A stretch of DNA of 64,000 nt from Bacteroidota bacterium (GTDB lineage Bacteria; Bacteroidota; Bacteroidia; B-17B0; Aurantibacillaceae). This document shows positions 1 to 64,000 of this stretch, piece by piece. The stretch is taken from NCBI GenBank assembly GCA_018267825.1, contig JAFDXR010000001.1, positions 110,286 to 174,285 of the forward strand, in the 5' to 3' direction. The notes below the pieces were generated by a model. The model saw only the letters and a program-made list of their open reading frames with translations, had not been told where the DNA came from and made no database searches. The first letter of the stretch is position 1; every line of letters starts with the position of its first letter. A program made the position numbers and the translations under genes.

Positions 1-40
1 GAAATGAAAAGGATGTGTATCATGTAACCTTATAGGGCAG

Positions 41-1441
41 TTACTTTCCGATACAGAACTTGCTGAAAATATTCCCCAACAGGTCATCACTGGTGACTTC
101 GCCTGTTATTTCTCCCAGGGCATTGAGGGCATAACGGATATCGAGGGCCAGTATATCGCCCGGCATGCGGGAATCGAGGCCCTGCTGTATTTTCTGAAGT
201 GCCTCAGCTGCCTTGTGTAAAGAAGCTACATGGCGGGCATTGGTTACAATGGTTTCTGTGGTATGCACAGTGCGGTTATCGAACAGGCTTACAAGTTTTT
301 GTTCCAGCGCATCAATGCCTTTTTTCTCCTTGGCCGAAATGTAAATAATGGGTTCAATGTGCTCGTATTCCTTTTTCAGGTCGGCCATATCTTCCACATC
401 TATTTTATTGGCTACAATCAATAATTGCGAGGTGCCAATGTGTTCCTGTATGAGTTTGATCTCCAGATCCAGGTCGCCACGACTCAGTTCATGCACATCG
501 AACAGGTAAATAACAATAGCCGACTTCTTTATAACTTCAAAAGCCTTGTTCACCCCTATCTGTTCAATTACATCCGTTGTGGTACGGATTCCTGCAGTAT
601 CAATAAAACGGAACAATACACCATCTATAATAATTTCATCTTCGATCGTATCGCGGGTTGTACCCGGAATATCGCTCACAATGGCCCTGTCGTCGTCGAG
701 CAACACATTCAGCAGCGTCGATTTTCCGGCATTGGGTTTACCCACAATAGCCACCGGAATTCCATGCTTAATCACATTACCCACTTCAAAACTATGGATC
801 AGCTTATCCACGATCTGCTGAATACTGCTTACCAGTTTTTTAAGGTCGCTGCGATCCGCAAACTCCACATCTTCTTCACTGAAATCGAGCTCCAGTTCAA
901 TAAGCGATGCAAAATTAACCAGGTTGTCGCGCAGGATTTTGATCTTGTTGCTGAACCCGCCCCGCATCTGCTGCATAGCTACCTGGTGTGAGGTGGCCGA
1001 ATTACTGGCAATGAGATCTGCTACGGCTTCGGCCTGCGAAAGGTCGAACTTGCCGTTTAAAAACGCACGAAGTGTAAACTCACCCGGTTCGGCCGGGCGT
1101 GCACCGTGTTTGTATAAAAGTTGTAAAATCTGTTGCTGAATATACGTGGAGCCATGGCACGACAATTCCACCACTTCTTCGCCCGTGTATGAATGCGGTG
1201 CTTTAAAAATAGTCACCAATACCTCATCAATAATAATATCGTTTTCTACAATCAGGCCGAAATGAGCCGTATGACTGGGTTTACCGGCAATCTTTTTCGG
1301 TTCCAGGCGTTTATTCCGCAGCATCGATTCCATAATGGCAATAGAGCGGTTTCCGCTCAGGCGGATCACCGCAATGGCTCCTGCACCATGGGGTGTAGCC
1401 AGCGCGGCGATGGTATCAGTATGTGAATGATGTGCGGCCAA
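41..1441 (-). CDS. mnmE: tRNA uridine-5-carboxymethylaminomethyl modification GTPase MnmE
   Basis: With MnmG this GTPase installs the cmnm5 group on U34 of tRNAs reading NNA/NNG codons in the cytoplasm. The 466 aa length is normal. The N-terminal folate-binding domain starts with DTIAALATPHGAGAIAVIRL. A mid-protein G domain has the P-loop GKPNAGKST, switch DTAG and NKID, and the extreme C-terminus carries the catalytic CIGK. The only usable start is TTG at 1441, because two in-frame TAA codons lie just upstream and no ATG precedes the conserved N-terminal motif. It is divergent from sucD. Confidence 0.97.
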   Translation of the reverse strand: MAAHHSHTDTIAALATPHGAGAIAVIRLSGNRSIAIMESMLRNKRLEPKKIAGKPSHTAHFGLIVENDIIIDEVLVTIFKAPHSYTGEEVVELSCHGSTYIQQQILQLLYKHGARPAEPGEFTLRAFLNGKFDLSQAEAVADLIASNSATSHQVAMQQMRGGFSNKIKILRDNLVNFASLIELELDFSEEDVEFADRSDLKKLVSSIQQIVDKLIHSFEVGNVIKHGIPVAIVGKPNAGKSTLLNVLLDDDRAIVSDIPGTTRDTIEDEIIIDGVLFRFIDTAGIRTTTDVIEQIGVNKAFEVIKKSAIVIYLFDVHELSRGDLDLEIKLIQEHIGTSQLLIVANKIDVEDMADLKKEYEHIEPIIYISAKEKKGIDALEQKLVSLFDNRTVHTTETIVTNARHVASLHKAAEALQKIQQGLDSRMPGDILALDIRYALNALGEITGEVTSDDLLGNIFSKFCIGK

Positions 1442-1503
1442 AGTCTCGTTTTTGCCGGTTTATTAACTATTTCAGCCGGGTTTCAACAAATTTAATTAAT
1501 TTA

Positions 1504-1534
1504 TTGAACGAATAACGGATAATGCGTATTTTAG
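1504..1534 (+). promoter_or_regulatory. candidate promoter of sucD
   Basis: TTG (1504-1506), a 20-base gap and TATTTTAG (1527-1534) fit the Bacteroidota TTTG/TAnnTTTG pattern with one mismatch in the -7 box. The predicted start would leave about a 35-nt leader before the ATG at 1578. This is inference from pattern only. Confidence 0.4.
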
Positions 1535-1577
1535 CAAGGTTTTTAAAATATAAAACTCACATTCAAAACATCTCAAT

Positions 1578-2462
1578 ATGGGCGTACTCGTAGGAAAAAA
1601 TTCAAAAGTAATTGTACAAGGTTTTACAGGTGGTGAAGGAACTTTTCATGCCACCCAAATGATTGAATATGGCACCAACGTGGTGGGTGGCGTTACTCCT
1701 GGCAAAGGAGGCACAACTCACTTAGACCGCCCGGTATTCAATACCGTAAAAGATGCTGTAGACAAAGCCGGAGCCGATGTTTCCATCATTTTTGTACCGG
1801 CGCCGTTTGCTGCTGATGCTATTATGGAAGCTGCCGATGCAGGTATCAAAGTGATTATCTGTATCACGGAAGGTATTCCTGTAAAAGACATGATCTACGC
1901 CAAAGAATATATTAAAGCGCGCGCCTGCCGCCTCATCGGACCTAACTGTCCGGGGGTTATTACTGCAGGCGAAGCTAAAGTAGGTATTATGCCGGGCTTC
2001 GTATTCAAACAAGGCCGTATCGGTATCGTATCCAAATCGGGTACGCTTACTTACGAAGCTGCTGACCAGGTTGCTAAAGCCGGTTTGGGTGTTTCTACAG
2101 CTATTGGTATTGGTGGCGACCCGATCATCGGAACCCCAACCAAAGATGCCGTTGAATTATTAATGAACGACCCTGATACAGACGCTATCGTGATGATCGG
2201 TGAAATCGGCGGAAGCTACGAAGCAGATGCTGCCCGCTGGATCAAAGCCAATGGCAATAAAAAACCGGTGGTTGGTTTCATTGCCGGACAAACTGCTCCT
2301 AAAGGCCGTACCATGGGTCATGCCGGTGCGATTGTAGGTGGTGCCGAAGATACAGCACAAGCTAAAATGGCGATCATGCGCGAGTGTGGTATCCATGTGG
2401 TTGACAGCCCTGCTGCTATTGGAAAAACCATGGCAGAAGTTTTAAAATCTGTAACAGCTTAA
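1578..2462 (+). CDS. sucD: succinate-CoA ligase (ADP-forming) subunit alpha
   Basis: This TCA-cycle enzyme interconverts succinyl-CoA and succinate with substrate-level nucleotide phosphorylation, as a heteromer with SucC. The 294 aa protein opens with the CoA-binding Rossmann region ([18 protein letters not shown]). It carries the phosphohistidine loop GHAGAIVGG with His248 as the likely phosphorylated residue. Length and motifs are fully typical. sucC is not adjacent, which is common in Bacteroidota. A strong terminator follows directly. Confidence 0.97.
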
Positions 2463-2483
2463 TCAGCTATAAACGAACAGAAG

Positions 2484-2506
2484 AGGCCGAGTTTGATCGG
2501 CCTTTT
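2484..2506 (+). terminator. rho-independent terminator of sucD
   Basis: Perfect 7-bp stem AGGCCGA/TCGGCCT (2484-2490 with 2497-2503), 6-nt loop and a TTTT run. It rules out the TTG at 2493 as the start of the next gene, since that codon falls in the hairpin. Confidence 0.8.
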
Positions 2507-2519
2507 CATTTTATATACA

Positions 2520-3272
2520 GTGAACTCTAAACACATACTTTCCATTCTCCTGGTGTTTATCGCCTGCCAGTTCCGGAGCCAGTCTGTAAGAGACTCTTCT
2601 TTCAACATTCCATTGGTAGGTATTCACTTCAGTGGCGATATACCAAAAGGCGATCTGGCCAAACGTTTTGGAAATAACTTCAGTGCCGGGGGTAATTTCC
2701 TCTACAAATTCAAAAAGAATTTTGTGGTGGGTGCCGAGTGCAGTTATTTCTTCAGCAAAAATGTAAAGGAAGATGTACTTGCCCAAATGCGTACTTCCGA
2801 GGGCTTTGTGATCGATAACGAAGGCTACCCGGCCGATTTACGTATGACAGAGCGTGGCTGGAATGCCTATATCGTGGTAGGTAAAATTTTCCCGAAAATA
2901 GGTGGCCACAACCCAAACTGCGGACTCATTGCATGGGTTGGCGGGGGCTACATGCAGCATAAAATAAAACTTTATGATGCCAATAAGAAAGTAGCAGCCG
3001 TAAACGGAAATCTCAAAAAAGGTTACGACCGCCTGAGCGGAGGCCCTGCCCTCACCCAGTTTTTAGGCTACATGTATCTCAGCAACAATCGCCTCACCAA
3101 CTTCTACGTTGGCATCGAATGTTTCGAAGGGTTCACACAGAGTTTCAGGGTATACAACTACGATACAGGCCTCAAAGACACTAAAAAACGCCTCGATCTT
3201 CAATTCGGAATCCGTGTGGGATGGATTCTCCCGCTTTATAAACGTCTGCCTAAAGAATTCTATTACAACTAA
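2520..3272 (+). CDS. outer-membrane beta-barrel-like protein, function unknown
   Basis: About 250 aa from a GTG at 2520. That start gives a clean signal peptide (VNSKHILSILLVFIACQFRSQS) and avoids the sucD terminator. The mature part has alternating hydrophobic and aromatic strands (GNNFSAGGNFLYKF, FVVGAECSYFF, GLIAWVGGGYMQH) and ends with a strand-like segment, LDLQFGIRVGWILPLYK, as in small outer-membrane barrels. I do not recognise a specific family. The stop lies 5 nt before waaA, so the two are probably co-transcribed. An envelope role is inferred from the signal peptide and that neighbour. Confidence 0.7.
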   Translation: MNSKHILSILLVFIACQFRSQSVRDSSFNIPLVGIHFSGDIPKGDLAKRFGNNFSAGGNFLYKFKKNFVVGAECSYFFSKNVKEDVLAQMRTSEGFVIDNEGYPADLRMTERGWNAYIVVGKIFPKIGGHNPNCGLIAWVGGGYMQHKIKLYDANKKVAAVNGNLKKGYDRLSGGPALTQFLGYMYLSNNRLTNFYVGIECFEGFTQSFRVYNYDTGLKDTKKRLDLQFGIRVGWILPLYKRLPKEFYYN

Positions 3273-3277
3273 TCCCT

Positions 3278-4519
3278 ATGTTTCTTTACAATTGCGGAAT
3301 CAGGTTGTATTCGGGCATTATCAGGCTAGCCGCAGCTTTCAAACCCAAAGCCAGGCTCTGGATCAATGGCCGTAAAAACTGGGAAGCTAATCTGCGCCAA
3401 AAAACAGCTGCACTATCGTCGCCTATCTGGATACATTGTGCCTCACTGGGCGAATTTGAACAGGGACGACCGCTGATCGAAGAAATAAAACGCCGGCATC
3501 CTTCGCGGAAAATACTGCTGACTTTCTTTTCTCCCTCCGGATATGAGATCCGTAAGAATTATGAATTTGCTGATGTGGTTATTTACATGCCCGTGGATAC
3601 AAAGGCCAATGCCCGGAAATTCCTGGAGATTGTGCAACCCGCAGCTGCCGTTTTTGTGAAATACGAATTCTGGCTGAATTTCCTGCATGAGCTCAAAAAG
3701 AACCAGGTACCTACATTCCTGATATCGGCTGTATTCAAAAAACATCAACCCTTTTTCAAATGGTACGGAGGTATTTTCCGCAAAGCCCTGCCCTGCTACC
3801 ATACCATTTTTACACAGGACGAAGCCTCGCTTCAGTTGCTGAAATCCCTTGGTGTTACTCAAACCCGGATTTCGGGCGACACACGGTTCGACCGGGTTCT
3901 CGAAATCAGCAGGCATCCGCGCCGGATCGATGAACTCACTCCGTTTATTACCGGGTATGATGTGCTCATCGGTGGCAGCACCTGGCCTAAAGATGAAGAG
4001 TTTCTGCTGGAAGCCTATAACTCACTTCGTCAAAAACATAACCGGTTGAAACTGATTATAGCTCCACACGAAATTGACCAGGCTAATATAGAAAGGCTCT
4101 GGAACCTGATCGGTTCCAAGGGTTTGAGTCATTGCTTCATTACCGGCGACATACAAGCCGGCACCGATGTGGTGATTGTAAATACCATGGGTTATCTTTC
4201 ATCAATATACCAGTACGGAAAAATAGCCGTGATCGGCGGAGGCTTCAACGATGGCATTCACAACGTGGTGGAACCGGCTGTATTCGGACTACCTGTATTG
4301 TTTGGCCCTAACCATGCTAAATTCAATGAAGCGGAAGAATTGCTCCGCTTGGGCGGTGCCTTCGAATTTTCGGATAAAGCCGGATTATTACAAAGGCTGG
4401 AAAGCCTCATCAGTAAAGAATCTGAGCATAGCCAGGCTTCGGTAAAGGCGGCAAACTATGTTGCCAGTCATGCAGGCGCCACTGCTGTTATTATGCAGGT
4501 ATTGGAGCCGTTGCTTTGA
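3278..4519 (+). CDS. waaA: 3-deoxy-D-manno-octulosonic acid (Kdo) transferase
   Basis: It transfers Kdo from CMP-Kdo to lipid A precursor at the inner membrane during LPS core synthesis. The 413 aa protein has the N-terminal glycosyltransferase signature IWIHCASLGEFEQGRPLI, which contains the conserved SxGE acid, and an N-terminal hydrophobic anchor. The C-terminal GT-B half has VIGGGFNDGIHNVVEPAVFGLPVLFGPNH, the characteristic donor-binding loop. Length is normal. It is convergent with the toxin gene, with 12 bases between stops. Confidence 0.95.
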   Translation: MFLYNCGIRLYSGIIRLAAAFKPKARLWINGRKNWEANLRQKTAALSSPIWIHCASLGEFEQGRPLIEEIKRRHPSRKILLTFFSPSGYEIRKNYEFADVVIYMPVDTKANARKFLEIVQPAAAVFVKYEFWLNFLHELKKNQVPTFLISAVFKKHQPFFKWYGGIFRKALPCYHTIFTQDEASLQLLKSLGVTQTRISGDTRFDRVLEISRHPRRIDELTPFITGYDVLIGGSTWPKDEEFLLEAYNSLRQKHNRLKLIIAPHEIDQANIERLWNLIGSKGLSHCFITGDIQAGTDVVIVNTMGYLSSIYQYGKIAVIGGGFNDGIHNVVEPAVFGLPVLFGPNHAKFNEAEELLRLGGAFEFSDKAGLLQRLESLISKESEHSQASVKAANYVASHAGATAVIMQVLEPLL

Positions 4520-4531
4520 TGTATCCAAAAA

Positions 4532-5182
4532 TCAGTCGAGTGATTCTACAGCTTCCGCAAAGTCGAGTTTGATCAATTCCCAGTATTTTTGTCTGAAACA
4601 TTCCGGTTCAAAATCATCATCTGCATTCTGAAAATCAACCAGGCTTCGTTTCATCTGTTCTCTCCGATGCTGATATGGAAATCGCTCTGCATGATAATCT
4701 ATCATGGCACTCAAAGAATAATGTTCAAGCAGTTCGTGCAAGTCCCAAAAATCCTTTTTGCGGCCGCCTCTCAAAATCACATCCATTTTCATGGCAATAA
4801 TATCTTCGGGATGGGCCAGTCTTATATGATCTGCCAAAATGAGGGGGCGTATAAAAGGTTCATTGCAATAAAATATATCCAGTTTAATACTCTCCCTGGC
4901 TGAATAGCCAACAAAATAAGAATGCCCCATACCAGGAATTAAATCCCCGGCTCTGTCAACATAGGTGAAGTGTGCGCGGAGAGCCCTGTCAATCTGCCTG
5001 AAATCTATTGAACCATAGGTTGCATCTGTAAACAAATCAATGTCGACCGAAAGCCGGTGACCATATTGCAGGCTTAAGGATGTTCCTCCGACCAGCCTGA
5101 ACTCATCGAGATCAGGCATAGTCATTAAAACACCGAGCGCATCACTGAGGAGTGGGCTAATCGTTTTATAATGAAGATTCAT
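4532..5182 (-). CDS. AbiEii/AbiGii-family nucleotidyltransferase toxin
   Basis: Members of this family are nucleotidyltransferases acting as toxins in type IV-like toxin-antitoxin and abortive-infection modules. The 216 aa protein shows the family core GGTSLSLQYGHRLSVDIDLF at residues 32-51, with the GG(x)S motif and the metal-binding Asp47/Asp49 pair. Further on are LDIF and the EDIIAMKMD...KDFWDL segment typical of AbiEii. It is shorter than classic AbiEii (near 300 aa), lacking much of the C-terminal helical part, but the catalytic set is intact. Its start overlaps the 3' end of the antitoxin gene by 17 nt, implying translational coupling. Confidence 0.88.
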   Translation of the reverse strand: MNLHYKTISPLLSDALGVLMTMPDLDEFRLVGGTSLSLQYGHRLSVDIDLFTDATYGSIDFRQIDRALRAHFTYVDRAGDLIPGMGHSYFVGYSARESIKLDIFYCNEPFIRPLILADHIRLAHPEDIIAMKMDVILRGGRKKDFWDLHELLEHYSLSAMIDYHAERFPYQHRREQMKRSLVDFQNADDDFEPECFRQKYWELIKLDFAEAVESLD

Positions 5183-5645
5183 GAAGTTTTATCTCCTTTA
5201 GTATCTTCTGCACCAGCGAAGGGCCGTAGAATCTTTCGATCTCCTGTTTTTCTGCATCATTGCCCCGTTCAAATACACGCCTGATAACTGCTTTTTTCTG
5301 CCGCTGCCATTGAATCTTCTCAATAGGAGTGTCCCAAAATAAAACCGGTCGCAAAACCGAAAGATCAGGCGATTCCTGTTTCTGTGCTTTATGCTTTTCA
5401 CAATGAATATCGTGGTAGGCCTGCAAAACCATAAAATATCCTTCTTCGAGCCCTAATGCCTTTTCTATCCGAAGCGACAGTGCTGCATTCATTTTACGTT
5501 TTCCTTTTGTAATGGCAACCAGTGTCTGTGGAAACTCCTCAACCGATATGGCAAAACGACCTTTACCTAATTTTCGTTTCCGGAGTTCTCTTTCAAGCAC
5601 AAACCCCGGGTGAATCCCTTTAATATGCTTTATATGTTTTAGCAT
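5166..5645 (-). CDS. antitoxin: HTH domain fused to DUF6922-like domain
   Basis: Residues 1-70 form a HigA/XRE-type helix-turn-helix (GIHPGFVLERELRKRK, then FPQTLVAITKGKRKMNAALSL). The C-terminal part (about residues 90-155, VLRPVLFWDTPIEKIQW then VIRRVFERGNDAEKQEIERFYG) resembles DUF6922 as I recall it from Bacteroidota genes next to AbiEii toxins. Start 5645 is preferred. An upstream in-frame codon at 5675 would translate the operator palindrome and promoter. It is the first gene of the module and probably autorepressing. The DUF assignment is from memory. Confidence 0.8.
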   Translation of the reverse strand: MLKHIKHIKGIHPGFVLERELRKRKLGKGRFAISVEEFPQTLVAITKGKRKMNAALSLRIEKALGLEEGYFMVLQAYHDIHCEKHKAQKQESPDLSVLRPVLFWDTPIEKIQWQRQKKAVIRRVFERGNDAEKQEIERFYGPSLVQKILKEIKLHESSL

Positions 5646-5648
5646 ATT

Positions 5649-5676
5649 CAAAAGTAAACAATATTGTTTACACAAA
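5649..5676 (-). promoter_or_regulatory. toxin-antitoxin promoter with embedded palindromic operator
   Basis: On the minus strand TTTG (5673-5676), a 16-base gap and TACTTTTG (5649-5656) form a good Bacteroidota promoter. The spacer is almost entirely filled by the perfect 18-bp palindrome GTAAACAATATTGTTTAC (5654-5671). Repressor binding there would block sigma contact. The -7 box sits 3 bases from the ATG, so the mRNA would be nearly leaderless or the true start site lies slightly upstream. Confidence 0.7.
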
Positions 5677-5693
5677 AAAGTTAATTTATGAAC

Positions 5694-5723
5694 TAAAAAA
5701 AAACGCCGGTATACCCCGGCGTT
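5694..5723 (-). terminator. rho-independent terminator of phaB
   Basis: 8-bp perfect stem AACGCCGG/CCGGCGTT (5702-5709 with 5716-5723), 6-nt loop, followed on the minus strand by a run of about ten T. It separates the pha transcript from the toxin-antitoxin module. Confidence 0.85.
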
Positions 5724-5741
5724 AAAATTTAAATATGCTGC

Positions 5742-6488
5742 TTAATACACGTGCTGACCGCCGTTGATGCTGTAATTGGCGCCGGTAATGAAACTGGTTT
5801 CCTCGCTGGCCAGGAAACTCACCAGGTGCGCCACTTCATGCGTCCCCCCGAGCCGTCCCATGGGTACCTGGGCTACAATCTGATTTAAAACCTTTTCAGG
5901 AACCGCCATTACCATATCGGTTCCGATATAGCCCGGCGAAATAGTATTTACGGTTACGCCGTATTTGGCCACTTCCATGGCCAGTGACTTTGTGAAACCG
6001 TGCATCCCGGCTTTGGCCGCGCTGTAATTGGTTTGCCCGAACTGGCCTCGTTGCCCGTTTACCGACGAAATATTGATAATACGCCCGAAGTTGCGGTCTA
6101 TCATTCCCTGGATGACGTGTTTGGTGCAGTTAAACACGCTGTTGAGATTGGTATTGATAACCGCATACCAGTCTTCTTTTTTCATGTTTATGAGTCGGCC
6201 ATCGCGTGTAATCCCTGCATTATTTACAAGTGTGTCGATAGTCCCCACTTTACTCTCAATTTCACGGATCATATCGCCGGCGCTGTCAAAATCGCTCACA
6301 TCGCCATGAAACAATTCTATATCAAAACCTTCGGACTTCATCTGGTGCATCCACTTTTCAGCTTTCTCTTTAGTGTGATAGTTTCCCACCACGTGAAATC
6401 CGTCTTTATGCAGTTTCTTGCACATAGCCGTGCCAAGTCCACCGGTAGCTCCTGTTACCAATACGATACGTTTGTTTGATTTGTCCAT
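5742..6488 (-). CDS. phaB: NADPH-type acetoacetyl-CoA reductase
   Basis: A short-chain dehydrogenase that reduces acetoacetyl-CoA to (R)-3-hydroxybutyryl-CoA for polyhydroxybutyrate synthesis. The 248 aa protein has TGATGGLG at residues 12-19 for the nucleotide, NNAG at 89-92 and the Ser142-Tyr155-Lys159 triad. The stretch SSVNGQRGQFGQTNYSAAKAG and NTISPGYIGTDMV match the PhaB subgroup rather than FabG. It lies 60 nt downstream of phaJ with no promoter or terminator seen between, so the two form an operon. The PHA context settles the choice over FabG. Confidence 0.93.
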   Translation of the reverse strand: MDKSNKRIVLVTGATGGLGTAMCKKLHKDGFHVVGNYHTKEKAEKWMHQMKSEGFDIELFHGDVSDFDSAGDMIREIESKVGTIDTLVNNAGITRDGRLINMKKEDWYAVINTNLNSVFNCTKHVIQGMIDRNFGRIINISSVNGQRGQFGQTNYSAAKAGMHGFTKSLAMEVAKYGVTVNTISPGYIGTDMVMAVPEKVLNQIVAQVPMGRLGGTHEVAHLVSFLASEETSFITGANYSINGGQHVY

Positions 6489-6548
6489 AAAGTTTTGTTT
6501 TATATGTGTACGATACCCCGGAATATCGCGGAGTTGCTGATTTAAATG

Positions 6549-6956
6549 CTATTTGATTTTATCTACATTCAGTACGGTAGCCTCTCCGCTGGTGCAGACA
6601 TTCCCGGTATTTTTATCCTTGATCAGTGTTTCTACAACGGCCCGGTTCTTATCTTTCATCACTTCTTTTACGGTAAATACAGCTTCATAAGCCGTATCAA
6701 CGTACATAGGTTTCAGAAACGAGAGGGACTGTTTCAGGTAAATGGTGCCTTCGCCCGGAAACAGGGTACCAAATACCTTACTGAAAAGGGAGGCGCTCAA
6801 CATACCGTGCATAATAGGACGTTTGAACATGGTTCCGGCGGCATAAGCGGCATCAAGATGTACGGGGTTTTTATCGCCTGTAACTTCGGCAAAACGGTTT
6901 ACTTCATCCTGGCTAAATTGAAAATCGTGCGTGTAAACTTGTCCGGTTTCTATCAT
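6549..6956 (-). CDS. phaJ: (R)-specific enoyl-CoA hydratase, MaoC-like
   Basis: It hydrates trans-2-enoyl-CoA from beta-oxidation to (R)-3-hydroxyacyl-CoA, a PHA synthase substrate. The 135 aa single hot-dog fold has the signature FAEVTGDKNPVHLDAAYA with the catalytic Asp28 and His33, followed by the overhanging FKRPIMHGMLSASLFS segment. Length is standard for PhaJ. It is the first gene of the leftward pha operon and is divergent from phaE. A generic MaoC hydratase is the alternative, made unlikely by the neighbours. Confidence 0.9.
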   Translation of the reverse strand: MIETGQVYTHDFQFSQDEVNRFAEVTGDKNPVHLDAAYAAGTMFKRPIMHGMLSASLFSKVFGTLFPGEGTIYLKQSLSFLKPMYVDTAYEAVFTVKEVMKDKNRAVVETLIKDKNTGNVCTSGEATVLNVDKIK

Positions 6957-7012
6957 AAATTGGGTTTAGGGTTTTGATTTTGTACGAAAAATGGCTTGTA
7001 AATGATACCCGT

Positions 7013-7043
7013 CAAAAGTAAAACTTTATTTCTTTTAGACCAA
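7013..7043 (-). promoter_or_regulatory. phaJ-phaB promoter
   Basis: On the minus strand a perfect TACTTTTG (7013-7020) is preceded by a TTG about 20 bases upstream (near 7041-7043). The leader would be about 50 nt. Confidence 0.6.
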
Positions 7044-7090
7044 TTACATTTCTAAAACGATTATTTAACAATTTTTTTATACGAATTTAC

Positions 7091-7122
7091 TTGACATGAA
7101 TAGGAAAAATTTACGACCTTTG
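7091..7122 (+). promoter_or_regulatory. phaE promoter
   Basis: TTG (7091-7093) and GACCTTTG (7115-7122, one mismatch to TAnnTTTG), extended by CACC to give TTTGCACC. The leader to the ATG at 7211 would be about 80 nt. The whole 7021-7090 stretch between the divergent pha promoters is AT-rich and holds no other clear signal. Confidence 0.5.
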
Positions 7123-7210
7123 CACCAAATTATTACCGAAACGTGTAATCAATTGATTATCAGTAATTAACGAGGAAATAACGGAAAAATAACATATAAA
7201 CAACAACAAA

Positions 7211-8575
7211 ATGAAAACCAACAATCCCTTTATTGACAACATGATCGAGGCTCAGGCGTCGGCAGTGAACAACTTTATGGATACTACCAAAAAGTTTCAG
7301 AATGCTTTTGCCAGCGGCAATATCATGTCCGAAGGACAATCGATCTACAAAGAGTGGATGGACAAACAATCCAGTTTGTATGGTGGTATGCAGACAAATG
7401 CGGGTAATGCATTTGCAAGTAGCGAAAACAAAGCAGAAGAGTTTTTCAAAAACTGGTATACTCAGCAAATGGCCAGCCTGAAACAAATGACTGATTTCAA
7501 CCAGAGCATTTTCAGCAGCTTTGCCAACTACGGTAAAAACGCCAACGATTACGCCAACAACTTTACCAGCATGAACAGTGCCTGGACAAACATTTACAAT
7601 GGTTGGATGCATGCTTTAAATACGTCTTACGACACATTTTCCAAAAGCATGAGCAACCCGTTCAATAAAGACATGTTCAAAAACATGTTCGAAGGCAACC
7701 AGGCTTACCTGAAAGCCCAGGAGGTATTTCAGCCCATGCTGAAAGCCATTCAATCCGGCGATTTCAGCGTAGACACCTGGAAAAACATCTACAACACTGA
7801 AAACTACAAACACATGACTGAGCAATTGTTTGGTTCTTACTTTACAAATGCCAACATGAAAGATGTGTATGACAATGCCATGAAACAGGTTCAGAACTTC
7901 TTTACCAACCAGAACAACTTAGGTAAAGAATACTACGCTCAGATGCAGAATATGGCCCATGAGTTTCCGAACATGTTCAGCGGTAATTTCGAAAAAATGA
8001 AAGAACTGTATGGTAATGTAAACAATGTGTTTGGTAAAACATTTGAACCGTTACTGAAACTGGTGAACCCTGGTAAAGAAAAAGAAAACGTGGAAGAAAC
8101 CATTGCTTTAATGGATAAATTAGCTGAATACAGCATCAAACAAAGCGAATTGCAATTCCATATGTACAAAACCACCCAGGCTGCATTAGAGCAACTGGCG
8201 GAGCAAACCAAAGAAAAATACAAAGACCTGCAGAATGGTAATTTCACTATGCCAAGCTCACAGGAGCTTTACAATGAGTTTGTGAAAATCAATGAGAAAT
8301 TATTCACGGATTTATTTGCCAGCGAAGAATTCTCTAAAGTAAAAGGCGATGCTCTGACTTTAGGTATGGACGTTAAAAAACAATTCGAAAAACAATTTGA
8401 AAATATTTTCGGTCAATACCCGGTAGTATTCCGCTCTGAAATCGAAGAATTGTACAAAACCATTTATGATCTGAAAAAGCATGTAAAAGATCTGCAAACC
8501 AAACTGGCTATGCAGAATGCAGCTTCAGTAGAATTATTTGACGACGAAAAAACGTCGAAAAATAAAAAGAAATAA
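7211..8575 (+). CDS. phaE: class III PHA synthase subunit PhaE, extended
   Basis: PhaE activates and scaffolds the class III synthase PhaC at the granule surface. The C-terminal third (about residues 345-440, SSQELYNEFVKINEKLFTDL, SEEFSKVKGDALTLGMDVKK, then RSEIEELYKTIYDLKKHV) matches the conserved PhaE region. The first 340 residues are Asn/Gln/Phe/Met-rich amphipathic helix with repeated FF.N/NMFS segments and look phasin-like. At 454 aa it is longer than typical PhaE (near 360 aa). The Lys-rich tail is cytoplasmic and no signal peptide is present. It is followed by a strong terminator before phaC. Confidence 0.88.
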   Translation: MKTNNPFIDNMIEAQASAVNNFMDTTKKFQNAFASGNIMSEGQSIYKEWMDKQSSLYGGMQTNAGNAFASSENKAEEFFKNWYTQQMASLKQMTDFNQSIFSSFANYGKNANDYANNFTSMNSAWTNIYNGWMHALNTSYDTFSKSMSNPFNKDMFKNMFEGNQAYLKAQEVFQPMLKAIQSGDFSVDTWKNIYNTENYKHMTEQLFGSYFTNANMKDVYDNAMKQVQNFFTNQNNLGKEYYAQMQNMAHEFPNMFSGNFEKMKELYGNVNNVFGKTFEPLLKLVNPGKEKENVEETIALMDKLAEYSIKQSELQFHMYKTTQAALEQLAEQTKEKYKDLQNGNFTMPSSQELYNEFVKINEKLFTDLFASEEFSKVKGDALTLGMDVKKQFEKQFENIFGQYPVVFRSEIEELYKTIYDLKKHVKDLQTKLAMQNAASVELFDDEKTSKNKKK

Positions 8576-8660
8576 CATCCCCGCTCCGAGGTAGTGTGTA
8601 AGGAGCGTTTCCAATGCTAGTGGAAAATGGGATGGTTTATGTTCTCATAGCAAAAAAATA

Positions 8661-8695
8661 AGGCTGCCTGTTGTGTGTTTGCAGGCAGCCTTTTT
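8661..8695 (+). terminator. rho-independent terminator between phaE and phaC
   Basis: 10-bp perfect stem AGGCTGCCTG/CAGGCAGCCT (8661-8670 with 8682-8691), 11-nt loop, T5 tail. It would uncouple or attenuate phaC relative to phaE. A second weaker stem (GCTCC/GGAGC near 8584-8608) without a T-run lies upstream. Confidence 0.88.
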
Positions 8696-8723
8696 GATTT
8701 CTCAAAATTTCAAATTAATTTTA
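8693..8723 (+). promoter_or_regulatory. candidate phaC promoter overlapping the terminator tail
   Basis: TTTG (8693-8696), a 19-base gap and TAATTTTA (8716-8723; only the last base departs from TAnnTTTG). The spacing is ideal and the -33 box reuses the T-run of the terminator. Confidence 0.5.
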
Positions 8724-8746
8724 TAAAGCACTAACGTACTTTTTTT

Positions 8747-9796
8747 ATGGAAAACAATCTACTCAAAGAAATGGCTGATATGGGAGTGAAAATGCTGAAA
8801 AGCTATGAAACCCTCAACCACATTAAAGACGTGGACATTGCCACCACCCCTAAAACAGCTGTATACACCGAAGATAAATTAACACTTTACCGGTACGACC
8901 GCAGTACAGAACCTACCTATAAAACACCTGTGCTGATTGTCTATGCACTGGTGAACACTTATAAAATGCTGGACCTCCAGCCTGACCGCAGTTATATTAA
9001 AAACTTACTGAACGCCGGACTGGATGTATACCTGATCGACTGGGGCAACCCTACCAAAAGCGATCGTTACCTGACACTCGATGATTATATAAACGGCTAC
9101 ATCAATAATTGTGTGGATTATGTGCGCAAAAAGAACCGCATCGAAAAGATCAATATCCTGAGCATCTGCCAGGGTGGTACATTCAGCGTGATCTACTCGG
9201 CCCTCTACCCCAACAAGGTGAAAAACCTGGTAACCCATGTAACACCTATCGATTTCAGCACCAACGATGGTTTGCTCTTCCGTTGGAGCAAAGACATGGA
9301 CTTCGACAAACTGGTAGAAGGCTACAACGGGCTTATTCCAGGCGAATTCCTCAACCAGGGTTTTGATATGCTGAAACCCATGATGAAGGTACAGAAGCAA
9401 CAAAACCTCATGAACATTATGGATGACCAGGATAAGCTTACCAATTTTCTTCGTATGGAACGTTGGATCAGCGAAAGCCCGGATCAGGCAGGAGAATGTT
9501 TCCGCCAGTTTATGAAAGATCTTTACCAAGGTAATAAACTCATTAAAGGTGAACTCGAAGTAGGCGGTAAAAAAGTAAACCTGAAAAACCTGACCTGCAG
9601 CCTGATGAATATCTACGCCACCGAAGATCACCTCGTGCCACCGGCAGCAACCATTCCGCTGAATGATTATGTAGGAAGCACCGACAAAGAACTTTACAGT
9701 TTTAAAGGTGGTCACATCGGTGTGTTTGTGGGCAGCAAATCACAAAAAGAACTGGCCCCGGCGGTAACCGACTGGCTTAAAAAACGCGATAAGTAG
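8747..9796 (+). CDS. phaC: class III poly(3-hydroxyalkanoate) synthase subunit PhaC
   Basis: It polymerises (R)-3-hydroxyacyl-CoA into PHA with PhaE. The 349 aa length is exactly the class III size. Catalytic Cys141, Asp294 (ATEDH) and His323 (GGHIGVFVG) are present with spacing matching Allochromatium vinosum PhaC, and MERWISESPDQAGECFRQF is a family hallmark. The lipase-like box reads Ser-Ile-Cys-Gln-Gly, where Gly is usual at the first position. It has its own candidate promoter and a strong downstream terminator. Confidence 0.95.
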   Translation: MENNLLKEMADMGVKMLKSYETLNHIKDVDIATTPKTAVYTEDKLTLYRYDRSTEPTYKTPVLIVYALVNTYKMLDLQPDRSYIKNLLNAGLDVYLIDWGNPTKSDRYLTLDDYINGYINNCVDYVRKKNRIEKINILSICQGGTFSVIYSALYPNKVKNLVTHVTPIDFSTNDGLLFRWSKDMDFDKLVEGYNGLIPGEFLNQGFDMLKPMMKVQKQQNLMNIMDDQDKLTNFLRMERWISESPDQAGECFRQFMKDLYQGNKLIKGELEVGGKKVNLKNLTCSLMNIYATEDHLVPPAATIPLNDYVGSTDKELYSFKGGHIGVFVGSKSQKELAPAVTDWLKKRDK

Positions 9797-9815
9797 TTTT
9801 ACTTATATAGCATAT

Positions 9816-9846
9816 AAAAACCCGGCTCTTTCAGAGCCGGGTTTTT
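9816..9846. terminator. bidirectional rho-independent terminator
   Basis: 9-bp perfect stem CCCGGCTCT/AGAGCCGGG (9821-9829 with 9833-9841), flanked by A5 and T6, so it can stop phaC rightward and the type B T9SS gene leftward. Confidence 0.9.
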
Positions 9847-9872
9847 TATTTCTTTCTTCTATCCTGATATAA

Positions 9873-11879
9873 CTAGCGTACCAGCATAACTGTGCCTTTG
9901 AGTTCTATAAACTCGCCACGCGCATTTTTATACTGGATCAGGTAAGCATACACATCATCTGTGCAATGCGCTCCATCCCAACCCTGGGTATCGCTTTCGG
10001 TCTGAAATACTTTGGTACCCCAGCGATCGAATACCGTCACTTTATAATCGGTTTTCTCAACAAACTGGGCAATGGGTAGCCACACAGGGTTCTTGCCTTT
10101 GGGAGCGAAGGCCGATGGTACAAATACAGCCACTTCGGCATAGGCATCGGCTATATTTGAATGGGCTGAATCCTGAAGTCCATAAGGATTTCCACCACCC
10201 TCCACGGCTTCTACATAATAACTGAATTTTCCGGTAGCACTCACAAAATCCGATACATCATCAACATAATGCCGGTTGCCAAGAGGCAGATTCACAACGG
10301 GTACAGGGTTAAATACACCGTCTACAGCCCTGTAAATATTATACGAAGCCACATTCCCCAGCCACGACGAATAATCGTCCCAACTCAGATCATTATAAAA
10401 AATATTGTCAGCATCGTGTTTTACTTCTAGCAGAATGGTTTTCGATACATTGCTCTGAACGCCATCATTGCCGCAGGTATCGGTAACGGTGAGCATATAA
10501 TAATAATTTTGCTTGCTGCAATGCACATCGGCATCGGTATACGAAGTACTGGTAGTGTTATTGTATGCTGCCAGGAAATTGAAATTAATACCATCCGGCG
10601 ACTTATATAATTTCACCCCCTTGTATGGTCTCGAATTATCAACGATATAGGTAATACTTACCTGTTGCGAAGGATTTACGGATACGGAACGGATATATGC
10701 ATAGGCAGGCCCGTTGGCGCCGACAGCCACTACACACGAAAGGTTGGAACTGGCGGTAATATGTCCCGTGGTATTCATCACCACAACCACGTAGCAATAA
10801 TTATTTCCGGGTACCAGTCCGGTGTGCTCAAACAGATTGGAAGTGGTAGATCCGATAAGCGTATAAGCCCCGCCATTTGTTGAACAATAAACAGCATAAT
10901 TCAGTATCCCGTCTGGCAGGCTGCCATAGGCATTCCAGTTCAGCCTGGCCGAGCGCGAGCAGATATCGAATGTGCTTGACAAATGCATGGTGGTTTGTGA
11001 AGTACCGAGCGGACTGATATTGCGGCAGCTATCCAGAGCCGCGATACAATAATCTTCGGAAGCGTTACCGGCTGTAGATGAAGTATACGTATAAGAGGTA
11101 TTATTGATTCCCCAAACCGTATCAACAGGTGTCCACACCGAACCGAAATGTTTATAAATCACATAACCGATGGCATCGGCCGACGCTGAAGGCTGCCAAC
11201 CCAGGGTGGTTGTTCCGTTGGGGTTAACAGAAGCGCTATCGAAGAAAGGAATCCTTGGGGGAGTAAGGTCATTGAGTATTCCTCCGGAAATATTTGATTT
11301 GGATACACAACCAAAGGCATCTGAGGTTTCGACGATGTAATTGTAAGCCACCTGGCAGATCGATACTGTATCGCGATACATCTGACCCGGGCCGTTATAC
11401 AATTGCGTCCATGTACCTACAGGATACTCGCGTGAGAGTTTGTACTGTGTAGATGCCGATGGTAATAATGGGGTACGTGTTGAGTTCCATGTGAGGGTTC
11501 CTACACCATTGCCGGGGTTATTGAGGTTCAGGTAAATGCTGCGAAGGGTATCAGAGGGAGCCGAACTCACCGATGTGCTGCTCACGGTGATGATGTAGTA
11601 ATACTGTGTCTGCAGGTTAGCATTAGCGCCTACATGTGTAAATGTATTCTGGGTATAGGTTGTTACATTACCTACAAGGGTATAAGGACCGGTTGGTACC
11701 GAAGCATGGTACACCTCGTAGCGCGTAAACTGGTTGAGGGGATCGGCGGGAATGATCCAGGTAAGGGTTACATCGCCCGGAGGAACAACCGACACACATC
11801 GAAGCGACGGCGGACCAACCTGGGCAGCCGATACCAGCGAAAAACATGTTAGTAATATGAGAATGATATGCTTCAACAT
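9873..11879 (-). CDS. secreted fibronectin-III-like protein with gliding/CHU_C (T9SS type B) C-terminus
   Basis: A 668 aa exported protein. The signal peptide is residues 1-20 (MLKHIILILLTCFSLVSAAQ). Several fibronectin type III-like modules follow, seen as recurring YEVY, YKLSREY, YVIYKHF, YAVYCSTNGG, KLYKSPDG and YNIYRAVDG strands spaced about 90-100 residues. The last 80 residues (FVPSAFAPKGKNPVW, then KVTVFDRWGTKVFQT, GWDG and a VYAYLIQY strand) are the gliding motility-associated/CHU_C domain used by T9SS for type B sorting. No catalytic motif is visible. It is probably a surface or adhesion protein. A promoter-like TATCTTTG lies at 11889-11896 on this strand. Confidence 0.88.
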   Translation of the reverse strand: MLKHIILILLTCFSLVSAAQVGPPSLRCVSVVPPGDVTLTWIIPADPLNQFTRYEVYHASVPTGPYTLVGNVTTYTQNTFTHVGANANLQTQYYYIITVSSTSVSSAPSDTLRSIYLNLNNPGNGVGTLTWNSTRTPLLPSASTQYKLSREYPVGTWTQLYNGPGQMYRDTVSICQVAYNYIVETSDAFGCVSKSNISGGILNDLTPPRIPFFDSASVNPNGTTTLGWQPSASADAIGYVIYKHFGSVWTPVDTVWGINNTSYTYTSSTAGNASEDYCIAALDSCRNISPLGTSQTTMHLSSTFDICSRSARLNWNAYGSLPDGILNYAVYCSTNGGAYTLIGSTTSNLFEHTGLVPGNNYCYVVVVMNTTGHITASSNLSCVVAVGANGPAYAYIRSVSVNPSQQVSITYIVDNSRPYKGVKLYKSPDGINFNFLAAYNNTTSTSYTDADVHCSKQNYYYMLTVTDTCGNDGVQSNVSKTILLEVKHDADNIFYNDLSWDDYSSWLGNVASYNIYRAVDGVFNPVPVVNLPLGNRHYVDDVSDFVSATGKFSYYVEAVEGGGNPYGLQDSAHSNIADAYAEVAVFVPSAFAPKGKNPVWLPIAQFVEKTDYKVTVFDRWGTKVFQTESDTQGWDGAHCTDDVYAYLIQYKNARGEFIELKGTVMLVR

Positions 11880-11888
11880 TCAGGTATA

Positions 11889-11896
11889 CAAAGATA
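11889..11896 (-). promoter_or_regulatory. -7 box of the type B T9SS gene
   Basis: Perfect TATCTTTG on the minus strand ten bases before the ATG at 11879. A -33 candidate (TTTC) lies 18 bases further upstream. The rest of the 209-base gap to the next gene shows no clear element. Confidence 0.45.
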
Positions 11897-12088
11897 CGTA
11901 TTCTGTAACGGTTTGAAAGCCCTATTATTATGCTGATTTAGTAAATGGTGCGCCTGAAGCGGCCAATTGGGCCATGATTTGTATGGTAATTCGTAAAACG
12001 AGACTTTCAACGAGTAAATTAACTTATATTATTTGAACATTTGTGAAAATATAGATACCTTAAACCCTGTAAAAAACAAACGCAGTAT

Positions 12089-13051
12089 ATGAAAAAATCA
12101 TTACTTATTACTTCGGCCCTCTTTGCGGCTGTATTTACCCTAAAAGCTCAGACGCCAAGTTTTGACTTTCAGAACTGGACATCCCTGATTGGTGAACAAA
12201 AGCAACCCAGCGGCTGGCTTTCTGAAAACGCATATACAAGTCCGCTTGTATCTTCGAGCAATCCAACCTCTGTTACAAAAGACAGCCTCAGCAATGCCCA
12301 TACCGGGTATTCTATGAAAATAAGTACAGTAAAAATTGTTACAAATCCGCTGCCCGGCACACCTCCGACTGGTCTGCCTGACACTGTAGGTCTTGCGATT
12401 ACAGGCTCGGTTAACTTTCTTGGCGGGAGTCCGTCTCTCAAAATAGGTTATAAAGACGTACTCCGCCCATCCAATATTACATTCTGGTACAAATCGATGC
12501 CTATGGCCGGTGATACCTGTGGTGCTACCATCACCCTCTGGCAAACAGTAAGTGGATCAAAAAAGATTGTTGCCACAGCTGAATTCAGAACCGGAGCTAC
12601 AACCAGTGCCATGACCCAAACTACTATCCCGATGAACTATGACCCTGTGGAAGGCTGGAGATGGGCCGACAGTGCAAGCATTGTTTTCGGATCGAGCTAC
12701 AGAGTAGGTTTAAAACATCCTAAAATAGGCAGTATGTTATGGGTGGATGATATTTACTGGGGCCCAACACAAGCTCCTGCTGTAGGTATTGCCAATAATA
12801 CAGTATCTGCCATGCAGGTATCTGTTTATCCGAATCCGGCAACTTCTTTTGCAACCATCGAAACCAACAGCACTTTAGCTGAAAAAGTAAATGTATACGA
12901 CCTCACCGGGAAACTGGTTACCACAGAGCTTTTTGAAAATGGCAAAGCCAGAATCAATACAAGTCAGCTAAATGCCGGACTTTATATCTATAGCATTGTG
13001 GCCGGCGAAAAACAGGTTTTATATACCCAGAAATTTAACGTCACAAAATAG
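12089..13051 (+). CDS. secreted T9SS type A protein, function unknown
   Basis: A 320 aa protein with a signal peptide ending KAQ (MKKSLLITSALFAAVFTLKAQ). The middle (FDFQNWTSL, GWLSENAYTS, then LRPSNITFWYKSMPMAGD, and SMLWVDDIYWG near residue 215-222) has the look of a carbohydrate-binding-like jelly roll found in Bacteroidota secreted proteins. The C-terminal about 75 residues (VSVYPNPATSFATIE, VYDLTGKLV, LNAGLYIYSIV, TQKFNV) are a canonical type A sorting domain. No enzyme motif is visible, so only export and surface or extracellular location can be supported. Confidence 0.85.
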   Translation: MKKSLLITSALFAAVFTLKAQTPSFDFQNWTSLIGEQKQPSGWLSENAYTSPLVSSSNPTSVTKDSLSNAHTGYSMKISTVKIVTNPLPGTPPTGLPDTVGLAITGSVNFLGGSPSLKIGYKDVLRPSNITFWYKSMPMAGDTCGATITLWQTVSGSKKIVATAEFRTGATTSAMTQTTIPMNYDPVEGWRWADSASIVFGSSYRVGLKHPKIGSMLWVDDIYWGPTQAPAVGIANNTVSAMQVSVYPNPATSFATIETNSTLAEKVNVYDLTGKLVTTELFENGKARINTSQLNAGLYIYSIVAGEKQVLYTQKFNVTK

Positions 13052-13073
13052 ACCTCTTTCATCTATTTCTTTT

Positions 13074-13109
13074 AAAAGCCCTATATTTACAGCAAATATG
13101 GGGCTTTTT
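13074..13109 (+). terminator. terminator-like hairpin spanning the next start codon
   Basis: 8-bp stem AAAAGCCC/GGGCTTTT (13074-13081 with 13101-13108) and a T-run, with a 19-nt loop that contains the ATG (13098) of the L,D-transpeptidase gene. It can end the upstream transcript and also fold over the next ribosome start. Confidence 0.5.
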
Positions 13110-14747
13110 CGTTTTATAACCTGCAGCATAATACTATGCCTCGCCTTGTTTGTGGTTTCCTGCGGACACGAGGAAAAAGCCCAGGTCAAAGTAAAAGTCA
13201 ATTCGCCCCAGGATCTGGATAAGGAAATTACCCTGGAGCTTGAAAAAATTCTGAAACCGGATAGTGTTATCACGGTCGACTCCTGCAGCCTGGTCTGCTA
13301 CCGGTATTTCAAAACACTATACGAATCGCGGAAATTACTTTGGTTTAAATCGGATAAGCTGAATACAAACGGCGACAGCCTTTATAAACTCCTGAGTACC
13401 TGCGGGTATTATGGTTTGTATACCGAAACCTATCATTTTCAAAGGATCCTGGCCAATATGGATTCGATCCGGCGCGATAAAAAGTACATCAATGTAACAG
13501 CCCTCACGCAGGCCGATCTGCTCCTCAGTAATGCCTATTTCCTGATGGGCGCACATCTCAACAAGGGTCGCCTGTATCCTGACAGCCTTTTATTACAAAT
13601 ACGATTCGGTGCCCTGAAACACGGCTGGGACAGCATCCTGACAGATGCCTTTAAAAACGGGAATCTCCGCGCCGGTCTTGATTCCCTGGAACCAAAACAC
13701 TATAACTACAGAATGCTGAAACAGGAGCTGGCACTGATCCTGAACGATACCACAAAATTCAACAGCGACAGTGTAGCTTTTGTCAGTGAGCACGATTCGC
13801 TTAAAGTAGCCGAAGAGATTGTGAAAGTGCTCACCCAACAAGGACTCTACAACCGTACTGAAGCTCCCAACGACAGCGTGGCCCTGGCTAAAGCCCTCAA
13901 TAAGCTTCAGAAAAAATGGTATATACAGCCCGATGGCAAACTGGGTAAATACACCAAACAGGCGCTTTCCTACAATCGCGCCAAGGTGATCAAACAAATA
14001 TGCATGGCCATGGAACGATGGCGCTGGGAGCAGGAAACATTTCCGAAAATATACACCTGGATCAACATTCCTGCTTTTGAACTCACCGTTTTTGAAGCCG
14101 ACACCGTTGTGATGCAATCTGCTGTGGTATGCGGTAAGCCCGAAAACCAAACCCCTATTCTGAAAAGCAAAATAGATCACATGCTCATATACCCTTACTG
14201 GAATGTGCCCTACTCTATTGCATGGAAAGAAATACTACCGGCCGTGCAACATGACACGACTTACATACGGCGCAAGAATTTCGAAGTCATTGGTGCCAAT
14301 AACAAGGTATTGGATTATACCAAGCTGCCATGGCGCCGATACAGCAAGGAGTACCTGCCGGTAAAATTCAGACAGCGCATTGGTGAGGAAAACAGCCTGG
14401 GTGTTGTCAAGTTTAATTTTTACAATCCGTTTGGTGTATACCTGCACGACACCAATTCAAAGCGTTACTTTAAAACCAGTTCCAGGGCTCAGAGCCACGG
14501 TTGTATTCGCCTCGAAAAATTTACCGAGTTCGCCGACCTGCTGATCCGCGATGATAGTGTGCATTATACCCACGACAGCTTACAGGTTTATTTCAGTAAA
14601 CAGGAGCAACGCAAACTGAAATTAAAAAAACAAATGCCCATCTATACCCGTTATTACACAGCCTGGGCCGACAGCACAGGTCTGAAACTATATCTTGATG
14701 TATACCGGAAAGACGAAAAAATGATGGAGCTTATTTACAAGCCCTGA
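13098..14747 (+). CDS. L,D-transpeptidase lipoprotein, YcbB-like
   Basis: It forms 3-3 peptidoglycan cross-links or attaches proteins to peptidoglycan in the periplasm. The 549 aa protein starts at 13098, giving a lipoprotein signal with lipobox VVSC (Cys22). A start at 12972 would overlap the previous gene and hide this signal. An N-terminal scaffold region is followed by a peptidoglycan-binding-like stretch (LNKLQKKWYIQPDGKLGKYT). The C-terminal YkuD domain has YLHDTNSKRYF and SHGCIRL with catalytic Cys469. Domain order and size agree with the YcbB/LdtD group. Confidence 0.9.
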   Translation: MGLFRFITCSIILCLALFVVSCGHEEKAQVKVKVNSPQDLDKEITLELEKILKPDSVITVDSCSLVCYRYFKTLYESRKLLWFKSDKLNTNGDSLYKLLSTCGYYGLYTETYHFQRILANMDSIRRDKKYINVTALTQADLLLSNAYFLMGAHLNKGRLYPDSLLLQIRFGALKHGWDSILTDAFKNGNLRAGLDSLEPKHYNYRMLKQELALILNDTTKFNSDSVAFVSEHDSLKVAEEIVKVLTQQGLYNRTEAPNDSVALAKALNKLQKKWYIQPDGKLGKYTKQALSYNRAKVIKQICMAMERWRWEQETFPKIYTWINIPAFELTVFEADTVVMQSAVVCGKPENQTPILKSKIDHMLIYPYWNVPYSIAWKEILPAVQHDTTYIRRKNFEVIGANNKVLDYTKLPWRRYSKEYLPVKFRQRIGEENSLGVVKFNFYNPFGVYLHDTNSKRYFKTSSRAQSHGCIRLEKFTEFADLLIRDDSVHYTHDSLQVYFSKQEQRKLKLKKQMPIYTRYYTAWADSTGLKLYLDVYRKDEKMMELIYKP

Positions 14748-14852
14748 AACATCCTTTAAGTTTTTTGCAATAAAACATTAACGATTTGAATAACCCACAT
14801 TAATTTTTTTTCGCAAAAATTAATCTCAACCGCACTATTCACATTTCCATTT

Positions 14853-14882
14853 ATTGTTTTCTTAGTAATGCTTTTATATTTC
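14853..14882 (+). promoter_or_regulatory. candidate promoter of the phosphatase run
   Basis: ATTG (14853-14856), an 18-base gap and TATATTTC (14875-14882) fit the Bacteroidota pattern with one mismatch in each box. Upstream, three AT-rich TAA-type half-sites (ATTAAC at 14777, AATAAC at 14789, ATTAAT at 14799) with 12- and 10-base spacing could be a response-regulator site. This is weak evidence. Confidence 0.4.
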
Positions 14883-14910
14883 AGTAAGGTCATGTGGCTA
14901 GTTTAGCTGC

Positions 14911-16740
14911 ATGAAATTTATTTTATCGGGAGTACTTTTATCAGCAGGAATGTTTTGCTTTGGGCAAACCGATTCCAGCCAAAATAAAACTCAAACCATT
15001 ACGATTGTGAGGGGGCCCTACCTTCAGCAGGCATCGCCCAACAGCATTATTATAAAGTGGCAAACCAGCCAGGCCACAGATACCAAAGTCAGTTATGGCA
15101 TAGCCTCGTCGACACTGACAACTGTTGCAACCAATTCAGCACAGGTAACCGACCATGAAATAAAACTCAGCGGTTTGAATGCCTATACAAAATACTATTA
15201 TAATGTAGCATGCTCCAGTGCCACATTAGTACCAGCAGCCAGCGATGTTTATTTCAGAACCATGCCCAACTACGGGCAGGCAGGTAAATACCGTTTCTGG
15301 GCTATTGGTGATGCCGGTACAGGCGACAATAACCAGCGTCATGTGCGGGATGCATTCCTGAATTACAACAGCAATCACACCATCGATGGTTGGATCTGGC
15401 TGGGTGATAATGCTTACGAAAGCGGGTTCAACAGTGAATACCAATCGAATGTGTTTACCAACAATATTTACGAGAATGTTCTGAAAAACACAGTGGTATG
15501 GCCGGCTCCTGGAAATCACGATTACAATAACCATTTACCGTTTTCGCCGGCACCGGCTTACTACGATATTTTTACCCTTCCTACAAATGCCGAATGCGGC
15601 GGGCTGGCATCGGGAACCGAAAAATACTACTCTTACAATTATGGGAATATCCATTTTATCGTACTCGACTCTTACGACGAAAGCCGCGCTTCAAACGGGC
15701 AAATGGCTACATGGCTTCAGAACGATTTACAGGCAAACACGCAACAATGGACCGTTGCCTACTGGCATCATCCGCCGTATACCAAAGGAAGCCACAACTC
15801 CGACAACTCCAATTTCCTGGACGGTGAACTTGTGGAGATTCGCCAGAATATTATTCCCATACTGGAAGCCAAAGGTGTAGACCTGATTGTTTGCGGACAT
15901 AGCCACGTTTATGAGCGTTCTTACCTGCTCGACGGCCATTATGGTTATTCCAACCAGTTACAACCTTCCATGATCAAAGACAATACTTCCGGCTCATACC
16001 CTGCGTCGTGTGCATACCGTAAAAACACGCAGCAAACCAGTTCTCACAAAGGCACTGTATATGTGGTATGCGGTTGTTCCGGAAAAAATGATGCCACACC
16101 TTCCTCCGGATGGCCACACCCTGTTATGTATAAGTCAACAAATACCACCTATGGATCTATGTCTATCGATGTAGATCACAATGAACTGAAAGGTACTTTT
16201 ATTGATGTAAACGGCACTCTGTATGACTCGTTCACCATTATCAAGAATGCCGGTGGCGCCAAAACCTATACTATATGCCCGAACGAGGACTTCACATTAA
16301 AATCAACGGTACCGGGCCAGGTAAACTGGTTCCCGGGGAATAATGCCGCCGACTCGCTTGTTATCAATACACCTGTAAGTACTGTATATTATGCTACAGA
16401 CCTTGCAGGTTGCATCCGCGACACGTTCAACATTTCGGTTATATCCTCTTCGAATTGCACTACCAATACCGGCATTGAACCGCTGAATGCCATTTCATTT
16501 GCTGTATACCCAAGTCTTTTAAATAGCACCCAGACGGGTGTTACGATCGAATCTCCATTAAATATTCTGTGCCGCATTCGTATTATAGATCTCTATGGCC
16601 GCGAAATCATGAATGAACCGCGCCAGCTGTTCGAAGGCAAAAACGGATTATCCATACCAGAGCCTATCTCAAAAGGTTTATACCTCCTTAAACTGACAAC
16701 CGACTCCTATGAAAAAACCTTTAAACTCTATGTTGAATAA
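14911..16740 (+). CDS. secreted purple-acid-phosphatase-like metallophosphoesterase, T9SS type A
   Basis: Likely hydrolyses extracellular phosphate esters. The signal peptide is MKFILSGVLLSAGMFCFGQ. A fibronectin-like N-domain (GPYLQQASPNSIIIKWQT, residues about 36-110) precedes a dinuclear-metal phosphoesterase with the ligand motifs GDAG, LGDNAY, GNHDYN, AYWHHPPY and CGHSHVYERS, the classic purple acid phosphatase set. A short Ig/PKD-like spacer and a type A sorting domain (SFAVYPSLLNS, IDLYGREIM, SKGLYLLKLT) finish the 609 aa protein. The next gene starts inside its 3' end, and the following genes are also phosphatase-related. Confidence 0.92.
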   Translation: MKFILSGVLLSAGMFCFGQTDSSQNKTQTITIVRGPYLQQASPNSIIIKWQTSQATDTKVSYGIASSTLTTVATNSAQVTDHEIKLSGLNAYTKYYYNVACSSATLVPAASDVYFRTMPNYGQAGKYRFWAIGDAGTGDNNQRHVRDAFLNYNSNHTIDGWIWLGDNAYESGFNSEYQSNVFTNNIYENVLKNTVVWPAPGNHDYNNHLPFSPAPAYYDIFTLPTNAECGGLASGTEKYYSYNYGNIHFIVLDSYDESRASNGQMATWLQNDLQANTQQWTVAYWHHPPYTKGSHNSDNSNFLDGELVEIRQNIIPILEAKGVDLIVCGHSHVYERSYLLDGHYGYSNQLQPSMIKDNTSGSYPASCAYRKNTQQTSSHKGTVYVVCGCSGKNDATPSSGWPHPVMYKSTNTTYGSMSIDVDHNELKGTFIDVNGTLYDSFTIIKNAGGAKTYTICPNEDFTLKSTVPGQVNWFPGNNAADSLVINTPVSTVYYATDLAGCIRDTFNISVISSSNCTTNTGIEPLNAISFAVYPSLLNSTQTGVTIESPLNILCRIRIIDLYGREIMNEPRQLFEGKNGLSIPEPISKGLYLLKLTTDSYEKTFKLYVE

Positions 16741-18322
16741 GTGTGCCCTGGCGGTGTTTGCACTGCTTGGTATTCAGCAGGCCAATGCACAATGCAGCAC
16801 AACCAACATTTCGGGCGACTATACAGTAAACGCCGACATTATTCTTTCCGGAACCTACAACATCAGCGGAACCTTTAAAATTCCAGCCAATGTTACCGTT
16901 TACGTAAAACCATTTTCTTCGGGCGGGTGCGGTAAACTGGAAATCAATGCACAAAAAATTATTATTATCGGTGCTATCAATGGCGACTATTCCGGGAATA
17001 CCGGCGGCAGCGGCGGACTTGGCGGCAGTGCAGTGACCAGCCTGACCGGCGACAACACAGCTATAAATACCTGCAGCAACAAAGATAATACAGGCGTTGT
17101 GATGGTCGAAGGTGGAAAATTCGGCTCTAACGGTTCGGGACCAGGCGCAGGCGTTCAGGGACAAAACGGAACAACCGGTTCGGGCCCTAAACAACAGTGT
17201 CTCAACAGCAGCGACGAATGCGGCATGATCGGAGGCTCCGGTGGTGCAGGTGGCGGCGGTGGCGGAAGCTACGGCGGAGCCGGTTCGGCAGGAAGCAATG
17301 GTGGAAACGGAACAAATACCTATACGGCAACAGGTGTCAATGTTTCCACAGGCTACATCGTCGTAGGTGGCAGCGGTGGTACCGGCGGAAGTACCGGCGT
17401 TGTATATGGCACGGCTTCCGGCAATGATATTGACCTGGGATCAGGTGGTGCCGGTGCCGGCGGTGGTGGCTGCTCCTATAATGTTGGCTTACCGGGTGGC
17501 AAAGGTGGAAATGGCGGCGGCCTTGTAAAATTAATCGCAACAGACAGTATTAAAATAAGCGGTAAAATCACAAGCAATGGTGAAAACGGTACAAACGGCG
17601 GCGATGGCGGCAACGGAGGTATCTCCCCGAAATGCTGTTCGGATGGTTGCGACGATGCCGGCGAAGAAACCCTGTCATGCGGTGCCGGTGGCGGAAGTGG
17701 CAGTGGCGGCGGATCCGGTGGTGGTATATATATTCAATCTCAAAATGCAGCAGTTATTTCTGGAACACTTCAAACCACGGGTGGCAATGGCGGTAATGGT
17801 GGTCTGAAGGGCAATGGTACATCCGACACTTACTCGGGTGGTATTTTCTGCGGAACCGAAAACCTGACCAGTGGCAATGGTAATGCCGGCACAAAAGGTG
17901 GTGCCGGCGGTGGTGGCCGTATTAAAATATTTGTTCCAAGTTGCCTGTCGGCCACGGTGAACCCTGTATACAGCATATCGGGCGGAACAGGTAATGCCAG
18001 TGGTTCCAACGGAACTTATCAACTGGTATGCGGATTTACAGGCATCGAAAACAACATCAAAGAACAAAACACACTCATATTATTTCCGAATCCGTTTCAG
18101 GATAAAATCTCCGTGCGTTTCAAATACGATCCGTCGGTAAATGACATGAGCCGGTTCAGTATTTCCAATACGCTTGGTGAAGTCGTGAAAACCGAATCGT
18201 CTGACGAACTCCGTAATCAGGGGCAATGCACACTTGATCTTTCGGATCTGCAACCCGGCATTTATTTTATACAAATAACCCTTAACCAATTACATTATGA
18301 TTATAAGATTATTAAGCAATAG
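16730..18322 (+). CDS. glycine-rich secreted protein, T9SS type A
   Basis: About 530 aa. From the ATG at 16730 the signal peptide is MLNKCALAVFALLGIQQANAQ. An alternative ATG at 16709 would add seven residues. Residues about 90-415 are built from GG/GS/GN repeats (GGSGGLGGS, GGAGGGGGGSYGGAGSAG, GGKGGNGGG), interrupted by segments such as IKISGKITSNGENG that suggest a stacked parallel-beta fold. Paired Cys residues recur (CSNKDN, CLNSSDEC, CCSDGC). A type A sorting domain (LILFPNPFQDKISV, DLQPGIYFIQI) closes it. The start overlaps the phosphatase gene and the end overlaps phoD by 26 nt. No known function; perhaps a surface matrix protein. Confidence 0.85.
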   Translation: MLNKCALAVFALLGIQQANAQCSTTNISGDYTVNADIILSGTYNISGTFKIPANVTVYVKPFSSGGCGKLEINAQKIIIIGAINGDYSGNTGGSGGLGGSAVTSLTGDNTAINTCSNKDNTGVVMVEGGKFGSNGSGPGAGVQGQNGTTGSGPKQQCLNSSDECGMIGGSGGAGGGGGGSYGGAGSAGSNGGNGTNTYTATGVNVSTGYIVVGGSGGTGGSTGVVYGTASGNDIDLGSGGAGAGGGGCSYNVGLPGGKGGNGGGLVKLIATDSIKISGKITSNGENGTNGGDGGNGGISPKCCSDGCDDAGEETLSCGAGGGSGSGGGSGGGIYIQSQNAAVISGTLQTTGGNGGNGGLKGNGTSDTYSGGIFCGTENLTSGNGNAGTKGGAGGGGRIKIFVPSCLSATVNPVYSISGGTGNASGSNGTYQLVCGFTGIENNIKEQNTLILFPNPFQDKISVRFKYDPSVNDMSRFSISNTLGEVVKTESSDELRNQGQCTLDLSDLQPGIYFIQITLNQLHYDYKIIKQ

Positions 18323-20186
18323 GTATATCGTTACCTTCCTCCTGCTCCTGGCAATGTTTGCCGGACTTATCAGCCAGGCACAGGTCAATCATAAAATAAA
18401 CCTGGAGTCCTGCCTGAAACCTTTTTATCATGGTGTTGCCTCCGGCGATCCTATGCCCGATAAGGTTATTATCTGGACACGTATTACGCCAGATACGATC
18501 ACAACTGATCCGATACTTGTATCGTGGCGTATGGCTACCGATACCGGCATGAGCAATGTGGTGAAAAGCGGAAGCCTGATGACCAGTAACGCGGTTGATT
18601 ATACCGTGAAAGTAGATGTGACCGGACTCAATGCCAATACCTGGTATTATTACGAGTTCACTGTCAACGGACAAAATTCGCCCCGCGGCAGAACACGCAC
18701 AACACCTGTTGGCAGCGCCGTAGACAGTTTACGCTTTGCCATTGTTTCGTGTGCCAATTACGAAGCCGGTTTTTTCAATGCCTATAATGTATTATTGAAC
18801 AGGGCCGATTTTGATGCGGTGATTTGCCTCGGCGATTATATTTATGAATACGAAACCGGTGGCTACGCCCCCAATGCTGCAGCCAACAGGCAATGGCAGC
18901 CATCCAACGAAATTATTTCACTGGCCGATTACCGCCAGCGTTACTCTACCTATCACCTGGACGATGATCTGCGTAAATTACATCAGCAGTTTCCATTTAT
19001 CACCATTTGGGATGATCATGAAACAGCCAATGATGCATGGATGAATGGTGCCGAAAACCATCAGCCAAACGAAGGACCTTTTGCCGTACGAAAAGCAAAT
19101 GCCAAACAGGCTTATTTCGAGTGGCTTCCGATCCGTGTGACCGGCACAACAGACCCATACCAGATTTTCAGAACATTGCGTTATGGCGACCTGGCCGATT
19201 TTATTATGCTGGACACGCGTCTGCATGGCCGTGATGAGCAGGCCGGTACAACCGGTGCTGTTGTAAACTCGCCTACCCGCCAGCTGCTTGGAACAGACCA
19301 GTTCTCATGGCTTGGCAACAGGCTTGACTCTTCTGTATGCCGCTGGAAAATTCTGACACAACAGGTTATGATCGCTCCGCTTAAAGTATTCGGACAGGCT
19401 GTAAACGGCGATCAGTGGGATGGTTATCCGGCAGAACGTGATCGTGTATTGAATTATATTGTTTCTCACAACATTAAAGATGTAGTAGCCATCACGGGCG
19501 ATATACACTCCTCGTGGGCAAACGACCTGCCTACATCCAGTTACAATGGATCAACGGGAGGTGGATCGGCTGGTGTTGAATTTGTAGGACCAAGCGTAAC
19601 ATCGCCCGGAATGAGCATTCCATTGGGTGCATCGGCGATCATGGCTTCCAATTCGCATATCAAATATGCCGAGCTGTCGCAACATGGTTTTATGATTCTC
19701 GACATTAACAAAACCAGAACACAAAGCGACTGGTATTATGTCAGTACGATCGATCAGTCGTCCGGTTCTTTCAGCTATGGGCAATCGAAATATGTGAATG
19801 ACCAGGAGCGTTTCCTGCGCAGTGCAGGATCAGCAAGTCTCCCGCGTAATTCTATTTACGGTGTTATGGCGCCACTGTGTCCACGAGTGCTTAGCATTCC
19901 GGATGCAGTGCATGAATCAACCTATCCGGGACTTCTCAATATATACCCGAACCCTGCTGTCGACCAGCTTATTTTCAGTTTCATGGATCCGGCTGTTACA
20001 GAGGTCACCGTCATGATTTATGACCTGAATGGCCGCATGGTAAAGGAATACAAGCTTACGGAGAAAGATCTTGCCGGTCAGAATTTCTTATTGAACATCA
20101 GCGATCTCAAAGAAGGCCTCTACACAGGCAAGCTGAGCTACAACCATGGAAGTTCACATTTCAAATTTGTGAAACAAACACAGTAA
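18297..20186 (+). CDS. phoD: PhoD-family alkaline phosphatase/phosphodiesterase, T9SS type A
   Basis: PhoD enzymes are Ca/Fe-dependent extracytoplasmic phosphodi/monoesterases used in phosphate starvation. The 629 aa protein has a signal peptide (about residues 1-28, ending SQAQ), the N-terminal beta domain FYHGVASGDPMPDKVIIWTR, and the catalytic motifs CLGDYIYEYE, TIWDDHETANDAW and ITGDIHSSWANDL. A type A sorting domain (LNIYPNPAVDQLIF, IYDLNGRMV, LKEGLYTGKL) shows it is exported by T9SS rather than Tat. It overlaps the glycine-rich gene and its stop codon shares bases with the peroxidase start, so translation is coupled. Confidence 0.93.
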   Translation: MIIRLLSNRYIVTFLLLLAMFAGLISQAQVNHKINLESCLKPFYHGVASGDPMPDKVIIWTRITPDTITTDPILVSWRMATDTGMSNVVKSGSLMTSNAVDYTVKVDVTGLNANTWYYYEFTVNGQNSPRGRTRTTPVGSAVDSLRFAIVSCANYEAGFFNAYNVLLNRADFDAVICLGDYIYEYETGGYAPNAAANRQWQPSNEIISLADYRQRYSTYHLDDDLRKLHQQFPFITIWDDHETANDAWMNGAENHQPNEGPFAVRKANAKQAYFEWLPIRVTGTTDPYQIFRTLRYGDLADFIMLDTRLHGRDEQAGTTGAVVNSPTRQLLGTDQFSWLGNRLDSSVCRWKILTQQVMIAPLKVFGQAVNGDQWDGYPAERDRVLNYIVSHNIKDVVAITGDIHSSWANDLPTSSYNGSTGGGSAGVEFVGPSVTSPGMSIPLGASAIMASNSHIKYAELSQHGFMILDINKTRTQSDWYYVSTIDQSSGSFSYGQSKYVNDQERFLRSAGSASLPRNSIYGVMAPLCPRVLSIPDAVHESTYPGLLNIYPNPAVDQLIFSFMDPAVTEVTVMIYDLNGRMVKEYKLTEKDLAGQNFLLNISDLKEGLYTGKLSYNHGSSHFKFVKQTQ

Positions 20187-22093
20187 TGATGAGGCACCTG
20201 CATACAGCAGGGCTTCTTCTTGTGCCGTTTGCCCTGGTTTTTTGTTTTTCATTTTTTCGCTACGATTCAGGATCGCCGGGAGAAACATGCAAACAACTAG
20301 CCTCTTATGAAACAGCATCTATCTGCCGGGAACTTTCCCTATCCATCCGTTTGCTGGATTCGGTTCCGGAAGAAAAACGACTCCCATTGCTTAAAGCTTC
20401 CTATAACAGGGCCCGCAAGGCATACAAGCATATAGAATGTTACATCGAGTACGTTTCGGCCTTTGATGCCAAATACTTCATTAACGGTCCTCTGGTAAAA
20501 AAGTCGGAGCTTGAGTATGGCAAAAAAGTTTTTGATCCGCACGGATTCCAGGTCATAGAACAATTGCTTTACAGCACCGATAGTATGGATGCTACAGCGC
20601 TTCAACAGGAACTTGTCTTATTAAAAGAAGTGTTCCAGGCGTTCCGGCAAAAAAATTACAAGCTCCAGGATTCGCAGGTATTCGAAATGGTGCAACTGGA
20701 GTTAATCCGCATCATGAGTCTCGGACTGAATGGCTACGATGCCACTTTCTCAAAAAGCAATGTAAACGAATGCTGCTGGGCCCTTGATGGCTGTTGTAAT
20801 TTCCTGAAAACACTGAATCCAGATCTGAATCCGGAAGCTGCTAAAAACTTAAAGACACTTCAGGCCGCTGTCAGTAAGGCTAAATCCTACGCACTGTCGC
20901 ATCCTGATTACAATTCGTTTAACCGCCTGTATTTTATAACCCGATATCTGAAACCCGTTTATACCGGCCTTGTTACATTGCATGAGTCGTCAGGAATCAG
21001 CTATACACCGGTAAATTATGCGGTGAATCTCAGGGCGACATCCTTCAGCGGGAGTGCCGCATTTAACCTGGATTATTTTTCGGTAAGCACCACGCATACA
21101 TCAAATCTGGCGAAACAAGCTGAACTTGGCAAGCTCCTGTTTTTTGACCCTGTACTTTCCGGAAACAACAAAAGAGCCTGTGCATCCTGCCATAAGCCGG
21201 AAGCGGGCTTTACCGACGGACTTGAAAAAGCTGTGGGTTTTGAACATCATGAAATTCTGGCGCGCAATACGCCTACCCTGCTCAATGCCATGCTTCAGAA
21301 AAACTTTTTTGCCGACGGACGGGCGCGGCATGCCGAACAGCAAGTGAGCGACGTGATCGGTAATGTCCATGAAATGAATGGAAATATTGAAGAGCTTATT
21401 TCAAAGCTGAACCAAAGTGAAGAGTATGCCGCACGCTTTAAAGTTGCATATAAAGGAACAGCCGATACTAGTATCAGTTATTACGGCATCTTAAAAGCTA
21501 TTTTCGAATACGAGAAAACACTTATGTCGTTCAATAGCCGTTTTGACCGCTACCTGAATGGTGAATACAACCAGCTGAACGATGAAGAAATCCGGGGATA
21601 CAACATTTTTGCCGGCAAAGCGCTATGTGGCAGCTGTCATTTCTTCCCCCTGTTCAATGGCCTGGTGCCGCCAGCGTACAACGATACCGAATACGAGGTG
21701 ATCGGTGTCCCCGATAAAAAAAACAGTAAAACCATTGATCCTGATGAAGGCCGTATCGCCATATCAAAAGCCGAGATTCACCGTTATGCATTCAAAACAC
21801 CTACAGTCAGAAATATTGCCCTAACGGGACCCTACATGCATAATGGTGTTTACAAAACGCTCGACGAGGTTATTGATTTTTATAATAAAGGTGGTGGTCA
21901 GGGGCTGGGTATGGAGCTCCCGAATCAGACACTTCCGTTTGATTCACTACAACTCAGCAAGCAGGATATACGCGATCTGAAATCCTTTATGAAATCACTG
22001 ACCGATACCAGTCATTTGTGTAATAAGCCTGCGTATTTACCGTCATTCAAAGATGAGGCACTGAACAAACGGGTGATTGGTGGCGAGTATTAG
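20186..22093 (+). CDS. di-heme cytochrome c peroxidase (MauG family) with N-terminal imelysin-like region
   Basis: Periplasmic di-heme proteins of this family reduce peroxide or oxidise protein substrates. The 635 aa protein has an N-terminal membrane anchor or signal (residues 8-25), a helical imelysin-like domain to about residue 280, then the peroxidase part. Heme sites are Cys332-Cys335-His336 (CASCH) and Cys481-Cys484-His485 (CGSCH). Family signatures GFTDG, RNTPTLLNA, FFADGRARHAEQQ and TPTVRNIALTGPYMHNG are all present. Its ATG uses the last base of the phoD stop codon. Its role in a phosphatase run is unclear. Confidence 0.9.
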   Translation: MMRHLHTAGLLLVPFALVFCFSFFRYDSGSPGETCKQLASYETASICRELSLSIRLLDSVPEEKRLPLLKASYNRARKAYKHIECYIEYVSAFDAKYFINGPLVKKSELEYGKKVFDPHGFQVIEQLLYSTDSMDATALQQELVLLKEVFQAFRQKNYKLQDSQVFEMVQLELIRIMSLGLNGYDATFSKSNVNECCWALDGCCNFLKTLNPDLNPEAAKNLKTLQAAVSKAKSYALSHPDYNSFNRLYFITRYLKPVYTGLVTLHESSGISYTPVNYAVNLRATSFSGSAAFNLDYFSVSTTHTSNLAKQAELGKLLFFDPVLSGNNKRACASCHKPEAGFTDGLEKAVGFEHHEILARNTPTLLNAMLQKNFFADGRARHAEQQVSDVIGNVHEMNGNIEELISKLNQSEEYAARFKVAYKGTADTSISYYGILKAIFEYEKTLMSFNSRFDRYLNGEYNQLNDEEIRGYNIFAGKALCGSCHFFPLFNGLVPPAYNDTEYEVIGVPDKKNSKTIDPDEGRIAISKAEIHRYAFKTPTVRNIALTGPYMHNGVYKTLDEVIDFYNKGGGQGLGMELPNQTLPFDSLQLSKQDIRDLKSFMKSLTDTSHLCNKPAYLPSFKDEALNKRVIGGEY

Positions 22094-22212
22094 ACGTTGC
22101 TTTTCTGGTTTAACCGATAAAAGACAGGTGTTTGTCTAAATGCGCTATTCCCTAACCTTTTATTCATAAGGGCTTAAAGCATGCATCTGAACTTCGCAGC
22201 AAATATCTCATC

Positions 22213-23139
22213 ATGAACCGTTTTTACTTACTACTCAGCAGCGGGCTGATTCTGTTATCAGGCTGTCAGCATAATAATCCTGATCCCGCCAAAAACAATA
22301 CCGTCACATTTACAAACAATACCATTATCATTAAAGGTTCTGATACGGAACTGATGATGGTACGCGAGCTGGCTAATGAATACTGCAAAATACATCCTGA
22401 AATAAAAATAGATGTTTCGGGCGGTGGCTCCGGTATTGGTTTCAAAGCTCTTATCAATAAAGAAACCGAAATTGCAAATGCCTCTCGCGAAATCAAATCT
22501 CATGAGCTTACCGAAGCCGGCAAGCAGGGTGTAGAACCATTTCCGGTTATGTTTTCGGTAGATGCGCTGGCGATTGTAACACATTCCAGACTTGGGGTTG
22601 ATAGTTTATCGACCGGTCAGCTACAGAAAATATTTTCGGGACAGATCACAAACTGGAAAGAACTTGGCGGCCCCGATTTACCGATCCACCTGTATGGTCG
22701 CGACAGCACCTCCGGTACATATTCATATTTCAAAGAAAAGTTTGTACCGGGAGGTTATGCGAGTGGCATGCAACACCTGAAAGGCAATGCCGATATTGTA
22801 AATGCTGTAAAAAAAGACATCTCAGGCATTGGTTACACGGGTGTTGGTTATCTGATGGATCATAACGGCAAACCAACCGGTGATGTATGGGCCATGCCTG
22901 TATATAATGAAGGTTCTCCGGCTTACTCGCCTTATGAAATCAGCGCGGTAAAACACGGTGATTATGTACTTACCAGGCCCTTGTATCAATACATGAATGG
23001 TAAGCCAAATACTAAAATCTATGATTTTATTTTATTTGAATTAACGGCCAAAGGACAGGAGATTATTCGCCGTTTCGGCTATTTCCCGATCAATGACTGT
23101 CAGAAAGAAATTAACCACCTGAATGGCCTATATTATTGA
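22213..23139 (+). CDS. pstS: PstS-like phosphate-binding lipoprotein
   Basis: Binds phosphate in the periplasm for delivery to an ABC importer. The 308 aa protein has a lipobox (LLSGC, Cys18) and the phosphate-binding landmarks IIKGSDTELMMVRELA, VSGGGSGIGFKALINKETEIANASREIK and YGRDSTSGTYSYFKEKF, in which the SGGGS, SR and RDSTSGT clusters contact phosphate. pstCAB are not in the window. It lies 119 bases after the peroxidase gene and before a bidirectional terminator. The PBP_like_2 family also has non-phosphate members, so PstS is favoured by context and motifs. Confidence 0.88.
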   Translation: MNRFYLLLSSGLILLSGCQHNNPDPAKNNTVTFTNNTIIIKGSDTELMMVRELANEYCKIHPEIKIDVSGGGSGIGFKALINKETEIANASREIKSHELTEAGKQGVEPFPVMFSVDALAIVTHSRLGVDSLSTGQLQKIFSGQITNWKELGGPDLPIHLYGRDSTSGTYSYFKEKFVPGGYASGMQHLKGNADIVNAVKKDISGIGYTGVGYLMDHNGKPTGDVWAMPVYNEGSPAYSPYEISAVKHGDYVLTRPLYQYMNGKPNTKIYDFILFELTAKGQEIIRRFGYFPINDCQKEINHLNGLYY

Positions 23140-23181
23140 TCTGAACGCAGATCAGCACCAAAACACACCACTACCTCAAAC

Positions 23182-23210
23182 AAAAAGTCCCGGCATTACC
23201 GGGGCTTTTT
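23182..23210. terminator. bidirectional rho-independent terminator
   Basis: 11-bp stem (23182-23192 with 23200-23210, one G-T pair) with 7-nt loop and A5/T5 flanks, serving pstS rightward and the rpsF-rpsR-rplI operon leftward. Confidence 0.85.
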
Positions 23211-23242
23211 CATGTTAAAAGATCTAATGTTTATTAGCGGAA

Positions 23243-23692
23243 TTATTCAGCTACTACTTCGAAGTTTACATTTGCAACCACTTCGTTTTTGTATAAACGA
23301 ATTTTTGCAGTGTAAGTTCCAAGGCTTTTGATAGCATCTTCAGCTAATTCAATGTTTTTACGTTCGATATCGTAACCGGCTTTTTTCAGAGCTTCAGCAA
23401 CCTGGATATTGGTAACTGAACCGAAAATTTTTCCGCTTTCACCTGCTTTAGCGCCAACTTTTACAGTTACACCAGCCAGTTTCTCTGCGTTAGCAGCTGC
23501 TTCTTTACGTAATTTTTCTTCTTTGAAAGAACGTTGTTTTGCTTCTTCAGCCTGAACTTTTTTATTGCTTTCAGTTGCTAATAAAGCGATGCCCTGAGGA
23601 ATTAAATAGTTACGGCCATAACCGTTACGTACTTTTACTGTATCGTTTTTAAAGCCTAAGCCTTTTACGTCTTGTTTTAAAATAACTTCCAT
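23243..23692 (-). CDS. rplI: 50S ribosomal protein L9
   Basis: The 149 aa protein starts with the L9 signature MEVILKQDVKGLGFKNDTVKVRNGYGRNYLIPQG, followed by the connecting helix and the C-terminal domain. It is the last gene of the conserved rpsF-rpsR-rplI operon and ends just before the shared terminator. Confidence 0.98.
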   Translation of the reverse strand: MEVILKQDVKGLGFKNDTVKVRNGYGRNYLIPQGIALLATESNKKVQAEEAKQRSFKEEKLRKEAAANAEKLAGVTVKVGAKAGESGKIFGSVTNIQVAEALKKAGYDIERKNIELAEDAIKSLGTYTAKIRLYKNEVVANVNFEVVAE

Positions 23693-23711
23693 TGTTTCTT
23701 TCCTCCTTTAA

Positions 23712-23978
23712 TTATTTAAGACCATCTGCTAAGTAAGGCATTAACGCAATGTGACGGGCACGTTTAACGGCCTGAGATACTTTACGCTGATACTTTAATG
23801 ATGTTCCTGTTAAACGGCGTGGTAACAATTTACCTTGTTCGTTCACAAACTTCAATAAGAAGTTCGCGTCTTTATAATCGATGTATTTAATACCTGACTT
23901 TTTGAAACGGCAATATTTTTTCTTTTTCGTTTCAACAGTTGGTGGGTTTAAATATCTTACTTCATTTTTTGCTGCCAT
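23712..23978 (-). CDS. rpsR: 30S ribosomal protein S18
   Basis: The 88 aa basic protein contains [16 protein letters not shown] and [29 protein letters not shown] (residue runs typical of S18). It binds S6 in the 30S platform. It lies between rpsF and rplI with about 20-30 nt gaps. Confidence 0.98.
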
Positions 23979-24006
23979 TGTTCAATTCTTTTTTAGTGTT
24001 ACACAA

Positions 24007-24378
24007 TTAAGCTTCCGCTTTTTTCTTTTTAGCGTCTTTAGCTCCTTCGCTCATTTTGCCACGACGTTTTTCGTTGTAAGCAACAGCGTGTTTGTCAAGA
24101 GCGATTGTCAGGAAACGCAGTACACGCTCATCACGTTTGAATTGCAGTTCCAGTTCAGCGATTTCTGTTCCCTTACCGGAAAACTCAACCAGGTGATAAA
24201 AACCAGTTGTTTTTTTCTCGATTGGGTAGGCTAGTTTTTTTAAGCCCCAGTTTTCTTCGTGCACAATCTTAGCTCCCTGATCGGTAAGCACTTTTTTGAA
24301 TTTTTTTGCGGCCTCCTTTGCCTGATCTTCAGACAAAACGGGAGTTAAAATGAAGACCGTCTCGTAGCGTTTTTCCAT
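24007..24378 (-). CDS. rpsF: 30S ribosomal protein S6
   Basis: The 123 aa protein has the S6 start [19 protein letters not shown] and a Lys/Ala-rich C-terminal tail (residues about 105-123). It is the first gene of the operon and pairs with S18. The leader is only about 17 nt long, so the S6:S18-binding autoregulatory leader known from other phyla does not appear to fit here. Confidence 0.97.
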
Positions 24379-24401
24379 TGGTTATTAATTTATTAGGGGT
24401 G

Positions 24402-24432
24402 CAAATGTAGGGAAAAAAGCAGTAAGGGAAAA
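24402..24432 (-). promoter_or_regulatory. rpsF operon promoter
   Basis: On the minus strand a perfect TACATTTG (24402-24409) lies 19 bases after a TTTT. It continues as TTTGCACCCCTA (24394-24405), the same extended sequence as at the hppA promoter. Confidence 0.65.
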
Positions 24433-24501
24433 GCCCAAAATCAAAAATATTGGCATTTTACACCTCACAAAAACATAAAACACTGTAAAACAGCATTTTA
24501 A

Positions 24502-25245
24502 CTATTTCATTCGCTGATATACAGCCTCAAACAAAACGATACCTGTAGCTACAGAAACGTTTAAGGAGGCAATGGTTCCCGGCATAGGGATTTTAACCTG
24601 TAAGTCACTGCGTTTCAGATACTCACCACTGATCCCATCTTCTTCAGAACCCATAATAATGGCTGTTGGTTTAGTGAGGTCTGCGTCGTAAATAAGAGTA
24701 TCGGTTTTTTCGTGGCAGGCGAGCACCTGCAAGCCGCTTTCTTTCAGGTATTCGATAGTTTGTTTCAGGTTATCTTCGCGGCAAACCGGCAAGCGGTGTA
24801 AGGCCCCTGCACTGGTTTTTATAGCATCGCCATTGATCTGGGCGGCACCGCGACTCGGGATAATGATGAAATCGACCCCGGCACATTCAGCACTGCGGGC
24901 AATCGCTCCGAAATTCCGGACATCGGTGATCCGGTCGAGGATCAGCACCAGCGGGATTTTACCCGACTCAAAAACCTGGGCCAACAGATCTTCTGCATTG
25001 TAATAGGCAATTTCAGCTATAAAGGCGATAACGCCCTGGTGATTTTTATCGGTAAGGCGCTTTATTTTTTCAGGCGGCACAAACTGGTAAGGGATCTCTT
25101 TTCCCTTCAGGGCCTGGCGCAGTTGGTTAAATAACTCGTTGGAGAGCCCTTTCTGCAATAAAATTTTATCAATGGTTTTATCGGCCTGGATGGCTTCGAT
25201 AACGGCACGAATGCCAAAAATCATCGTCTCTTTTTGTTCTCTCAT
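24502..25245 (-). CDS. rlmB: 23S rRNA (guanosine-2'-O)-methyltransferase, RlmB-type SpoU enzyme
   Basis: It methylates a 23S rRNA guanosine (G2251 in E. coli) using SAM in a trefoil-knot fold. The 247 aa protein has an N-terminal substrate-binding domain (FGIRAVIEAIQADKTIDKIL) and the three SpoU motifs NFGAIARSAECAGVDFIII, IMGSEEDGIS and SLNVSVATGIVLFEAVYQR. Its start is 5 nt after the esterase stop, so it is the last gene of a leftward operon with the esterase and DinB-like genes. Confidence 0.93.
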   Translation of the reverse strand: MREQKETMIFGIRAVIEAIQADKTIDKILLQKGLSNELFNQLRQALKGKEIPYQFVPPEKIKRLTDKNHQGVIAFIAEIAYYNAEDLLAQVFESGKIPLVLILDRITDVRNFGAIARSAECAGVDFIIIPSRGAAQINGDAIKTSAGALHRLPVCREDNLKQTIEYLKESGLQVLACHEKTDTLIYDADLTKPTAIIMGSEEDGISGEYLKRSDLQVKIPMPGTIASLNVSVATGIVLFEAVYQRMK

Positions 25246-25250
25246 ATCAC

Positions 25251-26717
25251 TTAATCAATCCAGATTTTTCTGGCATAATGTACACCGTTTACAACTGCAT
25301 GCAGCACATAAAGTCCATGGCTCACCGAAGCATCTACCGGATATGACTGCAAATATAAAGTTTCAGAGGCGATACAACGCCCTGTAATATCATAGATAGC
25401 GAAATCCGAAACCTGGCAGGCCTTATTACCTTCATAAAAATGTATGGTGCGGTTTTCACGGTTATAATATATTCTCAGCTCTGAATCGCCTGCATGCTCT
25501 GCAATGCCGGTAGAAACACCCACAGCCACATTAACAGAAACAGGACCTGTTATACATCCCGAAAGGTCTGTTTCACTGACACTCACCTGCCCCGGTGTAT
25601 TTCCAAAATTCACCACAATGCTGTTTGTGCCCTGGCCCGAAACAATGGTGGCTCCGGCAGGAACCGTCCAGGTATAGGTGCTTCCGCTGTGTAACGGTAC
25701 TGAATAACTCACACCGTTCTGCATGGCACTAACGGTAAGTGTGCCACTGATGGCATAGGGCGTGCTCAGAATATTGAAAAAACAGGCGGCCCAGAAAGAA
25801 GAATAAAAATTGGCATCGACCGCATAGGTACCTGTGCTTCCCCCCTGCTGATAGCATGCGCCGGGATCTACAGCAATGGCATGGCCCATGCCACTGATGG
25901 TGTAGGTTTCAACAACAGGCTGGTTTGATGCATCATTGAATGTATTTTTGGTAACCAGTGCATTGCCGTTGAAACTGCTTTGCACGAGGTCGGCCGTTTG
26001 ATCGGTGTTATGCACATTGGTCCATTGTTTCACTTCTTCCGTTACGTTATTGATATTCACCACAGGATCTATGCTTCCGTGAAACACTGCCACTTTGGGA
26101 AAAGGGCCGGTGTATGTCGCATTTTCATTACGCACGAGGTTGCCCCATTGCGTGGGCGTTTGCACCACAAAGCCCCCCATGGCTGTACTTGCTGCTGTGG
26201 CAGTTGTTGCCGCCTTAAAAGGAACACCGGCCATGACAGCCCCTTTCTGAAACACTTCGGGGTAAGAAGCCATCATCACGTTGGTCATACAGGCACCAGC
26301 CGAAAGGCCCGTTACAAAAATACGTGTGCTGTCGATACTGTAATGCATTTTCATATAATCTACCATTTGCCGTATGGAGAGCGCTTCGCCCTGTCCTCGA
26401 TCCTGGTCGCCGGCTAAAAACCAATTGAAACAGCTGCTGCTGTTATTGGCAGCGTTTTGTTCGGGATATACGGTATAAAACTGGTGCTGATCCGCGAGTG
26501 TGTTCCAGCCGCTTTGGGCAGCATATACTGTAGCGGTTTGCGTGCAACCATGCATAACTACCACCAGGGGGGCATGTACAGGCAGCGATGCAGGCGCATA
26601 AGCATACATGGCCAGGTTACCGGGGTTAGAGCCAAAAGAGCTTACCGGCTGCCACCCGCTTTGCGGGAAACAGGAAAAAGCGAAGGAGCATATTATGATG
26701 TTTAGAAAAAGTCTCAT
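25251..26717 (-). CDS. PHB-depolymerase-family esterase, T9SS type A
   Basis: A secreted alpha/beta-hydrolase of the poly(3-hydroxybutyrate) depolymerase/feruloyl esterase group. The 488 aa protein has a signal peptide (to about residue 18), the oxyanion region VVVMHGCTQT, nucleophile box TGLSAGACMTN, a catalytic-Asp region (FHGSIDPVV) and GMGHAI for the His. Pairs of Cys suggest disulfides. An Ig/PKD-like module (about residues 325-400) and a type A sorting domain (LRIYYNRENRT, IYDITGRCI, SHGLYVLHAV) follow. Substrate could be PHB or ester-linked polysaccharide; the window's own PHA genes make polyester attractive but do not prove it. Confidence 0.88.
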   Translation of the reverse strand: MRLFLNIIICSFAFSCFPQSGWQPVSSFGSNPGNLAMYAYAPASLPVHAPLVVVMHGCTQTATVYAAQSGWNTLADQHQFYTVYPEQNAANNSSSCFNWFLAGDQDRGQGEALSIRQMVDYMKMHYSIDSTRIFVTGLSAGACMTNVMMASYPEVFQKGAVMAGVPFKAATTATAASTAMGGFVVQTPTQWGNLVRNENATYTGPFPKVAVFHGSIDPVVNINNVTEEVKQWTNVHNTDQTADLVQSSFNGNALVTKNTFNDASNQPVVETYTISGMGHAIAVDPGACYQQGGSTGTYAVDANFYSSFWAACFFNILSTPYAISGTLTVSAMQNGVSYSVPLHSGSTYTWTVPAGATIVSGQGTNSIVVNFGNTPGQVSVSETDLSGCITGPVSVNVAVGVSTGIAEHAGDSELRIYYNRENRTIHFYEGNKACQVSDFAIYDITGRCIASETLYLQSYPVDASVSHGLYVLHAVVNGVHYARKIWID

Positions 26718-27184
26718 GCCTGAACTGAAGGATCGATGCGGAACTGGCGCAGATGATGTACGGCATGTTTATGCAGTAAATGCAGCCATTCCTCATAATT
26801 AAATTCCCCGAAAAACGGGTTCATGAAAGTAGCTCCCGGATTCCGGCGGTGATAGTGTACCATGTTTCCGATCTCGGTTTCAATTTCACGGATAGCTTCT
26901 GCCAGCGTTGCATGACGCAGGGGCGCAGGTTCCTCGCTCATGAGTACATTTTTGGTATTGGGTTTAAATTCTTTATCACTCAAGGCAAACTCACGGAATC
27001 GCTGAACCTGGTCGGCAGGCGATATAAGGGTGCGCGGTATGCGGCCCCAGGCTTCGCCAATACTATTCGTCATGTGTTCCACCATGCCCTGAGGCGATAA
27101 AACACCCCATTCACCGGTTTCCGCTTCATGAATTTGTTTCAGCTTGGCAATATAGTGCTGTGTGAAAAACGATTCTTTGTTCAT
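26714..27184 (-). CDS. DinB-like/DUF1569 family protein
   Basis: A 156 aa four-helix-bundle protein of unknown substrate. The metal-site pattern is seen as His37 (GMVEHMTNSIG) and the late HKHAVHHLRQF, with WGVLSPQGM at the start, as in DUF1569/DinB-type proteins that bind a divalent metal through three His. The DUF name is from memory. It is the first gene of the leftward operon, and its end overlaps the esterase start by 4 nt (ATGA). Confidence 0.75.
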   Translation of the reverse strand: MNKESFFTQHYIAKLKQIHEAETGEWGVLSPQGMVEHMTNSIGEAWGRIPRTLISPADQVQRFREFALSDKEFKPNTKNVLMSEEPAPLRHATLAEAIREIETEIGNMVHYHRRNPGATFMNPFFGEFNYEEWLHLLHKHAVHHLRQFRIDPSVQA

Positions 27185-27198
27185 ACCGTAAATGTATA

Positions 27199-27228
27199 AA
27201 AAAAGCGGAACCTTCCGGCTCCGCTTTC
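27199..27228 (-). terminator. rho-independent terminator between DinB-like gene and hppA
   Basis: 10-bp stem with one mismatch (27204-27213 with 27218-27227), TTCC loop and T7 on the minus strand. It ends the hppA-yceI transcript. Confidence 0.8.
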
Positions 27229-27247
27229 CATAAAGAACAGTTGTGAA

Positions 27248-30034
27248 TTACTTGATAGGTTGCATTACTTCCAGTGTGAGGTCGATCACCACGTTGTCGG
27301 CTACCATACCTGATTTACCAATACCATAGTCAATACGGTTGATGGTAAATTTACCTTCGAAACCACCTACATTGAATTTGCCATAGTCGCCCATGTCTTT
27401 TGCTTCAAAGCCCATGTAGTTGAACGGAATAGCAACTTCTTTGGTAATACCATGAATGGTGAGTTTACCTTTGGCGAGGTATGCATATTCACTCATTTCA
27501 GTTGTATCTTTTACAACTTCAGCCGATTCAAAAGTCATTTTAGGGAATTTGGCAACATCAAAGAAATCAGCCCCCTTGATATGTTCATCGCGCATGCTGT
27601 TTTGCGTATTGAGTGATTTGGCATCTACCTGGATAAAGATCTTGGTACCTGCATTTTCCATATTTACCCAACCGCTGTCGATAATAGCAGAACCTTTGGT
27701 GTTTGTTACAATATGCTTGATACTGAAATCAAGGGCGCTGTGAGCACCGTCTACCTTATACATGCCTTTCAGTTCGGCAACATCTTTCATATTGGCGTTC
27801 ATCATGCTGTCGCATTGTGCTTTGCTGCTGCAAACATGTTCTTCGCCATTGATTTTGCATTTGAATACTTCTTCTGTTTTTGTTTTAGAGCAACACTCGC
27901 CGCCTTCCATGCTATCGATTGCGATATAAGGTGCAATAACGAGCGATACGATAGACATTAATTTGATGAGGATATTCATCGAAGGACCGGAAGTATCTTT
28001 GAACGGATCACCTACTGTATCACCTGTTACGGATGCTTTATGCGGCTCCGATTTTTTGTAAAATGTTTCACCATTGATCTGAACACCTTTTTCGAATGAT
28101 TTTTTAGCGTTATCCCATGCACCACCGGCGTTGTTCTGGAAAATACCCATTAACACACCCGACACGGTTACACCGGCTAATAAACCACCGAGTACTTCAG
28201 GGCCAAATACAAAACCTACGATCACCGGTGTGATCAGGGCGATAGCGCCCGGCATCATCATTTCGCGGATAGATGCTTTTGTAGAAATCGCCACGCATTT
28301 TTCGTACTCAGGTTTTGCTTTGTATTCCATAATGCCCGGGATTTCGCGGAACTGACGACGTACTTCCTGAACCATATCCATGGCGGCACGGCCTACAGCT
28401 GCAATAGCGAGTGAAGAGAAAATGAAAGGGATCATAGCACCTACAAATAAACCTGCGAGTACAGGGGCTTTGTAAATATCGATTCCGGTAATACCGCTGA
28501 TACCCACGAAAGCTGCAAATAAAGCAAGAGATGTTAATGCGGCAGAAGCAATCGCAAAACCTTTACCGGTTGCTGCAGTTGTATTACCAACAGCATCGAG
28601 GTTATCGGTACGTTCACGCACTTCAGGAGGTAACTGGCTCATTTCGGCAATACCACCGGCATTATCGGCAATAGGACCAAATGCATCAATTGCCAGCTGC
28701 ATGGCTGTTGTAGCCATCATACCGGCAGCAGCAATCGCTACGCCGTATAATCCGGCGAAATAATAAGAGAACATGATACCGGCTGCCAATACCAGGATAG
28801 GAATAACGGTTGATTCCATACCTACTGATAATCCACCAATAATATTGGTTGCATGACCGGTTGCAGATTTCTGAATGATAGAGTTTACCGGGCGTTTACC
28901 CATAGCCGTGTAATACTCTGTAACGATACTCATTAAAGTACCCACTACGAGACCAACGAAGATGGCTGCAAATACGCCATTGCGTGTAAAGGCTTCACCG
29001 CGTGCAGAATCGATCCATGTCAGGTTTTCAGGCAGCATCCAGTTTACCAGGAAATAAGATGCAATAACGGTTAATACAATAGATGACCAGTTACCCAAGT
29101 TTAAAGCAGTTTGTACGCTGTCTTTTTCACCTTTTACGCGAACGAAGAATGTACCGAAAATAGAGAATACAATACCTAAACCGGCAATTACCATTGGTAA
29201 CAGGATCGGAGCCATACCACCGAAATTATCTTCCGATTTAAGCTCTTGCCCTAATACCATCGTAGCCAGAATGGTTGCTACATAAGAACCGAATAAGTCG
29301 GCACCCATACCGGCAACGTCTCCTACGTTATCACCTACGTTATCGGCAATGGTTGCAGGGTTACGAACGTCATCTTCAGGGATACCTGCTTCTACTTTAC
29401 CCACGAGGTCAGCACCAACGTCGGCCGCTTTGGTATAAATACCACCACCCACGCGTGCAAATAAAGCGATTGACTCGGCACCTAAAGAGAACCCGGTTAA
29501 TACTTCGATAGCCGTTTTAACCTGGTTGCCTTCCATGTTGGCAAACATGGCCATAAATACGATGAATAAAGAACCCAAACCGAATACTGCTAAACCAGCA
29601 ACACCAAGTCCCATAACAGTACCTCCTGTAAATGACACTTTCAGTGCTTTGGCTAAGCTTGTACGTGCAGCCTGTGTGGTGCGAACGTTGGCTTTAGTAG
29701 CCACTTTCATACCGATATAACCTGCAGTAGCTGAGAAAACAGCGCCAATAATAAAGGCAACAGCAATGATCCAGTGTGAATGAATCTCGTGACCGCGTAC
29801 CTCATGCACGGTACCACTCCAGCCTAATAAAACAGCGGCTACTACAACAAAATAACTTAAAATCTTCCACTCTGCCTTTAAGAAAGCCATTGCTCCATTG
29901 GCAATATATCCGGCAAGCTCCTGCATATTGGCATCACCCGCATCCTGCTTGCTTACCCAGGCTGATTTTACAGCCATTACTAACAATCCGACGATTCCCA
30001 ATACAGGAATCAAGTAAATTACGTTTTCGTTCAT
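27248..30034 (-). CDS. hppA: membrane ion-translocating pyrophosphatase fused to YceI domain
   Basis: Residues 1 to about 710 are a complete membrane pyrophosphatase that pumps H+ or Na+ using PPi. It has the substrate motifs [13 protein letters not shown] and [19 protein letters not shown], about 16 hydrophobic helices, and [12 protein letters not shown] with Ala where K+-independent enzymes have Lys, so K+-dependence is predicted. After the last helix comes a Cys-rich linker (Cys714, 715, 726, 735, 741) and a YceI-like lipocalin domain (about residues 758-925, [27 protein letters not shown]). The frame is continuous. Both pyrophosphatase termini face outside, so the YceI part would be periplasmic. 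H+ versus Na+ cannot be told here. Confidence 0.93.
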
Positions 30035-30059
30035 GATACTTCTTATAATTATAGGGGTG

Positions 30060-30090
30060 CAAAAATATACATTTTACCGGAATAGTAAAA
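30060..30090 (-). promoter_or_regulatory. hppA promoter
   Basis: On the minus strand TTTT (30087-30090), 19 bases, then a perfect TATTTTTG (30060-30067) continuing as TTTGCACCCCTA (30052-30063), leaving about a 17-nt leader. Confidence 0.65.
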
Positions 30091-30216
30091 TTTTGTTTAA
30101 ACATTTAATAATCAATATATTAAATCAGATCAAACGATATATTCCCGCACCAGCAGGCTATTCTGCTGAACCTGTTTTTATACAGTAAAAAGCGCAATTT
30201 GAGAACATTGTCCTAT

Positions 30217-30242
30217 AAAACTCCTCTTTTTAGAGGAGTTTT
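30217..30242. terminator. symmetric terminator-like hairpin in a divergent promoter region
   Basis: 11-bp perfect stem (30217-30227 with 30232-30242) with a 4-T loop and A/T flanks. No gene ends here: hppA reads away to the left and the repeat-protein gene to the right. Its right arm overlaps the -33 position of the rightward promoter. Confidence 0.5.
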
Positions 30243-30268
30243 ATATCTGATAATTCTATTTACTTTTG
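30239..30268 (+). promoter_or_regulatory. promoter of the triple-repeat T9SS gene
   Basis: TTTT (30239-30242), 18 bases and a perfect TACTTTTG (30261-30268). It implies that translation starts at the ATG at 30293, not at the TTG at 30266, which lies inside the -7 box. Confidence 0.6.
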
Positions 30269-30292
30269 ATCCATCAAAACATCCCATCCATC

Positions 30293-32620
30293 ATGAAAAA
30301 GCTTTTATTGATCTGTTTCCTTCATATTTTTTTTATTTCACGTGCCCAGAATGATGATTGTTCAACGGCTCAACTGGTAATATCAGGCACTAACTGTGCG
30401 TCACCTACTGCGGGGAACTCGTCAACCGCTACGCAAAGTATGCCGGGCTGTACAGGAAATGCGGACGATGATGTGTGGTACAAATTTGTAGCTTCATCGC
30501 CTTCACACTCTGTTGTAGTCAGCACATCCTCTGGCTACGATGCTGTACTTGAAACGTTTACAGGTAACTGCAGCAGCCTGAATTCTGTTGATTGTAACGA
30601 TAATAGTGGCATGGGAGGAATAGAATCATCGCATATGACCGGACTTACACCAGGTCAGACGTATTATTTCAGAGTTTATGAATACCACGCGGGATACGGT
30701 TCCGCGACATTTACAGTGTGCGTGCTGGATGCCCCTCCGCCAGCCAATGATGACTGTGCAAATGCAACTCCTGTTACTGTGTCAACCACCACCAACTGTT
30801 CTTCACCTCTGCTTGGCTATTCATATGGTGCCTCGCAGAGTTTACCGGGGTGTACCGGTACTGCCGACGATGATGTATGGTATACTTTCACTGCTTCTGC
30901 TACATCCCACTCTGTAACGGTATCAGAACCGCCGGGCTACGACGCCGTGGTTGAAATATTCTCAGGCACATGCGGCTCATTGACTTCGATGCATTGCATT
31001 GATCAGGCAGGATCAGGTGGTGTGGAAACGATTCATCTCGGCGGACTGAGTGCCGGAACTACGTATTACATGCGTGTTTATGACTATTATACCGGGGGCA
31101 GCCCTTCTAATTTCACGATCTGTATTACCACTCCATCCGTTCAACCCCCGTCGAATGATGATTGCAACGGAGCCATAACACTTACGGTTACTCCACCCTG
31201 TACGCCTTCCTATGGCTATTTCAACACTATTGGCGCTACCGAATCCATGCCAGACTGTGCAGGTTCTTCTGAGGATGATGTATGGGGGCAGTTCATTGCT
31301 ACAAACTCTCATGTGGATATTGTGGCAGTTTCAGCTGCCGATGCGGTTATTGAGCTGTTTGATGGCAACTGCGGAAACCTCACCTCAATTGGTTGCCGCG
31401 ATTACTATGCTGCAGGCATTGCAGATACACTCAAGGCAGCAGGTCTGAATGTTGGACAGACCTACTATTTCAGAGTATATGATTATTATACAGTGCCATC
31501 AACATTTACAGTGAATGTTATTACGCACGAATTATTAGCCAGTGCGAGCTCAGGCACGGTATGTCTCGGAGCGCAGGTTGTACTTACGGCTACAGGGACT
31601 CCAAGTGTAAGCTGGAGCAACGGTATTGGTAACGGCACTCCATTTACGCCAACAGTAAGCGCTTCGTATACAGCCACGGGTACCGGCACAGGTGGTTGTG
31701 TAAACACAGCTGTTGTAAATGTATTTGTTACATCTACCGAAACACCGGATATATGTATGATTACTGTTGACACAGCCAACACCAATAATGTTGTTTATTG
31801 GGAAAAATCCTATAATGCTGTCGATAGTTTCATTGTGTACCGCGAAGTTTTGGCGAATACATATCACCGTATCGGTGCTGTTTCATCCTCGGCTTTCAGC
31901 CGTTTTGTAGATACCGTGCGAAGTGCTGGCCCCCGCAATGGCGACCCTCATGTAAGAAGTTATAAATATAAACTTCAAATCCGCGACACTTGTGGGAATT
32001 ACGGTTCGCTGAGTAATTATCACACCAGTTTATTTCTCAACAACACCGGCAGTGCATTCAGCTGGAATTTCTATGATATCGAAACACAACCAAGTCCTGT
32101 AAATAATTATTACATCTACAGGGACGACTTGAATAATGGAAATTTTGTGCAGATCGGTACGGTGGCCGGTACGGTAAATACATTTACCGATGCAGCTTAT
32201 TCTTCCTTTCCGAATGCCAAATGGGCTGTATTTGCCGATGGTTTTTCGTGCACCCCGAGTTATAAAACAGCCAATATTGCTACTACTATTGTTCGTTCCA
32301 AGAGTAATGTCAAAAACAACCTGACGATTCCGGATCCGCCGTCAGATTCGGTGTTAACTGCCGGAATCCAGGTGTTTGATGGAAATTTCAATACATTACT
32401 GATGCCAAACCCTGCCACATCATACGTAGAAATACGTAGCGGTCAGGAATTACAAAAAGTGAATATTTACAACACACTGGGTGAGCTGGTATACACCACC
32501 GAAGCGCATCATCAAACCTACCTGTATATCCGCACGGAAGAACTCCGGAATGGTTTATACCACGTTGAATTTGTAGCCGATAAAGCCAGGGCCATACGGA
32601 AACTGATTATTAACCGTTAG
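30293..32620 (+). CDS. secreted protein with three tandem beta modules, T9SS type A
   Basis: 775 aa. The signal peptide is MKKLLLICFLHIFFISRAQ. Three modules of about 125 residues (20-145, 152-278, 288-410) share NDDC at the start, an acidic (D/E)DDVW, a YDAV or DAVIE(L/I)F strand, a CGSL/CNLTS Cys and QTYYFRVY(D/E)YY. They resemble pre-peptidase C-terminal-like (PPC) beta-sandwiches. An Ig-like module and fibronectin-like stretches follow, and the last 75 residues are a type A sorting domain (LLMPNPATSYVEI, IYNTLGELV, RNGLYHVEFV). No catalytic residues are seen. The acidic motif could bind Ca2+ (inference). Confidence 0.87.
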   Translation: MKKLLLICFLHIFFISRAQNDDCSTAQLVISGTNCASPTAGNSSTATQSMPGCTGNADDDVWYKFVASSPSHSVVVSTSSGYDAVLETFTGNCSSLNSVDCNDNSGMGGIESSHMTGLTPGQTYYFRVYEYHAGYGSATFTVCVLDAPPPANDDCANATPVTVSTTTNCSSPLLGYSYGASQSLPGCTGTADDDVWYTFTASATSHSVTVSEPPGYDAVVEIFSGTCGSLTSMHCIDQAGSGGVETIHLGGLSAGTTYYMRVYDYYTGGSPSNFTICITTPSVQPPSNDDCNGAITLTVTPPCTPSYGYFNTIGATESMPDCAGSSEDDVWGQFIATNSHVDIVAVSAADAVIELFDGNCGNLTSIGCRDYYAAGIADTLKAAGLNVGQTYYFRVYDYYTVPSTFTVNVITHELLASASSGTVCLGAQVVLTATGTPSVSWSNGIGNGTPFTPTVSASYTATGTGTGGCVNTAVVNVFVTSTETPDICMITVDTANTNNVVYWEKSYNAVDSFIVYREVLANTYHRIGAVSSSAFSRFVDTVRSAGPRNGDPHVRSYKYKLQIRDTCGNYGSLSNYHTSLFLNNTGSAFSWNFYDIETQPSPVNNYYIYRDDLNNGNFVQIGTVAGTVNTFTDAAYSSFPNAKWAVFADGFSCTPSYKTANIATTIVRSKSNVKNNLTIPDPPSDSVLTAGIQVFDGNFNTLLMPNPATSYVEIRSGQELQKVNIYNTLGELVYTTEAHHQTYLYIRTEELRNGLYHVEFVADKARAIRKLIINR

Positions 32621-34496
32621 GCACCAGCACAAGCGGAACATTGATCCGGTGACGCACGCGCTCTACAGTGGTTCCGAGAAGAATGTCTTTGAAGGTGCTG
32701 TGACCGTGTGTGCCCATAACCAGTATATCGGCCCGGGCCTCATGCACCGCATCCGGTATAACGGTTTTAGGGTTGCCGAAGCCCAGTTTTACCTGGCACT
32801 CATACCCTTCCTGTTTCAATTGTTCAGCATAATGTAGCAGGTTTTTATAATCGGTGTGCCGCTCCCGGTCATTGGCATCTTCACCATAAAATACGGCATT
32901 GGTGCTTTCCAGTACGTGAATAAGAGTATAGGATGCATCTTTACCTCCCAGGCTTACAGCTTTGTTTACAGCCCTGATATCAGAATCGGAGAAATCGACA
33001 GTGACAGCCACCCGTTTGTAAGCTGAACGTTTATCAAAAGCCAGTGTAGGAATATGTCCATGGAAATCGGAGGATCTTTTTTCTTTTTTACGGGCAAGCA
33101 AGGGTTCAAAAATAATATAGAGCAGCATCAGGAAGCAGAACAGCATAAATGGCACCACCGTGAAGCTAATCAGTAATACATGCTTTGAATCGGCCATCCA
33201 TTCGGTCAGTTTATTGATCAGCATCTGGCAATTGAGATATACAATGACGGTAACCGCCATCCATGATAAAACTTTTTGCCATAAGGGAATGACGAAGGTG
33301 CCCATTTTTTGTTTACTGCTTACAAAATGAATTAACGGAATAATGGCGAAGCCCAGTTGCAGACTCAGGATCACCTGGCTCAGCACGAGCAAGTCGCCGG
33401 TTTTATCTTCACCAAAAAAATAAATAGTCAGAAAAGCCGGTATAATGGCGATAAGTCGCGTCATTAAACGCCTGATCCAGGGCTGAAGACGGAGGTTCAG
33501 ATAGCCTTCCATAATAACCTGTCCGGCCAGCGTACCGGTTACCGTAGAACTTTGTCCGGCAGCAATCAGGGCTATGGCAAACAATAATGGAGCCAGCGTA
33601 CTGCCTAGCATGGGAGCCAGCAATTCGTGTGCATCCTGGATTTCGCGCACCTCATGATGACCGCTGTAAAAAAATGAAGCCCCGGCCAGGATCAGAATGG
33701 CAGCATTTACAAACAAGGCCAGGTTCAATGCAATGGTGCTATCGATCACATTGAATCGGATGGCTTTCCGGATTTCTTTGGGCGTGTGTTCAAATTTACG
33801 TGTTTGTACCAGTGAGGAATGCAGGTACAGGTTATGCGGCATTACCGTAGCACCAATGATTCCAATGGCAATATATAGTGCTTCGTTTCCGGGCAGGCCC
33901 GGAATAATTCCTTTGGCAATTTCGGCAGCATCGGGCTTGGCAATAAGCAGTTCAATAAAAAAAGAAACACCGATAATAGCCACCAGCGAAATGATAAAGG
34001 CTTCGAGCTTACGGATGCCGGAGTTGAGCAGGAACAGTAAAACAAAACTATCAAGCACTGTAATGCAAACCCCGGTAAGCAACGAAACAGCAGGAAATAA
34101 CAGGTGAATCCCGATGGCCATACCGATCACCTCGGCGAGGTCGCAGGCAGCAATGGCGATTTCGGCCAGGATATATAAAAAGAAATTAATAAAACGCGGG
34201 TAATGATCTTTGGAGGCCTGCGCCAGATCGCGGCCCGTTACAATGCCCAGGCGGGCGCAATGACTTTGAAGCAGCAGGGCAATCAGGTTACTCATAAGCA
34301 ATACCCAGATGAGGCTGTAACCGAAACGGCTGCCTCCTTCAATATCTGTGGCCCAGTTGCCGGGATCCATATAGCCTACACTGATCATATAAGCCGGGCC
34401 AAAAAAGGCCAGCAGCTTTCTGAATCCCCCCTTGGACGATGTATTCACGGAGGCATTTACTTCTTCCAGAGATCGTGTTCCTTTTTTTGTATTCAT
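32610..34496 (-). CDS. mntH: Nramp-family Mn/Fe importer with C-terminal UspA domain
   Basis: Proton-coupled importer of Mn2+ or Fe2+ in the inner membrane. The first about 450 of 628 residues carry the Nramp helices with the metal-site motifs DPGNWATD (helix 1) and the MPHNLYLHSS motif (helix 6), whose Met is typical of Mn/Fe transporters. A universal-stress domain begins near residue 493 (YKRVAVTVDFSDSD) and has the ATP-binding MGTHGHSTFKDILLGTT pattern. Its start overlaps the mntR stop (ATGA), giving an mntR-mntH operon. The 3' end overlaps the convergent T9SS gene by 11 nt. Confidence 0.93.
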   Translation of the reverse strand: MNTKKGTRSLEEVNASVNTSSKGGFRKLLAFFGPAYMISVGYMDPGNWATDIEGGSRFGYSLIWVLLMSNLIALLLQSHCARLGIVTGRDLAQASKDHYPRFINFFLYILAEIAIAACDLAEVIGMAIGIHLLFPAVSLLTGVCITVLDSFVLLFLLNSGIRKLEAFIISLVAIIGVSFFIELLIAKPDAAEIAKGIIPGLPGNEALYIAIGIIGATVMPHNLYLHSSLVQTRKFEHTPKEIRKAIRFNVIDSTIALNLALFVNAAILILAGASFFYSGHHEVREIQDAHELLAPMLGSTLAPLLFAIALIAAGQSSTVTGTLAGQVIMEGYLNLRLQPWIRRLMTRLIAIIPAFLTIYFFGEDKTGDLLVLSQVILSLQLGFAIIPLIHFVSSKQKMGTFVIPLWQKVLSWMAVTVIVYLNCQMLINKLTEWMADSKHVLLISFTVVPFMLFCFLMLLYIIFEPLLARKKEKRSSDFHGHIPTLAFDKRSAYKRVAVTVDFSDSDIRAVNKAVSLGGKDASYTLIHVLESTNAVFYGEDANDRERHTDYKNLLHYAEQLKQEGYECQVKLGFGNPKTVIPDAVHEARADILVMGTHGHSTFKDILLGTTVERVRHRINVPLVLVPNG

Positions 34497-35158
34497 TTTA
34501 TAGCCTGTACTAAAATGTTAGTGACAACCTGTTTGCTTAAAAATTCGGGATGCTTTTTATTAATCATCACCTTATAGGACTGATCATATTCATTGATGGC
34601 CTGCACTTCCAGTTCATCGCCCAGCTTTAACTTAAGATCAGACAAATAGCGCAGAAACAGTGTACTGTGATCTATCACTCCGGTGAGAATGTATCTCCCT
34701 TTCTTATTGGCATCCGACAAGCGGGTCGATGACGACAGACGCATCACGCCTTTTTCATCGGGAATGGGATCACCATGCGGGTCAAACTTAGGCTTGCCTA
34801 AAAACTGGTCCAGTTTACGGATCAGTTCATCGCTGTGAATATGCTCCAGCTGCTCGGCAATATCATGTACTTCATCCCAGCGGAACTTCAGTTTTTCTAC
34901 TAGAAACACCTCCCAGAGGCGGTGCTTCCGGATCACGGCCAGGGCTGTTTTCCGGCCTTTCTCCGTGAGCTTCACCCCATGATAACGCTGGTAGGTAATG
35001 AGTTTCTTGTCCGAAAGCCGTTTCAGCATATCGGTTACAGTAGCTGCACGGGTTGCCAGCTTTGCCGCAATATCATTGGTTGAAATGGCATCGTGATGCA
35101 TTTCGCCCAGCTTGTAAATCGCTTTGATATAGTTTTCTTCCGTAAATGAAAAAGCCAT
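34493..35158 (-). CDS. mntR: DtxR/MntR-family metal-dependent repressor
   Basis: A 221 aa regulator with an N-terminal winged HTH (ENYIKAIYKL, then AATVTDMLKRLSDKKLITY), a metal-binding dimerisation domain (HRLWEVFLVEKLKFRWDEVHDIAEQLEHIHSDELIRKL, with His/Glu ligands) and a C-terminal FeoA/SH3-like domain. It should repress mntH when Mn or Fe is sufficient. It is first in the operon with mntH, and a candidate operator lies in the shared upstream region. Confidence 0.92.
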   Translation of the reverse strand: MAFSFTEENYIKAIYKLGEMHHDAISTNDIAAKLATRAATVTDMLKRLSDKKLITYQRYHGVKLTEKGRKTALAVIRKHRLWEVFLVEKLKFRWDEVHDIAEQLEHIHSDELIRKLDQFLGKPKFDPHGDPIPDEKGVMRLSSSTRLSDANKKGRYILTGVIDHSTLFLRYLSDLKLKLGDELEVQAINEYDQSYKVMINKKHPEFLSKQVVTNILVQAIK

Positions 35159-35162
35159 GTAA

Positions 35163-35190
35163 CAAAGGTAAATAATTTTATGATACTAAA
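35163..35190 (-). promoter_or_regulatory. mntR-mntH promoter
   Basis: On the minus strand TTTAG (35186-35190) and a perfect TACCTTTG (35163-35170) lie just 5 bases from the ATG, so the transcript would be nearly leaderless. Confidence 0.5.
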
Positions 35191-35196
35191 TATTTT

Positions 35197-35212
35197 TTTA
35201 GGCTAATCTAAA
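35197..35212. promoter_or_regulatory. candidate MntR/DtxR operator
   Basis: Inverted repeat TTTAG-N6-CTAAA with core TTAGGCTAATCTAA, close to the DtxR-box half-site pattern. It lies between the divergent mntR and RND-operon promoters, upstream of both -33 boxes. Confidence 0.5.
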
Positions 35213-35236
35213 TTTTAAAACTATCTTTATTTAACG

Positions 35237-35266
35237 TTTGTTTTACGGCAAATTATAGTACATTTG
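35237..35266 (+). promoter_or_regulatory. promoter of the heavy-metal RND operon
   Basis: Textbook Bacteroidota promoter: TTTG (35237-35240), 18 bases, TACATTTG (35259-35266). The leader is about 30 nt. Confidence 0.75.
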
Positions 35267-35304
35267 AACGCTTAATTATTAAAAGGTAACCATTATGGAC
35301 AAAT

Positions 35305-36564
35305 ATGGTTATTTCAAAAAAAATATTTCTTTTAACCACCCTGTTGGTGCTGGTGTTTCTTCATGTTGAGGGGCAACAGACTATTTCATTGCCCCAGGCG
35401 ATTTCACTTTCCCGCGAAAAAAACCCTTTGCTGAAAGTTGAATTGTTTAACCTGGATATTGCACGTGCCGATATTGTAACGGCCAAACTGCATCCCAACC
35501 CGGTACTGAATAACCAGAGCTTACAGCTCATGCGCCCCAGCCTGTTTCCGGAGAATACCAATTTTACCAATGCCAAAAACCGACAGATCTGGTGGCAGCT
35601 TACCAAACCATTTGAATTACCTGCACTCCGCAAGTACCGGATCGAATTTGCAGAACAGGGTGCAAATCTGGCGCAGAAAAATTATACGGAAAGCGAACGT
35701 TCCATTTTTTACAACGTAGCCAATACCTGGCTCGATGCCTGGTATGCGAAAGTAAACCTCGATCTGATTAAAAAGGCTCAGGGCAATATCGACAGCCTGG
35801 TGTATATTAACCAGTTCAGGTTGAAAAACCAGGTTATTACGAGCACAGATGTCATCAGGGCACAACTCCTGGCCGACCAGTATAATCTTCAAACCAAAAC
35901 CGCAAGCCAGGAATATCGCAATCAGCTTCAGACCCTGAAATTTTTACTGGGCACCACAGACAGCCTGAATATTGATGCCAATGAAGACATCGTAAAGCAG
36001 ATTCCTGCTGATAAAATTGACAGCCTGCTGAGTTTTGCCAACGCCAACCGTGCCGATATCCAGGCTGCGCAAGGCAACATCGACCTCACCACCAGTAATA
36101 TTGGTTACCAGAAAGCGGTGGCAAAACCCACTCCGGAACTCGGTGCCATTTACAACCCGCAAAACAGCATTCCTTATGTGGGTTTCTATGGAACGATCGA
36201 AATCCCTATTTTCAGCCGTAACCAGGGTGAAATACAAAAATCGAAAGTATTACAGGCACAGGCCCGTCAGAACCTGTTAGTGGTTCAGCAACAGGTAAAA
36301 ACCGAGATTACAACAGCCTACAGCAGTTTCCAGACACAAAAACAAAACCTTGAAAAATTCAGGGACATCATGGATAAATCAACCCAGGTGCTCAACTCTG
36401 TAAAATATGCCTATTTAAAAGGTGGAACTACCATCATCGACTTCCTGGAAGCACAACGTACCTGGTTTGATACTCAAAACATGTATAACAATGCCTTATA
36501 CAGTTACCGGAAGAGTTACATTCAACTCCTGTATGCAGCAGGACTTATTCAGCAACTGAAATGA
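35305..36564 (+). CDS. TolC-family outer-membrane factor of heavy-metal efflux (CzcC/CusC-like)
   Basis: A 419 aa outer-membrane channel for a tripartite efflux pump. The signal peptide ends near residue 24 (VEGQQ). Two OEP repeats of long amphipathic helices follow (ISLPQAISLSREKNPLLKV, then NIGYQKAVAKPTPELGAIY), with the family segment VGFYGTIEIPIFSRNQGEI and GGTTIIDFLEAQRTWFDTQ near the end. It is first in a four-gene operon, and its stop overlaps the adaptor gene start (ATGA). Confidence 0.92.
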   Translation: MVISKKIFLLTTLLVLVFLHVEGQQTISLPQAISLSREKNPLLKVELFNLDIARADIVTAKLHPNPVLNNQSLQLMRPSLFPENTNFTNAKNRQIWWQLTKPFELPALRKYRIEFAEQGANLAQKNYTESERSIFYNVANTWLDAWYAKVNLDLIKKAQGNIDSLVYINQFRLKNQVITSTDVIRAQLLADQYNLQTKTASQEYRNQLQTLKFLLGTTDSLNIDANEDIVKQIPADKIDSLLSFANANRADIQAAQGNIDLTTSNIGYQKAVAKPTPELGAIYNPQNSIPYVGFYGTIEIPIFSRNQGEIQKSKVLQAQARQNLLVVQQQVKTEITTAYSSFQTQKQNLEKFRDIMDKSTQVLNSVKYAYLKGGTTIIDFLEAQRTWFDTQNMYNNALYSYRKSYIQLLYAAGLIQQLK

Positions 36565-37538
36565 TTATGAAACGGACGCATTATACTCTTATGGCTGCGG
36601 GCCTGCTCCTGCTTAGCGCCTGTAAAAATGAAGCGGCACATGTGCAGACTGCACCCAGCACAAAGCCCGTGGTATCTGAGAATGGCACTGTGATCGGATT
36701 TCCGCATGACACAGTAACCCTTAATTTCTTCAAAACAGAAATTATCAAAACCGATAACCTGCAGGCCGAAATCACAGCACCGGCCAGGGTTGTTGCTACA
36801 GTAGTATCTTCTGAGGAAATTAAACAGCAACACCTGATCCTGTTCGATAACCCGGATCTGACTGCTACCTATACAGCCTTACTGCAACACCGCATCAACA
36901 TCAACCAATATAAAACCAACCTCGATCGTTACAAAGACCTGGCGGCCAATGGTGCTGCCACCGGCAAAGAAGTTATTGAAGCACAAACCCTTCTCGCCAA
37001 TGAACAGGCTGCTACCATTGAACATGAAGCCAAACTGAAACTGGCAGGATTTAATCCGGAAGCCCTTCAGGAAGCCCGTGTAAACAGTGTATGGGTGATC
37101 TGCGACATTCCTGAAAGTCAGCTCGAGAAAATAAAACCGGGAGGAACCTGTAAGGTATTTTTCACATCCTTTCCCGATAAAGCATTTACCGGGCGGGTAG
37201 AAGATCTAGGCGATGTGGTTGATAATATTACACGCATGGTGAAACTACGTATCAGTATCGAGAATCCTATCGGGCAGATCAAAGCCGGGATGTATGCCAC
37301 CGTGAACTTCGGGGTTTCTGAAGGTAATTACCTCTCTGTACTTAAATCGGCACTTGTAACCGTACAAAGTAAAAACTATGTATTTATCAAACGATCCGAC
37401 AATGAATTTGAACGTAAGGAAGTAAGCACTGGCCCACAGATCAACGACCGGGTGATTATATTCGCCGGCCTGAAAGAACATGATATTGTTGTGACAGAGG
37501 GTGCCATGCAATTGAAGGGTTTATCTTTTGGCTATTAA
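36561..37538 (+). CDS. RND periplasmic adaptor (membrane fusion) lipoprotein, CzcB/CusB-like
   Basis: Links the RND pump to the TolC-type channel. The 325 aa protein has a lipobox (LLLSAC, near Cys20), a short hairpin domain, a lipoyl/barrel region (ITAPARVVATVV) and a beta-barrel segment (ESQLEKIKPGGTCKVFFTSFPDKAFTGRVEDLGDVVD), then the membrane-proximal domain. No His/Met-rich N-terminal metal tail is visible. Starts at 36561 and 36567 are both possible. Confidence 0.9.
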   Translation: MIMKRTHYTLMAAGLLLLSACKNEAAHVQTAPSTKPVVSENGTVIGFPHDTVTLNFFKTEIIKTDNLQAEITAPARVVATVVSSEEIKQQHLILFDNPDLTATYTALLQHRININQYKTNLDRYKDLAANGAATGKEVIEAQTLLANEQAATIEHEAKLKLAGFNPEALQEARVNSVWVICDIPESQLEKIKPGGTCKVFFTSFPDKAFTGRVEDLGDVVDNITRMVKLRISIENPIGQIKAGMYATVNFGVSEGNYLSVLKSALVTVQSKNYVFIKRSDNEFERKEVSTGPQINDRVIIFAGLKEHDIVVTEGAMQLKGLSFGY

Positions 37539-37556
37539 AAACAAAACGCTGTTATC

Positions 37557-37856
37557 ATGATACAAGCTCAGATTTTTATTGACAAGGATGAAATTTACCA
37601 GGACAAACTCCTGTACAATTTTATCATGGAATTCCTGCTTCATCAGGATATTTCCGGAGCTACGGCTTTCAATGGTTTTATGGGTTTCGGTGCCAACCAG
37701 CAGCTCAAGCAGCCAAACCGTTTGTTCTCATTTGACGAAGAACCCATGCTGATCACATTTATAGACGATGATGCAAAAGTACTGAAAGCCCTTAAAGAAT
37801 TAAGAACCCTTACCAAAGCCGGTTATATTGTTACAAACCCGGTTGAAGTTCACTAA
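37557..37856 (+). CDS. DUF190-family PII-like small protein
   Basis: A 99 aa protein with the DUF190 layout: KLLYNFIMEFLLHQDISGATAFNGFMGFG, then LFSFDEEPMLITFIDDDAKVLKAL. The fold is ferredoxin-like and related to PII/CutA. Members are often near ion transporters and may sense ligands, but no function is established. It is inserted between the adaptor and pump genes of the RND operon with 18- and 5-nt gaps, so it is co-transcribed and may regulate efflux. Confidence 0.8.
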   Translation: MIQAQIFIDKDEIYQDKLLYNFIMEFLLHQDISGATAFNGFMGFGANQQLKQPNRLFSFDEEPMLITFIDDDAKVLKALKELRTLTKAGYIVTNPVEVH

Positions 37857-37861
37857 GCGTT

Positions 37862-40800
37862 ATGATCAAAAATCTGTTGATATTTTCTTTAAAGAACAGG
37901 TGGGCTGTGATTGCCATTGCATTTGTACTGGCGGCTACCGGCTACTGGTGTTTCACCATGCTCAAAATCGAAGCCTATCCTGACATTGCAGATACCAACG
38001 TCATTATTGTGGCGCCCTACCAGGGCCGGGCTGCGGAGGAAGTAGAGCAACAGGTTACCATTCCGATAGAACGCGCCCTGAATAATATGCCACGGGTTAT
38101 TGATCGCCGTTCCCGTACCATCTTTGGATTATCGGTTGTTCAATTGACATTTACCGATGGAACAGACGATTACTTTGCCCGTCAGCAGGTTACTGAACGT
38201 TTATCTTCCGTGAATCTCCCTGATGGTGTTACCCCTGAGCTGGCACCACTCACCACGGCTGTTGGTGAGATATACCGTTATGTTGTGGAAGCTCCCCCTA
38301 CCTACTCATCCATGCAATTGCGCGATCTCCAGGATTGGGTCATTGTACCGTCGTTGCTTCAGGTTCAGGGTATTGCCGATATTACAACATTCGGCGGCCC
38401 TTTGAAACAATTTCACGTATTAACCTCACCTGAGAAACTCCGAAAATACAACCTCACCATTAATGATGTGATTTCTGCCGTTGAGAAAAACAACCAGAAT
38501 ACAGGAGGGGGCGTTATAAGCCGCGGTGGACAAGGATTTGCTGTGCGCGGACTAGGGGCTTTGAAAACCGAAAAAGACATTGGAAATATTGTACTCACCT
38601 CTGTTGACGGTACACCCGTTTTCATAAAGGATGTAGCCAGTGTCGAAATTGCTCCTCCTCCTCCATCCGGTTTGCTGGGCTATTCGGTGCCTACAGACAG
38701 TATTGATAAAGTGGGATCAACAGAAGGTATTATTCTGTTGCGACGTGGCGAAAACCCGAGTGAAGTACTCGTTAAGCTCAAGGAAAAAATAAAGGATCTT
38801 TCTGAAAATGAATTACCGGAAGGCGTTAAACTGCGTGTACTCTACGATCGCAGCTTCCTGATTGACCACTCGCTCGAAACAGTCGGACACACTTTATTTG
38901 AAGGTATTTCGATTGTTATCATCGTGCTGATCTTTTTCCTGGGCAGTATCCGGGCGGCTCTCGTGGTTACTGTAACCATTCCTTTTTCGCTTCTGTTTGC
39001 CTTCATCCTGATGAAACTGGTGCATATTCCGGCGAATCTCTTATCGCTGGGCGCCATTGACTTTGGGATCATTGTAGACGGGGCCTGTGTGATGGCCGAA
39101 CATCTCATCAGGCGATACCGGGCTGCCACACCAGAGGAAAAGAAAGAAGGTATTATCCGCATTACGTTACTGGCTGCACAGGAAGTGGGCCGTGAAATTT
39201 TCTTCTCAGTTACCATCATCATCCTCGCCTACACGCCTATCCTGCTCATGACCCGTGTGGAAGGAAAACTCTTCTCACCAATGGCCCTCACCCTGGGCTT
39301 TGCCGTTATTGGTTCCATGCTGGCAGCGCTTACCCTTATTCCGGTGCTTATTTCATTTGCCTATAAAAAAGCCCTGTTATCTGAAACAAAACCGCTGAAA
39401 CCACACCGTAATATTATTTTACATGCTATCGAAAGCGGCTATCGAAAACTCCTGAATGTTTTCCTGAAATTTCACAAAACAGTTGTTATTTCTGGTGGAG
39501 TAATACTTCTTATTCTTATTGCTTTCGGGGTTAAATTGGGAACTGAGTTTTTACCTGAGCTCGACGAAGGATCCATTTTCATGCGCTCGTTTCTGCCTGC
39601 CGGTGTTACCATCCAGGAGAATGCCAAGATTGCACCGAAGATCCGGAAAATCATTTCGAAGTATCCACAGGTTGCCTATGTCATTACACAAACCGGCCGT
39701 AACGATGATGGTACCGATCCATTTCCTACAAACAGAACAGAGATTCTTGTAGGCCTGAAAGAGTATAAGCTCTGGAGCGATACGATCACCAAAAAAGAAA
39801 TTGTAAAACGCATGCAGTCTGAGCTGGAGCGTGAATTACCGGGTGCATCTTTCAACTCGGGGCAGCCTATTATTGACCAGGTGATGGAAATTGTAACAGG
39901 TAGTGCTGCCGATCTGGCTATTTCAGTAGTGGGCGACGACCTGAAGATGATGCGCGAAAAAGGCGACAGCATTGCTGACATTGTACGGAAAACCAAAGGC
40001 TCAGCGTCTGTGAATATTGAACAGGAAGGACGTCAGTCGCAGCTTGCCATCAATATCAATAAAGAAAATGCAGCCCGTTTCGGCATCAATGTAAGCGATG
40101 TGGAAGTAATGATTGAAGCTGCCATTGGTGGTAAACCCATTGGTACGATATACGACGGCACGAAGCATTACGACATGGTGATCCGCTATCTGCCGGAAAC
40201 ACGCAGTACAATAGACGATATTAAAAAACTACAGGTTCCTTCGGCTACCGGTGCGCTGATTCCGATGGAACAGCTGGCCGATATTAAATTCGTAGACGGG
40301 CAAACCAATATATACAGGATCAATGGAAAACGGATGATCACCATCCGTACCAATGTCAGGGGCCGCGACCAGGGTTCGTTTGTAAAAGAACTCGAACAAA
40401 AGATCGGCGCAAAGGTTCACGTTCCGAAAGGCTATTCCATTATATACGGCGGTCAGTACGAAAACCTGGAGCGTGCCGGTAAACAGCTCTCCCTCACTAT
40501 TCCGCTCACCATTATTATTGTATTGATCTTCCTTTTCATGTTATTTAAGAACATCAAATATACGCTCGTTACCTTGTCCTGCATCCTGTTTGCATTAACA
40601 GGCGGAATTACCGCTTTACTGATCCGTGGTTATAACTTCAACGTATCGGCGGGTGTTGGTTTCGTGTCTATTTTTGGTATTTCGGTGATGGCAGGTGTCT
40701 TACTGGTTTCAGCCCTGAACAGGGAATTATTTCACAGCCGTCTAACGTTAAAAGCCATGGTGCACAAAGTATCGGGCGAACAATTCAGTGCTATACTCAT

Positions 40801-40996
40801 GATGTTAATTGTGGCTATTATCGGGCTTCTCCCGGCGGCTACAAGTAAGGGGATCGGGTCGGATGTGCAGCGTCCGCTGGCAACGGTAATCATCGGGGGC
40901 TTAACATCTACACTGGTATTTGCGCCATTGCTTATTCCGACACTGTTCTACTGGGCCAGCAGCAGCGGTAAAAAGAAAAAAACACCTTCCGCATAA
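37862..40996 (+). CDS. czcA: heavy-metal efflux RND pump, CzcA-type
   Basis: Proton-driven inner-membrane pump of 1044 aa with 12 transmembrane helices and two large periplasmic loops. The helix 4 motif DFGIIVDGACVMAEH places Asp400, Asp406 and Glu413 at the D-D-E positions of CzcA-type (HME1-3) pumps. Cu/Ag pumps of the CusA class carry a different motif, so Co/Zn/Ni/Cd-type divalent export is predicted. The metal cannot be fixed from sequence. Its stop codon abuts the stop of the convergent MFS gene with no terminator between. Confidence 0.93.
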   Translation: MIKNLLIFSLKNRWAVIAIAFVLAATGYWCFTMLKIEAYPDIADTNVIIVAPYQGRAAEEVEQQVTIPIERALNNMPRVIDRRSRTIFGLSVVQLTFTDGTDDYFARQQVTERLSSVNLPDGVTPELAPLTTAVGEIYRYVVEAPPTYSSMQLRDLQDWVIVPSLLQVQGIADITTFGGPLKQFHVLTSPEKLRKYNLTINDVISAVEKNNQNTGGGVISRGGQGFAVRGLGALKTEKDIGNIVLTSVDGTPVFIKDVASVEIAPPPPSGLLGYSVPTDSIDKVGSTEGIILLRRGENPSEVLVKLKEKIKDLSENELPEGVKLRVLYDRSFLIDHSLETVGHTLFEGISIVIIVLIFFLGSIRAALVVTVTIPFSLLFAFILMKLVHIPANLLSLGAIDFGIIVDGACVMAEHLIRRYRAATPEEKKEGIIRITLLAAQEVGREIFFSVTIIILAYTPILLMTRVEGKLFSPMALTLGFAVIGSMLAALTLIPVLISFAYKKALLSETKPLKPHRNIILHAIESGYRKLLNVFLKFHKTVVISGGVILLILIAFGVKLGTEFLPELDEGSIFMRSFLPAGVTIQENAKIAPKIRKIISKYPQVAYVITQTGRNDDGTDPFPTNRTEILVGLKEYKLWSDTITKKEIVKRMQSELERELPGASFNSGQPIIDQVMEIVTGSAADLAISVVGDDLKMMREKGDSIADIVRKTKGSASVNIEQEGRQSQLAININKENAARFGINVSDVEVMIEAAIGGKPIGTIYDGTKHYDMVIRYLPETRSTIDDIKKLQVPSATGALIPMEQLADIKFVDGQTNIYRINGKRMITIRTNVRGRDQGSFVKELEQKIGAKVHVPKGYSIIYGGQYENLERAGKQLSLTIPLTIIIVLIFLFMLFKNIKYTLVTLSCILFALTGGITALLIRGYNFNVSAGVGFVSIFGISVMAGVLLVSALNRELFHSRLTLKAMVHKVSGEQFSAILMMLIVAIIGLLPAATSKGIGSDVQRPLATVIIGGLTSTLVFAPLLIPTLFYWASSSGKKKKTPSA

Positions 40997-42304
40997 TCAG
41001 GAATCCCGGTCGTGTATGAGCGACGTTTTTTTGGTATCGCGCATCACGAGATAAACCAATAGTGACAGAGCCACGCAGCCTGTTACATACCAGTAATACC
41101 ACGATTCATGTCCGGACTGTTTAAACCACAACGCGATGTATTCGGCTGTACCACCAAATACGGCCACAGCAACAGCATAAGGCAGGCCTACTCCCAAGGC
41201 ACGGATTTCTGCAGGAAACAACTCCGCCTTTACAACAGCATTAATGCTCGTATAACCGCTCACCATCAGTAAGGGTAAAATAAGAAATACAAATGCTTCC
41301 CCTTCGGATGTGGCATGACTCAGGCCGGTCAGCAAAGGTACTGTAAACACTGACCCAAGAATACCAAAGCCTATCAGCAGGGGCTTGCGTCCGATCCGGT
41401 CTGACAGATAACCGAATAAGGGCTGAATACAGGCAAATATGAGGAGCGACAGAAATGTGAGCAGGGTCGATTGATCTTTGGTAAGATGTACCGTATTCAC
41501 CAGGAATTTCTGCATATAGGTTGTGTATGTGTAAAAAGCCACTGTACCGCCAAGTGTCAATCCTACAACCGTTAGAACGGCCCTGGGGTGTTTCAGTAAT
41601 TCCGCCACTGTACCGCGTTTCGACACTTCCCCTGTTTCGCCTTTAAACTCGGCCGTTTCATGCAGGCTGCGTCGCAGATAAAATGCCACTACCGACAACA
41701 TAGCGCCGATCACAAAGGGAATCCGCCAGCCCCAGGCTTCGAACTGTGCCGGTGTGAGCAATACCTTTTGGAGCAACAACTGTACACCAAGGGCAATGAG
41801 CTGTCCGCCGATCAGGGTTACATATTGAAAACTGGAATAAAATCCGCGATTACCTGCTGTAGCCATTTCACTCAGGTAGGTTGCCGAGGTACCGTATTCG
41901 CCACCCACACTCAGGCCCTGCAGGAGCCTGGCAACAAGCAGAAGCAATGGTGCTGCCATTCCTATACTGGCATATCCGGGGGTTAAAGCTATAAGCAAAG
42001 ACCCGAAAGACATCAAAAGCACCGAAGTAGTCATGGCTTTTTTTCGGCCAAGCTTATCGGCCATACGGCCAAACAACCATCCGCCAACCGGCCGCATTAA
42101 AAAGCCAACCGCAAATATGCCCGCTGTATTCAGAAGCTGCGCCGTAGGATCGCTGCCCGGAAAAAACACCGGTGAGAAATAAAGCGCAAATGCAGAATAA
42201 GCATACCAGTCGTACCACTCGACGAGGTTACCTACAGAGCCCCCCACAATAGCACGTATTCTTGCTGAAGCACTCTCTATGCCGGCATGTTTGTTCGTGG
42301 ACAT
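40997..42304 (-). CDS. MFS metabolite:H+ symporter (KgtP/ShiA-like)
   Basis: A 435 aa 12-helix transporter of the MHS family, which takes up dicarboxylates, osmolytes or shikimate with protons. Signatures: GNLVEWYDWYAYSAFALYF at the N-terminus, PVGGWLFGRMADKLGRKKAM in loop 2-3 and LLQGLSVGGEYGTSATYL in helix 4. KgtP is the best-known relative, but the substrate is not readable. It is the last gene of the leftward spoT-fur-STAS-OmpA run (25-nt gap). Confidence 0.88.
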   Translation of the reverse strand: MSTNKHAGIESASARIRAIVGGSVGNLVEWYDWYAYSAFALYFSPVFFPGSDPTAQLLNTAGIFAVGFLMRPVGGWLFGRMADKLGRKKAMTTSVLLMSFGSLLIALTPGYASIGMAAPLLLLVARLLQGLSVGGEYGTSATYLSEMATAGNRGFYSSFQYVTLIGGQLIALGVQLLLQKVLLTPAQFEAWGWRIPFVIGAMLSVVAFYLRRSLHETAEFKGETGEVSKRGTVAELLKHPRAVLTVVGLTLGGTVAFYTYTTYMQKFLVNTVHLTKDQSTLLTFLSLLIFACIQPLFGYLSDRIGRKPLLIGFGILGSVFTVPLLTGLSHATSEGEAFVFLILPLLMVSGYTSINAVVKAELFPAEIRALGVGLPYAVAVAVFGGTAEYIALWFKQSGHESWYYWYVTGCVALSLLVYLVMRDTKKTSLIHDRDS

Positions 42305-42329
42305 TTTATTTTGCTGATGTTCTTTGATT

Positions 42330-43250
42330 TTATTTTTTCAACGGAACAAAGTACAATTCAACCCGCCTGTTCTTCTCACGTCCCTCAGGGGTTTTATTAC
42401 TTTCAACAGGAAACTGATCGGCATAACCATTGCATTTGATTTCCGTTTTTTTGTTGCTGAGCTTCGTCAGCAAATATGTTTTTATGGATGCAGCCCTGGC
42501 CAGCGATAGCCTCTGGTTCAGTGCTTTATTGCCGGTGCTGTCTGTATGCCCGTCGATCACAATACTAAACAAGGGATTGGCATTGAGCTCTTCTGCTATT
42601 TTATCCAGTTCTTTTTTAGCTTCCGGTTTCAGGACCGACTCATTGGTATTGAACAAATACATGGCATTGAGCGAGATTTGTTTCGCCGAACCGATAGCCG
42701 CTACCGCGTCTATATCGGCACCCGGCCACATACGATCGACCTTGGGCAATGGTGTACGCGCGTCTTTCAGTTTCACATAGCGAAAAATTTCGCCGGGCTT
42801 GGTCGAATCACCGATATCTACCAATGCATTTCCACCGCTGATCTTCCCGACACTGATCCACGTCTTATTATCTTTGGAAACATAGAGGTAGGTTTCTTCC
42901 ACATATTTTCCCATTTCAAAAACGTAAAGATCCGGACCATCAATATTAACGAGGGCATTGTCGGTAAATTGCAGAACCAGCTCGCCGCCGGTTCCGAGAG
43001 ATACAAATCCGGTAACATGCAACTCATCGAAATCAGGAACGCCTACAGCATCCTGCGGATTGGAATTTTCGGCAATCGGTGCAGGGTCGCCTTTCTGATA
43101 CGATACTACTTTATCGGCAAATGATATATCGCCCAGGGGCAGTTTTACAAAACCTCCATGGCCATTCTTATAGGATTTTTCCTGGGCCGATAAAAGCAAT
43201 GGGCCCATGCAGGCCCATAACACGATACATATTCTGAATAAGATGCTCAT
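42330..43250 (-). CDS. OmpA-family C-terminal domain protein
   Basis: 306 aa with a signal peptide ending LLLSAQ. Residues about 25-185 form a beta-rich domain with GVPDF and PDLYVFEMGKYVEETYLYVS, as in discoidin-like envelope proteins. The C-terminal OmpA domain (YLFNTNESVLKPEAKKELDKIA, then IVIDGHTDSTGNKALNQRLSLARAASI and GREKNRRVELYF) has the Asp and Arg that bind diaminopimelate in peptidoglycan. It is 4 nt downstream of the STAS gene, so coupled. Confidence 0.85.
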   Translation of the reverse strand: MSILFRICIVLWACMGPLLLSAQEKSYKNGHGGFVKLPLGDISFADKVVSYQKGDPAPIAENSNPQDAVGVPDFDELHVTGFVSLGTGGELVLQFTDNALVNIDGPDLYVFEMGKYVEETYLYVSKDNKTWISVGKISGGNALVDIGDSTKPGEIFRYVKLKDARTPLPKVDRMWPGADIDAVAAIGSAKQISLNAMYLFNTNESVLKPEAKKELDKIAEELNANPLFSIVIDGHTDSTGNKALNQRLSLARAASIKTYLLTKLSNKKTEIKCNGYADQFPVESNKTPEGREKNRRVELYFVPLKK

Positions 43251-43254
43251 TTGC

Positions 43255-43605
43255 TTACTGGCTCTGAAGCTTTTTCAGTGCCTCTTCTTTTGTATCAACC
43301 ACTTTGAAAAGGGTATTCAATTTGGTGATGAGTAAAAGCTCGTTTACTTTTTTATTGACATGGCAAATCACAGTTTCGCCGCCTTTGGCCCTGGTCTTCG
43401 TCAGGAGCTGAATCAGGATATTGAGACCACTGCTGTTCATGTACTTGAGGTCTCCAAGTTCAACAACAAAGCGGGTTTTGCCCGACTCCAACAGGCCGTC
43501 AATGGCTTTGATCATATCTGCAGCCTGGTTTTTATCAATCAGTTCGCCACTCAGGCTAATGATTTCACAGTTCTGCTCTTCGGTTAATTTATAGTCAAAT
43601 AACAT
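43255..43605 (-). CDS. STAS-domain anti-sigma-factor antagonist
   Basis: A 116 aa SpoIIAA/RsbV-like protein. The core DLKYMNSSGLNILIQL has the Ser58-Ser59 pair, one of which is the usual phosphorylation site, and the flanking strand FVVELGD. Such proteins bind an anti-sigma or related kinase when unphosphorylated. No HATPase-type kinase is nearby. A SpoIIE-type phosphatase is encoded 6 kb away (49440-50669). It sits in the spoT-fur-STAS-OmpA-MFS run. Confidence 0.88.
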   Translation of the reverse strand: MLFDYKLTEEQNCEIISLSGELIDKNQAADMIKAIDGLLESGKTRFVVELGDLKYMNSSGLNILIQLLTKTRAKGGETVICHVNKKVNELLLITKLNTLFKVVDTKEEALKKLQSQ

Positions 43606-43626
43606 AGGCGTTCGATTTCGGGATCA

Positions 43627-44097
43627 TTAATCTTTTTTATGTTCACAGGTGCCATTTTCCTTCAGAGCTCTGCATTTTGCAAAGAAATTGAGGGAGTGAT
43701 GAAATATATCAAAATTCAAAAGGTCTTCGGCCATGCTTTGGATCTGCATAATGCGCGGATCACAAAACTCGAATACTTTTTTACAGTCGCTGCAGATCAG
43801 GTGATCGTGTTGCTTGTATTTGTAGGCTTTTTCAAACTGGGCGAGATTTTTACCGAACTGGTGTTTTATGACCAGCCCCGCATCGATCAGTAATTCGATA
43901 TTGTTGTATAATGTTGCACGGCTTACCCTGTATTTTTTATTCTTCATAAACACATACAGTTCCTCGATATCGAAATGTCCTTCGTGCGAATAGATTTCGC
44001 TCAGGATAGCATAACGCTCTGAGGTTTTCCGCTGCCCGTGTTTTTCGAGGTAATCGGTCAATATTTTTTCTACTGCCTGTTTTGTCTCCGTATTCAT
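43627..44097 (-). CDS. fur: Fur-family metal/peroxide-responsive regulator
   Basis: A 156 aa protein with N-terminal winged HTH (GQRKTSERYAILSEIYSHEGHFDIEELY, SRATLYNNIELLIDAGLV) and C-terminal metal domain (YKQHDHLICSDCKKVFEF, CxxC zinc site, plus a late CEHKK Cys). It could be Fur, PerR or Zur-like. The YKQHDHLIC form and its placement after spoT are common in Bacteroidota. It lies 15 nt downstream of spoT. Confidence 0.9.
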   Translation of the reverse strand: MNTETKQAVEKILTDYLEKHGQRKTSERYAILSEIYSHEGHFDIEELYVFMKNKKYRVSRATLYNNIELLIDAGLVIKHQFGKNLAQFEKAYKYKQHDHLICSDCKKVFEFCDPRIMQIQSMAEDLLNFDIFHHSLNFFAKCRALKENGTCEHKKD

Positions 44098-44112
44098 ATC
44101 ATTAATCCTTTA

Positions 44113-46335
44113 TCAGGCTATCTTTTCATTTTCACGCTTCTCGCTGTCAATGCGCACCACATTGGTTACCCCTTTTACCTTTTTGAGGTTTTCCATCAGG
44201 GTATTGAGGTGTTTCGCATCGTGCACATACACCATAATCGTTCCCTCAAATATACCATCTTCCGTATCAAAATTAATCGAACGCATATTAATATTTAACT
44301 GATTCGAAATAACTTTTGTAATGTTGTTCACAAGTCCCAATTCATCGGTTCCCTGGATGCGGATACCGGCCAGGAAGGAAATCAGCTGATCGTTGGTCCA
44401 TTTGGCCTTTACAACACGGTAGGCATAATTTGAAAGCAGTTTCAGGGCATTCGGACAATTCACCCGGTGTATCTTGATCCCTTCCGAAACGGTTGTAAAT
44501 CCAAAAACATCATCTCCGGGAATAGGATTGCAACATGGCGCGAGACGATAATCCAGTTTTTGCATATCGTCGCCAATAACCAGCATGTCGCTGCTGCCAC
44601 GCACATTGGTAACAAGCTCTTCAATTTTCTTTTCATGCTTACGGGCCTTGGCCTTTGTCGGATTCTGCTTATAGTCGATAAATTCTTTTATCTCCTTGGT
44701 ATCGATATTCCCTACAGCAGTGCGATAAAACAATTCCTGGGCCGATGGCAGTCTCAGGAATGCATAAAACTCATTGACGTTTTGCAACGTGAAATCCAGC
44801 TTGAGTTTATAGAACTTACGTTCCAGGAGTTCTTTACCCTCATCGGCAATTTTACGACGGTTTTCCTTTAACGCATTTTTGATTTTGGATTTGGCCCGTG
44901 CTGTTACCACATAGCTGATCCAGTCTTCTTTAGGGGCCTGTTTCGACGAGGTGAGAATTTCTACCTGGTCGCCGCTTTTCAGCTGGTAACTTAATGGTAC
45001 AAGCTTATGGTTTACTTTGGCGCCAATACACTGTTCGCCTACTTTGGTATGAATTTCAAATGCGAAGTCGAGTGCCGTAGCATTCGAGGGCAGGCTCTTC
45101 ATATCACCTTTGGGTGTAAACACAAAAATTTCGTCGGCAAAGAGATTGAGTTTAAAATCATCGATAAACTCAAGGGCATTCGGATCCGGGCTTTCGAGCA
45201 TTTCACGGATGCGGCGCAACCAGGCTTCGAGGTTACTTTCTTTTTCGGCCGCAGCATCTTTGTATTTCCAGTGAGCAGCATAACCCATTTCTGCAAGCTC
45301 ATCCATGCGCACTGTACGGATCTGCACCTCTACCCATTTCCCTTCGGGGCCCATTACCGTGGTATGTAAACTCTCGTAGCCATTGGATTTCGGGGTTGAG
45401 ATCCAGTCGCGCAAACGATCCGGATTAGGGTGGTAAAAATCGGTGATGATGGAATAAATCTTCCAGCAATCGGCTTTTTCCCTTTCCATCGGGGTATCGA
45501 TCACGATGCGAATGGCAAAGAGATCGTATATCTCGTCGAATGGAACACCTTTATTTTTGATCTTGTTGTAAATCGAGAAAATAGATTTAGGCCGTCCGAA
45601 AATTTTAAACTTAAAACCTTGTTCCTGCAATATTTCCTTTAATGGGTCGATAAAGTTTTTGATAAAGCGTTTCCGCTCAGGCTCTGTTTCTTTGAGTTTA
45701 TTGGAAATATCGATATACCATTCTTCGTTGGTATATTTCAAACCGAGGTCTTCCAGCTCCGACTTGATGGCATTGAGTCCCAGCCTGTGGGCCAGTGGTG
45801 CATACAGGTAAAGTGTTTCTCCTGCAATTTTCATCTGCTTATCACGCTTCATGTGATCGAGCGTGCGCATGTTATGAAGGCGGTCGGCCAGTTTGATAAG
45901 AATAACCCTCACATCTTCCGAAAGGGTAAGGAGCATTTTACGGAAGTTTTCGGCCTGTATAGAGGAGGTATGGTCGAATACTCCGGATATTTTCGTAAGA
46001 CCATCAATGATCTGGGCCACCTTATCCCCGAACAAACCACGGATATCGTCGAGCGTAAGGTCTGTATCCTCAACCGTATCGTGAAGCAGGGCGCAAACAA
46101 TCGCTGTGGTTCCGAGCCCTATTTCTTCGGCACAGATCTGGGCAACGGCAATGGGGTGATAAATATAGGGTTCACCTGATTTGCGGCGCATTTCTTTATG
46201 CGCTTCCACCGAAATCTCAAAAGCTTTACGAATAATTTCTTTATCCCCTTTTTCGAGGCGGCGCCTACAGGCTTTAATCAGGTTTTTATAGCGGTTTAAA
46301 ATCTCCTTCTTTTCCGCTTCCAAATCAATTTGCAT
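44113..46335 (-). CDS. spoT: bifunctional (p)ppGpp synthetase/hydrolase
   Basis: Makes and degrades the stringent alarmone. 740 aa from ATG at 46335 (MQIDLEAEKKE); an upstream ATG at 46374 would overlap the divergent methyltransferase. HD hydrolase domain: HPIAVAQICAEEIGLG and CALLHDTVEDTDLT. Synthetase: RIVIDTPMEREKADCWKIYS and GYESLHTTVMGPEGKWVEVQIRT. TGS (FVFTPKGDMKSLP), zinc-finger/helical and ACT domains follow. Both active sites look intact, so it is probably the Rel/SpoT-type dual enzyme. Confidence 0.95.
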   Translation of the reverse strand: MQIDLEAEKKEILNRYKNLIKACRRRLEKGDKEIIRKAFEISVEAHKEMRRKSGEPYIYHPIAVAQICAEEIGLGTTAIVCALLHDTVEDTDLTLDDIRGLFGDKVAQIIDGLTKISGVFDHTSSIQAENFRKMLLTLSEDVRVILIKLADRLHNMRTLDHMKRDKQMKIAGETLYLYAPLAHRLGLNAIKSELEDLGLKYTNEEWYIDISNKLKETEPERKRFIKNFIDPLKEILQEQGFKFKIFGRPKSIFSIYNKIKNKGVPFDEIYDLFAIRIVIDTPMEREKADCWKIYSIITDFYHPNPDRLRDWISTPKSNGYESLHTTVMGPEGKWVEVQIRTVRMDELAEMGYAAHWKYKDAAAEKESNLEAWLRRIREMLESPDPNALEFIDDFKLNLFADEIFVFTPKGDMKSLPSNATALDFAFEIHTKVGEQCIGAKVNHKLVPLSYQLKSGDQVEILTSSKQAPKEDWISYVVTARAKSKIKNALKENRRKIADEGKELLERKFYKLKLDFTLQNVNEFYAFLRLPSAQELFYRTAVGNIDTKEIKEFIDYKQNPTKAKARKHEKKIEELVTNVRGSSDMLVIGDDMQKLDYRLAPCCNPIPGDDVFGFTTVSEGIKIHRVNCPNALKLLSNYAYRVVKAKWTNDQLISFLAGIRIQGTDELGLVNNITKVISNQLNINMRSINFDTEDGIFEGTIMVYVHDAKHLNTLMENLKKVKGVTNVVRIDSEKRENEKIA

Positions 46336-46342
46336 ATTGTTT

Positions 46343-47083
46343 ATGAAGTTACCTTTTTTGTCCAAAAAAATCAATGTGTTTCGTCGTTTATTAATTAACT
46401 TTAGACGATTGAAACTTTTCCAGTATCTATATTATTTTTTTCGATCCATCTCATTCAGAGGGCCTTACAAGACCTCACGAATGCTGTATTATGAGTCTGT
46501 TTACGAGAAAAAGCTGAATATACATACCGCCCGTATCGAAAACCTGGATGAACTGACCCTGGCCGGCGAAAACAAACGTGAAAACCACCATTACCAGGGT
46601 GCCAGCTATATGATCCTCTTCCGTATCATGGCCTGGTTTCCGGAACATATCAAAACAAAACCCTTTATTGATTATGGCTGCGGTAAAGGCCGCGCCCTGT
46701 TCGTAGCCGAGCAAAATGGTTTCACACATCTTATCGGTGTTGATATTGCACAGGAATTACTGCATGATGCCAAACAAAACCTGTTATCGTTCCGGAAGAA
46801 AAATCCGGGAAGCCTGTTTCAGTTTGTATTCGAGGACGCTACACGTTTTCAGATTCCGGCAGATGCCTCGGTATTCTATTTTTTTAATCCCTTTGGAGAG
46901 GTTATTCTGAAACAGGTTGCCAACAGTATCAAAGAGAGCTATCGGTCGCATCCGCGCGAATTGTACATTATATATGTAAACCCCAAGTACGGCCATGTGT
47001 TCGATGAAACAGGCTATACCAAAGAGTGGGTATTACGTAGTTTTTTATACCGCGAAGCGATTATCTATACCCTGAAAGCATGA
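46343..47083 (+). CDS. SAM-dependent methyltransferase, substrate unknown
   Basis: 246 aa from ATG at 46343 (200 aa if the ATG at 46481 is used). The SAM motif I FIDYGCGKGRALFVAEQNG and the acidic VDIAQELLHDAKQNL are clear. VFYFFNPFGE is motif IV-like. The basic, aromatic N-terminal extension (RRLKLFQYLYYFFRS) may be membrane-associated. The start is only 7 nt from the divergent spoT start. It ends overlapping the phosphodiesterase gene by 4 nt. Confidence 0.83.
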   Translation: MKLPFLSKKINVFRRLLINFRRLKLFQYLYYFFRSISFRGPYKTSRMLYYESVYEKKLNIHTARIENLDELTLAGENKRENHHYQGASYMILFRIMAWFPEHIKTKPFIDYGCGKGRALFVAEQNGFTHLIGVDIAQELLHDAKQNLLSFRKKNPGSLFQFVFEDATRFQIPADASVFYFFNPFGEVILKQVANSIKESYRSHPRELYIIYVNPKYGHVFDETGYTKEWVLRSFLYREAIIYTLKA

Positions 47084-47577
47084 CCCGTATTTTATTGATT
47101 TCAGATACACACTCCTGGCTGGATCCGGCGCTCATCAAGCATATTGAAGCTGCCGATGAAGTATGGCATGCCGGCGATGTCGGCAATATAGAGGTCTGCG
47201 ACACGATCATGAAATACAAACCGCTCAAAGGTGTATACGGCAATATTGATGGGGCGGAGGTCAGAAAAACACTCCCCGAAAATGCCATATTTCCATGTGA
47301 ATCCGTGAAGGTTTTCATCACACACATTGGTGGTTACCCTGGTCGTTATAACAAAGAGGCCAAAGCACTTATTGAAAAAGAAAAACCGAAGCTCTTCATC
47401 TGCGGTCATTCACATATTCTGAAAGTGATGTACGATAAGGAGCACGACCTGTTGCATATGAACCCGGGAGCCTGTGGAATTCATGGATTTCACCATGTAA
47501 AAACAGCGCTCCGTTTTGTGATCGATGGTGATCAGATCAGGGATCTGGCCGTGATCGAATTAGGCAAACGGGCCTAG
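47080..47577 (+). CDS. YfcE/MJ0936-type metallophosphoesterase
   Basis: A 165 aa calcineurin-fold phosphodiesterase. Dinuclear metal motifs: LLISDTHSW (Asp-x-His), WHAGDVGN, YGNIDGAE, THIGG and CGHSHI. Members hydrolyse small phosphodiesters in vitro, with unknown physiological substrates. Co-translated with the upstream methyltransferase. Length is typical. The gene-free repeat array starts just after its stop. Confidence 0.9.
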   Translation: MTRILLISDTHSWLDPALIKHIEAADEVWHAGDVGNIEVCDTIMKYKPLKGVYGNIDGAEVRKTLPENAIFPCESVKVFITHIGGYPGRYNKEAKALIEKEKPKLFICGHSHILKVMYDKEHDLLHMNPGACGIHGFHHVKTALRFVIDGDQIRDLAVIELGKRA

Positions 47578-47590
47578 TTAAAGGTACGCA

Positions 47591-48370
47591 GATCAGCACC
47601 ACCCATCATGGCGAGCGGAGCAATCTCAGTCCTCTTTCTTTCTCGCAGATACACGCAGATTAAGAACACGCAGATAAGCACAGATCAGCTCCACCCGTCA
47701 TGGCGAGCGAAGCAATCTCAGTCCTCCTTCTTTCTCGCAGATACACGCAGATTAGGAACGCGCAGATTTACACAGATCAGCTCCACCCGTCATTGCGAGC
47801 GAAGCAATCTCAGTCCTCTTTCTTTCTCGCAGATACACGCAGATTAGGAACGCGCAGATTTACACAGAAAGATTAACACAGCTCAGCGAAAATCAGCGTT
47901 TTCATCGGCGGAAATCAGCGGGAACCTTGTACTCAGACACGCACAGATCGGCTCCACCCGTCATGGCAAGCGTAGCGCCTCCGCTATGCGCCTATGCTGA
48001 AGCTTCAGCGGCACGCGGAGCGAAGCAATCTCAGTCCTCCTTCTTTCTCGCAGATACACGCAGATTAGGAACGCGCAGATTTACACAGAAAGATTAACAC
48101 AGCTCAGCGAAAATCAGCGTTTTTATCGGCGGAAATCAGCGGGAACCTTGTACTCAGACACGCATAGATCAGCTCCACCCATCATGGCGAGCGTAGCGCC
48201 TCCGCTATACGCCTATGCTGAAGCTTCAGCGGCATGCGGAGCGAAGCAATCTCAGTCCTCCTTCTTTCTCGCAGATACACGCAGATTAGGGACGCGCAGA
48301 TTTACACAGAAAGATTAACACAGCTCAGCGAAAATCAGCGCATTCATTGGCGGAAATCAGCGGGAAACTT
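47591..48370. repeat. array of five imperfect intergenic repeats, no gene
   Basis: The 824-base gap between convergent genes is filled by five direct copies starting at 47591, 47683, 47775, 47946 and 48167 (lengths 92, 92, 171, 221 and about 204). Each has a GATCAGCTCCACCC start, CATGGCGAGCGAAGCAATCT, and CGCAGATACACGCAGATTA. Copies 3-5 add a module with AACACAGCTCAGCGAAAATC and GCGGAAATCAGCGGGAA. Copies 4 and 5 also carry an insert with the palindrome GCTGAAGCTTCAGC (47996-48009, 48217-48230). Parts resemble repeats I recall as widespread in unrelated bacterial genomes. No spacers and no ORF of credible composition. Confidence 0.9.
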
Positions 48371-48401
48371 GCCTGCAGATCAAAGACTTTGAAAGATCGT
48401 T

Positions 48402-49412
48402 TTATTTCTTTTGTTTCTCGTTATACGATTTGATAAAATCAGCCCAGGGTGTGGTTTTGTATTTATCCTCGGCGTAATATACCAGGATAGGCTTCAGCGT
48501 TTGAGGCGATAAATAATTATTCAGGGCATCGAGAAAATTTTCGTTGGCATCCAGCACTGCAACCGTCGGAAACCCAAGCCTGTTGTTGGTTACCTTCATG
48601 GCAAAGGTATTGAAAGGATACCCGTTAACCATCATTTTATAACACTTCTCCCCCTTAAACAAAATCGTATCGGCTGATTCGGCATCAAAGTTCATGATAT
48701 AAAAATGCTTGTTGATGTAATTTACAATACCGGTATCCGAAAAGGTCATTTTATTCTGCACCTTGCAGGCATTACAGAATCCGGCAGAGATATTCACAAG
48801 TACTTTCCGCGGTTTCTTCTTCTGTAACTGTTCAATCTCTTTCAGGCTATACGTTTTCACCAGTTTTGGCGTTACCGTATCGAAAAAGGTTTTATCAAAC
48901 TGATGCGCGAAGTCCTCGTAGCCTGATGTTTTGAAAACATTCTCCACCGTATATACCAGCAATGGCTGTATTTTCCGGTCGTCGAGGTAACCCTGCGACA
49001 AAAGATTAAACTCAAAATTATTGGTCACAAAAATGGTAGACGGATAACTCAAACTCGTACCCAGAAACTTGATTGCCAGTTCATGCGGTGTTTTGGGTGC
49101 TGCAGATGTTGGCTTATAAATTTTTCCATTGTACTCGATCGTATCTTTGGTTTCAGCATTGAACTTAACCGGGTAAAAATAGGTATTGATGTAGTTGGCA
49201 ATGCCCTCATTAGAGTATGTTGTTTTCATCATGTGCTTACACCAGCCGCACCAGTCGGTATACACATCGATAAGAAATGGCTTTGGCGCCTGCTTGTTCA
49301 ATGCCTGGGCCTCCTTCAGGTCCAGCCATTTCACCAAACCGTTTTCATGCTGTGCCTGCACTGAAAAACTCCATAACACAATAAAAGCAATACTGTATGC
49401 AAATAACTTCAT
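48402..49412 (-). CDS. secreted tandem thioredoxin-like protein
   Basis: 336 aa with signal peptide ending SVQAQ. Two homologous thioredoxin folds: the first with WCGWCK (Cys55/Cys58), the second with FCNACK (Cys213/Cys216). Each is followed by a matching segment (YSNEGIANYINTYFYPVKF and FSDTGIVNYINKHFYIMNF), which shows internal duplication. Probably a periplasmic thiol:disulfide or DsbD-partner type reductase. It is the last gene of the run lpxD-phosphatase-thioredoxin (27-nt gap). Confidence 0.87.
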   Translation of the reverse strand: MKLFAYSIAFIVLWSFSVQAQHENGLVKWLDLKEAQALNKQAPKPFLIDVYTDWCGWCKHMMKTTYSNEGIANYINTYFYPVKFNAETKDTIEYNGKIYKPTSAAPKTPHELAIKFLGTSLSYPSTIFVTNNFEFNLLSQGYLDDRKIQPLLVYTVENVFKTSGYEDFAHQFDKTFFDTVTPKLVKTYSLKEIEQLQKKKPRKVLVNISAGFCNACKVQNKMTFSDTGIVNYINKHFYIMNFDAESADTILFKGEKCYKMMVNGYPFNTFAMKVTNNRLGFPTVAVLDANENFLDALNNYLSPQTLKPILVYYAEDKYKTTPWADFIKSYNEKQKK

Positions 49413-49439
49413 GGTTTTATATCCTGATCAAAATTTAAC

Positions 49440-50669
49440 TTATCTAAACTTACAGCTCAGTAGCGCTATATCATCGGCAAAAGGCATTTCCGCCTTAAAC
49501 TCCTCCAGGTAATACAGCAAGGCATTATTAATGAACTCGCAGGTACCATTGCGATTCTTTAGCAATATAGCCTCAATTTCTTCCAATGCCAGGCTCTCTC
49601 CCTTGCTGTTGGTCGTATCCGTGAGGCCATCGGTATAAGCCAGCAGGAAAGATTGCTTTGAAAGCAGAATAGTTTCACTATCGAGAGCATTCAGCGGATT
49701 AATGATCCCCAGGAGCGTACATCCCTTACTTAAAGTCAGGAATTTATCATTGTTAAACAGAATAGGAGCATTATGCCCGGCATTGATATAAGACAATTTG
49801 CGCGTGGCGATATTGTATTTGGCAATGAACAGGGAAATAAATTTCTCGCCTTTAGCATTATCAAAGATAAGCTGATTGATGTCGATTACAATCTCCGAGA
49901 GATTTTGAGTATACCGCAAAAGCAGGTGTAATGCAGCCTGCAGGTTACTCATCAGCAATGCAGCGGCAACACCTTTACCGGAAACATCAGCAAGGCAGAA
50001 TATAAATTCAAATTCGTTGAGCCAGATCACATCATAATAATCGCCACCTACCTGCTGGTGCGGCAGGTACAGAGCGCTCATCTCTACTTCCTCGGTATTC
50101 GGCAGTTTTGTAGGGAACAACAGGCGCTGCATACCCTGCGCCAGCTCCAGCTCTTTCTGAATAGCAGCCCGCTGAATAGATTGTTTGGAAAGTTTTTTAT
50201 TTTCAATAGCCACCACCATCACATTGGTGAGGGTTTGTATAAAAGGCAGGTGGCGGATAGCAGCACTGACTTCCAGTTTTTTTTCATCGATATCGCCCAG
50301 CAATACAAAGGCAAGCGGTGTTGATTTATGGTATACAGGAATTACAATTTCAAAACTCTTGCTCAGTTCTCCGTTCGAAAATGAGATCGTTTCAATCTCT
50401 TTGATATCGAGCAACTCGGGTTCAAACTTCAGGTGATTAAACGCCTTATCCACGCCATATTTCAAAATGCAGGTCCATTCGGTATCGAAGCTGAAAAGCA
50501 CGAGTTTGCCCACTTTCAGCTGGTTCTCCAGAATATCCTGGTAGATATCGAGTAGTTGCGAAGTCGACAAATTGTTATTGATCGCTTTGGTCATTACCAG
50601 AAGCGCATTCAGCTTCACATCCTTTACAGTGTTGCTATGTCCCTGAATATGCAAGCGTGGCTTTGTCAA
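49440..50669 (-). CDS. SpoIIE/RsbU-type PP2C serine phosphatase with N-terminal GAF-like domain
   Basis: A 409 aa cytoplasmic phosphatase. N-terminal sensor region about residues 20-170, short coiled coil (KKLSKQSIQRAAIQKELELAQGMQ), then the catalytic core with ALYLPHQQVGGDYYDVI, LADVSGKGVAAALLMSNLQ, YINAGHNAPILF and YTDGLTDTTNSKGE, which hold the metal-binding Asp residues. It should dephosphorylate a STAS antagonist. The STAS protein at 43255-43605 is the only candidate in the window. It starts 2 nt after the lpxD stop. Confidence 0.9.
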   Translation of the reverse strand: MTKPRLHIQGHSNTVKDVKLNALLVMTKAINNNLSTSQLLDIYQDILENQLKVGKLVLFSFDTEWTCILKYGVDKAFNHLKFEPELLDIKEIETISFSNGELSKSFEIVIPVYHKSTPLAFVLLGDIDEKKLEVSAAIRHLPFIQTLTNVMVVAIENKKLSKQSIQRAAIQKELELAQGMQRLLFPTKLPNTEEVEMSALYLPHQQVGGDYYDVIWLNEFEFIFCLADVSGKGVAAALLMSNLQAALHLLLRYTQNLSEIVIDINQLIFDNAKGEKFISLFIAKYNIATRKLSYINAGHNAPILFNNDKFLTLSKGCTLLGIINPLNALDSETILLSKQSFLLAYTDGLTDTTNSKGESLALEEIEAILLKNRNGTCEFINNALLYYLEEFKAEMPFADDIALLSCKFR

Positions 50670-50671
50670 GG

Positions 50672-51604
50672 TTACTTATCGTACAGTTTATGAATAAGCG
50701 ATGGCAATTGCTTGGCAGCAAATACTTCCTTCATTTTTTCGCGGGCTTCATAGGCAGGGCTTCCAAAATAAATCTTACCCTGTTTGAGGTTCTCACCCAC
50801 CCCACTCTGCGCCTGCACCACCACATTATCTTCGATGGTAATACCACTCGATATGCCCACCTGGCCCCACATGGTAACACGGTTTCCGATGGTGCAGCAT
50901 CCGGCAATAGCTACCTGTGCAGCAAACAGGCACATCTCGCCAATCGTAACATCGTGCGCTATATGAACCATGTTATCCAGAATACTTCCTTTGCCAATGC
51001 GCGTTACATGCGTCACACCGCGGTCGATGGTAACATTGGAACCGAGACTTACATGGTCTTCGATGATGACATTTCCACAGGATTGCAATTGCTCAAAACC
51101 GGATGCACGCTTTTTAAAATAAAATGCATCCGATCCGATAACTGAACCGGCATGGATTGTAACATGATCACCAATAACCGTATGATCATAAATAACCACA
51201 TTGGGATGTATGATGCAATGCTCGCCTATAGTGACATGGTTACCCACGTATACTCCGGGCATGATTAAAGATGTTTTCCCGATACGGGCTGTATCACTGA
51301 TCGGCTTTAATGAATATTGTTTTGGCTGGAAATGGGCCGTTAGCTCATTGAATGCTGTAAACGGCTCCGGGTGTATAATCAGGGCTTTCCCTTCCGGGCA
51401 ATCGACACGTTCGTTGATCAGAATTGTGGATGCTGCCGAATGCAGCGCCTTGTTATAATATTTGGGATGGTCTACAAACACGACATCACCAGGTTCTACA
51501 CGGTGAATTTCGTTGAAACCAGTGATCACATGATCTTTATTGCCGATATATTCTGCGTGAATAATGGCCGCAATTTCATGTAATGGTGTTGAAGGAATTC
51601 GCAT
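50672..51604 (-). CDS. lpxD: UDP-3-O-acylglucosamine N-acyltransferase (LpxD-type)
   Basis: Adds the N-linked acyl chain in lipid A synthesis. The 310 aa protein has an N-terminal uridine-binding domain and a long left-handed beta helix of hexapeptide repeats (TARIGKTSLIMPGVYVGNHVTIG, then VIIEDHVSLGSNVTIDRGV). The catalytic-His region is NMVHIAHDVTIG, and a C-terminal helix follows. It is shorter than classic LpxD (about 340 aa), so it may be the second LpxD-like copy often seen in Bacteroidota. Confidence 0.85.
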   Translation of the reverse strand: MRIPSTPLHEIAAIIHAEYIGNKDHVITGFNEIHRVEPGDVVFVDHPKYYNKALHSAASTILINERVDCPEGKALIIHPEPFTAFNELTAHFQPKQYSLKPISDTARIGKTSLIMPGVYVGNHVTIGEHCIIHPNVVIYDHTVIGDHVTIHAGSVIGSDAFYFKKRASGFEQLQSCGNVIIEDHVSLGSNVTIDRGVTHVTRIGKGSILDNMVHIAHDVTIGEMCLFAAQVAIAGCCTIGNRVTMWGQVGISSGITIEDNVVVQAQSGVGENLKQGKIYFGSPAYEAREKMKEVFAAKQLPSLIHKLYDK

Positions 51605-51652
51605 ATGCTTAAAGTTACAATTTTTACCCTAACGACACTACGTGAATAGTCA

Positions 51653-51686
51653 TAAAAAAACCGTTACCTGTCGACAGATAACGGTT
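51653..51686 (-). terminator. rho-independent terminator of efp
   Basis: Long near-perfect hairpin (51659-51671 with 51674-51686, one mismatch) followed by T8 on the minus strand. Confidence 0.85.
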
Positions 51687-51706
51687 CTTTACAAGATCGG
51701 GGTTCA

Positions 51707-52273
51707 TTATTTTTTGATACGCTCTACGTAAGACGCTGTGCGTGTATCTACTTTAATTTTATCGCCTACATTACAGAATAACGGCACGTTAACTTCTGCG
51801 CCGGTTTCGATCGTAGCGGGTTTCAATGTGTTGGTAGCAGTATCGCCTTTTACACCCGGTTCGGTGTAAGTGATTTCGCACTCTACAAAAGTCGGTGCCT
51901 CAGCCAGGATGACGTTTTCACCTTCCTCGAAGCTTACTTTCACATCCATACCTTCTTTCAGGAACTGGAAGCTGTCGCCAAACAACATCTTAGGAACATA
52001 CACCTGTTCAAAGTTTTCAGGATCCATCACCACAGCAAAATCACCTTCCGGGAAAATATACTGCATTTGTTTGTATTCCACACGTACTACTTCTACCGAT
52101 TCACCTGAACGGAAGCGGTTTTCAAGCTGCTTACCTGTTTTCAGGTTACGCATTTTTGCCTGGTAAAATGCACGAAGGTTACCCGGGGTGCGGTGTTGGT
52201 ACTCCATAATTTGCATAAGTTCGCCATTGAAACGGATTACTGAACCTACGTTGATGTCGCCTGTGTCTGCCAT
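51707..52273 (-). CDS. efp: translation elongation factor P, Asn-type loop
   Basis: Relieves ribosome stalling at polyproline. The 188 aa protein has the KOW and two OB domains, with family signatures FRSGESVEVVRVEYKQMQYIF, VELEI-like VECEITYTEPGVKGDTA and PLFCNVGDKIKVDTR. At the tip of the first domain, the usual PGKG loop reads PGNL, so the residue modified in other bacteria (Lys34 of E. coli) is Asn32. Either the factor works unmodified or a different residue is used. Confidence 0.95.
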   Translation of the reverse strand: MADTGDINVGSVIRFNGELMQIMEYQHRTPGNLRAFYQAKMRNLKTGKQLENRFRSGESVEVVRVEYKQMQYIFPEGDFAVVMDPENFEQVYVPKMLFGDSFQFLKEGMDVKVSFEEGENVILAEAPTFVECEITYTEPGVKGDTATNTLKPATIETGAEVNVPLFCNVGDKIKVDTRTASYVERIKK

Positions 52274-52322
52274 ATTGTGATGTATTTAATTTTTATTTTT
52301 AAAGCCTGTAAATATAGTTTTT

Positions 52323-53282
52323 TTAATCTAATTCGTGTACTACACCCATATTGCTGAATTTTTCAATACGTTGTTCGACACGTTTTTCGGGTGATATTTT
52401 TTTAAGCTCGGCAAGGTATTTCAGAATTTCGGCTTTCACCGTCGCGAAAATTTCCTGCGGATTCTGATGAGCTCCTCCCAATGGTTCTTTAATGATTCCA
52501 TCTACAAGGCCGTTTTTACTCATATCTTCAGCGGTAAGCTTAAGGGCTTCAGCCGCTTTTTCTTTAAAGTTCCAGCTTCTCCATAAAATAGATGAGCATG
52601 ACTCCGGAGAAATAACCGAGTACCAGGTATTTTCCAGCATCAGTACTTTATCGCCGATACCAATACCAAGGGCACCACCGCTGGCACCTTCGCCAATAAT
52701 GATACAGATAACGGGTACTTTAAGCTGACTCATTTCCAGGAGATTGCGGGCAATGGCTTCGCCCTGGCCACGTTCTTCAGCTTCCAGTCCGGGATATGCA
52801 CCCGGTGTATCGATAAACGTAACAATAGGTTTATTGAACTTCTCGGCCAGTTTCATTAAACGTAGTGCCTTGCGATAGCCTTCCGGGTTGGCCATACCAA
52901 AACGACGGATCTGGCGCATTTTGGTATTGATCCCCTTTTGCTGACCGATAAACATTACTGTTTGTCCGTCTATCTCACCAAAGCCGCCAACCATGGCTTT
53001 ATCATCGCCTACGGTACGGTCGCCATGCAACTCTATAAAACTGCCGCCTGAAACAGACTCAATATATGCCAGTGTATATGGGCGCTCCGGATGGCGGCTC
53101 ACCTGTACACGCTGCCAGGCTGTAAGGTTCGAAAAAATCTCAACGCGTTTCTCTTTGATCTTCTCCTCCAGTTCGTGGATGGCAGCACTCATGTCTACCT
53201 TGCTCTTTTCAGCAACACCTTTCAGCTTCTCGAGCTCCTGATCCAACTCCTGTATCGGTTTTTCAAAATCAAGATATGTCAT
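52323..53282 (-). CDS. accA: acetyl-CoA carboxylase carboxyltransferase subunit alpha
   Basis: Transfers the carboxyl group from biotin to acetyl-CoA with AccD in fatty-acid synthesis. The 319 aa protein has [19 protein letters not shown] near residue 63-81 and the carboxyltransferase core [30 protein letters not shown], then [21 protein letters not shown]. Length is typical. A promoter-like TACCTTTG lies at 53307-53314 on this strand. Probably transcribed with efp (49-nt gap). Confidence 0.96.
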
Positions 53283-53306
53283 TTTAGTGTTTTTTTAGTT
53301 AGGCGG

Positions 53307-53314
53307 CAAAGGTA
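53307..53314 (-). promoter_or_regulatory. -7 box of accA promoter
   Basis: Perfect TACCTTTG on the minus strand, 24 bases upstream of the accA ATG. No convincing -33 box at the expected distance. The remaining gap up to 53468 shows nothing clear. Confidence 0.45.
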
Positions 53315-53468
53315 AGCATTTTTTGAGAAAACAGGGCCTTTGCGGCCAGATTTCGCGCGTCAATCACTAATATTAAATAACTGAAAAACAACCATTTAAC
53401 AAGAAAACTGCATTTTAAACTACGGTTCTGTAAAAAGCAAAATATCGAAAAGCCATCCCCCGTATCAG

Positions 53469-54311
53469 GTGAAAAATCAATACATTCGTGCCGTGATCTC
53501 TTTTCCGAATGCTAAAATAAATCTGGGGCTTCATATTACCGAAAAGCGGCCCGACGGTTTTCATAATATCGAAACCGTTTTTTACCCCACAGGTTGGTGC
53601 GATGTGCTTGAGCTTATTGAAAACAGAACGGGTGCACGTGCTTTTAACCTTCATCTCAGTGGCTTACCGATTGCCGGTGATCTGCACGACAATCTGTTAT
53701 ATAAAGCGTATCAGCTTATCAGCCGGAGCCACCTCCTGCCCAATATTGATGTATACCTGCACAAGGTGATTCCGATGGGTGCAGGGCTTGGCGGAGGCAG
53801 CGCCGATGCCGCTTTTTTTATTAACCTGCTCGACCAGGCTTTTGAACTTGGTCTTACTGAAGATTTCAGAATTGAAATTGCCCGACAGCTGGGCAGCGAC
53901 TGTGCGTTTTTTATAAAGAACAAACCCCTTTACGCCCGTGAGAAGGGCGATGTGTTTGAACCTGTGAATATCAACCTGGCTGGTTATTACCTGGCGATTG
54001 TTTATGCGAATGTTCACAGCAATACCAAAGAAGCCTATAGCCTTGTAAAACCTATGGCCTCAACACCCCTGAAAAATCTCATTGAACAGACGCCTGTGAA
54101 AGACTGGAGATCTGTTCTGAAAAACGATTTTGAAATCTCCATTTTTTCAAAATACCCGCAGGTACAAGCCCTCCGGGATTCGCTTTACAATAACGGCGCA
54201 TTGTATGCATGTATGAGTGGCAGCGGCAGTGCGGTATTTGGTTTATTTGACAAGGAACCAGTTTTATCCGAATGGGCTGATTACCCGCACTGGGTAGGCC
54301 TCTTATCATAA
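53469..54311 (+). CDS. ispE: 4-diphosphocytidyl-2-C-methyl-D-erythritol kinase
   Basis: Phosphorylates CDP-ME in the MEP isoprenoid pathway. The 280 aa GHMP kinase has FPNAKINLGLHITEKRPDGFHNIETVF at the N-terminus and the P-loop-like PMGAGLGGGSADAAF. The late MSGSGSAVFGLF is the GHMP C-terminal motif. The start is GTG at 53469; no ATG precedes the first motif. Confidence 0.93.
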   Translation: MKNQYIRAVISFPNAKINLGLHITEKRPDGFHNIETVFYPTGWCDVLELIENRTGARAFNLHLSGLPIAGDLHDNLLYKAYQLISRSHLLPNIDVYLHKVIPMGAGLGGGSADAAFFINLLDQAFELGLTEDFRIEIARQLGSDCAFFIKNKPLYAREKGDVFEPVNINLAGYYLAIVYANVHSNTKEAYSLVKPMASTPLKNLIEQTPVKDWRSVLKNDFEISIFSKYPQVQALRDSLYNNGALYACMSGSGSAVFGLFDKEPVLSEWADYPHWVGLLS

Positions 54312-54342
54312 AAAATCCCACACAGTTTATACCGCGTGGGAT
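54311..54342 (-). terminator. terminator of the gapA transcript
   Basis: 7-bp stem ATCCCAC/GTGGGAT (54315-54321 with 54336-54342) with T5 on the minus strand, between convergent ispE and the small lipoprotein gene. Confidence 0.55.
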
Positions 54343-54362
54343 CCTACAAAATGCAGTTCTGC

Positions 54363-54566
54363 TTATTGAACCTTACAGGTTGTTTCGCCGCTGCCTAAAC
54401 CCTGGCAATATTTTTTAGCACGCATCTTCGTATCCTTGGTTGTACCTGCAGTGTATGAACCGCTTGAATTGGTACAAACACAATCATAATCTTTTTTGCA
54501 GGATGAAAATGCCAATACCGCCAGGCAGCATAAAGGCAAAAACCGGAATATTTTTTGCTGCATCAT
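54363..54566 (-). CDS. small Cys-containing lipoprotein
   Basis: 67 aa. Lipoprotein signal with lipobox FSSC (about Cys23), leaving a short mature part KKDYDCVCTNSSGSYTAG... ending ETTCKVQ. Three or four further Cys could form disulfides in the periplasm. I do not recognise a function. It starts 3 nt after the gapA stop, so it is probably co-transcribed or translationally coupled. Confidence 0.7.
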   Translation of the reverse strand: MMQQKIFRFLPLCCLAVLAFSSCKKDYDCVCTNSSGSYTAGTTKDTKMRAKKYCQGLGSGETTCKVQ

Positions 54567-54568
54567 TA

Positions 54569-55567
54569 TTACAAGTTACCCATTTTTACAACAAGATCGA
54601 CCAGGCGGTTGCTATAGCCATATTCATTGTCGTACCAGCCAATAACCTTAACGAGGTTACCAACCACACTGGTAAATTCAGCATCAAATAAGACAGAGTG
54701 CGGATTACCAACCACATCCACCGATACGATCGGGTCTTCGGTGTATTCCATAATTCCTTTCAGATCCGTTTCCGCTGCTTTTTTAAATGCGGCATTGATT
54801 TCTTCCACACCGGGGTAATTGGTCAATACACAGGTAATGTCGGTCAGTGAGCCATCGGGCACAGGTACGCGCATGCCACATCCTCCAATTTTATCACCAA
54901 GGTCCGGGAATATTTTTCCGAGTGCTTTGGCTGCTCCGGTGCTGGTTGGAATAATGCTTACTGCAGCTGCACGCGCACGGCGTAAATCGCGGTGTGGCGC
55001 ATCGTGCAGGCGCTGATCGCCGGTATAGGAGTGTACGGTTGTTACGTAAGCTTCTTCGATACCCCATTGCTGTAATACTTTAAGCATAGGTGCCGAACAA
55101 TTGGTTGTACACGATGCATTTGAAATAATGGTATCTTCTTTTTTCAGGATATGATCATTCACGCCAAGAACAATGGTTTTGATATCATCATCTTTCGCAG
55201 GTGCCGATAAAATAATTTTCTTAGCTCCTGCGTCCAGGTGCTTCTGTGCGGATGCTTTATCGAGGAACAAGCCTGTTGATTCAAGCACGATGTCGATACC
55301 AAGTTCCTTCCATGGCAGTTGAGCCGGATCTTTGGAGCCGAAAATCCTGATTTTTTTTCCATTCACAATCAGATGCTGGTCGTCATGAGAGATTTCAGCC
55401 TTAAGCTGACGGTGCACCGAATCGTATTTTAATAAATGGGCTAATGTTTTTGCATCTGTAATATCATTGATAGCGACAATGTCGATATGGGGATTGAGGT
55501 AAGCATTGCGAAAGAAAACGCGGCCTATCCTGCCGAAGCCATTGATGGCAATTTTAATTTGGTTCAT
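54569..55567 (-). CDS. gapA: glyceraldehyde-3-phosphate dehydrogenase, type I
   Basis: Glycolytic NAD-dependent enzyme. The 332 aa protein has the Rossmann start IKIAINGFGRIGRVFFRNA, Asp35 in INDITD consistent with NAD preference, and catalytic Cys153 in SNASCTTNC. HTVHSYTGDQR-like VTTVHSYTGDQRLHD and WYDNEYGYSNRLVDL are further hallmarks. Its start overlaps the WG-repeat gene's 3' end by 14 nt. Confidence 0.96.
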   Translation of the reverse strand: MNQIKIAINGFGRIGRVFFRNAYLNPHIDIVAINDITDAKTLAHLLKYDSVHRQLKAEISHDDQHLIVNGKKIRIFGSKDPAQLPWKELGIDIVLESTGLFLDKASAQKHLDAGAKKIILSAPAKDDDIKTIVLGVNDHILKKEDTIISNASCTTNCSAPMLKVLQQWGIEEAYVTTVHSYTGDQRLHDAPHRDLRRARAAAVSIIPTSTGAAKALGKIFPDLGDKIGGCGMRVPVPDGSLTDITCVLTNYPGVEEINAAFKKAAETDLKGIMEYTEDPIVSVDVVGNPHSVLFDAEFTSVVGNLVKVIGWYDNEYGYSNRLVDLVVKMGNL

Positions 55568-56525
55568 AGTATAAAGTTACGAGATTTTTAAAATATTGTT
55601 CTTTATCAACTTTCGTTTTTTTAAATGTTAACATATCCAGTATATACCAGTCTTCATCCTGGATCACAAGCGCCTTCTGATGTTTCAGGTAGTAAAACCC
55701 ATGTCCGGTGATTGTTTTCAATCGCTTGCCATCATAATCCTCGAAGCTGTAAAACTCTTCCGGTTCATACTCCTTGAGCACTACACGGGTTCTGGTGGCG
55801 TACTCTATATGACGCTTATTTGTGTAGAGTAATTTTCCGTGCAGTTCAAAAATATCATCGTTCAGATTGCCGGAAGATGCCGAACTGCAGCAATATACCG
55901 TGCTGTCTTCCGGGTTTATTTTTATACTTCTGTAACGGCAGCTGGCAATAACATGACCCGTACTGTCTATCAACCCACGGATGCGTAGTGGCTGTCCGTT
56001 TTTTTCAGAATAAGTCTCTGTGATGTAAAAATGACGGAGTGTCGATTCATAAATATTATCAAAGCCTTTCGACAGCTGTTTCCCCTGCCGCGATATCAGG
56101 TAAATCTTATGGTTGAACAGGATCTTAAATACAGGGGCGTGTTCCAGGTAATTGTCTGCAAGTTCCTCCTGGTTCTTAAAGGTATAAACCGTATCAGGGA
56201 AGTCCTCAGGAAGAATGCCGATTTTACGATTCTGCACATTGATAAAATAAAAATCATAATCTGCCTGCTCTTCACCGGTTAGCGGGTTCACCACGGTATT
56301 AAATGCATTTTTGGAGGCAACAAGACAAACACGGTTTGCCGCATCGAAGCCCATAACAGAATCGTATTGCGCCGGAATAACAATGCCTGACTGATTTTTG
56401 AAGCCCCATTTGGTTCCTTCTTTAAACGCCGAAAGTGATTGTGAAAATACGGGGCATGCACATATCCAAAGTATTATGAAACAATATATACGCACTATGT
56501 AAATGTAAACATTTTTCAATTGCAT
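55554..56525 (-). CDS. secreted WG-repeat-like protein, unknown
   Basis: 323 aa with signal peptide ending PVFSQS. The segment KEGTKWGFKNQSGIVIPAQYDSVMGF is a clear WG (KWGFKN) repeat. Later repeats are degenerate (YLISRQGKQLSKGFDNIYES, RGLIDSTGHVIASCRYRSI). Probably a beta-strand repeat protein in the periplasm or outer membrane. No enzymatic motif. Overlaps gapA. Confidence 0.72.
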   Translation of the reverse strand: MQLKNVYIYIVRIYCFIILWICACPVFSQSLSAFKEGTKWGFKNQSGIVIPAQYDSVMGFDAANRVCLVASKNAFNTVVNPLTGEEQADYDFYFINVQNRKIGILPEDFPDTVYTFKNQEELADNYLEHAPVFKILFNHKIYLISRQGKQLSKGFDNIYESTLRHFYITETYSEKNGQPLRIRGLIDSTGHVIASCRYRSIKINPEDSTVYCCSSASSGNLNDDIFELHGKLLYTNKRHIEYATRTRVVLKEYEPEEFYSFEDYDGKRLKTITGHGFYYLKHQKALVIQDEDWYILDMLTFKKTKVDKEQYFKNLVTLYYEPN

Positions 56526-56594
56526 AAATACACGGGTATTTACGTGTGATGTTTGATTGTATGCGGGTAAACCATTATATTGGTATAAAAAAAG

Positions 56595-56954
56595 ATGGGA
56601 AATTTTGTCAAATCTGAAATAATGGATTCAAATACCATTATTCACCATTACTCGGCTACAAGCCGCCAGGAGCTGATCGACCAGGTTGATTCTTATTTTA
56701 AGGCGCTTGGCTATAAACAGGAAAATGGTGTTCCCGGCAACGCCAGTTATTCCAAAGGCAACAGGGTGATGCGTATTTTACTGGGAGCCTTTGTGAAATA
56801 TTTTAAAGTGGATGTTTCTGTGTCCGACAACATGGACGGCATTTATAAAGTCGGTGTAAAAAGCGGTACATCGGGCATGTCGGGCGGACTGATCGGGATG
56901 AACCAGGTGAAAAATGAAATGAACCGTATTGGTCAGGACCTGCAGCGTTTGTAA
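56595..56954 (+). CDS. small hypothetical protein
   Basis: 119 aa (110 aa if starting at the second ATG, 56622). No signal peptide; alpha/beta pattern with RQELIDQVDSYFKALGYKQ, then a hydrophobic MRILLGAFVKYFKVDVSV and a glycine-rich SGTSGMSGGLIGM. Not recognised. It is convergent with the dikinase-like gene; the two stop codons abut. Confidence 0.6.
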   Translation: MGNFVKSEIMDSNTIIHHYSATSRQELIDQVDSYFKALGYKQENGVPGNASYSKGNRVMRILLGAFVKYFKVDVSVSDNMDGIYKVGVKSGTSGMSGGLIGMNQVKNEMNRIGQDLQRL

Positions 56955-58898
56955 TCAGTTGGTATAGGGCCGCGCCTGTTTTATGATAAACACGTGTTTC
57001 TTTTCAGGCGTTTCAATCATCTTAAATTCTACATCCATCCCGAAATTCTTGTAATCGGTTTTGGGCCAGGCATGGTATAAACCGTAGAAATAGCGTTTCA
57101 CATTTTCGAGTTGTAAAGTGAGTTGATACAGTTCCTCTTTACTCAACAGGGAACCTCCGGGGCTCAGGCTCGAATAGCTGATCCAGTCGGCTGAACGCGG
57201 CTCGTTATAAAAATCGGAACCCGAATTCATGTAGGAAATAACCTGCTCCGAAATAACATTTTCATCGGGAGAAACCACTTCGGCCTCCCCTTTCTGCATA
57301 TTAATCACAAACCCGACTTCGTAGTTCCTGTAAAGATTTTTAGTAATCGCCACACCGTTCACCAACTCATGGTCATAGGCTCCATGCACCAGTACAGCCA
57401 TCAATACTCTGGAGTGGTCCATACCAAAATAATCGCGCTCCTTATAAGCTCGTGTATTCCATAAACTGGCCCACACTTTTTTAATCGCTTTTTCAATGCT
57501 TTTGGCTGTATCACCCACACGCCCCGAAACGGAGGTATACAGTCCTGCCCCATTAAACTGCTCGCCATCCTCGCAGTTAGACGACGACCGGAACCTGACC
57601 TTGGTATGCCCGAACCGTGCCAGGCACATGGCGTTTACCTGCCGCAAAAGTTCTGTATCTATGGGGCTCCGGGTTATCATCTTCCGGATCGCTTTGAGTT
57701 GTATATCCAGGATACTGTCGTTAGGATTTGTTTTACGACTCAAGACAATACCTTGTATCATGGTATCAATGCCGTATTTTCTGAGATGCGCTGCATAATA
57801 ATGAAACGGAATTCCAAATGCATCGGGAGGTGTTTTCAGTTTCCCGGTCTTACGTTCCAGTCGCTTCAGTTCAGCCAGATTACAGGTTTTAACACCGTAT
57901 GCTGATTTGTTTTTCAGCTCCAGTGTTTTCAGATCCGCTAACAGACTAACAGCCGTATCATAAGGCAATTCTGTTTTTACAGTTGTGGTATTGCCTGCCG
58001 GTTGAACCTGTGCAGCGGGCTTTATGGCAATCGTATTTTCTCCAACGGATAATTCAACCGCCCGGCCTTTCCATACCCGCAGCGAATCATTGGTATAGCA
58101 GCCTTTTTTAAAGGCACATGGTGTTTTGCGGTTGGCCGTGAGCAGGCAGATATGGCTTAGGGGCGTTTGGAACCGATCGGTAATGATGCCTCTGCATACC
58201 GGAATCTGGTTCGAATTTCCCCGGATCACGAGTATATTGCGACTGTAATCAACAGAAGCCCTGATGGAGTCTGCATCCACAAATCTCAGAATACCCGTAA
58301 CCTTCCCCTTGAAAACAGGCTGATAGCTTTGCTTCTGAAACAGATCATCGCCGGTAATGACATCATGCTTTGCGGCGAGTTCCTTTTTCCTGCGCAGTAA
58401 TGTTGTTGTGTTCAGCAGTATTTTGAATTTGTTGCCCAGGAAAAAAGTCTGCGAGACTTTGGCAACCAGCTTATCAATCATTTCATCGCTGATATCGTCG
58501 GGTGGCGCAAATTGCAGGAAATAATTTTTCGTATCGGTATTGTAATTAAATGTAGCCAGAATATATTTTCTGCCCGGATCACGGCCATAGTTCAGTTTAT
58601 TGAAAATATCGAGTTCATCTTCGTCAAACAATACACTGGTTACAAAAGAATAATGCCAGGTGTATTTCCGCGATTCAATATAGTAGATCTTATCGGTCCG
58701 GAGTTCATATATTACTTTTATACATTCAATGCCATTATAGTTGTTCGACAAGGGCTTTCCTTTCATACGGTCAAAATCAGCCCGGTTGCTGATCGTATTC
58801 AGATAATCAGGAACTCTCGACTGAGCCTGGTTTTGACAGGGATATAAAAGGCCTGCCAGCAAAACCAGGAGGCTGAATATGCAGTGAGTACGCTTCAA
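56955..58898 (-). CDS. secreted dikinase-like protein: phosphohistidine motif then PPDK-type ATP-grasp
   Basis: 647 aa from TTG at 58898, with a signal peptide ending QNQAQ. Residues about 240-262 (TDRFQTPLSHICLLTANRKT) resemble the phosphohistidine motif of dikinases, with His249. Residues about 330-645 form a PPDK/PEP-synthase-type ATP-grasp: YGVKTCNLAEL, VRFRSSSNCEDGEQFNGAGLY, WASLWNTRAYKERDYFGM, and the terminal VFIIKQARP. The order His-then-ATP-grasp matches glucan water dikinase, not PEP synthase. A periplasmic location is odd for an ATP user. Activity is unproven. Confidence 0.8.
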   Translation of the reverse strand: MKRTHCIFSLLVLLAGLLYPCQNQAQSRVPDYLNTISNRADFDRMKGKPLSNNYNGIECIKVIYELRTDKIYYIESRKYTWHYSFVTSVLFDEDELDIFNKLNYGRDPGRKYILATFNYNTDTKNYFLQFAPPDDISDEMIDKLVAKVSQTFFLGNKFKILLNTTTLLRRKKELAAKHDVITGDDLFQKQSYQPVFKGKVTGILRFVDADSIRASVDYSRNILVIRGNSNQIPVCRGIITDRFQTPLSHICLLTANRKTPCAFKKGCYTNDSLRVWKGRAVELSVGENTIAIKPAAQVQPAGNTTTVKTELPYDTAVSLLADLKTLELKNKSAYGVKTCNLAELKRLERKTGKLKTPPDAFGIPFHYYAAHLRKYGIDTMIQGIVLSRKTNPNDSILDIQLKAIRKMITRSPIDTELLRQVNAMCLARFGHTKVRFRSSSNCEDGEQFNGAGLYTSVSGRVGDTAKSIEKAIKKVWASLWNTRAYKERDYFGMDHSRVLMAVLVHGAYDHELVNGVAITKNLYRNYEVGFVINMQKGEAEVVSPDENVISEQVISYMNSGSDFYNEPRSADWISYSSLSPGGSLLSKEELYQLTLQLENVKRYFYGLYHAWPKTDYKNFGMDVEFKMIETPEKKHVFIIKQARPYTN

Positions 58899-58907
58899 TC
58901 GCAGGTT

Positions 58908-59669
58908 CTATTCTTTTCCGTATTTCTTCTTCATTTCCTCAATATATTTGGCGCGCTCTTCAGGGCTCATGTTCATAATTTCCTGCTGTGTTTTCATACC
59001 CTGCATCGCTCCAGGCGTTTGTACGGTTTCTGTTTTAGTATAACCGGCCGGTATGTCAAAATCTGTTTTGGCAATGGTCGCCTTTTCTATTTTCACCAGC
59101 TCCATGGTCATATCCCCTTCGCGTGGATCATTCTTGTGAATCATCTTTACCAGGAATCCTTCGCAACCGGCATCCTTGAGTGCCTGGTTACGTTTGGCTG
59201 AACCCAACCGCTTATTGCTGCTCATCGCATCGGCATATTTTGTATAGTCCGGAATATCCTTGGTATTCCACACTTCCATCGTTTCCGTGCCTTCCGTAAT
59301 CAGGGCATGGGTGCATTTATAACCGTTCACGACTTCGTCATTCAGTTTTTTAACTGTATAGGTTCTGTTATCCGTTTGTTGCTGCACTTCCTTTTTTTTC
59401 ATCTCCGAATACGATTTACTTTTTTCGTTGATCACATAAATCACATCCGGATTTTCTTTTTTCCAGATCTGTACGAGTTTCATGCCTCCATCGGGCATCT
59501 GGGCGAAAAACATATTGATTTCCGACCTGTAGCCAACATCGGTATACTTTACCAGGGAGTTTCCTTTTATACCTTTCGACGAGGTAAATTTGTATTCGAT
59601 GGTTGTACCGTTCTGGGCTGCCATGTTTAAACCCATAACACTCAGCAGGAGTAAAAGTGTTTTTTTCAT
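58908..59669 (-). CDS. DUF4412-like secreted protein
   Basis: 253 aa with signal peptide MKKTLLLLLSVMGLNMAAQ. A beta-rich first half (IEYKFTSSKGIKGNSLVKYT, VYVINEKSKSYSEM) and a helix-rich end (SPEERAKYIEEMKKKYGKE) match the DUF4412 outline as I recall it. No known function. It lies 9 nt upstream of the dikinase-like gene, so the two form an operon. Confidence 0.72.
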   Translation of the reverse strand: MKKTLLLLLSVMGLNMAAQNGTTIEYKFTSSKGIKGNSLVKYTDVGYRSEINMFFAQMPDGGMKLVQIWKKENPDVIYVINEKSKSYSEMKKKEVQQQTDNRTYTVKKLNDEVVNGYKCTHALITEGTETMEVWNTKDIPDYTKYADAMSSNKRLGSAKRNQALKDAGCEGFLVKMIHKNDPREGDMTMELVKIEKATIAKTDFDIPAGYTKTETVQTPGAMQGMKTQQEIMNMSPEERAKYIEEMKKKYGKE

Positions 59670-59804
59670 GTGTTGTTAATGTTTATGTTCCCCATTTATC
59701 CATATTCATCAGAAACAGTACAGGTACATAAATATGGATAACAATTGGGAGATTTGTTTAGATAAATATACCATTTAGACTGAAAATAGCAAGTGGCCGG
59801 AAAC

Positions 59805-59835
59805 AAAAAACCTCCCGGTATAAGCGGGAGGTTTT
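59805..59835 (-). terminator. rho-independent terminator of rny
   Basis: 7-bp stem CCTCCCG/CGGGAGG (59811-59817 with 59825-59831), 7-nt loop, T6 on the minus strand and T4 on the plus strand. Confidence 0.85.
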
Positions 59836-59855
59836 CATCTTTAATAGAAAGTTTT

Positions 59856-61406
59856 TTATTTCGCGTAGCTGGTAGCACGTACTTCGCGGATCACAGTTAC
59901 CTTAATCTGACCCGGATAGGTCATTTCGGTCTGAATCTTCTGCGAAATATCAAAGGCCAGTTGTTCGGATTGTTTATCATCTACTTTATCAGCTGATACA
60001 ATCACACGTAATTCACGACCTGCCTGGATCGCATACGTTTTTTCAACGCCCTGGTAGTTCATGGCCAGGTTCTCAAGATCTTTCAGACGTTTGATGTATT
60101 GTTCTGCAATTTCGCGGCGTGCACCCGGACGGGCACCACTGATGGCATCACATACCTGGATGATCGGGGCATACAGGGTTGTCATTTCAATTTCATCGTG
60201 GTGAGCGCCAATGGCATTGCATACTTCTGGTTTCTCTTTGTATTTTTCGGCCAGTTTCATACCCAGGATTGCGTGTGGCAATTCAGGTTCTTCATCAGGT
60301 ACTTTTCCAATATCGTGTAATAGACCGGCACGTTTGGCCACTTTAGGATTCAGTCCCATTTCACTGGCCATAATCGCACAGAGGTTTGCTACCTCGCGGC
60401 TGTGTTGCAACAGGTTTTGTCCGTAAGAAGAACGGTATTTCATACGGCCTACCATACGGATCAGTTCCGGGTGTAATCCATGAATACCAAGATCGATACA
60501 GGTCCGTTTACCTGTTTCGACGATCTCTTCTTCAATCATCTTTTTGGTTTTCTCAACCACTTCTTCGATACGTGCCGGGTGAATACGACCATCGGTAACC
60601 AGCTGGTGTAAAGCCAGTCGGGCAATTTCGCGGCGAATAGAGTCGAAACAGGAAAGCTGAATCGCATCCGGTGTATCGTCTACAATGATTTCAACGCCGG
60701 TGGCGGCTTCAAGAGCACGGATATTACGTCCTTCGCGACCGATGATCCGGCCTTTCATTTCGTCGTTTTCGATGTGGAAAACCGAAATAGAATTTTCGAT
60801 GGCGGTTTCTGTGGCAACACGCTGAATCGTTTGAATAACAATTTTCTTAGCTTCCTTGGAGGCATTGATTTTAGCCTCATCCATGGTTTCTTTAATGTAT
60901 GCCATGGCTTCTGTTTTGGCTTCCGCCTTAATGCTTTCGATCAGTTGGGTTTTGGCCTCATCGGCACTCAGGCCTGAAAGTTTTTCAAGCTGCAGAACCT
61001 GCTGACGGTGGAACTTCTCCAGTTCTTCCTGTTTACGTTTATAATTTTCGGACTGAGAGGCAACCTGCTGGCGCTGGTTTTCAAGCTCTTTGTCTTTGCG
61101 GTTAACTTCCTCGATTTTTTTAGAAAGTTCGCTTTCTTTTTGCTTGATCCGCGATTCGTTTTTGGTAATTTCCTGGTTTCTTTCGTTCACTGATTTCTCG
61201 TGTTCCGATTTCAACTGCAGAAATTTTTCCTTGGCCTGGAGTATCTTTTCCTGTTTCAAAGCCTCGGCTTTTACTTCGGCTTCCTTGATCCGGTTTTGTT
61301 TTTCAAGTTGCGCGCCCTTATTCAGTTTGGAGTTCGACAGGATAAACCCCGCCACAACCCCAACAATCAAGGCAGCTGCAATAAATATAATTGATAATGC
61401 ACTCAT
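59856..61406 (-). CDS. rny: ribonuclease Y
   Basis: Membrane-anchored endoribonuclease initiating mRNA decay. The 516 aa protein has an N-terminal transmembrane helix ([19 protein letters not shown]), a long coiled coil to about residue 200, a KH domain ([21 protein letters not shown]) and an HD domain ([27 protein letters not shown]). Fully typical length and order. Monocistronic, between two terminators. Confidence 0.97.
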
Positions 61407-61474
61407 ATAGTTTATAATCCACCTTTATTTAGTTACGCCCTCACCGGCAGTGGTAACCGGTTGGGGATATGTAT

Positions 61475-61517
61475 AAAAAAACGCACAAACATATTGATGA
61501 TCAAATGTTTGTGCGTT
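61475..61517 (-). terminator. terminator of the coiled-coil/zapA operon
   Basis: 13-bp perfect stem (61480-61492 with 61505-61517), 12-nt loop and T7 on the minus strand. The rny promoter must lie in the rest of the 61407-61474 gap; I see no clear boxes. Confidence 0.85.
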
Positions 61518-61539
61518 AATAAAAATCAGTAAACCAGGT

Positions 61540-61848
61540 TTACTCCTGTATATCGTTTGTGTTTGCCTTATGCTGAATCAGCATTTTTTCTACATCGGCA
61601 AATACATGCTTTAATATGCTTAATTCATGTTCTGCATCACTGGCTTGTTTGTTTAACTGTGTTACCAGTTGAAGGGTAACCATTGCCAGAACATCTTTTT
61701 TATCTTTTACCGCGTATTGTCTTTCAAATTCCGCGATTTTCTGATTGATTAGTTCTACCGCCTTTTTTACGCTCAGTTCTTCGTCGTTTTTTACCTTGAG
61801 TGTGTAAACACTATTAGCAATTTCTACTTTTAAACTTACCTCGCTCAT
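61540..61848 (-). CDS. zapA: cell division protein ZapA-like
   Basis: 102 aa from ATG at 61848; a TTG at 61851 directly precedes it. The N-terminal ZapA head (VSLKVEIANSVYTLKVKNDEELSVKKAVELINQKIAEFE) is followed by the long C-terminal helix (KDVLAMVTLQLVTQLNKQ...). It should bind and bundle FtsZ at the division ring. The gene is 19 nt downstream of the long coiled-coil gene and shares its terminator. Confidence 0.88.
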   Translation of the reverse strand: MSEVSLKVEIANSVYTLKVKNDEELSVKKAVELINQKIAEFERQYAVKDKKDVLAMVTLQLVTQLNKQASDAEHELSILKHVFADVEKMLIQHKANTNDIQE

Positions 61849-61870
61849 CAAAAGAGGGCTTCATTATTTA

Positions 61871-64000
61871 TTAAGCACTTAATAGAGCTATACATTTATC
61901 TATTTCACGCACCAACTCATTTATTTGTTTCTTCATGGCCGTTTTCTCGGAAGAAACAGGACCACCTGAACTTTTTGCCAAGATAACATTTTTTCTGTGC
62001 ATATCCAATTCAGTTACATCAATATTCTGAGAATCAATTTGTTGTGATAAACCAGAAACGGTATCATTCATTTTCAGCAATTGTGTAGCCATCTCTTCTT
62101 TTTCGTTGAGCAACTGCAGTTTCTCATCATTCAGAACATCTAACTGCTTGAATAAGCGATCGATAAAGGCTTCCTGTTCATCTACTTTCGATGCCGATTT
62201 CAAGCCTTCAATCTGAGAAAGATTAGAGCTGATTTCCTGATTCAGGCTTTCTACTTTAACATTCAGACCATCGATCTCTGATCTGTAAGTACCAATACTT
62301 TGCTCCAGTTCGTTTTTCACTGACAAAAGTTTGTCATACTCCTGTTGTTGTTCCAGTGCCAGCTCATTGGCACTGTTGGCTGATTTCAGCTCGCCGCGAA
62401 GTGTTTCCATTTCAGCTTTTAACAGGCTTAACTCCGTTTGCAGGGCTGTATTGTCGGCCGATAAGGATGTGATTTCGTAATTTTTGGTATTCAATGTTTC
62501 TTTCAGGGCCTCTACTCTGCTCTCAACCCCTGAATTCGCTTCGGCCAATTCTGCTTTCAATAATTGAAGTTCTGCTTCAGCAGCTTCCAGTTTATCAGAG
62601 GTCACATCAATTTCGCTGATCAGGTTTGTATTTTCTGCCAGTAATTTCTGGAACTCAATGTCCTTACTTTGAATCTGCTGAGAATGACTCATCTCCAGTT
62701 CATTCCGGAAAGCATCAAAGGCCTCTTCTTTTTCAGTGAGTGTATTGCTGAGCGACTGCAGCTTTGTATTCAATTCGCTATACGATACTTGAAGGTTATT
62801 AAGCTCCTGCGATTTACTTTCCAGTTCCGTGCTTAAAACAGAAACGGTCGATTCTTTTTCTGATAACTTGCCGGAAAGTTCGCTAATGCTGGCATTGAGA
62901 CCGGAAACGATTTCGCTTTCCGAAGCCTGGCTGGCCAGTTTATAGGCATCGAACTCCGATAATAATGTATTATACACTTCGTTCTGACGATTGATCTCCT
63001 GGTTTTTAATTTCAATTTCGCGGCTCAGGTTTTCAATTTGTGTATTTTGAGCATCGATATGAAATACCATTTCACGGATTTTCTCCTTGAAGTGCTCATT
63101 CTCCAGAACAAAGCGGTTGGCTTCTTCAGCCAGCCTGGTGTTTTGTGAATTGGAATGAATAAGTGTATTTGACAGTTGCTCTTCGTAGTATGTTTTAAGC
63201 TCCGCTTCTTTTTGTGCGAAAGAAGACGTGATCTCTGCGACACGTGACTCCAGGGTCTGCGTAAATGTTGCTTCCTGTTGTTGCAGGCTGTTTGATAAAA
63301 ATTCAATACGTTTCTCAAACGATGCCGTCAGTTCCTGTTTCTCGGCAGCGAATGTTTCATTTAACGAGCGGATGGCCGACTCATGTGTAGTGGCCACCTG
63401 TTCCTTTTCTGCATGATATAAGGTCTCTAATAAAGAGATCTTATTCTCATAGTCTTTCTTCAGTTTTTCCATTTCACCGGAACTCGAAGATGATAAAGCT
63501 GAGATCGACTGTTCCGATTCCTGTTTAAGCGCATGGATTTGCTCTGTATAACCGGCAGACATATCTGCAATGCGGTTTTCGTAAGCCGACCTGACTTCGC
63601 TTAACTGCGACTCAAACGATGCGTTTAACTGGCTGATCTTTCCTTCATATTCACTTCGGATGCCGTTTTGCTGATACGATGTATTTGTTTTCAGTTCGGC
63701 AATCTGGTTTTCATACGTGTTTTTCAGGGATTCGATTTCAGCTGCTGAAGCGGCATTCATTTCCGAAATTTTTGTTTCGTACTCTGATGAGATACCTGAA
63801 AGTTGAGTATTCAGCTCGTCAATTTTAGCTAACAGTGATACAATCTCATCCTGTTTTTCCTGCAGCTGATCTTTAATTGTTGAACGTAATTCTTTGAAAG
63901 CCGCAACTTCGCTTTTGTAATTGCTGTTGTCGCGTTCCATCACAACAAGCTTGGTATTAAGCACGTCAATGTTTACCTGCAGGCGCTTGCAATCCTCGTC
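61871..64000 (-). CDS. long coiled-coil protein, 5' end beyond the window
   Basis: At least 709 codons. The frame stays open through the right edge (codons before the GTG at 63964 read DEDCKRLQVNID), so the start is outside the window. The sequence is almost entirely heptad coiled coil. Residues about 50-250 of the visible part repeat a 28-30 residue unit with YE.(K/N/Q)I..L/M. No membrane segment or catalytic motif is visible. Its coupling to zapA suggests a cell-division or cytoskeletal role, unproven. Confidence 0.82.
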   Translation of the reverse strand, partial: DEDCKRLQVNIDVLNTKLVVMERDNSNYKSEVAAFKELRSTIKDQLQEKQDEIVSLLAKIDELNTQLSGISSEYETKISEMNAASAAEIESLKNTYENQIAELKTNTSYQQNGIRSEYEGKISQLNASFESQLSEVRSAYENRIADMSAGYTEQIHALKQESEQSISALSSSSSGEMEKLKKDYENKISLLETLYHAEKEQVATTHESAIRSLNETFAAEKQELTASFEKRIEFLSNSLQQQEATFTQTLESRVAEITSSFAQKEAELKTYYEEQLSNTLIHSNSQNTRLAEEANRFVLENEHFKEKIREMVFHIDAQNTQIENLSREIEIKNQEINRQNEVYNTLLSEFDAYKLASQASESEIVSGLNASISELSGKLSEKESTVSVLSTELESKSQELNNLQVSYSELNTKLQSLSNTLTEKEEAFDAFRNELEMSHSQQIQSKDIEFQKLLAENTNLISEIDVTSDKLEAAEAELQLLKAELAEANSGVESRVEALKETLNTKNYEITSLSADNTALQTELSLLKAEMETLRGELKSANSANELALEQQQEYDKLLSVKNELEQSIGTYRSEIDGLNVKVESLNQEISSNLSQIEGLKSASKVDEQEAFIDRLFKQLDVLNDEKLQLLNEKEEMATQLLKMNDTVSGLSQQIDSQNIDVTELDMHRKNVILAKSSGGPVSSEKTAMKKQINELVREIDKCIALLSA

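Follow-up and report, generated by a model that had tools for sequence, protein, structure and literature searches.

Enzymes that relay a phosphoryl group from ATP through a phospho-histidine are known from the cytoplasm and from plastids. PEP synthase and PPDK run in the order ATP-grasp, His, PEP-binding, and glucan water dikinase carries its His domain before a C-terminal ATP-grasp. Outside the cytoplasm ATP is thought to be scarce. Rifampin phosphotransferase (RPH) is not known to carry an export signal. The domains of RPH follow the order ATP-grasp, rifampin-binding, His; its His domain travels between two distant sites, and its Lys22 is essential (PMC4844700). CotH, a polyphosphate polymerase and DUF4956 together form a described accessory set of Pel clusters in Gram-positive bacteria (PMC7112168).

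Here we describe an exported dikinase-like protein encoded in a 64,000-nucleotide stretch of a Bacteroidota genome (the window). It belongs to a family that shares with RPH the ATP-grasp fold, a predicted swivelling His domain and the conserved ATP-grasp residues, but which has the reverse domain order, no rifampin-binding domain and an export signal. The PF01326 domain and its catalytic residues are likewise common to the family and to PEP synthase and PPDK, whereas the PEP/pyruvate barrel is missing, the order is again reversed and the proteins are exported. As in the glucan and phosphoglucan water dikinases, the His precedes a C-terminal ATP-grasp, and three relatives give sub-threshold matches to GWD1_pHisD; however, the exported proteins are much smaller and bacterial, with no recognised starch-binding domain. 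A further comparison is with the CotH kinases that occur with VTC and DUF4956. These are also exported and keep similar genomic company, to the point that the dikinase-like gene takes the CotH position of an operon in one locus (L129, compared with L127), yet CotH has a protein-kinase-like fold (PMC7821199) as opposed to the ATP-grasp and phospho-His seen here.

The gene and its export signal

The gene occupies positions 56955..58898 of the window on the reverse strand and encodes 647 residues from a TTG start, an assignment based on the ORF, Pfam and the structural model. A stop codon lies in frame just 5' of the TTG. In the Pfam scan, PF01326 (PPDK_N) matched residues 334-646 (E=1.1e-18, 68.1 bits against a cut-off of 27); apart from this domain the protein had no Pfam match above cut-off, and CotH kinase (PF08757) gave none. 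In NCBIfam the protein matched PEP synthase, PigC/RedH and rifampin phosphotransferase, in each case over the ATP-grasp part only and with a score far short of the cut-off (RIF_Ptrans_rph, for instance, reached 37.8 bits against a cut-off of 999). Among them PEP synthase outscored PigC/RedH, and the PEP synthase and PPDK equivalog cut-offs were missed by a wide margin. When the window's own genome (G000, rated 100% complete) was searched with PF01326, this gene was the sole match, and the search turned up no canonical PEP synthase or PPDK.

Residues 1-25 (58824..58898, reverse strand; MKRTHCIFSLLVLLAGLLYPCQNQA, followed by Q) constitute a signal peptide with a probable signal peptidase I site between A25 and Q26, as the Q-rule for signal peptide cleavage in Bacteroidetes would have it (PMC5837995; PMC10653852). 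We judged export across the family by sequence pattern, scoring an [AGSC]Q pair at positions 14-35 against internal control windows. The pair stood at the expected cleavage position in 68 of 85 homologues versus 11% of the control windows, and nearly all of these 85 distinct full-length proteins begin with a hydrophobic signal sequence. Of the homologues that lack the pair, most show a Cys resembling that of a lipobox or a Q preceded by some other residue, or belong to other phyla. Some family members carry CarboxypepD_reg or Lamin-tail (LTD) domains at the N-terminus, with LTD fused in L116 and L119, and type IX C-terminal sorting tails were found in L135, in the gene beside L098 and in L173. 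From these sequence features we predict that the 647-residue protein is periplasmic after Sec export and cleavage; its relatives resemble lipoproteins or cargo of type IX secretion. That the protein leaves the cytoplasm, as the initial annotation had proposed, is supported by the signal peptides or lipoboxes throughout the family.

Large family members with type IX tails, at L173:8525-12487 and L098:7938-11648, combine PPDK_N with CARDB, SprB and Por_Secre_tail.

Conservation, domain order and predicted active site

A search of 120 relatives returned seven more full-length copies at 45-60% identity, one at 32% and one partial match. Scanning genome contigs with a single sequence found nothing; scanning them with an alignment found 171 relatives, 80 of which were kept. 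The taxa represented are Bacteroidota, Fibrobacter/Chitinispirillaceae (Fibrobacterota), and Kofleriaceae and other Myxococcota. Distribution is patchy in both the phylum sample and the class sample (22 of 395 genomes in the latter at E 1e-60). Because 85 distinct homologues of about 29-60% identity show the same complete architecture, the domain arrangement is not due to chance.

Across these 85 full-length sequences from three phyla, H249, K337, R437, S438, S439 and E443 are invariant, as are D444, D622, E624, Q641 and R643, and, in the N-terminal domain, H82 and Y104. The ATP-grasp set is common to the family and to the canonical PEP synthases of other Bacteroidota; residues that mark the family are H505 (nearly invariant), N514, F625 and K626. 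Loss of His249 and the ATP-grasp residues across homologues would have counted against the initial annotation, and given their invariance no such loss is seen among the 85.

An AlphaFold2 model built from a 79-row alignment reached a pLDDT of 93.2 and a pTM of 0.90. In a fold search with this model, residues 316-647 (56958..57953, reverse strand), a PPDK-type ATP-grasp containing K337, R437, E443, D444, D622, E624, Q641 and R643, matched the ATP-grasp of rifampin phosphotransferase (5hv1; Z 24.1, rmsd 2.1 Å, 289 residues), and PEP synthase and PPDK were also matched by fold. The ATP-grasp is nearest to those of rifampin phosphotransferase and PEP synthase. By its motif, K337 would correspond to Lys22 of RPH.

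Upstream in the protein, residues 189-297 matched the His swivel domain of rifampin phosphotransferase (5fbu, residues 753-867; Z 11.3) and the N-domain of Enzyme I (Z 10.7). On the basis of the fold match and profile comparison, we assign a swivelling phospho-His domain to residues 190-300 (57999..58331, reverse strand), with His249 (codon 58152..58154, reverse strand; within QTPLSHICLLTANRKTP) as the predicted phosphorylated residue, conserved in 85 of 85 homologues. When this region was compared by profile with the His domains of PEP synthases, the match was weak and was not used as support, so the phospho-His identification draws on the fold, a cousin family and the spacing of the motif.

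Another exported family of Bacteroidota, about 975 residues long (L022:1369-4287, reverse strand; L024:58-2988, forward strand; L030), likewise starts with a signal sequence and has PPDK_N at the C-terminus; its His motif, LVSHVQLLARN, precedes the ATP-grasp here too. It aligns with the 647-residue protein by hhalign at E 2e-12 in the His region and 1e-25 in the ATP-grasp, but it is much longer, differs in its N-terminal half and has other invariant residues (for example D at 439 and S at 514).

The fold thus confirmed the order His then ATP-grasp, with no domain C-terminal of the ATP-grasp. The reading first made of this gene stands in most of its parts: the ORF with its signal peptide, His249 and a C-terminal ATP-grasp was borne out by ORF, sequence, Pfam and fold, and the glucan-dikinase-like order by the fold alignments of both domains. 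The Pfam scans recognised neither a PEP-binding barrel nor a starch-binding domain. What that account overlooked is a conserved N-terminal domain at residues 29-193 (58320..58814, reverse strand), home to the invariant H82 and Y104, which folded alone at a pLDDT of 93.6. Pfam recognised no carbohydrate-binding domain in it, and a search with the isolated domain gave no confident PDB match (best Foldseek E 0.039). A resemblance to polyphosphate kinase 1 was rejected, since its score (Z 4.6 over 97 residues, rmsd 4.2) falls in the tool's stated noise range. We regard this domain as a candidate acceptor-binding domain, for which carbohydrate is a possible ligand.

Genomic neighbourhood

In the window, the dikinase-like gene converges with a small ORF. 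On its other side a DUF4412 gene with a signal peptide (58908..59669, reverse strand) ends 9 bp before it, and co-transcription of the two is possible in this genome; DUF4412 was dismissed as a conserved partner, as it is not a neighbour in the relatives examined. The 323-residue protein encoded at 55554-56525 (reverse strand) begins with what resembles a signal sequence and matches the WG repeat at a score slightly below cut-off. None of the suggestive neighbours described below (DUF4956, VTC, His_Phos_1, LTD/CotH) is present at the window locus, and no glycan genes adjoin. The window's genome has a VTC-DUF4956 pair on another contig (G000:C6; L136:9371-10760), and neither a CotH nor a dikinase-like gene is immediately adjacent to that pair.

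Suggestive neighbours were found at a minority of loci. At L129:6453-11079, genes for VTC, DUF4956, DUF2490 and the dikinase-like protein follow one another on one strand as an apparent operon, and L127 has VTC, DUF4956, a DUF2490-like gene and then, in the place of the dikinase-like gene, a CotH-like gene assigned from its sequence. DUF4956 lies directly upstream of the dikinase-like gene in Tenacibaculum and in L073. It converges with the gene in L130 and L132-L134, four genomes that belong to a single genus, as well as in L131, a member of another family. Given that a genome has about one DUF4956 gene, adjacency in three arrangements is unlikely to be chance; by a rough estimate, with no formal test, the expected number of such cases is far under one. 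A gene for an exported histidine phosphatase (His_Phos_1) follows the dikinase-like gene by 3 bp in six Tenacibaculum loci, and one lies directly upstream of three type IX-tailed members. LTD genes flank family copies in L105, L115, L120 and L099, and Pfam-confirmed CotH-LTD genes do so in L058 and L167.

These exported His_Phos_1 genes include L173:7636-8172, L174:11747-12265, L175:7940-8491 and L053:7894-8388; the lineages are distinct, and the phosphatase gene may stand on one flank of the family copy or the other. We discounted CotH profile matches in L083, L108, L113, L130, L134, L135, L138 and the window, which are probably matches to type IX tails because the seed contained such tails. 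Genome-wide co-occurrence was set aside as well: CotH is found in 94 of 120 relatives and DUF4956 in 87 of 120, and with both so common their co-occurrence with the family is uninformative.

Alternative readings and proposed function

On balance we favour the view that the gene belongs to an undescribed exported family of the PEP synthase/PPDK/rifampin phosphotransferase superfamily and that its product is an extracytoplasmic His-relay phosphotransferase. That the gene represents a new family of periplasmic or surface phosphotransferases had been one of two suggestions in the initial annotation, and the export signals, domain order and intact catalytic residues make it the most likely reading. 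The invariance of the catalytic set speaks against the other suggestion, that a nucleotide-binding fold has been repurposed. The same evidence bears on the idea of a protein that senses or binds nucleotides but has lost phosphate transfer: export to an ATP-poor compartment and the lack of any known activity would suit such a protein, but 85 homologues, at identities as low as ~29%, show 100% conservation of His249 and of the complete ATP-grasp set, and mere binding would not demand such conservation, His249 least of all. We therefore consider a sensor improbable. To an ordinary cytoplasmic enzyme whose true start lies downstream of the signal peptide, the other finding that would have counted against the initial annotation, we attach next to no weight. 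Its one point is the TTG start codon. Against it, homologues are mostly ATG-started and have signal sequences, and type IX tails and extracellular domains occur among the relatives; moving the start to residue 45, where the next in-frame ATG stands, would drop the signal peptide and cut into the beginning of the conserved N-terminal domain.

Two other chemistries were weighed against phosphate relay to an envelope acceptor. A bacterial dikinase that acts on alpha-glucan or a surface polysaccharide and binds carbohydrate through its N-terminal domain would account for the glucan-water-dikinase order, the LSH-type His motif and the matches to GWD1_pHisD that L008 (E 0.0011), L003 and L007 give below threshold. 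It would also fit the company that CotH/polyphosphate polymerase/DUF4956 sets keep with Pel polysaccharide genes in Gram-positives (PMC7112168). Nevertheless, GWD1_pHisD (PF22973) appears in 3 of 9 close members, at best with 19.0 bits against a cut-off of 27, and in neither the window protein nor ten more distant homologues scanned; no carbohydrate-binding domain was recognised, and the window gene has no adjoining glycan genes. We find this reading unlikely, and a specific glucan link, as the comparison with glucan dikinases had implied, is not supported: the matches in relatives stay below cut-off, and the ATP-grasp of the window protein is closest to RPH and PEP synthase. Another idea in which we place little confidence is an ATP-dependent ligase whose reaction passes through a phosphorylated intermediate, comparable to PigC and RedH, pigment ligases related to PPDK. 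The superfamily does include ligases, as the NCBIfam PigC and RedH matches to the ATP-grasp region (E 3e-11 and 3e-10) indicate, but those matches span the shared ATP-grasp only, lie far below cut-offs and are bettered by PEP synthase, and no small-molecule biosynthesis genes adjoin the gene.

Returning to the His-relay phosphotransferase, the evidence of sequence and model describes a gene that is real, conserved, exported and probably active. By analogy with the movement of the RPH His domain, the ATP-grasp domain would bind ATP, the presumed donor, and the phosphoryl group would pass to His249 on the swivelling domain, which would then turn and deliver it to an acceptor. That acceptor is probably held by the N-terminal domain, in the region of K61, H82 and Y104, and may be an envelope or extracellular component. 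The protein could belong to the same pathway as the CotH kinases, the polyphosphate-type VTC/DUF4956 genes and the exported histidine phosphatase. More tentatively, the relay might phosphorylate a surface or matrix acceptor in parallel with CotH kinases or in their stead, perhaps fed with phosphate donors by the VTC/DUF4956 system and reversed by the exported histidine phosphatase; a link to exported polyphosphate is speculation.

In the open-access literature we found no description of secreted PPDK-like proteins (the type IX part searched by exact phrases), and the main text of a Tenacibaculum maritimum secretome study (PMC10288586) makes no mention of such a protein. An exported family that is conserved and keeps its predicted active site intact points to an undescribed surface phosphate-transfer chemistry in Bacteroidota and some other bacteria. 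With such a family one can test where phosphorylation outside the bacterial cytoplasm draws its energy, and it offers a way into the still puzzling gene sets of CotH, VTC and DUF4956.
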